Position numbers and translations under genes: made by a program
Shown here: piece by piece, positions 1 through 51,638 of the stretch
Numbering within the stretch: the first letter of the stretch is position 1
Layout of the letters: the number at the start of each line of letters is the position of its first letter
The notes under the pieces: model-generated
Databases searched by the model: none
Told to the model about the DNA's origin: nothing
The model's input: only the letters and a program-made list of their open reading frames with translations
NCBI GenBank assembly: GCA_003567775.1
Contig: PWYR01000073.1
Coordinates: 1 to 51,638, forward strand
Length of the DNA stretch: 51,638 nt
Direction: 5' to 3'
DNA from: Ignavibacteriales bacterium
Lineage (GTDB): Bacteria; Bacteroidota; Ignavibacteria; T3Sed10-11

Positions 1-740
1 ACACTCTCGGTCGTTTTTCTGCTCTGGCAGTAAACTATACCGCTTTCATCTCTTCGTTGATCGAGAAATGTTAAAAGTTGTTGATACGCATCGGATTTAG
101 GAAGAACACGGTAACTAAGATTGGGCCTATTAAAACTTGCGATATAACTTTTTGCATTCCGCAGTTGTAAATGTTTGTGTATATCGGCGCGTACACGTTC
201 GGTTGCGGTAGCGGTCAACGCCATCATCGGAACGTCAGGCATTAGCGTACGCAACTTTACGAGCTGCCGGTACTCGGGACGAAAGTCGTGGCCCCATTCG
301 CTGATGCAATGTGCTTCATCGACCGCTATAAGTTCGATGTTCCAATTTACAACGCCATCCAGGAAATGAGAAAGCAATGCGCGTTCCGGCGCGACATAGA
401 GTAACCGGTATTCGTTTTTACTCAATCCGATTTGTCTCTTCCGGGCTTCTGTCTGCGTCAGCGATGAATTGATATATGTCGCATCGATTCCGCCTGCAAG
501 CAGCGCGTCGACCTGGTCTTTCATCAATGAAATAAGAGGAGAGATTACTACGGTGAGCCCCGGACGCACAAGAGCGGGCAATTGATAACAGAGCGACTTT
601 CCGCCACCCGTCGGAAGCAAGACGAATACATCCTTACCATCAAGCGAGTCGCGAATGATTTCCTCTTGCAGCGGTCGAAACGATGTAAAACCGAAATACC
701 GTTTCAGTAACGGCAGTAATGACAACTGTTTAGTATGCAC
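1..740 (-). CDS. recQ: ATP-dependent DNA helicase RecQ, N-terminal part (runs off the window edge)
   Basis: Own reverse translation from a GTG at 740: HTKQLSLLPLLKRYFGFTSFRPLQEEIIRDSLDGKDVFVLLPTGGGKSLCYQLPAL...VDEAHCISEWGHDFRPEY; RecQ Walker A, DEAH and aromatic-rich loop motifs. Not in the ORF track because it is truncated. Confidence 0.9.
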   Translation of the reverse strand, partial: MHTKQLSLLPLLKRYFGFTSFRPLQEEIIRDSLDGKDVFVLLPTGGGKSLCYQLPALVRPGLTVVISPLISLMKDQVDALLAGGIDATYINSSLTQTEARKRQIGLSKNEYRLLYVAPERALLSHFLDGVVNWNIELIAVDEAHCISEWGHDFRPEYRQLVKLRTLMPDVPMMALTATATERVRADIHKHLQLRNAKSYIASFNRPNLSYRVLPKSDAYQQLLTFLDQRRDESGIVYCQSRKTTES

Positions 741-832
741 GGGAATTTGTTTTGTTGATGAACAGGAACGCTTAAATATAAAATTTTTAGGGAAAAATGC
801 AAATTTTTAATATAGTAACAAATTAACAAAGC

Positions 833-1123
833 TCAATTATTAATTCCACCGCTTACAGCAGGAATTATATATATTTCATCTACATTATTCAACTGCGTGT
901 GTAATCCTCCTGTATATTTAATGTTTTCCTCTCCGGCAAATATATTGATATGTTGCCGCACTTCTCCCTGCTCGGTCATTATCCTGTCTTTCAATCCGGG
1001 ATACCGTTGCCACAATAAACCCAATGCTTCGCCGACGGTACCCGGCTTCACATTTATAACAACATCGGTCTGTCCATCGGTAAATTCTCTTAACGGACCC
1101 GGAATAACAAATGTTATAGACAT
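833..1123 (-). CDS. MoaD/ThiS-like (beta-grasp, ubiquitin-like) small protein
   Basis: 96 aa; MoaD-like pattern (VKPGTVGEALGLLWQRYPGLKDRI...INIFAGEENI...VDEIYIIPAVSGG) ending SGGINN. Confidence 0.8.
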   Translation of the reverse strand: MSITFVIPGPLREFTDGQTDVVINVKPGTVGEALGLLWQRYPGLKDRIMTEQGEVRQHINIFAGEENIKYTGGLHTQLNNVDEIYIIPAVSGGINN

Positions 1124-2335
1124 TTATTTTCCTTTTCGTGTAGAGCGGGCGGGTTTCTTTTTGGTTTGTTTTTTAACGGCTCTCCTTTTTGTCGTTACTT
1201 TCTTTGCTTGTGTTTCACCATTCACTACCGTTGCTTTTATACACGTAACGGGAGGTAAATCATCAATTATCAATTTCCATGAATTACCGTTATTAGCAGA
1301 ACCGTACACCTTACCGCTGCGTGTCCCGAAATAAACTCCTGCTGGATCGAGTGAATCGGCATCCATGCCGTCTCTGAGGATGGTTTCATAAGCCCCTTTC
1401 TGCGGCAACCCGCGTGTTAGGGGTTTCCAGGTTTTTCCGGCATCTTGCGTTCGGTAGACACGGAGTTTTGCGTCCGGCACACAGCGCATCTCATAATCCA
1501 AAGGAATGATGTAAAACGTATCCGGATCATGCGGATGCGAAATGATGGGAAAACCAAAATCGGAAGGAACGCCGTTTGCCATATCCTCCCATGTCTCCGC
1601 CGCATTAAAGCTGCGAAAGAGCCCGCCGTGATTTTGCAGAAATAATCTGTCGGGTTGCGACGGATGCATTGCAACTTTATGCACACACTGTCCGAACTCC
1701 GGATATTTATCGGGAAGGAATTCCGCGCTCACACCATTGTTTTTCGCTTGCCACGATTTTCCGCCGTCATCGGTGCGATACACGCCGCCGGTGGAGATAG
1801 CAACATGCATTTTATTGTTATCAGTTGGATGAGGCAAAATTGTATGCAGACATAATCCACCGGCGCCCGGCTCCCATCGTGCACGGTGCGGATGATCGTG
1901 TAATCCCCGAACCAGCGACCAAGTCTTACCTGCATCCTTCGATTCAAACAAAGCAGCCGGCTCTACTCCACAATACAACACATCGGGTTCATTATCACGG
2001 CCCGGTACGATCTGCCAGATTTGTTTAAGAGATAATCCGGTGTCTTCCGGAAATTTTAAATTTGCCGCTTCAGGTTTAGTCCAGTTCATCCCGAAATCAT
2101 CACTGGAACAGAGTACCGTCCCGTAAAACGGGCTTTGCGGAGCCGCCCATACATGCTGCCGACCCGCCCGACTGTCATATGCCAGTGCATAAACCACCTC
2201 ACCGGGGAAATGCGGTCCGGATACTTTCCATCGTTGTCGTGCTGCAGTTGATGATAATAAAAATATCCCTTTCATCGTCCCGATCATTAAAAGCACATCG
2301 CCGGGTTTAGGGGAGATGTTTCCGGTGGTTTGCAT
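1124..2335 (-). CDS. BNR/sialidase-type beta-propeller repeat protein with Lys/Arg-rich C-terminal tail
   Basis: Repeated S/T-x-D-x-G-x-(S/T)-W blocks: SKDAGKTW, TDDGGKSW, TQDAGKTW, SANNGNSW; tail KKVTTKRRAVKKQTKKKPARSTRKGK. Confidence 0.85.
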   Translation of the reverse strand: MQTTGNISPKPGDVLLMIGTMKGIFLLSSTAARQRWKVSGPHFPGEVVYALAYDSRAGRQHVWAAPQSPFYGTVLCSSDDFGMNWTKPEAANLKFPEDTGLSLKQIWQIVPGRDNEPDVLYCGVEPAALFESKDAGKTWSLVRGLHDHPHRARWEPGAGGLCLHTILPHPTDNNKMHVAISTGGVYRTDDGGKSWQAKNNGVSAEFLPDKYPEFGQCVHKVAMHPSQPDRLFLQNHGGLFRSFNAAETWEDMANGVPSDFGFPIISHPHDPDTFYIIPLDYEMRCVPDAKLRVYRTQDAGKTWKPLTRGLPQKGAYETILRDGMDADSLDPAGVYFGTRSGKVYGSANNGNSWKLIIDDLPPVTCIKATVVNGETQAKKVTTKRRAVKKQTKKKPARSTRKGK

Positions 2336-2441
2336 GGGATGGCTCCTTTATATGTTAGATGTCTGTATGTACCGGTTGTTAGCGATTGGAAGAAATTTGA
2401 GAAATATTTTTGAGAAGTGCAAGAGATAGGCCGAGAAAAAA

Positions 2442-2480
2442 TAAAAAATCCCCGCGGGCGAAACCCGGCAGGGATTTTTA
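2442..2480 (-). terminator. Rho-independent terminator-like hairpin downstream of the MFS gene
   Basis: taaaaaatccc ... gggattttta inverted repeat with GC-rich inner part and A/T flanks on both sides. Confidence 0.6.
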
Positions 2481-2533
2481 ATACTCCATTACTCCATCAT
2501 TCCACTACTCTATCACTCCGTCATCCCACGTCC

Positions 2534-3907
2534 CTACTCCTCCTTCCGCTCCGGCACATCCAATCCCGTCTTTGTGGTTATCGTTTCGAGTCCATGTCCA
2601 CCGGGACCTGTTTCAGTACGCCAGAGCATGTACGAGAAAAACAACCCGAGGGATGCAAGTGCAGTGAATATCCACATACCGTAAGCATATCCTTCCGGGT
2701 TATCCGGACTTGCCATAGCCCGATCGTTTGTGAAACCGATTAGCCACGGAACAAACGCCATTCCCACTTGCTGGCAAAGCGTCATCAGTGCATATCCTGT
2801 ACCCAATCTTCGCTGTTCTACAATATATGCAACCGAAGGCCACATTATCGCGGGGATAAGTGAAAATGCCATACCGAGCAACAACATAACTACAAGTAAC
2901 GTTAACGGTATATAGGCGCTCCCAAGGAACGGCAGCACCACGTTGATTTCCGGTCCCGGAGGTGCGTACGTAACTATTAAAAACAGCGGCAACAACACAA
3001 GTGAGCCAACCGCCATAAAGAAGGAACGTTTACCTATCTTATCGACGAGTAATCCGAACAAAGGTGTTGCAATCATTGCAGAAATAGGTAACAGGCTGTT
3101 GAGCAATCCGGCTGCATCCCGTTCCAGACCATGAGCTTGCTGGAAATAATAAATTGCAAATGCACGGAAGGGAAACACCGTCGAATAAAACACGACACAC
3201 AGCGCAACAATATACCAATAGGAAGCACTGAATGAATACAGTCCCTTCTTCTCGATCTTCTCGGTTTCGCCGGCTTCACCCAGACTGTATATGCCTTCCG
3301 CCCGGTTTTCCATAAACCAGTATAACATAGCACCCGCTACCGAAATACCCGCAACACCCATCGCCAGCCAGAGCGGATCCTGCCAGTTTTCGTATAACGG
3401 ACGCGCCCAGGATGTCGACCAATCTGCCGAAGCGGAACCAAGTCTCGATATGGTTAAGTTGATACCGAATGCAAAACTTAACTCTTTTCCCTTAAACCAT
3501 TTTGCAAGCGCCGTCGTCACTGCAACAATCAATGGCTCGGCGCCGATACCGAGAATGAATCTGCCGCTTGCCATCACGCCGAATTTCGGCGAAACTGCAG
3601 TGACAAATGCAGCGACCAAACAAATAATTGCAAACAACGTTATCGATTTCTTTGTACCCCACCGATCGATAATATACCCGCCGATAAGCAAGACAAGTAC
3701 GGCGGCAATACTATACACTGAATACAACAAACCAAGCTGTTGATCGGTAAAACCGAGTTGCGAGGAGAGAAGATCGAAAACCGGAGCTGCTGAATCATAC
3801 ACATAATAATTCCCGAACATTGCAAGACTGATGAATACCAGAACAGTCCATCGGTATAATGGCGTCGGTCTCGGAAGTAAAGATTCTGGATTGGTGGTTT
3901 GTGTCAT
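2534..3907 (-). CDS. MFS transporter (MFSD1-like)
   Basis: 457 aa, about 12 hydrophobic segments, GGYIIDRWGTKKS MFS loop 2-3 motif. Confidence 0.85.
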   Translation of the reverse strand: MTQTTNPESLLPRPTPLYRWTVLVFISLAMFGNYYVYDSAAPVFDLLSSQLGFTDQQLGLLYSVYSIAAVLVLLIGGYIIDRWGTKKSITLFAIICLVAAFVTAVSPKFGVMASGRFILGIGAEPLIVAVTTALAKWFKGKELSFAFGINLTISRLGSASADWSTSWARPLYENWQDPLWLAMGVAGISVAGAMLYWFMENRAEGIYSLGEAGETEKIEKKGLYSFSASYWYIVALCVVFYSTVFPFRAFAIYYFQQAHGLERDAAGLLNSLLPISAMIATPLFGLLVDKIGKRSFFMAVGSLVLLPLFLIVTYAPPGPEINVVLPFLGSAYIPLTLLVVMLLLGMAFSLIPAIMWPSVAYIVEQRRLGTGYALMTLCQQVGMAFVPWLIGFTNDRAMASPDNPEGYAYGMWIFTALASLGLFFSYMLWRTETGPGGHGLETITTKTGLDVPERKEE

Positions 3908-3957
3908 AGATTACCCTTGATTAATTAATGTTTAAAAAAATATCTATATCGGTTTAA

Positions 3958-4866
3958 TCACTTTCCATTTTTCCGGGAGAGTATTGCCTTGAATATCGTC
4001 CCTGCCATCTTCGGATTTTCTTTCAAACGCCGCACCGAATATTGATACCAGAATGTTCCAAACGGAACATAGATTCTCATGCGGTGACCTTCACGAAGAA
4101 TCCGGTCACGCAACTCGGGGCGCACGCCGAGGAGCATTTGAAATTCATACTGATCGGGTTTCATATCATATTTTTCGATAAGCCGGTACGAACCTTCTAT
4201 TAACTCATCATCGTGTGTGGCGATGCCGACATAACTTCCCGCTTCAAAGATAATTTCTATAAGACGAAGGAGACATTTATTAATTTCATCGCGTTTCTTA
4301 AATGCGATCTTTTCAGGTTCAACATAGATACCTTTGCAGACACGAAAGTTTGAAGGTTCTTTTACCAGATCCTGTACATCTTTTTCGGTTCGACGGAGAT
4401 AAGATTGAACTGCTACTCCTACATTTCGAAATTCTTTTCGGAGGGTTTTATATATATTAATCGTTTTATCGGTCGTAGGCGAATCTTCCATATCGATACG
4501 AACAAAATTGTCGAGTGCGTGCGCATGTTCGACAATTTCACGAACATTGGTAAGTGTAAAATCGTAATCAATATCAAGACCGAGTTGCGTAAGTTTGATC
4601 GAAAGGTTTGAGTCGAGTTTTTCTTCTGTAATTTTTGTGAGAACCTCTTTACATTCTCCCATCATATCGGTTGCAAGTTCTTTTTCGGTAACAGACTCAC
4701 CGAGAACGTCCATCGTCGCCATAAAACCTTTTTGATTTAGCTCATGAACAGCTTTTACGGCTTCGGGTAAATGCTCTCCGGCAATATATCGCTTTGAAAA
4801 ATAGCGAACAACCGGCTTTGGTACAAGAGGCAGCGTTTTAACAACAAATTTATCAAGTAGACTCAT
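3958..4866 (-). CDS. Proline dehydrogenase (monofunctional)
   Basis: 302 aa; VRIDMEDSPTTD, SYLRRTEKDVQDL, RVCKGIY, ATHDDELIE, YEFQMLLGVR, VPFG(T)FWYQYSVRRLKENP are ProDH family motifs. Confidence 0.9.
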   Translation of the reverse strand: MSLLDKFVVKTLPLVPKPVVRYFSKRYIAGEHLPEAVKAVHELNQKGFMATMDVLGESVTEKELATDMMGECKEVLTKITEEKLDSNLSIKLTQLGLDIDYDFTLTNVREIVEHAHALDNFVRIDMEDSPTTDKTINIYKTLRKEFRNVGVAVQSYLRRTEKDVQDLVKEPSNFRVCKGIYVEPEKIAFKKRDEINKCLLRLIEIIFEAGSYVGIATHDDELIEGSYRLIEKYDMKPDQYEFQMLLGVRPELRDRILREGHRMRIYVPFGTFWYQYSVRRLKENPKMAGTIFKAILSRKNGK

Positions 4867-4888
4867 AGGTGAGACTCATAGACTGGTT

Positions 4889-4933
4889 ATGTAAAAAAAT
4901 GGGATGTACCTACAAATGATTTACGGGTACATC
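4889..4933 (-). terminator. Rho-independent terminator downstream of the YigZ-family gene
   Basis: Minus strand GATGTACC-loop-GGTACATC followed by CCATTTTTTT. Confidence 0.6.
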
Positions 4934-5015
4934 GTACAGGTTATTGAAATATAATGAGGATTATAAAAACTTGCAACATTTTGGCGAATACAAATCTCCT
5001 CTCGAATTGAAAGCA

Positions 5016-5666
5016 TTACCGTTTTATGGCAATATTTCCCGAAGTTACATCCCGCAGGTGACTTCCGACTGTATTGATCAGCGATGGCTGCACACCAAGA
5101 TAAATCGTTACATCCTCGCCATATTCCGTATCGTTTATTTTCAGATCAAATTGGGAGATTACACGCATGACTCCATTCGTATAATCGTATGGAAAAGTGA
5201 TGCGAAGATTATCCAAAATCGGAATGCTGATGACCGATGTCTTACTTAGAACATCCTGCGCCGTTTCAGTATACGCGCGAACAAGTCCGCCCGTACCTAA
5301 TTTTGTGCCGCCAAAAAACCTTATAACAATCAATAAAGTGTTCGTAATGTCGTTATATTCAAGGATAGATAAGATCGGCTTTCCCGCAGTACCGGACGGC
5401 TCACCGTCGTCCGAAAAGCGGCTGATGCTGCCATCGATACCCAGACGAAATGCATAGCAACGATGCGTTGCATCATGGTATTGTTTGCGACAGCGATCAA
5501 TTATTTCCCCGGCACCTGATATCGACTCAACGGGGTACAACTTTCCGATAAACCGGGATCCCTTGACTTTAAGCTCAGTTTCTGCGTATGATGCTATGGT
5601 CTTGTATTCATCAATCTCCATAGATAATAAGATAGGTTTTCCCCATCCGAAAATCAAAATATACAT
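5016..5666 (-). CDS. YigZ/IMPACT family protein (UPF0029)
   Basis: RFIGKLYPVES...HDATHRCYAFRLG...RFSDDGEPSGTAGKPIL...FFGGTKLGTGGLVRAY are signature IMPACT motifs. Confidence 0.92.
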   Translation of the reverse strand: MYILIFGWGKPILLSMEIDEYKTIASYAETELKVKGSRFIGKLYPVESISGAGEIIDRCRKQYHDATHRCYAFRLGIDGSISRFSDDGEPSGTAGKPILSILEYNDITNTLLIVIRFFGGTKLGTGGLVRAYTETAQDVLSKTSVISIPILDNLRITFPYDYTNGVMRVISQFDLKINDTEYGEDVTIYLGVQPSLINTVGSHLRDVTSGNIAIKR

Positions 5667-5743
5667 AAAACCTACACAAATAGTTGTTGAGATTCACCCC
5701 TTTTTACACTATCTTTTTATACTGGAAAGGAGCATTACATTAT

Positions 5744-6871
5744 ATGAAAATAGGTATAACTTGTTATCCGACGTACGGAGGAAGCGGCATTGTAGCAACG
5801 GAATTGGGTAAAGCCCTTGCCAAACGCGGACATCAGGTGCATTTTATAAGTTATACATTACCGACCAGATTAGACGGATTTATAGAGAATGTTTTTTTTC
5901 ACGAAGTAGAAATGAGCAGCTATCCGCTATTCGATTTTCCACTGTATACCATTGCGCTCACGAGTAAAATGGTCGATGTCGTCAAATATGAAAATCTCGA
6001 TATACTGCACGTACATTACGCCATTCCCCATGCAACGAGTGCGTATCTCGCAAAACAAATATTGGGCAATAAGGGTGTTCCGTTTACAACAACATTGCAT
6101 GGCACCGATATTACACTCGTGGGACTCGAGCCGAGCTATCTGTATGCGGTCAAGTTCAGTATAGAAGAAAGCGATGGGGTGACGGCTGTTTCACGACACC
6201 TAAAAGAAAAGACACTTTCGAATTACGGAATTACAAAAGATATCGAGGTAATTCCTAATTTTGTCGACACCGAAAAATACAAGAAATCCGAGGCATGCAA
6301 ATTTCGGGAACAGATATCGCCGAACAATGAAAAGATACTTGTTCATGTCAGCAACTTCCGGAAAGTGAAACGTGTCCCCGATACCGTCCGCATATTCAAT
6401 GAAGTACGGAAAGAAATCCCCAGCCGGCTTGTTCTTGTCGGCGACGGACCCGATCGATCTAACACCGAGCAATTATGCCGGGAACTCGGTATCTGCAAAG
6501 ATGTTATCTTCCTCGGCAAACAATCGGAGCTGGTTGAGATTTATTCCGCTTCGGATATCTTTTTAATGCCGAGTCAGTCGGAGAGTTTCGGTCTTTCTGC
6601 ACTTGAGGCAATGTCGTGCGGGTTGCCGGTTATTTCATCCAGCGTCGGTGGTTTGCCTGAACTCCAGGTACACGGCGAGACGGGATTCATCGCAGAAATC
6701 GGTGATATCAACCGGATGGCTCGGTACACCGTCGATCTGCTTCGCGATGAGAACCGGTATCGAATTTTCTCAGAAGCCGCGCGCCGCAGGGCTGTAGAAA
6801 ATTTCGAATTGAATACTATCGTTCCCCAGTATGAGCAGCATTATGAACATATACTTACCAAAGCAAAGTAA
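5744..6871 (+). CDS. bshA: N-acetyl-alpha-D-glucosaminyl L-malate synthase BshA (bacillithiol biosynthesis glycosyltransferase)
   Basis: [37 protein letters not shown]...[20 protein letters not shown]4 C-terminal domain. The track start at 5684 is probably too early; ATG at 5744 has GGAAAGGAG upstream. Confidence 0.92.
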
Positions 6872-6879
6872 ATAAGTCG

Positions 6880-7563
6880 ATGGAATCATTAACAGAATTA
6901 GGAACAATACTTCCCGAATCACTTATTAAAGTTCTCGCCGCGATTATTTGCGGGGGTGTTATCGGATATGAACGTGAAAAGAAAGGCAAACCTGCCGGAT
7001 TGCGAACCAATATCCTCATATGCCTCGGTGCAACATTGTATATGATCATTTCAGAGTACATTGCATTGAAACACGTTACCCAATTCAGCGATCCGGGACG
7101 AATCGCTGCACAGGTCGTGGTCGGGATAGGATTTCTGGGAGCGGGGACAATCATTCAGGCGCGCGGCACGGTTGCAGGACTTACAACTGCCGCTACGATA
7201 TGGGTGGTTGCAGCAATCGGACTCGTTATCGGCGCCGGATTTCCGATCATGGCGCTCATCTTCACCGCCATCGTGCTGTCGATGCTCGCTCCAATCAGAT
7301 ATATCGGAAAATTTCTGCTGGGTAAATGTGAATACATCGACATAGAGATAATGTTCCCGGCAGATGAAAAAATAAAATCGCAGCTATTATCGGTATTGAA
7401 CGACCACGATGTCGATCCACAACAGATCGGATTGAGTGAAAAAGATCAAAAGATGTTTATGAAGTTATCGTATTGTCATAAACATCCGTCGCACTATCGA
7501 TTTCTTCCGGAAATATGGACAATAGAAGGATTGACTGCCGTTCGCAAATCATCTTCCGAATAG
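6880..7563 (+). CDS. MgtC/SapB family membrane protein
   Basis: GGVIGYEREKKGKPAGLRTNILICLGATLYMIIS...GIGFLGAGTIIQARGTVAGLTTAATIWVVAAIG is typical of MgtC. Confidence 0.93.
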   Translation: MESLTELGTILPESLIKVLAAIICGGVIGYEREKKGKPAGLRTNILICLGATLYMIISEYIALKHVTQFSDPGRIAAQVVVGIGFLGAGTIIQARGTVAGLTTAATIWVVAAIGLVIGAGFPIMALIFTAIVLSMLAPIRYIGKFLLGKCEYIDIEIMFPADEKIKSQLLSVLNDHDVDPQQIGLSEKDQKMFMKLSYCHKHPSHYRFLPEIWTIEGLTAVRKSSSE

Positions 7564-7573
7564 ACCTGTTCTC

Positions 7574-8131
7574 TCACCCGCGACGCAGCAACGGTGAAAG
7601 AAGCCATTTATCAAGCACTGCGACAATAAGTAATATCAATACTGTAAAAATTAAAATCGGGAAGGTTTCAACGCCGAACACACGATCATAAGCATCTGCG
7701 ACGGTTCCGCCGATTAAAGTAAGCTGCTCCTGCATGCTTTTATAATACTCCCAGAAAATTCCTGTCGCTTCTGCCGCAGGGATTTGTATCACTTCAAAGT
7801 CGATGATATTAAATTGGTAAAATATAATCCCGACGATTCCAAGCACAAGCGTCAGGGCGACAACATAGGCAAATCGCTGCAGGAAATGAACCAGCATTGA
7901 ATCCGCTCCCCCTGATCGGACCCGTGTCATAATTCTCTCTACCTGTACTTCATCAGCCGGTTCAACTTGTTGCTTTCTCAATGTATTATGGATTAATTCA
8001 ACGCTCTGGAATCGTTGCTTGCACACCGGACATGACTCAACACGTGCAAACGATTCATCATTTCGTCGATCCTCTTCTGAAAGATCGATCAGTTGCTGTA
8101 ATTCTTTTTCCGAAAGATGTTGATGTGTCAC
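7574..8131 (-). CDS. Putative anti-sigma factor (single-spanning membrane protein, degenerate zinc-finger-like N-terminus)
   Basis: Overlaps the ECF sigma factor stop by 4 nt; N-terminal CPVC motif, central and C-terminal TM segments. Confidence 0.65.
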   Translation of the reverse strand: MTHQHLSEKELQQLIDLSEEDRRNDESFARVESCPVCKQRFQSVELIHNTLRKQQVEPADEVQVERIMTRVRSGGADSMLVHFLQRFAYVVALTLVLGIVGIIFYQFNIIDFEVIQIPAAEATGIFWEYYKSMQEQLTLIGGTVADAYDRVFGVETFPILIFTVLILLIVAVLDKWLLSPLLRRG

Positions 8132-8712
8132 TTTATTATCTCCTCACCGTATCGCTTAACAACTATATCCCGCAGGAGAGCACGTCCGCGGTATAGCCGT
8201 ACTTTAACGCTATTCCGGCTTATTTTCATAATTCGTGCAATTTTCTCAACGGTAAAATCTTCAATATAATATAAATGCATAACTGTCTTATATCGTTCGG
8301 ATAATTCAAGTAAAGCTTCTGCTACCTTTTCGATGATATCTTTATCCTCAAGAATTTTCATATCGGCAGCGCATCCGGCTGAATTCAATAATCTGTCTTC
8401 ATACCGGTCCTCGACTACCGAGATATCGACAAATGTTTTCTTCTTTCGCAACCGGGTATAGCACAAATTGTACAGAATTTTATACAACCACGTCGAGAAC
8501 TTAGCATCTCCCCGAAACGAATCAATGTTTGCATGTACTCTTATAAATGCATCCTGCACCGCTTCCTCTGCTTCTTCCCTGTTGTTCAATATCCCCAACG
8601 CAAGCCGCATACATCGGGGATGATATCGCCGCACCAACGCCTCAAATCCACTAACAATACCATCCTGTGCTTGTTTTACAAGTTCTTCATCGCTAAGCGA
8701 CCGTATATTCAT
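8128..8712 (-). CDS. ECF-type RNA polymerase sigma factor
   Basis: Region 2 (GFEALVRRYHPRCMRLALGILNNREEAEEAVQDAFIRVHANIDSFRGDAKFSTWLYKILYN) and region 4 (YKTVMHLYYIEDFTVEKIARIMKISRNSVKVRLYRGRALLR). Confidence 0.95.
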   Translation of the reverse strand: MNIRSLSDEELVKQAQDGIVSGFEALVRRYHPRCMRLALGILNNREEAEEAVQDAFIRVHANIDSFRGDAKFSTWLYKILYNLCYTRLRKKKTFVDISVVEDRYEDRLLNSAGCAADMKILEDKDIIEKVAEALLELSERYKTVMHLYYIEDFTVEKIARIMKISRNSVKVRLYRGRALLRDIVVKRYGEEIIK

Positions 8713-8724
8713 TTCTATCGATTA

Positions 8725-9396
8725 TCATAGTGTGCTTTCGCTTTCGTCGACTTTCGGCTGCATTGCGGCTGCAAAATAAAACACAAAGGGCAAGGACAAA
8801 ATAAAAACGGTCGCCATAAGCGTTAACGCCGGCAGCGGAATACCGAATACAATCATAGCAATAGTAATCTGCGTAAGTCCGATCGATCCAATCACCGGTA
8901 AGACTCCCACACCGCCGATGATGAACGACCACACTGCGCCGGAAATACGAAGCGACACGAGAAAAAGCAGCATCGGGGCAGTAAAGTAATAAGCAATATC
9001 AATACCAAAAAATGCGACCGAAACAATTGTGTAAAACAATAATATCAGAATCGCCCAGTATTTTAATTGCTTCTCTCCCGGATCGAGATTCATTAAATTT
9101 GCAATTTGGAAAATGAAAAATAACCCGACCAATCCGGAGGCAATGCCCATACCGATATACAAAACCGGATTTCCGATCCACGGGTAAAAAGTTCGCTCTA
9201 TAATCATCCCGCCAAACACGGGTAAAAAAATAAACACAACCTGGATAATCGTTAAGAACAAAATCTTTAAGAAAACGATCATAAATCCGAACGGATTGAT
9301 TTGTTTTATATCATGCCGTTCCGAAACACCGAAATATAATAATGCAATTAACGACAAGCCCAGCAGAAAAAACAAATACAAATCCGCTACGAACAC
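8725..9396 (-). CDS. Multi-spanning membrane protein (YIP1-like?), function unknown
   Basis: 223 aa with about 5-6 hydrophobic segments; downstream-oriented with neighbours. Confidence 0.6.
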   Translation of the reverse strand: MFVADLYLFFLLGLSLIALLYFGVSERHDIKQINPFGFMIVFLKILFLTIIQVVFIFLPVFGGMIIERTFYPWIGNPVLYIGMGIASGLVGLFFIFQIANLMNLDPGEKQLKYWAILILLFYTIVSVAFFGIDIAYYFTAPMLLFLVSLRISGAVWSFIIGGVGVLPVIGSIGLTQITIAMIVFGIPLPALTLMATVFILSLPFVFYFAAAMQPKVDESESTL

Positions 9397-9463
9397 GAAG
9401 TAATAACCTCTGTTTGGTTGAATGATTTATTCGATACCGGACATTTTCCATTATCCGGTATTT

Positions 9464-9817
9464 TTAAACGATTTCCCCTTCCTTCTGCTTTTTCAGCGCA
9501 AAGCGGTAAAAAATCAACAATGCTATGCCAACACTTATCGGAATAAGTCCGATACCATATGGGGGCTCCACATCGAGAAAGAGTTCAAATAATAATGGAA
9601 GCGATATCCCGATACCCGCAAAAATAAGAATAAGTCCCCATTTTAAATAACCGTATGGTCTTAATTCTGATGATGCTGGATATAAATATTTTACGTCCTC
9701 TGTTACGAGACCCTTTTCTATCAATGCCATTCTTTCCAGATGCCGCGATCGAATCCGAGTATAAATCGGGATGACAATAGCTGAAAAAATTGCAATTATG
9801 ATTACTACATCTTCCAT
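9464..9817 (-). CDS. Small membrane protein (DUF6249-like)
   Basis: 117 aa; N-terminal TM, RxRHLERMALIEKG motif, two further TM segments. Confidence 0.6.
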   Translation of the reverse strand: MEDVVIIIAIFSAIVIPIYTRIRSRHLERMALIEKGLVTEDVKYLYPASSELRPYGYLKWGLILIFAGIGISLPLLFELFLDVEPPYGIGLIPISVGIALLIFYRFALKKQKEGEIV

Positions 9818-9878
9818 AACTTTTCTCCTTTCTGTTGACGAGTTATTTTACTATTAGACTACAGAAAGAAGCTTAAGG

Positions 9879-12122
9879 TTACAAAATTTTCAACCGGGCA
9901 AATTTGAGCATTAAACTTTTCTTCCCGGCTGAATCAAACATTACCACGGCCTTCATCAAATCGCCTCTTCCGCTGAGTGATAATACTTTTCCCCTGCCGA
10001 ATTCTTCATGTTCCACAAGAGAGCCGGTATGCAACTGCGGAACAACCTGAGATTCATCTTCATAGGAAAAATGTGATTCGGGGCGTTGGCTTTTCTTCCG
10101 TTTATTTTTTATCTGATCGACAGAAGAGGCTCCTAAGAATGCACGACGTTTTTCGTCTGTGGCTGCTCCATTGTTCCATCCGGCTGTTGCAGGTTGTTTT
10201 TGGTGAATAAATAATTCCGGTTCAATTTCATCGAGAAATCTGGAGGGTGTCGGATAGTAACCTTCACCGAACCGGTATCTGAACCGCGTATAGGTCATAA
10301 ATAATTTCTCTTTTGCACGGGTCATACCCACATAACACAATCTTCGTTCTTCTTCCAGCTCATCGTTTTCGGGATTTCCGTTGTACAACGGAAAGAGTCC
10401 ATCCTCCATCCCTACCATAATCACAACCGGAAATTCCAGTCCCTTTGCGCTGTGAAATGTCATAAGCGTAACACTATTACGGGAATCATTCCATTTGTCG
10501 ACATCGGCAATTAACGAGACTGTTTCAAGGAAATCCGCCAAATTTTTGCCGGGGTTTTCCTGGCAATACTCGGTTATTGCGGAGAGAAGTTCCTGTACGT
10601 TCTCCCATCGCGCGATCGATTCCGGCAATGCTTCTTGTTTGAAAAGCGTTAGTATTCCGGTTTCCTCTATAAATGAACGAGCAAGCTCGCTTGCCGACAT
10701 CTGCTCTTTCTCATATAAATTCCGGTATTTTTGAATCAATGAAATTAGTTCCTGTATACCCCGCCGGGCTTTACGATTAACACGCGGTATTTCATCTATC
10801 TGTTTGAGCGCATCGAATAAAGTAATTTGCGTATCCCGTGCAATGGTTCGTAATCGCTGAATTGTAGTATTACCGATGCCGCGCGGCGGGAAATTGACGA
10901 TCCGGATAAGACTCTCATCATCGACCGGGTTCACAATTACTCGCAAATAGGCAATGACATCCTTAATTTCTTTTCTCTTGTAAAATTCTACTCCCCCGAC
11001 AATTGTATAAGGAATACCTGCCTTTCGCAATCCATCCTCTATCGAACGGGATTGTGCATTTGTCCGGTACAATATAACAAAATGATTGAAATCGCGTTTC
11101 GATCTTTGAAGCTCATCCTGTATTAACCGGGCAACGCGTGCTCCCTCTTCATGTTCGTTTATACATCCAAGGATTTGCAACGGTTCTCCCTCTCTGTTAT
11201 CGGTCCAGAGAGTTTTCGGTATACGTTGGTGATTGTTTTTAATGACGCTGTCGGCTGCGCGAAGTATTAACCGGGTCGAACGGTAATTTTGTTCGAGTCG
11301 GAAAATCCGGCAATCCGGATAATCCCGTTCAAAGTCGAGTATATTTCTGATGTCTGCTCCCCTGAACGCATATATACTTTGCGCATCGTCGCCGACCACA
11401 CAAATGTTCTTTCGTTTCTTTGCGAGCAGGTTCAACAACCGATATTGTGCATGATTGGTATCCTGGTATTCATCCACCAGAATGTATTCAAAATATGACT
11501 GCCACTTCTCAAGAACATCCGGATATTTCTGAAACAATATAATCGGTTTAACTATCAAATCATCGAAATCCATCGCGTTGTTTTGTTGCAGCCGATTGAT
11601 GTATTCGGAATAAACAGCCGCTGTTTTTTCATCAAATATAGATCGCGCTTCTTTTTTAAGTTGATCCGGTGTGAGTAATTTATTTTTCGCACTACTAATA
11701 GTATTTAATATTGCCTTAGGATGGAATTGCTGCTGCGAAATATTAAGATCGTTCATAATAGTGCGCACTAACGATAAAGCATCGTCGGTATCATAGATGG
11801 AATAGGAACGATCATAGCCGAGCACCTGCGCTTCCTGTCGGAGGATCCTTGCAAAGATGGAATGGAACGTTCCCATCCATGGTATTGCCTTCGGGGTCTG
11901 AACGAGCGAGTTAATACGCTCTTTCATTTCATTCGCCGCTTTGTTCGTGAAGGTAAGAGCAAGAATTCTTGCCGGAGGAATACCAAGTTGCAACAGATAT
12001 GCAATCCTGTATGTCAATACACGTGTTTTACCGCTTCCGGCGCCGGCGACCACCATTACCGGGCCGGTAGTTGCCTGAACCGCATCCTGTTGTGAAACAT
12101 TTAATTGCTGTAGCAAATTCAT
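9879..12122 (-). CDS. UvrD/PcrA-type superfamily 1 DNA helicase
   Basis: LNVSQQDAVQATTGPVMVVAGAGSGKTRVLTYRIAYL, VDEYQDTNHAQYRLL, VVGDDAQSIYAFRGADIRNIL, MTFHSAKGLEFPVV. Likely start is MNLLQQ at 12122 rather than 12152. Confidence 0.95.
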   Translation of the reverse strand: MNLLQQLNVSQQDAVQATTGPVMVVAGAGSGKTRVLTYRIAYLLQLGIPPARILALTFTNKAANEMKERINSLVQTPKAIPWMGTFHSIFARILRQEAQVLGYDRSYSIYDTDDALSLVRTIMNDLNISQQQFHPKAILNTISSAKNKLLTPDQLKKEARSIFDEKTAAVYSEYINRLQQNNAMDFDDLIVKPIILFQKYPDVLEKWQSYFEYILVDEYQDTNHAQYRLLNLLAKKRKNICVVGDDAQSIYAFRGADIRNILDFERDYPDCRIFRLEQNYRSTRLILRAADSVIKNNHQRIPKTLWTDNREGEPLQILGCINEHEEGARVARLIQDELQRSKRDFNHFVILYRTNAQSRSIEDGLRKAGIPYTIVGGVEFYKRKEIKDVIAYLRVIVNPVDDESLIRIVNFPPRGIGNTTIQRLRTIARDTQITLFDALKQIDEIPRVNRKARRGIQELISLIQKYRNLYEKEQMSASELARSFIEETGILTLFKQEALPESIARWENVQELLSAITEYCQENPGKNLADFLETVSLIADVDKWNDSRNSVTLMTFHSAKGLEFPVVIMVGMEDGLFPLYNGNPENDELEEERRLCYVGMTRAKEKLFMTYTRFRYRFGEGYYPTPSRFLDEIEPELFIHQKQPATAGWNNGAATDEKRRAFLGASSVDQIKNKRKKSQRPESHFSYEDESQVVPQLHTGSLVEHEEFGRGKVLSLSGRGDLMKAVVMFDSAGKKSLMLKFARLKIL

Positions 12123-12224
12123 AATCAAAAAATTTGAAGAGACTCTAAACAACGGAATTTATCATCGCAAGGGATAATAAGGTAGGGAAAATCTCCGATG
12201 AAATCAATATCAAAAAATTACATA

Positions 12225-13187
12225 TTAAAAATCTGTTGCAATCAGTGTGCCATCCTCATCAAACGTAATCCGGAGTACAAAGGGCGCTCTCGATGGGGCA
12301 TTGAATCGCTTCGCAAGGCGGGGGTTGAACACAAATTGAAGATCGTAGTATTCAACGACATGATTCCCGTCATCGTATTGATAATAATCATATACCGGCA
12401 GCCGGGCAAACCATTTGAAAAATTCGACTTCCCCGGTATTTCTTGCAGTATATATAAATTTGTTCGGCTCTATAAGCGGATAATCGAGAACGAAATACTC
12501 GTCCGGAGACTGGAAGGTATTTGTAAAAATTTGATAAGCGGCATCTTCGGTTTCTACCGCAACCATCCAGTTTGTTATTGCAAGCGGTTGGGGCAATACG
12601 ATCATTCGCTCGTATTCTATGCCGCGACCGGTAAAATAATCATCGGCTTTCGAGCGTACTATTTCCCGATTTGTAAAAGCGAGTAAAAAATATACAGCAA
12701 TAAAGGCGATGGCTCCCCACATTATTTTCCGCCGGTGATTTTTAAACTTTCGTCCGAGTATGAGGAATACAATCATCGAGCCGGTTAGCCACGGATCGAT
12801 AATAAAAATTAAATCAAGCGTATATCGAGCATCGGTAATCGGATAGAAAATCATTGTACCGAATGAAGTAATGAGATCGAAAAAGATATGTATCACGATA
12901 CCGATAAATGTATAGGTAAAAACCAACCTGAAATCAACACCTTTTACGGACAGCTTGAGAATCAATGCAACAAATGCTGCAAAAAACGGTGCGAACAAAA
13001 ATGAGTGGCTCAAACCCCGGTGGTGCTCCATATAGAATATCCGGTCGCCGAAAAACTGGAGTAGAAAATCGATATCAGGCAGATTCGCGGCAACAAGCAG
13101 TATCCAAAAAACTAACCGTGTATGATGCCGCTCGGGTCCTGCTTTCGATGCAAGCGCTCCCGTTAAGGTATGAGTGATATTATCCAT
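12225..13187 (-). CDS. Membrane-bound metal-dependent hydrolase (YdjM/DUF457 family)
   Basis: MDNITHTLTGALASKA...NLPDIDFLLQ...HHRGLSHSFLFAP family motifs. Confidence 0.88.
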   Translation of the reverse strand: MDNITHTLTGALASKAGPERHHTRLVFWILLVAANLPDIDFLLQFFGDRIFYMEHHRGLSHSFLFAPFFAAFVALILKLSVKGVDFRLVFTYTFIGIVIHIFFDLITSFGTMIFYPITDARYTLDLIFIIDPWLTGSMIVFLILGRKFKNHRRKIMWGAIAFIAVYFLLAFTNREIVRSKADDYFTGRGIEYERMIVLPQPLAITNWMVAVETEDAAYQIFTNTFQSPDEYFVLDYPLIEPNKFIYTARNTGEVEFFKWFARLPVYDYYQYDDGNHVVEYYDLQFVFNPRLAKRFNAPSRAPFVLRITFDEDGTLIATDF

Positions 13188-13190
13188 AAA

Positions 13191-14366
13191 TTATGACGTT
13201 GTGTTCGGATTCCTCATTGTAAAAGCCAGTAATAATCCCGTACCGCCAACAGCAGTAAGAAACAGGATCGCTGTCGTAAACCCGTAGGGCAACAGCAAGC
13301 CGACCATCACTGCTCCGACAAATGAACCGGAGAATTGAATTGTACTGTAAACACCCATTGCGGTCCCAACCACCTGCGATTGAGCTATTTTTCCAACAAA
13401 AATAGGTAAGATTGGTTCCATTATGTTCGATCCTGCAAATGCAATAATTGCTGCACCGGCAAACCACCATATATCACCCCCCAATATCATTCCTATTGAT
13501 CCGGCAAGAATAAGCACAAAGCTGAACATAATGCTCTCACGGGTGTATCCTTTGTCGGCAATCTTTGAAAAAGCAATCATGAGCACAATCGCCACAAGAA
13601 TCATCGGAAAGTAAACGTATGTGAATTCATTCATCTCCAACCCGAACCGGTCCGCAAGCATAAGCGGAAGGAGATAAAATAGTGCATTGATGGATGAATA
13701 CATCAACAAACCGGCGACATCGATTTTTAAAAGCTCCTTGTTTTTAAAGACGGAACCAATCTGAACCCGTGTGATGGTATTCCTACCCGTTGACGGCGAT
13801 TCCTCGTGAATGAAAAAAATTAAATAAACGGTAATAATGAAACCCAAAGCACCGCTCAGGAAAAATAGCAGATCAATACCGTAAGCGTGGGCAAGAATCG
13901 GTCCGGCGATTACTCCGATACTGAAAAAAATACCGATCGGTGCCCCGATCAATGCGGTGACAAAATTCCGATGCCGGACATCGATGGTGTCATTAATAAA
14001 TGCGAACACCGTCGCGGTGACGGCGCCTCCTCCCTGAAGAATTCTTGCGGCAATGAGCGATTCGATCGTCTGGGCAAAACCTCCAAAAATTGAGCCGGCG
14101 CTGAATATCAGCATACCGGTAACAATCATTCGTTTGCGACCGAACCTATCCGAAGCGATGCCGTAAGGTATCTGGAATAATGCCTGCGTTGCGCCGTAAC
14201 CGCCGACTACAATGCCTATAAGGATTGTCGATTCGGTAAGCGTTTGACCATGTATTGCGATAACCGGAATCAGCAGCGATAAACCGAGGATGCGAAACGA
14301 CACAACGAGAGCCATTCCGGTAATAAAACGGATGTGATAAGCTGATAAGCGCGGAATGTTTTTCAC
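13191..14366 (-). CDS. MFS transporter
   Basis: 391 aa, 12 TM-like; PYGIASDRFGRKRMIVTGM motif. Confidence 0.9.
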   Translation of the reverse strand: MKNIPRLSAYHIRFITGMALVVSFRILGLSLLIPVIAIHGQTLTESTILIGIVVGGYGATQALFQIPYGIASDRFGRKRMIVTGMLIFSAGSIFGGFAQTIESLIAARILQGGGAVTATVFAFINDTIDVRHRNFVTALIGAPIGIFFSIGVIAGPILAHAYGIDLLFFLSGALGFIITVYLIFFIHEESPSTGRNTITRVQIGSVFKNKELLKIDVAGLLMYSSINALFYLLPLMLADRFGLEMNEFTYVYFPMILVAIVLMIAFSKIADKGYTRESIMFSFVLILAGSIGMILGGDIWWFAGAAIIAFAGSNIMEPILPIFVGKIAQSQVVGTAMGVYSTIQFSGSFVGAVMVGLLLPYGFTTAILFLTAVGGTGLLLAFTMRNPNTTS

Positions 14367-14371
14367 AGTAA

Positions 14372-14881
14372 CTAAATTATTATTGCTCCCTCAAGCCCCA
14401 GAAGAAATTCTTTTGTCTTTACACCGGCACTATATCCGACAAGCGCGCCGTTAGCGCCGATTACCCTATGGCAGGGTATAATAATCGGAATAGGATTCGC
14501 CGCATTTGCGCGAGCAACCGCCTGGTACGCTCTCGGGTTCCCCGATTTAATGGCAATATCTTTGTAGGTCATTGTTGTACCGTAATTTATCCGGCGAACA
14601 TTTCGCCACACTTTTTTTTGAAAGGGGGTGCCTAATTGATGTAATGCACAGTTAAACTTCGTCAGACGGCGGTTAAAATACCGATTAATTTCATCAATAA
14701 CCTGTTTATTTCGTGAACGATTCTCCGCTACTTCATCTTCGTCAAAGTGTTTATGCAACCACTGAAAAAAATCTTTCTTGGTTTCTTTGGGAATACTTAT
14801 TTTACAAACTCCGCGTTCTGTTGATGCGACATAAATGATACCGATTTTTGATTCGAAGGAGGTGCAGTATACTCTTGTCAT
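14372..14881 (-). CDS. Methylated-DNA--protein-cysteine methyltransferase (MGMT/Ogt-like)
   Basis: GTPFQKKVWRNVRRINYGTTMTYKDIA...NPIPIIIPCHRVIGANGALVGYSAGVKTKEFLLGLE; PCHRV active site. Confidence 0.95.
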   Translation of the reverse strand: MTRVYCTSFESKIGIIYVASTERGVCKISIPKETKKDFFQWLHKHFDEDEVAENRSRNKQVIDEINRYFNRRLTKFNCALHQLGTPFQKKVWRNVRRINYGTTMTYKDIAIKSGNPRAYQAVARANAANPIPIIIPCHRVIGANGALVGYSAGVKTKEFLLGLEGAIII

Positions 14882-14981
14882 GGTTTATTTAACCGAAGCT
14901 TCAAAAAATATTGCGCGTAAAGGGAAAATAATATACGAAAGATATCGGATTACTGCAAATATATTTTTATAAATTATTCCT

Positions 14982-15794
14982 TCATTCTCTAAACTGGTGG
15001 TGCTCCGTAAAAAATTGTTTATATCCACGCTGCACGATTAAAACAGATGATATCATAACACTCGCAGCAATCATGTACATAACAACAATTTGATATTTTA
15101 CTGCTATAATCGGGCTGGCGCCGGACAATATTTGTCCAGTCATCATACCGGGTAGACTGACTATACCCACCGTCATCAAACTATTAATGGTCGGAATCAT
15201 AGCTGCACGAACCGCAGATGCAACAATATCGGAAACCGCTTCACGCGAAGTGGCGCCGAGGGACAAACGGGCTTCAATGAGCGCCCGTTTACTTCGAATT
15301 TCCGATGATAATCGCTCGGCAGCAAGCGCTACCCGCTGTTTTTCACCTACCGATAAGTCTACTGCATTACGGTTGAGAATATTATCGGATACATTTAGAT
15401 ACCGGAGAAGTTCCCTGCATTTATCCCCGAAGTAGGGAGTATCACTCATATTATTTTTCATGTGCTGCACTGCATATTGAAAATTCGACAAAACCGTGCC
15501 ATCGAACATAATCGGGATCTGGGATACATAGCCGACACGAGTACGAAGCGAACGTACATCGTATGTTGCAATATCTTTGCCGTGAAAGAGAATATCTCCG
15601 TCATCGGGATCGGTAAGCCGGTTAAATAACCGCAATAATGTCGTTTTCCCCGACCCGGACGGACCTAAGATGAGCTGCGGTTCTTTTCCGTTGATACCAA
15701 AATTGATATCGCGTAATACCGGTTCCCCGGACATGGAACTATCGGCGGTTTGTACCGGTTTTCTCTTTGTAACATGTTTAAATTCAAAAAGCAT
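14982..15794 (-). pseudogene. Apparent FetA/FetB-like (UPF0014/YbbM) ABC ATPase-permease in-frame deletion fusion
   Basis: Residues 1-~158: ABC ATPase with Walker A (GPSGSGKTT) and signature (LSVGEKQRVALA), no Walker B or H-loop; residues ~159-270: second half of a FetB-type permease (EIRSKRALIEARLSLGATSREAVSDIVASAVRAAMIPTINSLMTVGIVSLPGMMTGQILSGASPIIAVKYQIVVMYMI). Confidence 0.75.
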
Positions 15795-15835
15795 AAATAA
15801 AAATACCTAACATATTCCTATAACGCAATAACAAA

Positions 15836-16435
15836 ATGAGGTTTATTATGCGATATTCTTACTTTCCGATAATTGTAATGTTACTATCACTTTTCACCGG
15901 CTGTTCGACTGATGACGCTCCCGGGGAAACAGACCCGCCGGCTGAGCTACACGACACTGCAGTAAATTCGGTTGCAGGCCTTACCTGGGAGGTCTCTGCG
16001 ATTTGGCGAGCTGAAAGACAACGACCGATGCGTGTTGCAACATACTCAACCCCATCTGCCGAGGGGGAACAGGATATGGGAGAAGTTGCAATTTTCTATT
16101 TCGGACCCGGTGAGGGTGGAAGCGTCGAAGCAAATATAGAGCGCTGGTTCGGTCAATTTGAACATCCCGATTTGACGCCGCAGGAATCTGCACCGCTGGA
16201 GTCAATGATCATAAACGGCATCCCCGTTACAATTGTGCGAACCTCGGGGACATACACGGCTGCCGCAGGACCAATGGCGCCGCAACAAGATGTCCGACCG
16301 GGATACATGTTAATCGGTGCAATAGCTGAAGGACCGCAAGGTGCAGTATTTTTTAAATTTACCGGCCCCGAGACAACGGTTCAGGAAGCTGAATCTGATT
16401 TTATGCGATTAGTAGAATCAATCCGCCGGCAATAG
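15836..16435 (+). CDS. Putative lipoprotein, unknown function
   Basis: MRFIMRYSYFPIIVMLLSLFTGCSTDD: signal peptide with lipobox (FTGC). Confidence 0.65.
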   Translation: MRFIMRYSYFPIIVMLLSLFTGCSTDDAPGETDPPAELHDTAVNSVAGLTWEVSAIWRAERQRPMRVATYSTPSAEGEQDMGEVAIFYFGPGEGGSVEANIERWFGQFEHPDLTPQESAPLESMIINGIPVTIVRTSGTYTAAAGPMAPQQDVRPGYMLIGAIAEGPQGAVFFKFTGPETTVQEAESDFMRLVESIRRQ

Positions 16436-16455
16436 AAAAACGAGAAGGTGAAGAG

Positions 16456-16920
16456 TTAGTTCATCTCTTCTCCTTCGTTTAATGCGTCTACCCGTAGCGT
16501 CGCTACATATCTAAATTTTGATTCGGCATGATCCGATAATGGGTATGGATCTAATTGAAGCAATGTGATTCTATAACCCCAGAATTCCTTTTGCCGATGT
16601 CTTTGCTTACTGTAACGATCAACAAGACCGGGAATAGGAACCTCAACCAGGTCTCCTAATCGGTCTTCACGCTCAAGAGCAACGAGTATGACTGCTTCAC
16701 CGTCGTAAGCACAGAGAGCGTCTTCCGGACAGCGTGTATCTTTTTTCAGGTCAAGGAATCTAACCTCCGTACCATCCTCCAAGCTTACCGTGTGATCATA
16801 TACAACCCTGAATTCCTGCCCGAATGGTATGCCGGCGTCCGGGTCACCCGGAGTGCAAGAATACAACTGGAGTATGTACAAACTTAAAACAAGCGCTATT
16901 GCATATACATTAATTTTCAT
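16456..16920 (-). CDS. Putative lipoprotein/secreted protein with RCP-x4-C-x-x-(D/E)G motif
   Basis: Signal peptide with LYSC; DTRCPEDALCAYDGEAVILVAL. Confidence 0.6.
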   Translation of the reverse strand: MKINVYAIALVLSLYILQLYSCTPGDPDAGIPFGQEFRVVYDHTVSLEDGTEVRFLDLKKDTRCPEDALCAYDGEAVILVALEREDRLGDLVEVPIPGLVDRYSKQRHRQKEFWGYRITLLQLDPYPLSDHAESKFRYVATLRVDALNEGEEMN

Positions 16921-16923
16921 AAT

Positions 16924-17262
16924 CTACTGTAAAGCCGAAATTGCCTCGTCTATCGTATCATAATGCTTAAATACTTTAATAAGCTGTGTAATCATAAATA
17001 AACTTTTGACTTTTTTTGTCACATTGGTAATCACCATATCGCCATCGTGATTTTTAACAGACGTAAACGTCGAGATAAGAGCACCCAAACCCAAACTGTT
17101 CATCCACTTCACACCTGAAAGGTCGAGAATAATCTTGTTCGTACCTTTTTCAAGCGTTTCTTTGATTTTCTCACGAAAAACACCGGTATCCGGGTCACCC
17201 ATCATATCACCTTTAAGTGTTAGGATCACTATATCACCGCGAAGTTCTTCCTGGATTCGCAT
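16924..17262 (-). CDS. STAS-domain anti-sigma factor antagonist-like protein
   Basis: GDIVILTLKGDMMGDPDTGVFREKIKETLEKGTNKIILDLSGVKWMNSLGLGALI. Start moved to ATG 17262, preceded by AGGAGG; the track start 17289 is upstream of the RBS. Confidence 0.85.
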   Translation of the reverse strand: MRIQEELRGDIVILTLKGDMMGDPDTGVFREKIKETLEKGTNKIILDLSGVKWMNSLGLGALISTFTSVKNHDGDMVITNVTKKVKSLFMITQLIKVFKHYDTIDEAISALQ

Positions 17263-17430
17263 TATATTCCTCCTGAAGTGAATTTTCATTAAATGTTAGA
17301 GTAGTATAAGTGTAAATAATACAACTTTTTCTGCATTTCAGCAAATATAAAAATAATATGTTCTCATTTTATCCTGATGAAAATATCCGTTGATTTTCAA
17401 AGTAAATCTTTATACCTTGTTATTATAAAC

Positions 17431-17515
17431 GGAAAGGTGCAGGAGTGGTTGAACTGGCGCGCCTGGAGAGCGCGTGTACCTCCGGGTACCGTGGGTTCGA
17501 ATCCCACCCTTTCCG
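17431..17515 (+). tRNA. tRNA-Ser (anticodon GGA)
   Basis: Acceptor GGAAAGG/CCTTTCC, long variable arm, GTTCGAATC T-loop, anticodon loop CTGGAGA on a CGCGC/GCGCG stem, discriminator G. Confidence 0.95.
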
Positions 17516-17548
17516 CAAGCTAAATAATCGGAAAATGAGGCATCAACA

Positions 17549-18838
17549 ATGAAAAGAGCTCTGCTTTCAGGTATTTTTATAGCAATAATTTCGGCGCAGG
17601 TTGCGTATTCAACCGAGCGTTCAAAAGTGCACGTGATGAAAATCGACGGCTCAATTAATCCCGCTGTCGCATCAATGATATCCTCAAGTATTGAAACTGC
17701 CAGAGATGAACGATCGGAACTTTTAATTATACAAATTAACACGCCGGGAGGATTATTGGCTTCCACGCGGGCAATTGTGAGCGACATTCTTGAAAGCGAG
17801 ATCCCTGTTGCAGTTTATGTTTCTCCGAGCGGGTCGTCGTCAACATCAGCAGGTGTTTTTATTACGCTTGCCGGACATATAGCAGCAATGTCACCCGGAA
17901 CAAACATGGGTGCGGCGCATCCCGTCGGGATGGGCGGTGATGCAGACACGGTGATGATCGAAAAGGCCCTATCCGATGCTGCCGCTTTTATACGAACCAT
18001 TGCGGAACATCGAGACAGAAATGTCGAGTGGGCGGAAAAAGCAGTACGGCAATCACTTTCGGTCACGGAATCGGAAGCGCTCCGGGATAACATTATAGAC
18101 CTGATTGCAAATGACATAGACGATCTCCTCACAACGATAGATGGCTGGGAAATTGAAACCAAGCGCGAGACACGAGTTCTTTCGACGGAAAATGCTGAGA
18201 TAATCATACTTGAAATGAACTGGCAGCAACGCTTCCTTAATCTAATCAGCGACCCGAATATCGTATATATATTGATGATGGTCGGATTTGCCGGTATAAT
18301 GTTTGAGATATATAATCCCGGCGCAATATTTCCCGGTGTAATCGGTGTCATCTCCCTTATACTTGCATTCTATTCATTGCACACGCTGCCGGTTAATTAT
18401 GCCGGCATCGCGCTCATTGCTTTTGCTATAATCTTATTCCTGCTGGAGATTAAGGTGCCAAGTTACGGCATACTTACTATCGGAGGAATCGTATCTTTAC
18501 TTCTCGGGTCGATAATGCTCGTCGATCCGGATTCTGCACTTGAGTACGCACGAATATCCTGGACAGTCATTATTCCGGTCACGTTTTTTATAACCGCCTT
18601 TTTCCTCTTCGCGATAAGTCTTGGAATACGCGCTCAACTACGGAAACCCGCAACCGGCAATGAGGGAATTATCGGATCATACGGCGAAGCACTTGAGGTG
18701 CTCGATCCCACCGGGGAAATCAGAGTTTGGGGCGAACGCTGGATTGCTGAATCTTTTAGCGGAATAATTAAAAAAGGAGAACGGGTGAAAGTTGTGGGAG
18801 TTGATAATATGAAACTGAAGGTTGAAAAAACCGAATAA
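17549..18838 (+). CDS. NfeD family membrane-bound serine protease (ClpP-class)
   Basis: [69 protein letters not shown], then TM segments and an OB-like C-terminus. Confidence 0.93.
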
Positions 18839-18855
18839 TTCGAAAGGAGATTTAC

Positions 18856-19650
18856 ATGGAGATTCTTCCGACTATCATGGGTATCGGCGTTGCGTTTGCC
18901 GTTATCTTATTAGCAAATGCGATACGTATTCTTCGAGAATACGAACGGGGTGTTATCTTTCGACTTGGCCGTCTCATTCAGGTCAAGGGTCCCGGTCTTA
19001 TCCTCTTAATCCCCATAATCGATAAGATGGTCCGCGTCAGCTTACGAACAATCGTCATGGATGTTCCGACACAGGATATCATCACGCGGGATAACGTATC
19101 GGTCAAAGTAAATGCAGTTTTATATTTCCGGGTTATTCAGCCCGATAAAGCGGTGGTCTCGGTTGAAAACTATCTAATGGCTACCTCACAACTGTCTCAA
19201 ACCACGTTACGAAGCATACTCGGTCAATCCGAGCTTGATGAATTGCTTGCCGAGCGCGACAAAATAAATCGCGCTCTTCAACAAATCATCGACCATCAAA
19301 CCGAACCATGGGGTATAAAAGTAACTGCCGTCGAAGTTAAGCATGTGGACCTCCCGGTTGAAATGCAGCGCGCAATGGCGCGTCAGGCAGAGGCGGAGCG
19401 TGAACGACGGTCGAAAATCATTCGAGCCGAAGGTGAGTATCAAGCAGCTCAGCGTTTATATGATGCGGCAAAAATTATTAGTGTATATCCGGTCGCATTT
19501 CAATTACGCTATCTGCAGACTCTCGGTGATATAGCAAGTGAGAATAATTCGACCACACTGTTCCCTATCCCCATCGATCTGTTCAAACCGTTTATCGAGT
19601 CATACGAAAAAAAGGGTTCTTCGTCTTCAACACGTAGCCGAAAGAAATAA
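18856..19650 (+). CDS. Slipin/stomatin-like SPFH protein
   Basis: [39 protein letters not shown]...[21 protein letters not shown]; NfeD partner. Confidence 0.95.
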
Positions 19651-19717
19651 TCGCAACATCGTAATGTTCATACTACCCCTGTTTCTCGTCTCAAATCGCG
19701 CATATCGACGGTATACA

Positions 19718-19746
19718 GGGGATTTTTATATTTTTTAAAAATCCCC
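19718..19746. terminator. Perfect 11-bp inverted repeat between slipin and csp (terminator-like)
   Basis: ggggattttta-tattttt-taaaaatcccc. Confidence 0.5.
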
Positions 19747-19851
19747 TTGATTTTCGGCAAATCGAATTGTATATTCGCCTGTAAACTCACAACCCCCTAT
19801 ACCCGTAACCGGGAGGGTATTTCTGTAAATATTTATGAGGTACATTGTATT

Positions 19852-20067
19852 ATGGAGCGTGGTACTGTAAAATGGTTCAACAATGCCAAGGGATACGGTT
19901 TCATAAAGAAATCGTCGGGGGAAGATGTTTTCGTCCATTATAAAACGATTAATGGAGAAGGGTATCGAACCCTGCATGAAGGCGAAACGGTAGAGTTTGA
20001 TTTTGAGGAAGGACCAAAAGGGCTTCACGCAACAAATGTTGTCAAGGTCACACAAGCAGCAAGTTGA
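19852..20067 (+). CDS. Cold-shock domain protein (CspA family)
   Basis: [66 protein letters not shown] motifs. Track start 19747 is too early. Confidence 0.95.
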
Positions 20068-20082
20068 ACCATTCGTCACAGA

Positions 20083-20115
20083 AAAGCCCTCAGTGTATGG
20101 TGAGGGCTTTTTTTT
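20083..20115 (+). terminator. Rho-independent terminator of csp
   Basis: aaagccctca-gtgtatgg-tgagggcttt followed by a T run. Confidence 0.85.
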
Positions 20116-20518
20116 AATTTCTGTGTTGTTGCACCCAATTTTTTACATAATCTACAATGATAAGCGTCGAAGCGCCAGGTGTAAATATCTCACCCACCCC
20201 CACCTCTTTAAGTCTCTTCACATCCTTATCCGGTATAATTCCACCACCAAATAATAAAACATCGTTCATATTATTTTTTTTCATCAACTCTAACACTTTT
20301 GTAAACACCGTCATATGGGCGCCGCTCAGTATGCTGAGGCCGATCGCATCGACATCCTCCTGCAATGCAGCTTCGACAATCATTTCCGGTGTTTTACGGA
20401 TACCGGTGTAAATCACTTCCATACCTGCATCTCGCAATGCTGCGGCGACTACTTTTGCACCGCGATCGTGTCCGTCAAGACCCGCTTTTCCAACAAGCAC
20501 CCGTATTTTTCTATCCAT
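20114..20518 (-). CDS. Stand-alone cobalamin-binding subunit (methylmalonyl-CoA mutase C-terminal domain-like)
   Basis: [63 protein letters not shown]; DxHxxG B12 motif. Confidence 0.93.
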
Positions 20519-20542
20519 AAGATTTTATCCCGTTCTAAGTTT

Positions 20543-21130
20543 CTATTGAATATTTTTTATACATCGTTTCAGATCCTGATAAACCTTAGCGAGCGGCAAT
20601 CCAACCACGTTATAATAACATCCTTCTATTCTGTTTACAAACACAGCGCCGAAATCGTCTTGTATGCCATAAGATCCGGCTTTATCCAATGGAGAACCGG
20701 ATACAACATACACATCGATTTCTTCCGGGTCGAGGTCGCGAAACCAAACCCGCGTCATTTCATAATCGGTTATTTCCCGATCCGATGGTCGATCAAAAAT
20801 TGTATATCCTGTGATTACCTCGTGCATCCGCCCGCTCAAAATTTTAAGCATATCGGCTGCCTGACCTGCATTTTTTGGTTTCCCCAATATTTGCTTATCA
20901 AGCAATACTATAGTATCTGCCGCTAATATAATTGCATTATCCATCGATACTGCCACGACATTTGCCTTTTTAGAAGACATCTCCATAGCAAATGTAACAG
21001 GTTCACGCCCATTGTATTGCTCATCGACATCGGCGGTTTTTAATTGAAACGGCAATCCTACCTGCCGTAAGAGATGTGCTCGTCGAGGCGATGTCGACGC
21101 AAGTATGAGAGTTTTCGGCAAATGCACCAT
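20543..21130 (-). CDS. Maf family nucleotide pyrophosphatase (septum formation protein)
   Basis: LILASTSPRRAHLLRQVG...AADTIVLLDKQILGKPKNAGQAADMLKILSGRMHEVITGY. Confidence 0.95.
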   Translation of the reverse strand: MVHLPKTLILASTSPRRAHLLRQVGLPFQLKTADVDEQYNGREPVTFAMEMSSKKANVVAVSMDNAIILAADTIVLLDKQILGKPKNAGQAADMLKILSGRMHEVITGYTIFDRPSDREITDYEMTRVWFRDLDPEEIDVYVVSGSPLDKAGSYGIQDDFGAVFVNRIEGCYYNVVGLPLAKVYQDLKRCIKNIQ

Positions 21131-21146
21131 ATACTACATATCATAA

Positions 21147-21180
21147 AAAAAGCGATACACAGACATCCGGGTATCGCTTT
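21147..21180 (-). terminator. Rho-independent terminator downstream of 21216-21623
   Basis: Minus strand AAAGCGATAC-loop-GTATCGCTTTTTTTATG. Confidence 0.75.
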
Positions 21181-21215
21181 ATGGTATAAAAAATATATCT
21201 ATACTATCATAGAAA

Positions 21216-21623
21216 TTAACGAAACATAGATTTAATACTTCCCCAGGTCCGTCGAACACTGCTGATCTTACCGAGAGGAACGGAATCGGAATAGTACACA
21301 CTTCCATTTTCTTCAACGATCGCAATCCGATAAAACACAACCGCATTTTCCTGTTTGTATACTGTTCTGTCGATGAACTCGTAGTGTCGAGATTCCTCCA
21401 CAGCTATAGGCCGATCGTTAATTCGCGTGTAGTTTTCCTGATCTATCGCTCTTCGTTCAACATTAAAATGCTGTACACCGGTTTGCTCAATCATTTCCCA
21501 CGAAATTCTGATATCCCTTCCTTCGGTGGAAATCGATAAATTAGTTAATCGTGAACCCGCGATCGTGACTATAATAATAAGTAATGTGGTTAATAATACT
21601 GTAATGGGTCTCATTAATTTCAC
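21216..21623 (-). CDS. Hypothetical secreted/membrane-anchored protein (FN3-like)
   Basis: N-terminal TM/signal; ISTEGRDIRISWEMIEQTGVQHFNVERRA...FYRIAIVEENGSVYYSD resembles an FN3 fold. Confidence 0.6.
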   Translation of the reverse strand: MKLMRPITVLLTTLLIIIVTIAGSRLTNLSISTEGRDIRISWEMIEQTGVQHFNVERRAIDQENYTRINDRPIAVEESRHYEFIDRTVYKQENAVVFYRIAIVEENGSVYYSDSVPLGKISSVRRTWGSIKSMFR

Positions 21624-21735
21624 AATATCTGATACATAATCGGTAGTGACTACAATCTTGCCATTTATAGTCCTTTAAATATAGACACATATTTTATAAA
21701 AATCAACAACCGGACCGGTTCGAGAGATAATATAA

Positions 21736-21768
21736 AAACCCCATCTTCTATTTCTGAAAATGGGGTCT
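21736..21768 (-). terminator. Rho-independent terminator downstream of the TPR gene
   Basis: Minus strand ACCCCAT-tttcagaaatagaag-ATGGGGTTTTTATA. Confidence 0.7.
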
Positions 21769-21806
21769 AATTTATAACAACGTAAAAACATAGCCGAAAA
21801 TAAGAA

Positions 21807-22799
21807 TTATCTTCTCAATTCTTCCAGCTCATATTCGGCATTTCGCCTATATCTTGGATCTTTGGCTGCTTCCTCAAAAGCCCTGATTGCCTCCCGTGTT
21901 CTGCCCTGATTACGAAGAGCTACGCCGAGTTCGAAATACTCGCCGCCTTTCTGTCCTCTCTGCTTATATTCAATAGCGCTTCGAGCATGTTCTTCGGCTC
22001 GTTGATATTCACCGAGCCGGTTAAGGGAAAGCGCAAGTAACAGATGCGCCTGGCTGTGCCGGGGGCTCACTTCGATAGCATTTTCTAAAAGTGAAACTGC
22101 ATCACGAGCTCTACCGCGGTTAATTGCTTCGTTGCCCTGGGCGGTATAGGCTGACGCCAGCCCGACACGCGCCTGCTGCATATTCGGTTCAAGCTCAAGG
22201 GCTTTTTGATATACTTCGATGGCATTATCATATTGCTGTAAACTTACATACGTTCCTCCCAATCCTGCATAAGCCACGGCATAGTCGGGATCGAGTTCAA
22301 TCGCGCTCTGAAAAGCTCCAACAGCTTCCGTTTCCTGATTATCACGTCGTAAAGCAATCGCAAGACGGTTATAATACCGTGGATCAGGACTTACCTCAAT
22401 CGCATTTCTATATTGGGTAATCGCACCGGAATAGTTTCCAGCACCAAATAATTGCTCACCCTGCCCCATATATGCACCGGCTAACCCGATATGCACTCTT
22501 TCCATATCAGCTCCGTGGTCAAGCGCATAATTAAATGCCCGGATAGAGTCCTCGAAACGCTGCATACGTAAAAGTGCAATCGCTTTTTGAAAGTAATAGC
22601 GATGATCTCGGACAATCTCCAGCGCTTCGTTGTATTTACTTACCGCTTCTGCTAAATTACCGGCACGTAAAAACGAATTCCCTTCATTGAAGAGTAGATC
22701 TGCCTGTACTTGTGGGTCGTCGTGTTCCTGTGCAAATCCTATTATGCTTATAGACAGCAAGAGCACCAGCAGTGTTGCTATTCTCTTCATTGGTATCAC
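21807..22799 (-). CDS. TPR repeat protein, secreted
   Basis: Signal peptide; multiple TPR units (e.g. AVAYAGLGGTYVSLQQYDNAIEVYQKALELEPN). Confidence 0.9.
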   Translation of the reverse strand: MIPMKRIATLLVLLLSISIIGFAQEHDDPQVQADLLFNEGNSFLRAGNLAEAVSKYNEALEIVRDHRYYFQKAIALLRMQRFEDSIRAFNYALDHGADMERVHIGLAGAYMGQGEQLFGAGNYSGAITQYRNAIEVSPDPRYYNRLAIALRRDNQETEAVGAFQSAIELDPDYAVAYAGLGGTYVSLQQYDNAIEVYQKALELEPNMQQARVGLASAYTAQGNEAINRGRARDAVSLLENAIEVSPRHSQAHLLLALSLNRLGEYQRAEEHARSAIEYKQRGQKGGEYFELGVALRNQGRTREAIRAFEEAAKDPRYRRNAEYELEELRR

Positions 22800-22833
22800 C
22801 CTCCATTTTATTGTTTTTGAGTATATTTAATTT

Positions 22834-22920
22834 TGGTGCGGAAGGGGGGACTTGAACCCCCATGCCCTTTCGAGCGCCACCCCCTCAAGATGGTGTGTCT
22901 ACCAATTCCACCACTTCCGC
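22834..22920 (-). tRNA. tRNA-Leu (anticodon GAG), CCA encoded
   Basis: GCGGAAG...CTTCCGC acceptor, CCATC-TTGAGGG-GGTGG anticodon arm, long variable arm, GGTTCAAGTCC T-arm, ACCA 3' end. Confidence 0.95.
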
Positions 22921-22933
22921 AGGGATTACGTAG

Positions 22934-23006
22934 TGAGGCTGGATGGACTCGAACCATCGACCACCTGCTTAAAAGGCAGATGCTCTACCGACTGAGCTAC
23001 AGCCTC
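22934..23006 (-). tRNA. tRNA-Lys (anticodon TTT)
   Basis: GAGGCTG/CAGCCTC acceptor, GCTCAGTCGGTAGAGC D-arm, TCTGC-CTTTTAA-GCAGG anticodon arm, GATGGTTCGAGTCCATC T-arm. Confidence 0.96.
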
Positions 23007-23064
23007 ATTGTAGCGATAGAACATTAATCTTACAAGATAAAAAACATCTGCCGGATTGTCAACT

Positions 23065-23337
23065 TTATGCTGTTGTATCGCTTTTACTCTTCATTTCTAC
23101 TCTTTGCCTGTATAGCAAAGCTACCGGAATAATTACACAGTATCCGATAACCAGCAATATGGGTGCAATTACTATCGGCATAGCTCCGTCGACCGATCCT
23201 TCTAACATAAACAAATAACCGATTATAATTATTCCTACACCAACAAGTAAAAGTATATAATTAACTTTTGTTAACGGGAGCGTTCGATCTCCCATCCGTC
23301 TACGTCTTGAGCTTTTCTTTTTAACGGGTCGCGCCAT
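23065..23337 (-). CDS. Small two-TM membrane protein (DUF3098-like)
   Basis: 90 aa; basic N-terminus, two TM helices (NYILLLVGVGIIIIGYLFML; IVIAPILLVIGYCVIIPVALLY). Confidence 0.7.
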   Translation of the reverse strand: MARPVKKKSSRRRRMGDRTLPLTKVNYILLLVGVGIIIIGYLFMLEGSVDGAMPIVIAPILLVIGYCVIIPVALLYRQRVEMKSKSDTTA

Positions 23338-23375
23338 TGAATTGTTTCACCTTGTCAAATTTTATTACCCCTTAA

Positions 23376-23412
23376 CAATAAAAAGCCCAGCGTTGGGGGG
23401 GACGCCAGGCTT
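23376..23412 (-). terminator. Terminator hairpin downstream of lolD
   Basis: Minus strand AAGCCUGGCGU-CCCCCC(C)-AACGCUGGGCUUUUUAUUG; 11 bp stem with two G-U pairs that exist only in minus-strand RNA. Confidence 0.7.
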
Positions 23413-23513
23413 GACCTTGGTATTACAACAGTCAGGGGAGAAACTGTCGTAATGGTCAACTATAAATATATGTTTTTTCGAGAGAATGTCAATACATGGA
23501 GAAAAATATTTTA

Positions 23514-24233
23514 TTAATTTTTATCGTCGGAATTAGCGATTTTTCCATCAAGAAGGCGAATAATGCGATCCGCTTTTTTTGCTAATTCCAAATTATGTGT
23601 TACTATAAATAATGTAATCCCTATTTCGCCATTCAATTTCCAGAGTAAATTGTGTAATTGCTCTCCCCCGCTTCGATCAAGATTACCCGATGGTTCATCG
23701 GCAAATAAGATTTTCGGGTCATTAAGTAATGCTCTTGCAACCGCTACACGTTGCTGTTCACCACCGGATAACTCAGATGGAAAATGAGACATTCGCTCCG
23801 ACAGAGCCACCATATCGAGCAATTCCTTCGCTTTTTGCTCACTTTTTGAAAACGATTGTTTGTTAATCAAACCGGGAAGCAGAACATTTTCAAGCGCCGT
23901 AAATTCAGGCAAAAGGTGATGAAACTGGAAAACAAATCCAATTTCCCTGCTACGAAAACGAGCTAAGCGTTCATCGGAGAATGAAAAAATATTTTCTTCA
24001 CCATAGTATACTTCACCTTCATCCGGTCTGTCAAGCCCTCCCAGTATGTGAAGTAAAGTACTTTTTCCCGCACCGGAGGGACCGATAATAGCAATTGTTT
24101 CACTTTTTATTATATCGATAGATATACCTTTTAATACTTCGAGTGCGTCCCGCTTCGCCATTGCATAGCGTTTTTTTATATCGTGTGCCTGTAAAATATA
24201 TTCATTTTTTTTCATTACAATCCTTTGATACAT
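23514..24233 (-). CDS. lolD: Lipoprotein-releasing ABC transporter ATP-binding protein LolD
   Basis: GPSGAGKSTLLHILGGLDRPDEGEVYYG...LSGGEQQRVAVARALLNDPKILFADEPSGNLD; next to FtsX-type permeases. Start may be 24215. Confidence 0.92.
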   Translation of the reverse strand: MYQRIVMKKNEYILQAHDIKKRYAMAKRDALEVLKGISIDIIKSETIAIIGPSGAGKSTLLHILGGLDRPDEGEVYYGEENIFSFSDERLARFRSREIGFVFQFHHLLPEFTALENVLLPGLINKQSFSKSEQKAKELLDMVALSERMSHFPSELSGGEQQRVAVARALLNDPKILFADEPSGNLDRSGGEQLHNLLWKLNGEIGITLFIVTHNLELAKKADRIIRLLDGKIANSDDKN

Positions 24234-24236
24234 TCA

Positions 24237-25514
24237 TTATTCCCATCGTACCGCTTGCGCCGGCAGAATCTCCGATGCACGTTTCGCCGGGTATAACGCG
24301 GCAAGCGAAGATAATAGCAGCGCAGCTCCGCCGACGGCAAAAAAATCAAGCATCCGTATTTCAACCGGTAATGCGGGTATGATATAAACTGTCGGGTCGA
24401 GCGAAAAAAGATGATATCGAATTTGCAAATAACATACGATGTATCCAATGATGCTGCCAAGGATCGATCCGATTAACCCCACGAATACTCCTTCGAATAA
24501 GTAGATACGAACTACCTCGCGTTTGGTAGCACCCATTGCTTTCAATACACCAATATCTCGTGTCTTTTCAATAACCGACATCGTCAACGATCCGAGAATG
24601 TTAAAGGTTGCAACCGCGATAATTAGCGACAAAATAATATATGCCGCCCATCGTTCGATTTCCATAACCGAATAAAGATCGCGGTGCAGATCGTACCAGG
24701 TATTGACCTTGTATTCATCTCCAAGCTTACTTTGAAGATCATATTTTACACTATCGGATTGTCTGAAATTATGTAATCTAACCTCGACCCCGTTTATCTG
24801 TCCCCTTAAATTATACAAACTATTTGCACTCTGTAATGAAACAAACGCATAATTCGCATCATAATCCTGATTCATCGATTCATAAATCCCTGTTACAATA
24901 TACCGTCGAAGAATCGGCTGACCGAACCGTAAAAGCGCTGCTTCCATTCCCTGCGGACTGATAACAGTTACCGTATCGTCCATTACGACATTTAATCGAT
25001 CGGCAAGCCCTATTCCCACAACAATACCATCGGAACCGTCGGGAAGTTCAAGCTGTAAGGAGCCGAGAACTATCGATTCTTCGACGCCGGACACGTCTGC
25101 AATTTTTTCTGGATCCATACCACGGATGTTTATTATCCTATTTATATTTTGAACAATAATCATTGCCCTGCCCCCGATAACAGGTGAGTATGCCTCGACG
25201 CGTTCGTCAACTTCTACTGCCGCAGTAACCCGATCATAATCCTGTAAAGCGATTCCTCTTTCCGGTTCGATGCGGAGATGGGGATCAAAACCGACCAGAA
25301 TATCGGTTACAAGACTATTAAAGCCGTTGAACACCGAAAGTACAATTATAAGCGCCGCGACACCAACAGTGATACCGATGATCGAAATAAGCGAAATAAT
25401 TGTGATGAATCGAATTCTTCTTTTAAAAATACCGATCCCGAGATCGATGCCTTCCGACCTGCCGGACCGGTGAGAAAATAGATATCGACTCGCTATGAAA
25501 CGTTCAAATTTCAT
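24237..25514 (-). CDS. LolC/LolE-family FtsX-type ABC permease
   Basis: FERFIASRYLFSHR...GITVGVAALIIVLSVFNGF...SLTMSVIEKTRDIGVLKAMGATKREVVRIYLFEGVFVGLIGS. Confidence 0.92.
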   Translation of the reverse strand: MKFERFIASRYLFSHRSGRSEGIDLGIGIFKRRIRFITIISLISIIGITVGVAALIIVLSVFNGFNSLVTDILVGFDPHLRIEPERGIALQDYDRVTAAVEVDERVEAYSPVIGGRAMIIVQNINRIINIRGMDPEKIADVSGVEESIVLGSLQLELPDGSDGIVVGIGLADRLNVVMDDTVTVISPQGMEAALLRFGQPILRRYIVTGIYESMNQDYDANYAFVSLQSANSLYNLRGQINGVEVRLHNFRQSDSVKYDLQSKLGDEYKVNTWYDLHRDLYSVMEIERWAAYIILSLIIAVATFNILGSLTMSVIEKTRDIGVLKAMGATKREVVRIYLFEGVFVGLIGSILGSIIGYIVCYLQIRYHLFSLDPTVYIIPALPVEIRMLDFFAVGGAALLLSSLAALYPAKRASEILPAQAVRWE

Positions 25515-26734
25515 TATGCAAACCTTATCGCCTTAACAGGATCAAGCCGACTTGCAAGATGTGCCGGGACGAATGTACAGATAAAACACATTAAAAGAGC
25601 AACTACCGATACAATCAAATAATGCAACGGCTCAAGTGCAATTGGCACATAGTTCATATAATAAATCTCGCCGGGAAGAGATATAATTTTGAAACTATAT
25701 TGTATATAGCAAAGCATAAATCCGAACAGATTGCCGATAATGATTCCAATTCCTCCGATGATCATACCATCAATTATAAATATTTTTCCGATGCTTCCGT
25801 GAGTCATGCCGAGAGCTTTCAAAGTACCTATCTGCCTTGTTTTCTCCATAACCAGCATCAACATAGTACCGATGATATTAACCGAAGCAACCAGTATGAT
25901 CAGGCCCAGTATCAATGGGATGGGTTTTTTTTGCAGTTCAATCCAGGTAAATAAATGGCGGTACATCTGATACATCGTCCGTGGATAGTGCGGGTAACGA
26001 AGCACATCGAGAAGCCCCTCAGAAATATCATTAATACGTCCAACATCATATACCATAATATCATAGCCGGTTACTGCCATATCCATTCGTAGCATTCGTT
26101 GTGCTGCTGATAGACTAACAAATACATAGATATCGTCATATTCAGCCATACCGGTTTCATATATACCCGTAACAATAAACTGTGCCGCCCGGGCAAAACC
26201 GATTACGGTCCCTTCAGCCTGTTCAAGCGCAAAGATTGTCACCCGGTCGCCGGGTTCGACAACGAGTAACCGAGCGAGCTTCTCACCGATTATTATTCCT
26301 CCCCGGTTCGGTTCCTGTTCGGAAAGTTCGAATGAGCCGGCAATGATATAATCTTTTATCAACGTTTTATCGCTGTCGGCTTCTAAACCTTTCATCAATA
26401 TACCCTCGAAACCCTCCTGCGAACGAATCATTCCTTCACGCTGAATAAAAGGAGTAACCGCCTTTATCCCCACTGTTGCACGGAGGGTATTGAACGTGTG
26501 TTCATAATCTCGCAATGGCTGATTCTGGAATCCCGTTACCTGAATATGTGATGAGAATCCGACCAGTGTTCCCTCCAGTTTGTTTTCAAAACCGGTAATA
26601 ATCGAAAGAGAAACTATGAGTACGGTCGTTCCGATCGCAACACCGAGTATTGCGATGAATGTTATAAACGAAATGAAACCCGTCCGGTGCCGGGATGATA
26701 AATAGCGACGGGCTATAAAAAATTCATACGCCAT
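25514..26734 (-). CDS. LolC/LolE-family FtsX-type ABC permease (second copy)
   Basis: YEFFIARRYLSSRHRTGFISFITFIAILGVAIGTTVLIVSLSIITGFE...MLMLVMEKTRQIGTLKALGMTHGSIGKIFIIDG; 1-nt TAATG overlap with the next gene. Confidence 0.92.
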   Translation of the reverse strand: MAYEFFIARRYLSSRHRTGFISFITFIAILGVAIGTTVLIVSLSIITGFENKLEGTLVGFSSHIQVTGFQNQPLRDYEHTFNTLRATVGIKAVTPFIQREGMIRSQEGFEGILMKGLEADSDKTLIKDYIIAGSFELSEQEPNRGGIIIGEKLARLLVVEPGDRVTIFALEQAEGTVIGFARAAQFIVTGIYETGMAEYDDIYVFVSLSAAQRMLRMDMAVTGYDIMVYDVGRINDISEGLLDVLRYPHYPRTMYQMYRHLFTWIELQKKPIPLILGLIILVASVNIIGTMLMLVMEKTRQIGTLKALGMTHGSIGKIFIIDGMIIGGIGIIIGNLFGFMLCYIQYSFKIISLPGEIYYMNYVPIALEPLHYLIVSVVALLMCFICTFVPAHLASRLDPVKAIRFA

Positions 26735-26743
26735 AATTGTACA

Positions 26744-27394
26744 TCAATGAGAATGGCCGAGCATAAGAATAATACCGGCCGTTAATGCAATAATTAATCC
26801 CGCGATTGAGTGTGTATACCGTTCGAGCGACTTAAGATTAACGAATGATGCGCCCATCCAGGCAAAATACACAAGCACCATCATAACAATTACGGTTACC
26901 AATGAAAAAATCGCACCGATAACGACAACACCTAACCAGCTCTCGCCTACCGCTAAAAACATTAACGGAATAAGCGGCTCGCACGGACCGAGAAAAAATA
27001 CGGCAAAAACCGTCCAGATGGTAACTGTTTTCTTTGCACTCAGCTTTTCGTCAATATCGTGCGAGTGACTATGGGGTTTTCGGGCATGTTTTAATCCCCA
27101 AAGTGCATATGCAACTCCAAAACCGATTAACAGCCAAATAGCCATATGATGCCGCCAATGTTCGAAACCTTCGATCATCGTTGCCACACCGAGCGCTATT
27201 CCGATAGCGCCGAGCAGTAAGGAAGAACCGACATGTCCGAGTGCACCGGCAAATGTTATCAACATCAATCTGCCCTTTGTCCAATTTCGCGCTCTGCCCA
27301 GCATTACGAACGGCATCCAGTGATCGGGAGCTAATGCATGAAAAAATGCGATCGAGAAAGAAGCCCCCATTAATGCAATAAAACTTTCACTCAT
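26744..27394 (-). CDS. UreH/NiCoT-like metal transporter (His-rich)
   Basis: FFHALAPDHWMPFV motif, HARKPHSHSHDIDE His-rich loop, six TM-like segments, C-terminal GHSH. Confidence 0.75.
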   Translation of the reverse strand: MSESFIALMGASFSIAFFHALAPDHWMPFVMLGRARNWTKGRLMLITFAGALGHVGSSLLLGAIGIALGVATMIEGFEHWRHHMAIWLLIGFGVAYALWGLKHARKPHSHSHDIDEKLSAKKTVTIWTVFAVFFLGPCEPLIPLMFLAVGESWLGVVVIGAIFSLVTVIVMMVLVYFAWMGASFVNLKSLERYTHSIAGLIIALTAGIILMLGHSH

Positions 27395-27398
27395 AATT

Positions 27399-28521
27399 TT
27401 ATACCGATTTTATAACCGATTGTGATCCGTATTCAATGAGAAACGCCTTAATAAATTTATCTATGTCGCCATCCATGACGCCGCGCGTATCGCTCGTCTC
27501 GACATTTGTGCGGTGATCTTTTACCATATTATAGGGATGAAAAACATAAGATCTTATTTGGCTTCCCCATTCGATCTTCTTTTTTGTTCCTTCGATAGCG
27601 TCGCGTTTTGCTTCTTCTTCTTCCCGCATCTTTTGATACAGCCGCGCTTTTAACATCATCATAGCTCGCTCACGATTTTGATGCTGCGACCGTTCCTGCT
27701 GACACGATACGACAATACCCGACGGTAGGTGCCTGATACGAACGGCTGTTTCAACTTTGTTCACATTCTGTCCGCCCTTGCCGCCCGCTCGAAAGGTATC
27801 CATTTCAATATCGGCAGGGTTGATTTCGATATCGACGTCACTTTCGTTTTCAATTTCGGGATATACAAACACGGAAGCAAATGAAGTATGACGCCGCGCA
27901 TTAGAATCGAATGGTGAAATGCGCACTAATCGATGTACGCCATTTTCAGCTTTTAGATAGCCGTAGGCATAATTTCCCTTGACCTCGATGGTTGCGCTCT
28001 TAATACCCGCGCCGTCGCCTTCGAGCATATCAAATAAAGTAGCGGTCAAACCTTTCCGCTCTACCCACCGCATATACATTCGCATAAGCATTTGCGCCCA
28101 ATCCTGAGCTTCGGTGCCCCCAGCACCCGCGTGAATCGTCAGCAATGCGTTGCGTGTATCGTCTTCGTGACTTAACATACTATGGAACTCAAGGTTGGCA
28201 ACTCCTTCTTTCACTCTTTCGAGTTCATCATCGATTTCAGCTTGCAACGAATCGTCTCCCGATTCTTCGGCAAGTTCAATCAGAGTGGCAAGGTCTTCGA
28301 TTTGTTTATTCAGATCAGTCCACGTATCGACCCACTCTTTTCGCGTGTTAATTTCACGCATTACTTTTTGTGCGGTAATGTTGTCATCCCAAAAGCCGGG
28401 TTCCTGCGTCTTTTCCTGGAATTCGGCTATTTCATGTTCCTTCCCTTCAATGTCAAAGATACCTCCGCAGGTATAGAATTTTCGATCGAATATCCCGGAC
28501 TTCAGATTTAATGTCTTGCAT
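27399..28521 (-). CDS. prfB: Peptide chain release factor 2, with programmed +1 frameshift (TGA at 28455-28453)
   Basis: Track ORF (27399-28361) begins internally; zero-frame start ATG 28521 gives [25 protein letters not shown], then +1 frame [41 protein letters not shown]. Site GGAGGTATCTTTGAC. GGQ motif [13 protein letters not shown]. Confidence 0.95.
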
Positions 28522-28538
28522 TTTTCCTCACCTCTCGA

Positions 28539-28862
28539 TTAAACTGTTTCTTCTATTTCAAATTCCATGCGCAATAATGCTGCTGCATACGTTTTGCCCT
28601 GTGCATCGATCATAAGAGATTTTGTGCCTCCGCCGCCGAGCGCGCCGTGTAATAAAAAATTTAATGCTCCTAAGTTCGGCAGTTCAAACCGCTCCACCTC
28701 ACCTTTTACCATCTCTCCGAAAAAAGATTTAACTTTTTCGGCGGTAACGTATTTCTTCAAAATCGGATAATGAATTTCCTCACGCGCAATTAAACCGATA
28801 TTAGCAGTATCACCCTTATCCCCGGACCGCGCGTGCGCAATATCAATTAATCGTATTTTCAT
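28539..28862 (-). CDS. AtuA C-terminal-domain-like protein
   Basis: IDIAHARSGDKGDTANIGLIAR motif; directly after the AtuA-family gene. Confidence 0.85.
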   Translation of the reverse strand: MKIRLIDIAHARSGDKGDTANIGLIAREEIHYPILKKYVTAEKVKSFFGEMVKGEVERFELPNLGALNFLLHGALGGGGTKSLMIDAQGKTYAAALLRMEFEIEETV

Positions 28863-28863
28863 A

Positions 28864-30225
28864 TTATAGTTGCTCTATCGTTATTGACGGTTGCACTGCA
28901 TCTTTAGGGATCAAAGCAGGCCAGAACGCGATCACCTCACTTGGTTTCGGTCGACCACCGGCAAACCCAGTTACACTCGGCGGACCGGTAAGTATCAACG
29001 GTGCAATTTCTTTACCGAAACGCTCGACCGATTCAAAGTCATTTCCCCGAACACCGAACCGTAGCGCCACCTCATTTATTGGATTAGGTATTGCCGTAAG
29101 GTGACCATGACATGCGTTGACGCCGATAAACTCAGTGCGGATTTCATCAAATTGGAGTCCCAAATTTTGAAGACGTTTCCTCAAAATTTTATCTGCCGCC
29201 TGTGCTTTCTCCAGCGCATCGGGCCATGTATACGTCAAAGTACTTACCGCAGTATACCCATCGGTATAGGACATTGAAACTTTATACGTATCGGTACAGG
29301 GTTCGCCCTTTACCCCGGACATTTTAACACGATCTGGTCCGTCATCCGACAGTTGTATAGTCGTAAAATCGGCAACCGTTTCGGGTGTTATATAATTATT
29401 AGGATTACCGATCTCATACAACAGTTGCTCTTTTACCGTTTGTTGAGATACTAAACCGCCGGTGTCTTTGTGTTTCGTAATCACTATACTTCCATCGGCG
29501 TATGCCTCGGCGATAGGGAAACCTATATTTTCAAGATCGGGGACATTTTTCCAATCGGCGGAAAAATTGCCGCCGGTAGCTTGTCCGCCGCATTCCATAA
29601 TATGACCGGCTATTGTACCGGCTGCCAGCTTATCCCAATCGTCTTCGTTCCATCCATATTCATAGATCATCGGTGCAAGAGTAAGTCCGGTATCGGTAGT
29701 GCGCCCGGTAATAACAATATCCGCGCCCATTTGTAATGCTTCAACGATCGGGAATGCGCCGAAATACACATTTGCACTTGAAATCCTGTCGGCAATGGTT
29801 GAAACGACTTCACCTGTTTCCATGTTCCGGAAGTCGATACCATTGGAGCGAAATTCGTCGATCCGTCCTAAAATATCATCGCCCGTTACAACACCGATTT
29901 TCAATCCCTTTACCCCAAGTTTGCGGGCATTATCAAGAATCGCCTCTGCACACGCTTGCGGATTGACGCCTCCCCCATTGGTTATGATCTTTATATTGTG
30001 TTCAACACAATCCGGTAATATATCCGCTATCAGCGGTACCAGATCTTTAGCATAACCGAGTTTCGGATCGCGTCGCTTCTGTTTTTGCATAATGGACATT
30101 GTCACTTCTGCAAGATAGTCCATCACAAGGTAATCAATCGGTCCTTTCGTAACCTGTGCCCTGGGGGCTGTCAGCAGATCGCCCCAGAATCCCTGTCCGC
30201 TCGCTATCCGTATTGGTTCTTTCAT
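28864..30225 (-). CDS. Acyclic terpene utilization AtuA family protein (DUF1446)
   Basis: IRIASGQGFWGDLLTAP...VMDYLAEVTMSIMQKQKRRDPKLGYAKD...TNGGGVNPQACAEAI family motifs. Confidence 0.92.
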   Translation of the reverse strand: MKEPIRIASGQGFWGDLLTAPRAQVTKGPIDYLVMDYLAEVTMSIMQKQKRRDPKLGYAKDLVPLIADILPDCVEHNIKIITNGGGVNPQACAEAILDNARKLGVKGLKIGVVTGDDILGRIDEFRSNGIDFRNMETGEVVSTIADRISSANVYFGAFPIVEALQMGADIVITGRTTDTGLTLAPMIYEYGWNEDDWDKLAAGTIAGHIMECGGQATGGNFSADWKNVPDLENIGFPIAEAYADGSIVITKHKDTGGLVSQQTVKEQLLYEIGNPNNYITPETVADFTTIQLSDDGPDRVKMSGVKGEPCTDTYKVSMSYTDGYTAVSTLTYTWPDALEKAQAADKILRKRLQNLGLQFDEIRTEFIGVNACHGHLTAIPNPINEVALRFGVRGNDFESVERFGKEIAPLILTGPPSVTGFAGGRPKPSEVIAFWPALIPKDAVQPSITIEQL

Positions 30226-30228
30226 TAT

Positions 30229-32019
30229 TTATGACCGTATTTTTAAATGTAATTCTTTTAATTGTTCATCGGATACTTCCGACGGTGAACCATCCATAAG
30301 CGACAAACCGCTGCTTGTTTTCGGAAACGCTATCACATCGCGGATCGATTTCATACCTGCAAACAACATCACCATACGATCAAATCCGAAAGCAATACCA
30401 CCGTGCGGCGGCGCACCGTATTTAAATGCATTCAATAAAAATCCGAATTTTTCATCAGCTTCCTTCCGTCCGATGCCGAGTTTTTCGAATACCAACGATT
30501 GCAGTTCGGGAGTATGTATTCTTATGCTTCCTCCAGCAATCTCATTCCCGTTCATAACGAGATCGTAGGCGCGCGCTTTCACCCCTTCAACACTATCCTT
30601 TAACTTTTCAATATCTTCTTCACGGGGTGAAGTGAACGGATGGTGCATTGCATAATAACGTTTATCTTCTTCATTCCACTCAAACAACGGAAATTCCGTT
30701 ACCCACAACAAATCGATTTTATTACTTTGCATTCGATCCAGCCGTTTACCGAACTCAAGCCGTAAATCACCCAATACTTCGTAGCACTTCTTCCATGTAT
30801 CCGCGACTATTAAAATTAAATCGCCTGCAACGGCGCCGACTGCTTCCGTTATGGCGCTTAAATCATCCTGCGAGAGAAATTTCTGAACGGGAGTTTCAAA
30901 TCCGTTCTCCGTTACCTTGACATAAACCAATCCCCTTGCGCCCAGCGATTTTGTCAGATCGACAAGATTATCGAGTTGATTGCGGGTGTATGATGCACAT
31001 CCGGGTGCAACAAAGCCGGCAACCGCACCGCCGTTGTTGACCGTGTCGCTAAATACTTTAAATGAAACATTCTTGACAATATCCGACAATGTAACTATCT
31101 CAAGTCCAAAACGCCGATCCGGTTTATCGCTTCCATAACGCTCCATCGCTTCCTTGAAAGTTAATTGATCGAAGGGAGCAGCAACTTCAACATCAAGCAC
31201 CTCTTTTAACAATCGCACCATTAATCCTTCGGACATTGCGAAAATATTTTCTTCCTCAACAAAAGACATCTCGACGTCGATCTGTGTAAATTCCGGCTGC
31301 CTGTCTGCCCGCAAATCCTCGTCACGGAAGCATTTTACGATCTGAAAGTAACGATCGAATCCGGAAACCATTAATATCTGTTTATACGTTTGCGGCGATT
31401 GTGGAAGCGCATAAAATTTTCCTTTATTGATCCGACTCGGAACAAGAAAATCCCGCGCACCTTCGGGAGTACTCTTCATCAAAACCGGCGTTTCTATTTC
31501 GATGAAATTATGTTCATTAAAGTATCTGCGCGCCGCTTGCGCCATTTTATGACGCATGAGTAAATTGTTTCTCATTACCGGTCGACGAAGATCGATATAA
31601 CGATACCTCAACCGGTGATCCTCGTTTACATCCACCCGATCTTGAATATGAAACGGCGGGGTTTCCGCTTTGTTCAATATTTCAAGTTCCTGAACAATAA
31701 CATCGACTTCCCCCGTCGGAATATTGGGATTATATGTACCTTCCGGACGATGCTCGACTACACCTTTAACGGCAATTACATATTCTGCCCGTAGTGTCTG
31801 AGCGCGCCGGTAGATTTCTTCGTGATGCTGCGGCGCAAATACAATCTGTGAGATACCATACCGGTCGCGGAGATCGATAAATATAACACCGCCCAGATCG
31901 CGTCGCGTATCGACCCAGCCGTTGAGAACAACGGTTTCCCCGATGTGCTCTTTGCGTAATTCTCCGCAGGTATGTGTACGCTTAAGAAATGCGTTTCTCG
32001 TTTTTTTCACTATTTCCAC
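30229..32019 (-). CDS. aspS: Aspartyl-tRNA synthetase
   Basis: 596 aa; CGELRKEHIGETVVLNGWVDTRRDLGGVIFIDLRDRYGISQIVF...RYRYIDLRRPVMRNNL...HGGIAFGFDRMVML. Confidence 0.97.
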   Translation of the reverse strand: MEIVKKTRNAFLKRTHTCGELRKEHIGETVVLNGWVDTRRDLGGVIFIDLRDRYGISQIVFAPQHHEEIYRRAQTLRAEYVIAVKGVVEHRPEGTYNPNIPTGEVDVIVQELEILNKAETPPFHIQDRVDVNEDHRLRYRYIDLRRPVMRNNLLMRHKMAQAARRYFNEHNFIEIETPVLMKSTPEGARDFLVPSRINKGKFYALPQSPQTYKQILMVSGFDRYFQIVKCFRDEDLRADRQPEFTQIDVEMSFVEEENIFAMSEGLMVRLLKEVLDVEVAAPFDQLTFKEAMERYGSDKPDRRFGLEIVTLSDIVKNVSFKVFSDTVNNGGAVAGFVAPGCASYTRNQLDNLVDLTKSLGARGLVYVKVTENGFETPVQKFLSQDDLSAITEAVGAVAGDLILIVADTWKKCYEVLGDLRLEFGKRLDRMQSNKIDLLWVTEFPLFEWNEEDKRYYAMHHPFTSPREEDIEKLKDSVEGVKARAYDLVMNGNEIAGGSIRIHTPELQSLVFEKLGIGRKEADEKFGFLLNAFKYGAPPHGGIAFGFDRMVMLFAGMKSIRDVIAFPKTSSGLSLMDGSPSEVSDEQLKELHLKIRS

Positions 32020-32133
32020 TGACTTAAATTACTTCCGGTTACTTATATCGGTAATGTGGTAATGTAAAAACACCGTAAATTTTTAATATACAAAAAGTTA
32101 GGCAAGGGAGCAATTAATTTAAGGGAATGGGTA

Positions 32134-32160
32134 AAAAGGGCACCGGAAGGATGCCCTTTT
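32134..32160 (-). terminator. Rho-independent terminator of trxA
   Basis: aaaagggca-ccggaagga-tgccctttt; minus strand continues TTTTT. Confidence 0.8.
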
Positions 32161-32166
32161 CAACCA

Positions 32167-32496
32167 TTATGCTGTTACAACGTGCTTTTCTACTTTCTCG
32201 ATGAGATGCCGCTTCGGTACGGCGCCGATTATCTGATCGACCACCTGTCCGTCTTTAAATACAAGTAATGTCGGAATACTTCTTACGCCGAATTTACCTG
32301 CCGATTGCGGGTTCGAATCGACGTCAAGCTTAGCCACTTTTATCTTGCCTTCATACTCTCTTGCGATCTCTTCCACAACCGGTGCAATCATTTTACACGG
32401 ACCGCACCATTCCGCCCAAAAATCGACCAGAACAGGTGTTTCGGATTTTATCACCTCATTTTCAAAGCTTGAATCTGTTACTTCAATTGGTTTCAT
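32167..32496 (-). CDS. trxA: Thioredoxin
   Basis: [42 protein letters not shown]...[10 protein letters not shown]. Confidence 0.97.
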
Positions 32497-32527
32497 GCAT
32501 TCCTCCTTCTTCTAATTTGTAATTTTG

Positions 32528-35500
32528 CTAATTAACGTGTACTGAATTTTCTCCAAGTAATTGATTTACTTCCTGAATAAACGTGTCGTTGGGATTAACC
32601 AGGTAGCGGCGGCTGTACCATTTCTTGGGAGTAGAAACTTCCACCCCTTCAACGATAAATGTACAGGAGCAGTTCCCTTCGTTTTGCTCAATAATGAGTC
32701 TTAATTTTTTTATAGTCTCCTCCTTTATCTTGTTTACATCAATCGATATGATGACATGTTTTGCATAATGGGTATGCGCTTCACTCAATGGATAGATTAC
32801 AGACGGTAATATTTTCAGCGTATCATCGGTTGGCTGTGCTTTTCCTTCTACAATAACTAATGAATCGGGATAGAGAATGTCCTTATGATTTTTATACGGA
32901 TCGGAGAACACTATTAACTCACCTTTGCCCGTAAAATCTTCCATAGTTACAAATGCCATAGTGTTACCTTTTCGATCTATTTTAGTCCGGACGGCGGTAA
33001 CGATACCGCACACACGCACATTCGACTCGAATTTAACAAGCTCGGTTTCGCCGAATTTCGCCGTGGAAAACGCCTCTGCTTCTTTTTCATATTTTTTTAA
33101 CGGGTGACCGGATACGTAAAAACCGAGCAGGGATTTTTCCCGGGACAATTTTTCCGCCTCATTCCACGGTTCTACGTCCGGCAACGCGGGATACTGCGTC
33201 CCTGCATTCCCCTCATTACCGCCAAGTTCAAACAGGTTCTCCTGTCCCGCAAGTTCATATTTCTTCTGAGATTGACCATACGTCATTGCGCGATCAACTA
33301 CAGCCAGAAGTTGTGCTCTGTTCATTTCGATGGTATCGAATGCACCCGCCTGAATCAGACTTTCTATGGTTTTCTTATTTACCGTACGTAGATCAACACG
33401 CGCACAGAATTCAAAAATATTTTTAAACAAGCCGCCTTCGTTTCTTATCCTGACAATCTCCTGCACAGCGCCGGTCCCGACATTTTTTATTGCCGCAAGA
33501 CCGAATCTCACCCCATCATCGGATACGACAAAATTCCAGTCGCTTTCGTTCACATCGGGAGGTAATACATTCAGCCCGAGCTTCCGGCACTCATCAATAA
33601 ACAACACAATCTTATCGGTGTTATTGATCTCGCTTGTCATTGTTGCAGCCATAAACTCCGCCGGGTAATGCGCCTTGAGATATGCAGTCTGATAGGCAAG
33701 CACCGAATACGCGACACTGTGTGATTTATTAAATCCATAAGAAGCAAACTTATCGATGAGATCGAAAATTTCTATAGCGGTGCGTTTTGGCGTGCCTTTT
33801 TCAGCCGCCCCCGCAACAAACGCTTTCTTCTGTTCCGCCATCAATGCTTTATCCTTTTTGCCCATCGCACGACGCATTATATCCGCAGCCGCCAGCGTAA
33901 ATCCCGCAATTTGACTTGCGATCTTCATCACCTGCTCTTGATACACAATTATACCGTATGTTTCCTTTAAAATCGGTTCGAGGTCGGGATGTATATATTG
34001 AATCTCTTTCCTGCCGAATTTCCGGTTAATAAAATCGTCTATCATACTCATCGGACCGGGACGGTACAGAGCATTCATCGCGACGAGATCGTTGATGGAT
34101 TCAGGTTTGAGCTTTTTGAGATATTCCTGCATTCCGCGTGATTCGAATTGAAAAACGGCGACGGTCAAGCCCTTCGAAAATAATTCCAAGGTTTTTGCAT
34201 CGTCCTTGGGGATATCGTCCGGGTCGATTTGTTTCCCATATCTTTCCTTGATCATATCAATGGTGTCTTCGATCACGGTAAGAGTACGCAAACCGAGAAA
34301 ATCCATTTTCAACATGCCGGCATCTTCGAGATCCTTCATATTGTATTGAGTCATCAGCTCGGTTTGAGGAGTCTTATATAACGGGACATAATCGCTAACC
34401 GGACCCGGGGCAATGACAACTCCGGCCGCGTGGGTGCTTACGTTCCTGTTCATTCCCTCGATCACGGTTGAAATTTTGATGAGATCTCTAATCTTAGGAT
34501 CGTTGCTCGTTTTAAGCCATTTTAGTTCGGGGATTGTGTTTATAGCTTCTTTGATCGGCGTTACCCGTCCCTGAAAAACAGGAATTTGTTTTGTAATGGA
34601 CTCGACGGTGCTTAGAGGGATGCCGAGTACTCTGCCGACATCTTTGATCACAGCGCGCGAAGATAACGTACCGAACGTTATGATCTGCGATACGGATTCC
34701 TGTCCGAACTTATCACGCACATATTGAATAACTTTCTCACGCTTACGATCGGAAAAGTCGACGTCAATATCCGGCATGCTGACGCGATCCGGATTGAGAA
34801 ATCGCTCGAACAGCAAGCCATACTCAAGAGGATCGACATTAGTGATGCCGAGCGCATACGCAACAATGCTGCCGGCAGCGCTCCCCCGCCCGGGACCCAC
34901 GAGCACGTCCATTTCTCTGGCAGCTCGAATGAAATCATATACGATGAGAAAATAACCGGAATATCCCATCTTCTTGACAATATCGAGTTCTCTACGCACC
35001 CGCTGCTCTATTTCAGGGGTGATTTCCGCATATCGTTTTCGAAGACCTTCCAGCGTGAGCTTCTCAAAATAATCGTCAAGTGTATTGACGCCTGCATCAT
35101 TCGGGATAGGAAACATCGGCATGTGATTGGTTTTGAGATCAAGCTCCACGTTGCATTTTTCCGCTACTTCAAGAGTGGATTCTATTGCTTCGGGCCACTC
35201 TTTGAACACCTCGTGCATCTCTTCGGCGCTTTTAAAATAGATCTGGTCCGTACCGTACCGCAGCATATCTATATCCTGAGCATTCGTGCTGTTTGCATCG
35301 GGAATCTTCAGCAATACATTGTGTGGAATGGCGTGGTCTTTTTCAATATAGTGAATATCGTTCGTGCCGATAAGCTTTAAACCAAGCTCCGATGCTATGC
35401 GGGGCATACCTTCGAGTACATATTTTTCGGGCGCATACTCATGATTTTGTATTTCGAGATAAAAATCGTCGCCGAAAATCTCTTTGTATATAATTGCAGC

Positions 35501-35995
35501 TTGCTTTGCCGCGTCATAGTTGCCATCGACAAGATGTGCGGCAACCACCCCGCCGGCGCATGCCGAAAGACAGAGAATACCTTCGGAATACTCCTTCAGC
35601 AGCTCCACGTCAATGCGGGGTTTATAGTAGAAACCTTCAATGTGTCCGAGGGTACAGAGTTTAATTAGATTTTTATAACCGGTATTATTTTTTGCAAGGA
35701 GAACAATATGATGGTACACATTTCGCTTTCCGCTTCTACCGTTGCCGTTTTGCTCCGACTTGTCAAACCGGCTTCCTCTTGTCACGATATAAAATTCACA
35801 GCCAAGTATCGGTTTAATCCCGGCTTTCACTGCTTTTTTATAGAATTCGATTATACCAAACATAACGCCGTGATCGGTTAATGCGAGCGCTTTCATATCG
35901 TGACGCTTTGCAGCGTTGATCAGATCATCGGTCGTGGCTGCACCGTCGAGCAAACTGTAGTGTGAATGGTTATGTAAGTGGACAAATTCAGCCAT
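32528..35995 (-). CDS. dnaE: DNA polymerase III alpha subunit
   Basis: 1155 aa; PHP domain (LHNHSHYSLLDGA), GPGRGSAAGSIVAYALGIT, PDIDVDFSDRKREKVIQYV, HAAGVVI, C-terminal OB fold. Confidence 0.98.
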   Translation of the reverse strand: MAEFVHLHNHSHYSLLDGAATTDDLINAAKRHDMKALALTDHGVMFGIIEFYKKAVKAGIKPILGCEFYIVTRGSRFDKSEQNGNGRSGKRNVYHHIVLLAKNNTGYKNLIKLCTLGHIEGFYYKPRIDVELLKEYSEGILCLSACAGGVVAAHLVDGNYDAAKQAAIIYKEIFGDDFYLEIQNHEYAPEKYVLEGMPRIASELGLKLIGTNDIHYIEKDHAIPHNVLLKIPDANSTNAQDIDMLRYGTDQIYFKSAEEMHEVFKEWPEAIESTLEVAEKCNVELDLKTNHMPMFPIPNDAGVNTLDDYFEKLTLEGLRKRYAEITPEIEQRVRRELDIVKKMGYSGYFLIVYDFIRAAREMDVLVGPGRGSAAGSIVAYALGITNVDPLEYGLLFERFLNPDRVSMPDIDVDFSDRKREKVIQYVRDKFGQESVSQIITFGTLSSRAVIKDVGRVLGIPLSTVESITKQIPVFQGRVTPIKEAINTIPELKWLKTSNDPKIRDLIKISTVIEGMNRNVSTHAAGVVIAPGPVSDYVPLYKTPQTELMTQYNMKDLEDAGMLKMDFLGLRTLTVIEDTIDMIKERYGKQIDPDDIPKDDAKTLELFSKGLTVAVFQFESRGMQEYLKKLKPESINDLVAMNALYRPGPMSMIDDFINRKFGRKEIQYIHPDLEPILKETYGIIVYQEQVMKIASQIAGFTLAAADIMRRAMGKKDKALMAEQKKAFVAGAAEKGTPKRTAIEIFDLIDKFASYGFNKSHSVAYSVLAYQTAYLKAHYPAEFMAATMTSEINNTDKIVLFIDECRKLGLNVLPPDVNESDWNFVVSDDGVRFGLAAIKNVGTGAVQEIVRIRNEGGLFKNIFEFCARVDLRTVNKKTIESLIQAGAFDTIEMNRAQLLAVVDRAMTYGQSQKKYELAGQENLFELGGNEGNAGTQYPALPDVEPWNEAEKLSREKSLLGFYVSGHPLKKYEKEAEAFSTAKFGETELVKFESNVRVCGIVTAVRTKIDRKGNTMAFVTMEDFTGKGELIVFSDPYKNHKDILYPDSLVIVEGKAQPTDDTLKILPSVIYPLSEAHTHYAKHVIISIDVNKIKEETIKKLRLIIEQNEGNCSCTFIVEGVEVSTPKKWYSRRYLVNPNDTFIQEVNQLLGENSVHVN

Positions 35996-36122
35996 TTAAA
36001 AACACAAAATTATTTTTAGCAAATTTTTAGATATTATTTATTTCATTTATATGGTTACTAAGGTAATAAGGTTCATAATCTTTTACATTATAGTACCTGT
36101 TGAGATCCTCATATTCTTAATA

Positions 36123-37547
36123 TCACACAAAATTAAACACCATTATTTTCGGTTCCGTCATGGCCTCGATTGCGTAACGTATCCCTTCTCTGCCGAATCC
36201 GGAATCCTTCACGCCGCCATAGGGCATAGTATCGATCCGGTACGTCGGGAAGTCGTTAACAATCACTCCGCCTACATGTATCTGATCATAGGCATAGAAA
36301 ATATTCCGGAAATCGTTTGAGAATATTCCGGCTTGGAGTCCGTACTTGCTGTCGTTGACGCCGTCAATTGCTTCCTGAATATCGCGATAGCGGTGGATAG
36401 TTGCTACGGGACCAAACACTTCCTCGCTGTATACTCTCATTGACGGCAGCGTATTCGATATCAGCGTCGGTTCGATAATCGATTCTTTTCGATTACCGCC
36501 GAGCAGTGCAGTCGCTCCGCCCTGTTTTGCCTCCGCAATCCATGATTCAACACGATCTGCCGCGGGCTTATCAATCAGGGGACCGACGGTAGTTTCCTCA
36601 TCTAACGGATCACCCAGTTTTAATTCTTTAACGGCTTCTTTGAAACGGAGCAAATAGTCATCATATATGTCTTCGTGTATGAACATCCGCTGGACCTTAA
36701 TGCATATCTGTCCGCCGTATGCATACGCGCCGAATACTATTCTTTTAACGGCGTAATCAAGATTCGAGGTACGATCGACAATGACGCCGGCATTCCCGCC
36801 TAATTCCAGCAACACCTTCTTTTTACCGGCTTTATTTTTCAATTCCCAACCTACCTCCGGACTGCCGGTAAAGCTGAGCATATTAAACCTCTCATCCGTA
36901 ACGAGCTGCTCTGCAACTTCGATGCTGCACGGCAGCACATTAAATGCGCCTGCAGGCGCTCCGGCATCGAGAACAATTTGCGCCAGCCGCAAGCCGGTTA
37001 TCGGCGCTTGCGGAGGAGGTTTTAATACCATTGTATTGCCTGCGGCAAAAGCCGGAGCAAATTTATGTGCTATTAGATTTATCGGATAATTAAACGGGGA
37101 AAAGCCGCTAATGGGTCCGATTGGAAAACGCCTTGTCAACGACCACCGCCGCTCCGAATGTGAGGCGAGATCAAGCGGCATAGTTTCGCCGTATATTCGT
37201 TTTGCTTCCTCCGCAGCAGTTGTAAATGTAAAGATCGATCGATCGACTTCAACATACGCCTGCGAGATCGGTTTTCCCGATTCTTCAGCTATAGCCATCG
37301 CTATTTCTTTACGATCTTTCTTTATTCGATCTGCGATACCCAACAATATCCCGGCGCGTTTGTACGACGGCATTTTCTTTGTCTGTTCAAAAGCTTCGAC
37401 GGAACAGGCGATTGCATCTTCCATATCCTGTGATTGCGCCTGACAAATGTCCGCTATAACTTTCCCGGTGTACGGATTGCGGTTCGGCTCTTTCACGGAT
37501 GATGATCGCCATTCATTTCCGACGAGAAATTTTTGTTCCTGTGCCAT
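36123..37547 (-). CDS. NAD(P)-dependent aldehyde dehydrogenase
   Basis: SGFSPFNYPINLIAHKFAPAFAAGNTMVLKP, LLELGGNAGVIV, GGQICIKVQRMFI catalytic Cys, EEVFGPV. Confidence 0.95.
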   Translation of the reverse strand: MAQEQKFLVGNEWRSSSVKEPNRNPYTGKVIADICQAQSQDMEDAIACSVEAFEQTKKMPSYKRAGILLGIADRIKKDRKEIAMAIAEESGKPISQAYVEVDRSIFTFTTAAEEAKRIYGETMPLDLASHSERRWSLTRRFPIGPISGFSPFNYPINLIAHKFAPAFAAGNTMVLKPPPQAPITGLRLAQIVLDAGAPAGAFNVLPCSIEVAEQLVTDERFNMLSFTGSPEVGWELKNKAGKKKVLLELGGNAGVIVDRTSNLDYAVKRIVFGAYAYGGQICIKVQRMFIHEDIYDDYLLRFKEAVKELKLGDPLDEETTVGPLIDKPAADRVESWIAEAKQGGATALLGGNRKESIIEPTLISNTLPSMRVYSEEVFGPVATIHRYRDIQEAIDGVNDSKYGLQAGIFSNDFRNIFYAYDQIHVGGVIVNDFPTYRIDTMPYGGVKDSGFGREGIRYAIEAMTEPKIMVFNFV

Positions 37548-37559
37548 TACATAATTCCG

Positions 37560-39254
37560 TTAGTGGAGGAGTTTTTCCAATTTATTGATTATATCATCAA
37601 TAGCTACTACCGAACGCTTACCCGTCCGGCGAACCTTAACCTCAACATTACCATCCTTCAAATTCTTCTCACCGATTATTATTTGAACCGGCATACCGAG
37701 CAGATCGGCGTCCTTGAATTTAAAACCGGCAGTCACATCATTGCGGTCATCGAATACAACCTCATAGTTGTTATCGAGCAGGATCTGATAAATATTTTCC
37801 GATGCTTCGCGTACATTCTCATTCTTCATATTCAAACCGATTATATGGATGTGGAAAGGCGCTATCGATTCATCCCAGATAAGACCGTTCTCATCGTGAT
37901 TCTGTTCGATATGGCTTGCAATAATTCGTTCAACACCGATGCCGTAGCTTCCCATAATGATCGGCTTTTCCTCGCCTTTTTCATTAAGGAAATATGCTTT
38001 TAGATCCTCGGCATATTTTGTCCCGAGCTTAAAAATATGACCGACCTCTATCGCGTTTACGACACGAAGTGGTTGACCGCACTGAACGCACGGTTCATTT
38101 TCTTTTACTTCACGCAGGTCATAATAGCCGTCTAATTTCACATCACGAACAAAGTCGACATTACCAATGTGATAATCGTCTTTATTTGCACCGCTGATTA
38201 AGCCGTTCGCATCTTTCACTCTGTTATCGGCTATGGTCTTAAAATTCTTTAATCCGATAGGACCGAGCGAACCCGAATGTGCGCCTGTAAACTGCACAAT
38301 CTCATCGGGGCGCATCGGGCGGATGTTGGGTCCGAGTGCACTTGAGAGTTTCGTCTCATTTAACTGGTCATTTCCGACCATCAATACAAGTATCGGCGTT
38401 TTATTATCCTGCATGTAGACGAGCGATTTCGCCAATTTTTCGGCAGGTACATTTAAAAACTCAACAAGCTCGTCAATTGTACGTACATTAGGCGTATGAA
38501 TTTCTTCAAGCCGGAGGTCGCCCTCCGCCCGTGGCAGAGGAGGAACATTCGAAACCGCGACTTCAACATTTGCTGCATAACCGCAATCCGGACAGACAGC
38601 ACACGTATCTTCACCGGATTCCGATTCGACCATAAATTCCTGCGAACCGGAACCACCCATAGCGCCGCTCGACGCACCGACGATAAAGAATTTCAATCCG
38701 CAACGAGAGAATATCTTTTTGTATGCTTCGGCATGTTTATCATAGCTCTTATCCAATCCTTCCCATGAGAAATCCATGCTATAGGAATCTTTCATTAAGA
38801 ATTGTCTTCCGCGAAGCACACCCGACCGGGGGCGGGGTTCATTTCGAAATTTTGTCTGGATTTGATACCATATTTGCGGCAAATCACGGTATGACCTGAG
38901 GAAGTTCTTTGCGATCGAACAGATCACTTCTTCGTGCGTCGGCGCAAGAACCATCGGGCGGTTTTTTACATGAAACATAATATCGCCAAAATCATCTACA
39001 CGCCCGGTTTCCTGCCACAATTCGATTGGATTCAACGCCGGTAGAAAAACCTCCTGCCCGCCGATTGCATTCATCTCTTCTCGAATAATCTGCATAACCT
39101 TATGCATAATACGTTGACCGACAGGCAAATGCGAGTACACACCGGCAGCGAGAGGACGAATGAGTCCTGCACGCAGCATAAGTATATGACTTGGGATCGT
39201 AGCATCTACGGGAACTTCTTTTTGCGTGGGGAAAAATGATGTGCTGAATTTCAC
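37560..39254 (-). CDS. proS: Prolyl-tRNA synthetase (bacterial type with editing domain)
   Basis: 564 aa; FFPTQKEVPVDATIPSHILMLRAGLIRPLAAGVYSHLPVGQRIMHKV...GSYGIGVERIIASHIEQNHDENGLIWDESIAPF. Confidence 0.97.
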   Translation of the reverse strand: MKFSTSFFPTQKEVPVDATIPSHILMLRAGLIRPLAAGVYSHLPVGQRIMHKVMQIIREEMNAIGGQEVFLPALNPIELWQETGRVDDFGDIMFHVKNRPMVLAPTHEEVICSIAKNFLRSYRDLPQIWYQIQTKFRNEPRPRSGVLRGRQFLMKDSYSMDFSWEGLDKSYDKHAEAYKKIFSRCGLKFFIVGASSGAMGGSGSQEFMVESESGEDTCAVCPDCGYAANVEVAVSNVPPLPRAEGDLRLEEIHTPNVRTIDELVEFLNVPAEKLAKSLVYMQDNKTPILVLMVGNDQLNETKLSSALGPNIRPMRPDEIVQFTGAHSGSLGPIGLKNFKTIADNRVKDANGLISGANKDDYHIGNVDFVRDVKLDGYYDLREVKENEPCVQCGQPLRVVNAIEVGHIFKLGTKYAEDLKAYFLNEKGEEKPIIMGSYGIGVERIIASHIEQNHDENGLIWDESIAPFHIHIIGLNMKNENVREASENIYQILLDNNYEVVFDDRNDVTAGFKFKDADLLGMPVQIIIGEKNLKDGNVEVKVRRTGKRSVVAIDDIINKLEKLLH

Positions 39255-39392
39255 GTTCTATCTATTTCTCCTATTTGGTTAAACTCCACATTATTGTAAT
39301 ACTATTAAATGCAATACAATTTAGGGCAAGACTATTCTTACTATATGTTTTTAATTGTTTTGCCTAATATATTCTATTGCGGCTTTGCTGCA

Positions 39393-40601
39393 TTAGGTGC
39401 TATTTAGATTAATAAGCGTTGCGCTTATGACTTCATCTGAACGTTTGCGTATTTCTTCCAACATTTCATCGGACGGGCTGGCGTCAAGCTGAATGGTACA
39501 ACAAGCGGCGATCTTACCATCAAATATAACATTTTCCATTTCTTCGGCATTAATATCACCCTGCTTTAATACTGCCAATACATTCGCAAGTACACCCGGC
39601 TTATCATAATGCCGGACGATAAGCTGCCACTGAGCTTCGGTCGCCTTGCATCGGTTAACCCAATTCCGTACCCGCCCTTCCTGTACATACTCCCTAACGA
39701 TCGAGACTGCGTCATCGGCAACTGCGTTTTGAGCTTGTTCTGTCGAAGCACCGATATGATGTGTCACATAAATGTTTTTTACGTGTTGCAGCTTGCTTGA
39801 GAATTCACCCTCTTTTTGTTCCGGCTCGTCGTTAAAGACATCTATACCTGCTTTAATTTTTCCCGCTTCGGCTGCCTCAATCAAAGCGTCTTCATCAACA
39901 ACCTCGGCGCGCGCCGTGTTAATAAAAATCGTACCGGGTTTCATACGCCCGATAATATCTCTGGAAATGATGCCTTTCGTCTCCGGTTTCAATGCGAGAT
40001 GTACGGAAACAATATCACATAATTCCACCAGATCTCCAATAGATTTACAGAATTGAACACCTATTTTCTCGGCATACTGTGGAGTTAATGATCGCGACCA
40101 GGCATACACATCGATTCCACACGATTGTGCCCGTTTGATTAACTCCAGACCGATTTTCCCGGTACCCACAACACCAAGTTTTTTCCCGAATAAACCGTCG
40201 GCTTTTGAATACAACGCTTTATTCCACTTACCATTTCTGAAATCGATAACATTATCGGGTATCTTCCGGTCGATGGCAAGAATTAATCCCATTGCAAGCT
40301 CGGCTACGGCGATGGAATTCTTGCCGGGGCAATTGGCAATGTATATGCCTTTCGCGCTTGCGGCTTTGAGATCGATATTGTTAACTCCCGCACCGGCGCG
40401 AATGATTAAGCTTAACTCGCTGCTATTAGATATACATTTTTCATTTACAACAGTTGAACGAACTATAACAATGGTTGCATCGTTGATTGCCTCTACAAGA
40501 TCGTCTGCCCCCAATTTGGGATTATAATCGACATCAACATTCAGGGATTTCAGCTTATCAATATATTGTTCCGGGAATTTATCAGCCACCACTATTTTCA
40601 T
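39393..40601 (-). CDS. serA: D-3-phosphoglycerate dehydrogenase-like (short form with C-terminal ACT-like domain)
   Basis: RAGAGVNNIDLKAASAKGIYIANCPGKNSIAVAELAMGLIL...LGVVGTGKIGLELIKRA...YVTHHIGASTEQAQNAVA. Confidence 0.85.
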   Translation of the reverse strand: MKIVVADKFPEQYIDKLKSLNVDVDYNPKLGADDLVEAINDATIVIVRSTVVNEKCISNSSELSLIIRAGAGVNNIDLKAASAKGIYIANCPGKNSIAVAELAMGLILAIDRKIPDNVIDFRNGKWNKALYSKADGLFGKKLGVVGTGKIGLELIKRAQSCGIDVYAWSRSLTPQYAEKIGVQFCKSIGDLVELCDIVSVHLALKPETKGIISRDIIGRMKPGTIFINTARAEVVDEDALIEAAEAGKIKAGIDVFNDEPEQKEGEFSSKLQHVKNIYVTHHIGASTEQAQNAVADDAVSIVREYVQEGRVRNWVNRCKATEAQWQLIVRHYDKPGVLANVLAVLKQGDINAEEMENVIFDGKIAACCTIQLDASPSDEMLEEIRKRSDEVISATLINLNST

Positions 40602-40691
40602 GGCCGTTCTCCTTTCTTGTCGTTATACTTTTCGGGATGGTCGATGTAGAAGTTACATTATCCTGTAATATACGATAAAAAGAGAAAAATG

Positions 40692-41939
40692 TCACCTCAC
40701 ATCAAACTCGAGCACTTCGTATGCTTTTCGCAATGATTGTTCTACTATAAATGGGTCTTTTGCACGAGCAAAGATAAAGCCGGGATATTTACTCCTCTCC
40801 GGCAGCGGCACAAGCTCTTGACCGATATGAGCAGAAATGATCAAATCGGAAATTTCCGGTATTTTTTTTGCCGCTTCAACCCCACGAACACCCTGTAAAG
40901 TTCCCCGACGCGGAGCCGGAATCATCATCACGCCCGATGCATCGGATTCGCGATGTATTGAGTCTATCGAATTATTCAGTGCGTTTCGAATAATCAACTC
41001 TTCAAGTGAAACAATCCGGTCAGGCCGGTTGGCATCCTGAAATCGCAGCGCTTGCGAACAATAGCCGCCTATCGAGCGTGCGGCTATTTCTATTATATAA
41101 TTACCCGACTCATTAAATCGGATCTCGGCATGAAAAGGACCCCGGCTGAGTCCTATTGCGTGCACTGCTTGCTTGGTTAATTCGATTATATCTGTCAGCG
41201 TATCGGGATTATGACGTGACGGCGTCGTATAAATTGTTTCCTCAAAATAAGGACCGGTTAACCGATCGGGTTTGTCGAAGATAGCAAGGATTTTACAGTC
41301 ATTGTCGGTAATCAATCCCTCGACGGCTATTTCATCTCCCTCTATAAATTCCTCGATAAGAACAAACCGGGAATCATGTGTTAATTCCTTCTTGTTAATC
41401 GTATCAAGAATTTTTCTAACTCTATAAAAAGCATTCTGAAGCTCGTTTTTATCATTTACTTTTATCACACCGCGACTGCCCGATAACGCGACTGGCTTGA
41501 GTACAGCCGGAAACGATATATTTCCCGGAAGATATTCAGAATTTTCATCAATCGAAACTCTTATATACGATGGTTGCGGTACAGCATGCTGAGATAAAAA
41601 CTCCCGCATAATATATTTGTTGCGGGTAGCAGATACGGAAATAATTGTATTGTGGGGCAAACCTAATTCCTCGGCTATCGCTGATGCAGCGACAACCGAT
41701 TGATCATCGACACCGATAACCGCGTCAATTCGGTATGACTGTGAAAATGTACTTGCCGATTCAACAGCACGGGCGATATCATAAATATCTATTGACAATA
41801 ATCCTGCAGGGTTCATTTCAGCAAGAGTGCTCCTGTGATCCGAACCGACAGTGACTTCGACATTTATTGAACGAGCTGCTTCAATAAACGCGGTCGTCCG
41901 GTATGACGTAGCGGGTATTAATAACAGGATCCTGTACAT
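40692..41939 (-). CDS. ATP-grasp domain protein (carboxylate-amine ligase-like)
   Basis: FPAVLKPVALSGSRGVIKVNDKNEL...VLIEEFIEGDEIAVEGLITD...FHAEIRFNESGNYIIEIAARSIGGYCS. Confidence 0.85.
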   Translation of the reverse strand: MYRILLLIPATSYRTTAFIEAARSINVEVTVGSDHRSTLAEMNPAGLLSIDIYDIARAVESASTFSQSYRIDAVIGVDDQSVVAASAIAEELGLPHNTIISVSATRNKYIMREFLSQHAVPQPSYIRVSIDENSEYLPGNISFPAVLKPVALSGSRGVIKVNDKNELQNAFYRVRKILDTINKKELTHDSRFVLIEEFIEGDEIAVEGLITDNDCKILAIFDKPDRLTGPYFEETIYTTPSRHNPDTLTDIIELTKQAVHAIGLSRGPFHAEIRFNESGNYIIEIAARSIGGYCSQALRFQDANRPDRIVSLEELIIRNALNNSIDSIHRESDASGVMMIPAPRRGTLQGVRGVEAAKKIPEISDLIISAHIGQELVPLPERSKYPGFIFARAKDPFIVEQSLRKAYEVLEFDVR

Positions 41940-41966
41940 ACGGGTTGGTTATTTATCCGATATCGA

Positions 41967-42986
41967 TTACGAATCGATACGCAAAACCAGCTTCCCGAAT
42001 TGTGCTGTATCTTCCATTCGGGAATGCGCTTTGAATGCTTCCTCAAGAGGTAGAATTGAATCTACTACCGGTTTAAGATCATTGTTCGAGTACAAGCGCA
42101 GCATATTTTCGAAATCACCCGGCGATCCCATTGTAGAGCCGAATATATTGAGCTGTTTCCAGAAAATCCGGCGGACGGTTACATTATCGGAAGGACCGAG
42201 CGTCGCGCCGTACATTACAATCGCTCCTCCCGGTTTAACAACATCGAGAATCGCATCGAAATTTTCGCCGCCGGCGCTATCCACCACAACATCTATTCCA
42301 CTGTTGCCGGTCATTTCCTTTAATTCATTTATCCATTGATCGTGTTTATAATTAACGCCCCCCTCGGCGCCGATCTTTTTTGCGCGGTCAAGTTTTTCAT
42401 CACTGTGTGACGTAACAAAGACACGGGCGCCTAATATTTTCGCAATTTGAAGCGCAAAACACGCTACTCCACCACCGATACCTGTTATCAACACCGTCTG
42501 TCCTTTTTGAATATTCGCCCGTGAAACAACCGCACGATATGCCGTCAACCCCGCAAGCGGAATTGCGGCTGCCTCTTCCCGGGTAAGATTATTCGGCTTA
42601 TCGTAAACATTTTCAACGGGAATCGCAACATATTCTGCATAGGTCCCGTTATCGGGTAAGCCGAGTATTCGAAAATCGTCCCGTTGCACCCGTTCGCTGT
42701 CTCCCCAATTCAAACAAGGATTAATAACTACTTCTTTTCCAACCAGCGATGAATCAACGCCAGCACCCGTTTCGGCGACTATGCCGGCTCCGTCGGATCC
42801 GATTATGACGGGTAATTTAATTCCTGCATACCTTCCTCTCCGAATCCACACATCGCGGCGGTTGAGTGCGGCCGCTTTCAATTGAACGACAACCTCACCC
42901 TCTTTCGGGGCGGGGTCGGCAAACTCCTCAACTTTCAGTTGATCGGGTTCACCAAGCTCATGAAGGACAACAGCTTTCATTCTCAC
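41967..42986 (-). CDS. Zinc-type alcohol dehydrogenase/quinone oxidoreductase (MDR family)
   Basis: MKAVVLHELGEPDQLKVEE...LKAAALNRRDVWIRRGRY...VIGSDGAGIV...VLITGIGGGVACFALQIAKILGARVFVTS. Confidence 0.93.
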   Translation of the reverse strand: MRMKAVVLHELGEPDQLKVEEFADPAPKEGEVVVQLKAAALNRRDVWIRRGRYAGIKLPVIIGSDGAGIVAETGAGVDSSLVGKEVVINPCLNWGDSERVQRDDFRILGLPDNGTYAEYVAIPVENVYDKPNNLTREEAAAIPLAGLTAYRAVVSRANIQKGQTVLITGIGGGVACFALQIAKILGARVFVTSHSDEKLDRAKKIGAEGGVNYKHDQWINELKEMTGNSGIDVVVDSAGGENFDAILDVVKPGGAIVMYGATLGPSDNVTVRRIFWKQLNIFGSTMGSPGDFENMLRLYSNNDLKPVVDSILPLEEAFKAHSRMEDTAQFGKLVLRIDS

Positions 42987-43009
42987 TCCGTAACTTTATA
43001 TTCTTCTGT

Positions 43010-43606
43010 TTATTTATTAGATGGAGCGTAATACGGATTTGCACCGGATGCGTGATCGGTCACGTCAAGAATGCTTCCTACCTGCGGGATAAATTGGCGG
43101 ATCATTTTTTCAATGCCCTGGCGCAATGTAACATTAGCCATTCCACATCCCTGACATCCTCCTCCAAGTTGCAGATACACATTATTCTTCTTCACGTCGA
43201 TTAAATCAACAAAACCGCCGTGTGAAGCGACGGCAGGATTTATCTGAGTTTCGAGAAGCTCTTTCACTTTGTTTCGTATCTCTTCCTCGGAGGGAAGATT
43301 TTTCTCGACATCCGCCGATATCGCCGGTGTGCCGGACTGCAATTGTGTCCGGATCATTGCACCGACCTGTTTTGCAAGCGGCATCCAGTCCTCGTTGTCG
43401 GCTTTTGTAACCTTAACGATATTGTCATGCACCAAGACCGAAGATATGTTCGGTAAGTCAAAGATTTTTTCGGCAAGCGGCGATCCTTCTGCTTCTTTCT
43501 TGGCGGCAAAATATACCGCACCGTTTTCGTAAACAGGTCTGTCGACGGTGAATTGACACACTTCCTGTGATGCTACTTGAGCTTGAATTTTAATTTCATC
43601 TGCCAT
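43010..43606 (-). CDS. NifU/Nfu-family Fe-S carrier protein
   Basis: N-terminal Nfu_N-like domain; C-terminal INPAVASHGGFVDLIDVKKNNVYLQLGGGCQGCGMANVTLRQGIE with CxxC. Confidence 0.93.
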   Translation of the reverse strand: MADEIKIQAQVASQEVCQFTVDRPVYENGAVYFAAKKEAEGSPLAEKIFDLPNISSVLVHDNIVKVTKADNEDWMPLAKQVGAMIRTQLQSGTPAISADVEKNLPSEEEIRNKVKELLETQINPAVASHGGFVDLIDVKKNNVYLQLGGGCQGCGMANVTLRQGIEKMIRQFIPQVGSILDVTDHASGANPYYAPSNK

Positions 43607-43626
43607 AATGTATTCATCCTTTTTAG

Positions 43627-45051
43627 TTATATACTAATTTGATTTTTCATTGGTTCTGCACAACAAAACCACGGTTCCGTTAATCGCGGTGCCTTTTCGC
43701 GATCTTCAAACTCTGGATAAACAAACTGTCCCGGCGGTCGTTGATCACGGGCTTCGTATGCCGCCTCCCGTATTAACTTGAACGTAATCGCTGTATCACG
43801 TCGAGGACACGCAGCGTCCTCAACAATCTGTGACACACGTTTATGTAATTCATCCATTCTCGGATCGGGGTGTTTCCACTTAAAATACAACGATGCTTTA
43901 TCAAGTTCGCCCAGATAGGGCTGAATTTCCTTCTGTTCCAACAATCGGGAATCCGGTGGAATAAGCAAACGTATGGATAATTGAACCGGGTCAACATTAT
44001 CAATTAAATATTCTTTGTAGACAAATTCAACCATTTCTATATAATCGTCGAGCGTTGTCCAGGGGGTAAATGCTACCCATGTCGGTCTCAAAGCTATTTC
44101 TGCACTTCTCACGATATCAAGCGCCCGGAATACATCTTCGCGTGTGTGTCCTTTGGCGAGATATTTCAAAACCGTATTGTTCAAAGACTCAACAGCCGAA
44201 ATAATGAAAATACAGCCGGTTTTTTGAAATTCAGGTATTAACCCGGCATGCTTGATCAGATGCTCCACCTTTGCTGTAAAATCGAATGTCAGATGCGGAA
44301 ATTCATCACTCATCCTGCGTACTATTCTTAACGAGTGAGTAGGTCCATTTAGAAAATCCGGATCCCCGAAAGTTATGTGTTTCGCTCCCATTTCGACTTG
44401 CTGACGGATATCGTCTATGATAACATCTATTGGAACAGCAAAAAACCTACCATGATATACAGCAGGGATTGGACAATGCAAACAGTGATGTAAACAACCG
44501 CGGGTGGTTTCAACATATCCGACTAATTTTTCGGCGCCATTCCATTCAAGCTTTGCGTATTTTTCAAGCGGTGGGAGTGCTTTTCTGTTTGTGGATGGAA
44601 ATGATAGACGCTTTAAATATGGTGCGCGTTTCAATTTCACCGAGTCCGCAACGGGTCGGGACATTACCGAACGTGATTCCACCTGCTGAACAATCTGAAC
44701 GAGTTCGTTTTCGTATTCGCCGCCTATTACCGAGTCAGCCACAGTTTCAAGCAAATAGTCTGCGTTAAGGGTTGCGTACATACCATAAAAGCAGATATGA
44801 CAATTCTGATTAAGCCGACGAATCTTCTCTGCGGCAGAGATACCGATACGCATTGCCGTGTGCATAGGCGTTGAGATTCCAACAAATAGTGCACGACGGA
44901 TAACCTCTTCATCCAATTTATCAATACCGATATCGAGTGCTACCGGCGAAAATCCTTCCTGTTCAAGAAATCCCATCGGCATCGCGAGACCGACCGGTTG
45001 ATGACCAAGCTCATAACACGATATCAATACAATAGCACCTGGTTCACGCAT
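43627..45051 (-). CDS. B12-binding/radical SAM protein with C-terminal CCAEP tail (CUAEP/CCAEP-tail family)
   Basis: TRGCLHHCLHCPIPAVY (CxxxCxxC) cluster motif, N-terminal B12-binding-like domain, C-terminus PWFCCAEPMKNQISI. The track start 45150 (TTG) overlaps the genuine IscA C-terminus; ATG 45051 fits better. Confidence 0.88.
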   Translation of the reverse strand: MREPGAIVLISCYELGHQPVGLAMPMGFLEQEGFSPVALDIGIDKLDEEVIRRALFVGISTPMHTAMRIGISAAEKIRRLNQNCHICFYGMYATLNADYLLETVADSVIGGEYENELVQIVQQVESRSVMSRPVADSVKLKRAPYLKRLSFPSTNRKALPPLEKYAKLEWNGAEKLVGYVETTRGCLHHCLHCPIPAVYHGRFFAVPIDVIIDDIRQQVEMGAKHITFGDPDFLNGPTHSLRIVRRMSDEFPHLTFDFTAKVEHLIKHAGLIPEFQKTGCIFIISAVESLNNTVLKYLAKGHTREDVFRALDIVRSAEIALRPTWVAFTPWTTLDDYIEMVEFVYKEYLIDNVDPVQLSIRLLIPPDSRLLEQKEIQPYLGELDKASLYFKWKHPDPRMDELHKRVSQIVEDAACPRRDTAITFKLIREAAYEARDQRPPGQFVYPEFEDREKAPRLTEPWFCCAEPMKNQISI

Positions 45052-45088
45052 ACTTTTTGTTGGCGCCGGGCAAGTTTTTATAATGTGA

Positions 45089-45475
45089 TCAAACTCCGAA
45101 CGAACTTCCGCACCCGCAGGATTTGGTTGCCGTTGGATTATTGAATACAAACCCCCGTCCGTTTAATCCATCGGTATAATCAAGCACCGTGCCGCGCAAG
45201 TACATCAGACTTCGTTCATCGACAAGGACTTTTACACCTTGTTCTTCAATGACAATATCACCCTCGCGCGCTCCTTCTTCAAAGGCCAGCATATACGACA
45301 ATCCCGAGCAGCCGCCCCCTTTTACACCTACCCGAAGAGCATGTTCCTCAGGTATATTATTCTCTTTCTTAATTTTTCCTATTTCCTCGGCTGCTTTTTC
45401 GGTTAATTCAATATCTTTCTGCACCTCCATACCCGGTACAGTAATAGGGTTGTTAGCATTTGGTGTATCAGACAT
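45089..45475 (-). CDS. Iron-sulfur cluster assembly accessory protein (SufA/IscA/ErpA-like)
   Basis: LTEKAAEEIGKIKKEN...LRVGVKGGGCSGLSYMLAFE...GRGFVFNNPTATKSCGCGSSFGV. Confidence 0.95.
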   Translation of the reverse strand: MSDTPNANNPITVPGMEVQKDIELTEKAAEEIGKIKKENNIPEEHALRVGVKGGGCSGLSYMLAFEEGAREGDIVIEEQGVKVLVDERSLMYLRGTVLDYTDGLNGRGFVFNNPTATKSCGCGSSFGV

Positions 45476-45503
45476 AATAAATCCTCCCTTTAAAAATCGT
45501 TAA

Positions 45504-45815
45504 TTATAATCCAAGTTCGAGTCGTGCTTCTTCACTCATCATTTCCGGATTCCATGGCGGATCCCACACAACATCCACTTTTACCTCATTCACACCCTCT
45601 ACGTTTTTAACTCTTTGTTCAACATCCTTAGGCAATGTACCGGCAACCGGACATGCCGGGGACGTCAGGGTCATACGAACGTTTACATTGAAATCGCCGT
45701 CAATATGGACATCATAAATCAGTCCAAGCTCATAAATGTTTACCGGTATTTCAGGATCATAACATGTCCTGATCATATCGATTATCTGTTTTTTTAATAA
45801 TTCTCTGTCAGCCAT
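45504..45815 (-). CDS. sufT: SufT/MIP18-like (DUF59) Fe-S assembly factor
   Basis: MIRTCYDPEIPVNIYELGLIYDVHID...NVRMTLTSPACPVAGTLPKDVEQRV...VDVVWDPPWNPEMMSEEARLELG. Confidence 0.93.
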   Translation of the reverse strand: MADRELLKKQIIDMIRTCYDPEIPVNIYELGLIYDVHIDGDFNVNVRMTLTSPACPVAGTLPKDVEQRVKNVEGVNEVKVDVVWDPPWNPEMMSEEARLELGL

Positions 45816-45820
45816 AACTG

Positions 45821-46276
45821 TTATTTTTCAGTAGATACAACATGTTCTTTATTTTCGAGCGCAGCACGTAATGTGTGCCACGCAAGACTTGCGCACTTGA
45901 CTCTCGCCGGGAATTCACTGACACCCGAAAATACAGCAAGCTTACCGATCCGGTCAAGCTCTTCAATCGGGTCGGATTCACCCATTACCAGTTTATGAAA
46001 AAGTTTTCCTAACTCTTCCGCCTCTTCCTTTGTTTTGCCCTTGAGCAGAGAACTCATAACCGAAGCAGAAGCTTTCGATATTGCACAACCCGCACCTTCA
46101 AAAGCCACTTCTTGAATGATGTCATCTTCGACGCGCAAATAAATATTATAATGATCGCCGCACAGGGGATTATATCCCTCGGCGTGGCGGTTAGCGTTTT
46201 CAAGCTTCTTGAAATTACGCGGGTTTTTGTTATGATCCAGGATAATTTCCTGGTACAACGATTTTAATTCAGACAT
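45821..46276 (-). CDS. sufU: SufU Fe-S assembly/sulfur acceptor protein
   Basis: MSELKSLYQEIILDHNKNPRNFKKLENANRHAEGYNPLCGDHYNIYL; TAATG overlap with the sufS stop. Track start 46408 lies inside sufS. Confidence 0.95.
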   Translation of the reverse strand: MSELKSLYQEIILDHNKNPRNFKKLENANRHAEGYNPLCGDHYNIYLRVEDDIIQEVAFEGAGCAISKASASVMSSLLKGKTKEEAEELGKLFHKLVMGESDPIEELDRIGKLAVFSGVSEFPARVKCASLAWHTLRAALENKEHVVSTEK

Positions 46277-47538
46277 TATCGAAAGATTTTTTTCGCCTTT
46301 TCGATGCTCCGAATAAGCGCATCTACTTCGTCTTTTGTATTGTACATAGCAAACGATGCACGTGCAGTTGCCGGGATTCCAAACCGCTGCATTACCGGCT
46401 GCGTACAATGATGACCTGTCCTTATTGCAACACCTTCGGAGTCGATAATTGTTCCAATATCGTGCGGGTGCACGTCTTCAAGCATAAACGATATAACCGC
46501 CGATTTATTTTTTGCAGCGCCTATCATTCTCAGTCCATCGACGGATAACAACGCTTGTGTAGCGTATGCAAGCAGGTCTTGCTCGTAGGCATAAATATTA
46601 TCAATCCCAATTTTATTAATGTAATCAGATGCGGCGCCGAGTGCAGTAGCGCCCGCGATATTCGGTGTACCCGCCTCAAACTTATATGGAAGATCGTTAT
46701 ATATTGTTTTCTCAAAAGTAACCGACTTGATCATATCGCCGCCTCCTTGATACGGCGACATATTTTCGAGATACTCACTTTTCCCGTATAAAACACCGAT
46801 ACCCGTCGGTCCGAACATCTTGTGCCCTGAAAAAACATAGAAATCACAATTTAAATCCTGCACGTCGAGCTTCATATGAGAAACAGTCTGCGCGCCATCG
46901 ATCAATACCGGTATATCGTGTGCGTGCGCCATTTCGATCATTTGCTTTACCGGGTTCACCGTACCGAGTGAATTCGATATATGTACAAGCGACACAAACT
47001 TTACTTTCGGAGAGAGCATTTTCTCGTACTCTTCCAGAATGATCTCCCCCTTATCATTGATCGGCGCCACGCGAAGAATTGCACCTGTTTCCTGACACAC
47101 TATCTGCCACGGCACAATGTTCGAGTGATGCTCCATTCCGGTAATGAGAATCTCTTCACCCGCATTTATCCTCTTCTTCACAAAGCTATTCGCAACAAGA
47201 TTGATCCCCTCGGTTGTTCCCCGGACAAAAATAATCTCCTGAGTTTGCTGCGCATTAATAAATCCACATAAATTTTTCCGGCTATTTTCATACCCCTCGG
47301 TTGCTTTCTGGCTCAGGTAGTGGACACCGCGGTGTATATTCGAATTATCTTCGAGATAATAACGCCGTAAAGAATCAACTACACACATCGGTTTCTGGGT
47401 GGTGGCGGCATTATCGAGATATACGAGGGGCTTCCCGTTGACTTTCCGGTTCAGTATCGGAAAATCAGACCGTATACTCCATACATCGAATGGATCTTTC
47501 GATCTTAGGGGAGTCAGTGTTTCAACCGCTGCTTTCAT
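46276..47538 (-). CDS. sufS: Cysteine desulfurase SufS
   Basis: IRSDFPILNRKVNGKPLVYLDNAATTQKP...VLIDGAQTVSHMKLDVQDLNCDFYVFSGHKMFGPTGIGVLYGK...IRTGHHCTQPVMQRFG. Confidence 0.97.
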   Translation of the reverse strand: MKAAVETLTPLRSKDPFDVWSIRSDFPILNRKVNGKPLVYLDNAATTQKPMCVVDSLRRYYLEDNSNIHRGVHYLSQKATEGYENSRKNLCGFINAQQTQEIIFVRGTTEGINLVANSFVKKRINAGEEILITGMEHHSNIVPWQIVCQETGAILRVAPINDKGEIILEEYEKMLSPKVKFVSLVHISNSLGTVNPVKQMIEMAHAHDIPVLIDGAQTVSHMKLDVQDLNCDFYVFSGHKMFGPTGIGVLYGKSEYLENMSPYQGGGDMIKSVTFEKTIYNDLPYKFEAGTPNIAGATALGAASDYINKIGIDNIYAYEQDLLAYATQALLSVDGLRMIGAAKNKSAVISFMLEDVHPHDIGTIIDSEGVAIRTGHHCTQPVMQRFGIPATARASFAMYNTKDEVDALIRSIEKAKKIFR

Positions 47539-47553
47539 AAATAAACACCCGAA

Positions 47554-48906
47554 TTATTCTTTATCTATACCTTCAAGTCTATCTTGTTGTAATTTCACAA
47601 GCACACGTTGATGGCAATAATCGCGCAACTCTTTTATTTTAATTCGATCGATAACATCGCTTGCAAAGGCATACGTGAGAATATCGCGCGCCATATCTCT
47701 CTGAATACCGCGCGTTTGCAGATAAAACAATGCCTCCTCATCAAGCTGACCGATCGTTGCGCCGTGCGTACACTTAACATCATCGGCAAAGATCTCGAGC
47801 TGCGGCTTCGTATCTATACTTGCGCCATCGGACAGTAAAAGTGCTTGATTCGTTTGTTTTGCATCGGTTTTTTGTGCATCGAGACGGACAAAAATCTTCC
47901 CGTTAAAAACGCCCCTCGCACTACCGTCAAGCACTCCTTTATACAACTCATGACTGTTACAATGCGGTTTCGCATGATCGATAGTCGTGTGATTGTCAAT
48001 GAGTTGACTGCCAGTACCAAGATACAATCCATTTAGCGTAGATTCAACCCCTTCGGCATCGAGAGTCGCCCGCGGATTATTCCTGACAATCAAACCGCCG
48101 AAATCTATCGCATTGGACACAAAATTACTGTTTGCCATTTGATAGGTCTGTATCGTCGACACATGATATGCCTCACTACTCTCTTCTTGCACCTTATGGT
48201 GCTCAATGTGCGCATTTTCGTCAACAAATACTTCTGTGACGGCATTGGTGAAATAACGGTTATTTTTAATTCCGGTATAGGTTTCAATGATCGTTGCTTT
48301 ACTGTGCTTCCCTGCAATGAATAAATTCCGCGGGTAACTAACAAACGGCTCGCTTTTGCCTGATGCCAGGAAAAGCAGATGTATCGGTTTCTCTATCAAA
48401 GCATTATCAGAAAGATAAATATAAGCGCCATCGTTAATGAATGCTGTATTCAACGCCGTAAAGGCATCATCATCATACCGTGCATATTTAGTGAGATGTT
48501 GTTTCACGGCTGCAGCATCTGCCCGCAATGCTTCGGCAAGACTTCCGATTTTAACCCCGTCGGGCAGGTCACGCACGGATGAATGTTTCCCGGAAAAATG
48601 ACCGTCGATAAACACAAGCAGGTGTACAGCAAGTCCGTTGTAATCGTATCGTAATATATCATTTGTTGATACAAGATCGAAATCGGGCTGGATAATGTGT
48701 TTAAAATTTTCTTTCGCGATGGATGCAACGTTTGTATATTTCCACTCCTCATTCCGTGTGGTCGGGAAACCGAGTTCATCAAACTTTCTGAGCGCATCAC
48801 GCCGAACGTCATGACACCAACTACCGGCTTCACCATTCAGGTTTTTTTCGAACGTCTCGAAATTTGATAAATACAACTGATTATTTTCTTTTATTGCCAA
48901 TGCCAT
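47554..48906 (-). CDS. sufD: Fe-S cluster assembly protein SufD
   Basis: FPTTRNEEWKYTNVASI...NTKPQLEIFADDVKCTHGATIGQLDEEALFYLQTRGI. Confidence 0.95.
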   Translation of the reverse strand: MALAIKENNQLYLSNFETFEKNLNGEAGSWCHDVRRDALRKFDELGFPTTRNEEWKYTNVASIAKENFKHIIQPDFDLVSTNDILRYDYNGLAVHLLVFIDGHFSGKHSSVRDLPDGVKIGSLAEALRADAAAVKQHLTKYARYDDDAFTALNTAFINDGAYIYLSDNALIEKPIHLLFLASGKSEPFVSYPRNLFIAGKHSKATIIETYTGIKNNRYFTNAVTEVFVDENAHIEHHKVQEESSEAYHVSTIQTYQMANSNFVSNAIDFGGLIVRNNPRATLDAEGVESTLNGLYLGTGSQLIDNHTTIDHAKPHCNSHELYKGVLDGSARGVFNGKIFVRLDAQKTDAKQTNQALLLSDGASIDTKPQLEIFADDVKCTHGATIGQLDEEALFYLQTRGIQRDMARDILTYAFASDVIDRIKIKELRDYCHQRVLVKLQQDRLEGIDKE

Positions 48907-48908
48907 TG

Positions 48909-49688
48909 TTACACTGTCTCCTCAAGTTTTGCTTTGACATCCGAATATTCTGCTCTGATTTGATCGTACCCCTTTTCTTCAAGTTCAATCGCAAGGTTTT
49001 TATCGCCGGACTTGACAATTTTTCCATTCAAGAGAATATGTACGTAATCCGGGACGATGTAATTGAGCAGCCGCTGATAGTGTGTGACGACGATAATAGC
49101 GCGATCTTTGGTGCGCAATCTGTTGACACCGTCGGAAACGATACGCAAAGCATCTATATCCAAGCCCGAATCGGTCTCATCCATAATAGCGAGCTTCGGT
49201 TCGAGTACCGCCATCTGAAGTATCTCATTTCGCTTCTTCTCACCGCCCGAGAATCCCTCGTTAACTGAGCGATTCAACATATCGGTGCTGATATCCAGTA
49301 TCTTTGCCTTTTCTTTGATGTGCTTCAGGAAATCCATTGCATCGAGTGGTTCGAGTCCCTGATGCTTTCTTATCTCGTTTAGGCCTGTTTTCAGAAAGTA
49401 TGAATTCGTCACACCCGGTATCTCAACGGGATACTGGAAGGCCATGAATAATCCTTCGCGTGCCCGCTCATCCGGTTCCATATCGAGCATATCTTTCCCG
49501 AGATAGGTAATTTCACCGCCCGTTACGTCATAGGTATCGCGTCCGCTGATAACCTGCGCAAGCGTACTTTTTCCCGAACCGTTCGGTCCCATGATGGCAT
49601 GAACTTCGCCCGGTTTTACGGATAAATCAATCCCCTTGAGGATCTGAGTTCCTTCAATCTCTACATGTAAATTTTTTACGTCCAGCAT
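48909..49688 (-). CDS. sufC: Fe-S cluster assembly ATPase SufC
   Basis: LDVKNLHVEIEGTQILKGIDLSVKPGEVHAIMGPNGSGKSTLAQVISGRDTYDVTGGEI...FSGGEKKRNEILQMAVLEPKLAIMDETDSGLDIDALRIVSDGVN. Confidence 0.98.
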   Translation of the reverse strand: MLDVKNLHVEIEGTQILKGIDLSVKPGEVHAIMGPNGSGKSTLAQVISGRDTYDVTGGEITYLGKDMLDMEPDERAREGLFMAFQYPVEIPGVTNSYFLKTGLNEIRKHQGLEPLDAMDFLKHIKEKAKILDISTDMLNRSVNEGFSGGEKKRNEILQMAVLEPKLAIMDETDSGLDIDALRIVSDGVNRLRTKDRAIIVVTHYQRLLNYIVPDYVHILLNGKIVKSGDKNLAIELEEKGYDQIRAEYSDVKAKLEETV

Positions 49689-49742
49689 TCGTGCTTATCT
49701 CCGAATTATTAATGTAACATTATTTTAATTTTGAAAATATTA

Positions 49743-51269
49743 TTATCCGACACTTCCTTCAAGACTGACACCGAGAAGCTTCTGCGCTTCGACGGCGAAC
49801 TCCATCGGCAATTCCTTGAATACCTCTTTCGCAAATCCATTCACAATGATTGAAACGGCATCTTCGGTCGATATACCGCGCTGATTGCAGTAAAAGATCT
49901 GATCTTCACCGATCTTTGAAGTCGTCGCTTCGTGTTCAATCTGTGACGATGTATTCTTGGCTTCAATATACGGGAATGTATGCGCACCGCACCGGTCTCC
50001 GAGCAATAACGAATCGCACTGTGAGAAGTTGCGTGCGTTCTCTGCATTCTTCATCACCCTGACGAGTCCGCGGTACGAATTCTGGCTCACACCACCCGCA
50101 ATACCTTTGGCAACGATATTGCTCCTGGTGTTCTTTCCGATGTGTATCATCTTCGTTCCGGTATCCGCCTGCTGGTGATTCATAGTAAGCGCTACGGAAT
50201 AGAACTCACCCATCGAGTTATCACCCTGCAAAATAACGCTCGGATATTTCCACGTAATAGCAGAACCTGTTTCTACCTGCGTCCATGAAATCTTTGAGTT
50301 GACGCCTGCACATTTACCGCGCTTGGTCACAAAGTTGTAAATACCGCCCTTTCCGTCTTTATCACCGGGGTACCAGTTTTGAACGGTTGAGTACTTTATT
50401 TGTGCATCATCGAGAGCGATCAGCTCAACCACCGCGGCATGAAGCTGATGTGTATCACGCTTCGGGGCTGTACAACCTTCAAGATAGCTGACATAAGCGC
50501 TTTCTTCTGCAACGATAAGCGTTCTCTCGAACTGTCCGGTATTCTCGCTATTGATACGAAAGTAGGTTGACAATTCCATCGGACAGCGGACACCTTTCGG
50601 TATATAGACAAACGAACCGTCACTGAATACAGCGGAGTTCAAAGCCGCAAAGTAATTATCGTTATACGGAACAACCGATCCGATATACTTCCTAACGAGA
50701 TCGGGATGGTTCTGTACGGCTTCGGACATCGAACAGAAGATAATTCCTTCTTCGGCAAGCTTCTCCTTAAACGTTGTCGCCACCGACACGCTATCGAACA
50801 CCGCGTCGACCGCAACGCCGGCAAGCATCTTTTGCTCCTCAAGCGGGATACCGAGCTTTTTGTATGTTTCCAGCAACTCGGGATCGACTTCATCGAGACT
50901 CTTCGGTGCGTCATCTTTTGACTTTGGCGCCGCATAGTACCGCTGGCTCTGATAATCGATCGGCGGATACTTCACATTCACCCATGTCGGTTCCGTCATC
51001 TTTTGCCAGTTCCTGAACGCTTTCAAACGCCATGCAAGCATCCACTCCGGTTCTTTTTTCTTCAGAGATATAAACCGAACCACATCCTCATTCAACCCGG
51101 GAGAGGCATATTCTTGCTCAATGTCGGTAAAAAATCCCCACTTATATTCGCGATTACCGAGAGCTTCGAGAGTATCTTTCTCGGTTACTTTCTTCTTCGC
51201 TTTATGTATCTTTTTTTCTTCCGGAATAGTTTCTACCTGTGGTTGATCCTTCTCAAGCATATCACTCAT
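49743..51269 (-). CDS. sufB: Fe-S cluster assembly protein SufB
   Basis: [93 protein letters not shown]. Confidence 0.98.
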
Positions 51270-51310
51270 AAATAAAACTCCATTGTGAATTAGTTCCTGC
51301 GATTGTTAAG

Positions 51311-51352
51311 ATTATAATTTTCAATGACTTAGAAAACAAGACTAATTTAGTC
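51311..51352 (-). promoter_or_regulatory. Predicted sufB promoter (TTGTTT-17-TATAAT) with an IscR/Rrf2-type operator GACTAAATTAGTC (51340-51352)
   Basis: Minus strand: GGACTAAATTAGTC-TTGTTT-TCTAAGTCATTGAAAAT-TATAAT. Perfect 6-1-6 palindrome matching the GACTRWWWYAGTC core recalled for type 1 IscR sites. Confidence 0.65.
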
Positions 51353-51365
51353 CTATTTGCACACA

Positions 51366-51390
51366 AAAAACAAGCGGCGTTAATTGCCGC
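51366..51390 (-). terminator. Terminator-like hairpin for the upstream minus-strand gene
   Basis: Minus strand GCGGC-AATTAAC-GCCGC followed by TTGTTTTTTG. Confidence 0.5.
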
Positions 51391-51510
51391 AACCTTAAAT
51401 AATAATACAAGTTATAAAAAATTTATGTCGAAATCAAATGTTAAAATTTCATCCGTATCTAATTAAAAAACGAATGATTTCAGAACAAGGTTCCATTTGA
51501 TTAGTATTGT

Positions 51511-51638
51511 CTACTCCGCTGATTCGTGAGAACGAAGTCGTGAAAATTCAAGATTCCAGGCATCCGGATTTCGCACTTTAAGTGTTAATTCGCGCTGCAT
51601 CCGGGCACACTGACAACGTACAAAAATATTTCGATCAT
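51511..51638 (-). CDS. C-terminal fragment of an unidentified protein (runs off the window edge)
   Basis: Open minus-strand frame to the window edge: DRNIFVRCQCARMQRELTLKVRNPDAWNLEFSRLRSHESAE*; followed by the terminator-like hairpin. Confidence 0.35.
   Translation of the reverse strand, partial: DRNIFVRCQCARMQRELTLKVRNPDAWNLEFSRLRSHESAE

Follow-up and report, generated by a model that had tools for sequence, protein, structure and literature searches.

The question raised by this locus is whether an open reading frame that joins half of an ABC ATPase to half of a permease is a new kind of protein, the remnant of a recent deletion or an error in the assembly. The ORF (270 aa plus stop) lies on the reverse strand at positions 14,982–15,794 of the window, that is, the whole stretch of 51,638 nucleotides analysed here, a single contig from a genome of 2.28 Mb (168 contigs, 68% complete). 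Its translation and Pfam searches bore out the strand, the coordinates and the mixed ATPase and permease content given in the original prediction, and the profile search of each half suggested there matched both families. ABC_tran covers residues 27–159 (profile positions 1–121 of 137, 1.2e-21) and UPF0014 covers residues 154–262, with the second half of the profile only (positions 134–242 of 242, 3.3e-44). Thus, residues 1–158 of a FetA-like ABC ATPase are followed by the C-terminal part of a FetB/UPF0014 permease, and the switch of families falls at residues 155–158 (VALA, first base 15,332), where it had been placed.

The fetA-derived part (15,333–15,794, reverse strand, residues 1–154) is 75% identical to FetA of the congeneric genome G002 and retains the Walker A motif GPSGSGKTT, the helical region and an LSGGQ-type signature, LSVGEKQR. 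The fetB-derived part (14,982–15,320, reverse strand, stop included) runs to the C-terminus with the SLGATS region and the last predicted transmembrane segments, and is 94% identical to the permease half of G002 FetB. Comparison with the G002 parents also confirmed which elements are absent: the fused protein has neither LLDEP, the Walker B motif with the catalytic Glu (FetA 169 in the parent), nor the TH of the H-loop (FetA 204 in the parent), and FetB residues 1–140 are gone. It therefore fails to qualify as an ABC ATPase by the presence of Walker B with catalytic Glu, D-loop and H-loop, and as a permease by a full-length domain of 242 Pfam positions. By crude hydropathy, the hydrophobic segments at FetB 1–122 are lost and about two predicted transmembrane segments, the last ones, are left; a search by sequence for a solved FetB structure found none.

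The two best NCBIfam families for the fused ORF were FetA (NF007601, residues 20–158) and FetB (TIGR00245, residues 155–267), with scores far below the respective cut-offs (101 vs 292 and 100 vs 410), as one would expect of halves and of a divergent lineage. Since the intact FetA and FetB of G002 are also under these cut-offs, the name FetAB is given here by family and the substrate is putative. The fetAB genes of E. coli specify an iron exporter (PMC10874397, PMC10782999), the overexpression of which lowers intracellular iron (PMC10874397). The window resembles this iron-efflux ABC transporter (FetAB, also YbbL/YbbM) in that both halves of the ORF are closest to FetA and FetB and the gene pair has its usual form in the intact relatives, but differs from it in lacking the 709 bp in which fetA ends and fetB begins.

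The adjacent and co-oriented intact genes that had been predicted for close relatives were indeed found in three congeneric genomes (G002, contig C162; G004, contig C415; G005, contig C76). In all of them fetA (253 aa) and fetB (about 256 aa) are whole and at the same position, fetB overlaps the end of fetA, and the pair is flanked by the same two genes as the fused ORF. In the window these are, both on the reverse strand, an upstream gene of 154 aa, a putative lipoprotein by inspection (16,456–16,920), and a downstream gene of 169 aa with a PCHRVIGANG motif, an Ogt-like methyltransferase by inspection (14,372–14,881). In two further genomes, G001 and G003, fetAB was not found; the upstream flanking gene lies near contig ends there, hence these genomes are uninformative. 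The window and G002 are otherwise colinear over 14,293–37,447, and the 709-bp loss is the sole large loss on the window side within these 23 kb of alignment. The same alignment holds an AT-rich stretch of about 120 bp (35,995–36,127) that is missing in G002, and two neighbouring insertions of 35 and 11 bp relative to G002 (25,413–25,473).

The breakpoint lies in a junction zone at 15,321–15,334 of the reverse strand, GGGTAGCGCTTGCT, which comprises the VALA codons and two further bases. As the original prediction supposed, an ALA-coding stretch at the junction is common to both genes: around VALA, FetA of G002 reads LSVGEKQRVALARTL, FetB of G002 reads GNSMNGVALAAERLSSE and the window protein reads LSVGEKQRVALAAERLSSE. 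VALA is one of only two tetrapeptides that the G002 proteins have in common. The distance from one VALA to the other is exactly 709 bp in G002, G004 and G005, and in each of them fetB lies in the +1 frame; because 709 = 3 × 236 + 1, its loss keeps the frame, and a single 709-bp deletion explains the fused ORF. The proposal of a microhomology deletion that preserved the frame thus fits exactly as to deletion and frame, although the missing length is 709 bp and not the roughly 600 bp estimated. As to the microhomology itself, fetA and fetB match in 10 of 14 bases around VALA in each relative, with seven exact shared bases in G002 (GGGTAGC). Such pairing is good and not unique, as some 300 of 530,000 position pairs match equally well. 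Since the repeat is imperfect and not exceptional, a deletion between short repeats is plausible and not proven.

The original prediction had reasoned that many homologues with the same fused architecture would point to a stable family, and no such homologue was found. An ORF-by-ORF comparison of 80 diverse bacterial loci and the loci of the relatives showed both halves in one frame in the window only; in 60 relatives, as in 396 genomes sampled from the phylum (E <= 1e-20; this sample shares some members with the relatives), the permease half and the ATPase half each had their own, separate matches and no fusion was seen. Among the genome-contig hits, four (L067, L085, L100 and L105) looked at first as if they covered both halves, but in each the ORF is an ordinary fetB and fetA lies upstream as a gene of its own. 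With separate fetA and fetB alone in the relatives, the diverse loci and the phylum sample, we reject a stable fusion family; as far as could be seen within the sets searched, the fusion is private to the genome of the window. There was no other match to UPF0014 in the bin of the window, which is 68% complete.

How old the deletion may be was estimated from the changes on the lineages leading to the window and to G002, with G004 and G005 as outgroups. In the fetA half the window lineage carries 8 private amino-acid changes and G002 carries 7 (23 are ambiguous), in the fetB half 2 and 3, respectively. The pN/pS of the fetB half (0.07) is that of the ogt-like gene (0.07) and close to those of a STAS-like gene and a 429-aa gene (0.08 each). 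Purifying selection appears normal in both halves and there is no excess of change on the window lineage. With a synonymous divergence of about 1 per site between the window and G002, many replacements would be expected after a long neutral phase: the 2 changes in the fetB half (95% Poisson upper mean 6.3) stand against about 130 expected on a fully neutral branch. As a rough estimate, which assumes equal branches and neutrality after the deletion, no more than about 5% of the branch would have been free of constraint. There is no sequence decay, and the sole sign of pseudogenisation is the deletion itself. Normal constraint and the absence of excess change imply that the deletion is either very recent or absent from the cells altogether.

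Among the three readings offered at the outset, namely a recent pseudogene, a non-hydrolysing chimera and an assembly collapse, these data favour the recent pseudogene and make a functional chimera very unlikely. One could argue that the cells carry an intact fetAB and that the fused consensus came from a chimeric read, from a minority variant with the deletion or from a bad path in the assembly graph; the window is, after all, a single contig of a fragmented and incomplete genome, and a pure artefact would be expected to lack sequence decay as well. However, the two breakpoint regions share no more than about 14 bp (in G002, 7 bp exactly), and the usual k-mer sizes of assemblers are well above this length; both flanks are colinear with G002, and the aligned 23 kb show no further large loss on the window side. 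Moreover, comparable deletions are found in another gene of the genus. This gene, which encodes a membrane-like protein of 216 aa without a Pfam match, is whole in the window (26,747–27,394, reverse strand) and in G003, whereas in G002 (C162:13154–13279) it lacks about 513 bp, removed in frame from between two stretches that code for MGASF. In G005 (C254:9296–9397) it bears another in-frame deletion, which leaves the first 8 and roughly the last 30 residues; no match to it was found in G001 or G004. Within this census, which covers aligned stretches only, in-frame internal deletions, with different endpoints in the two genomes, thus seem to occur in the genus, which suggests that such events are real. 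The short shared sequence and these deletions in two separate relatives make an artefact the less likely reading, and we consider it improbable; we infer that the sequence reflects real cells.

The preserved frame, which has a 1 in 3 chance of arising, and the constrained look of both halves could also be taken to mean that selection keeps the fused protein as a membrane-anchored, non-hydrolysing nucleotide-binding protein. But this constraint is indistinguishable from the state inherited from before the deletion, the architecture was seen nowhere else in the genomes and loci searched, and Walker B and the H-loop are absent while only about two predicted transmembrane segments remain, so that we regard such a role as very improbable. 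That the fusion would be expressed and kept in this form, perhaps as a regulator or a dominant-negative remnant of the iron exporter, born in one step from overlapping genes, we hold to be more doubtful still. A refinement of the pseudogene reading supposes that the fusion protein is useless and that the in-frame form was favoured because translation continues and the ogt-like and MFS genes downstream are spared polar effects. Both deletions in the 216-aa gene are likewise in frame with both gene ends kept, and a search of the stretch that separates the fusion from the ogt-like gene yielded no terminator-like site. On the other hand, no more than three events are involved, any of which would stay in frame by chance one time in three, and a weak promoter-like match lies at 14,959–14,930, such matches being no more frequent in the region than in shuffled sequences. 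We therefore think this refinement unlikely; speculatively, the preserved frame could help the translation of the downstream genes, co-transcription being hypothetical.

The fused ORF is thus most probably a fusion pseudogene that arose by one recent 709-bp deletion in an overlapping fetA–fetB operon. The deletion would have run from the VALA codons just past the ATPase signature to those midway through the permease. Its probable mechanism is independent of RecA, namely slippage or annealing at short direct repeats that match imperfectly. Deletions between short direct repeats that do not depend on RecA have been documented in E. coli K12 (PMC5426353). The window resembles the deletions described there in that the segment between two short similar stretches was lost and one copy was left; it differs in that its repeats are short and imperfect, and the mechanism is only a probable one.

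ABC ATPases need Walker B, the catalytic Glu and the H-loop for hydrolysis. With these elements and the first 140 permease residues gone, no transport by the fused protein is to be expected from the known ABC mechanism: the product would be unable to hydrolyse ATP normally, over half of the permease is missing, and the transporter has most likely been lost in this lineage. If real, the locus is a clean snapshot of transporter loss by a single deletion, with close parents known from the relatives, and it cautions that a tidy fused ORF need not mean a new protein family. We see in it an ordinary, recent loss of a gene rather than a novel type of protein, and its wider importance is small.
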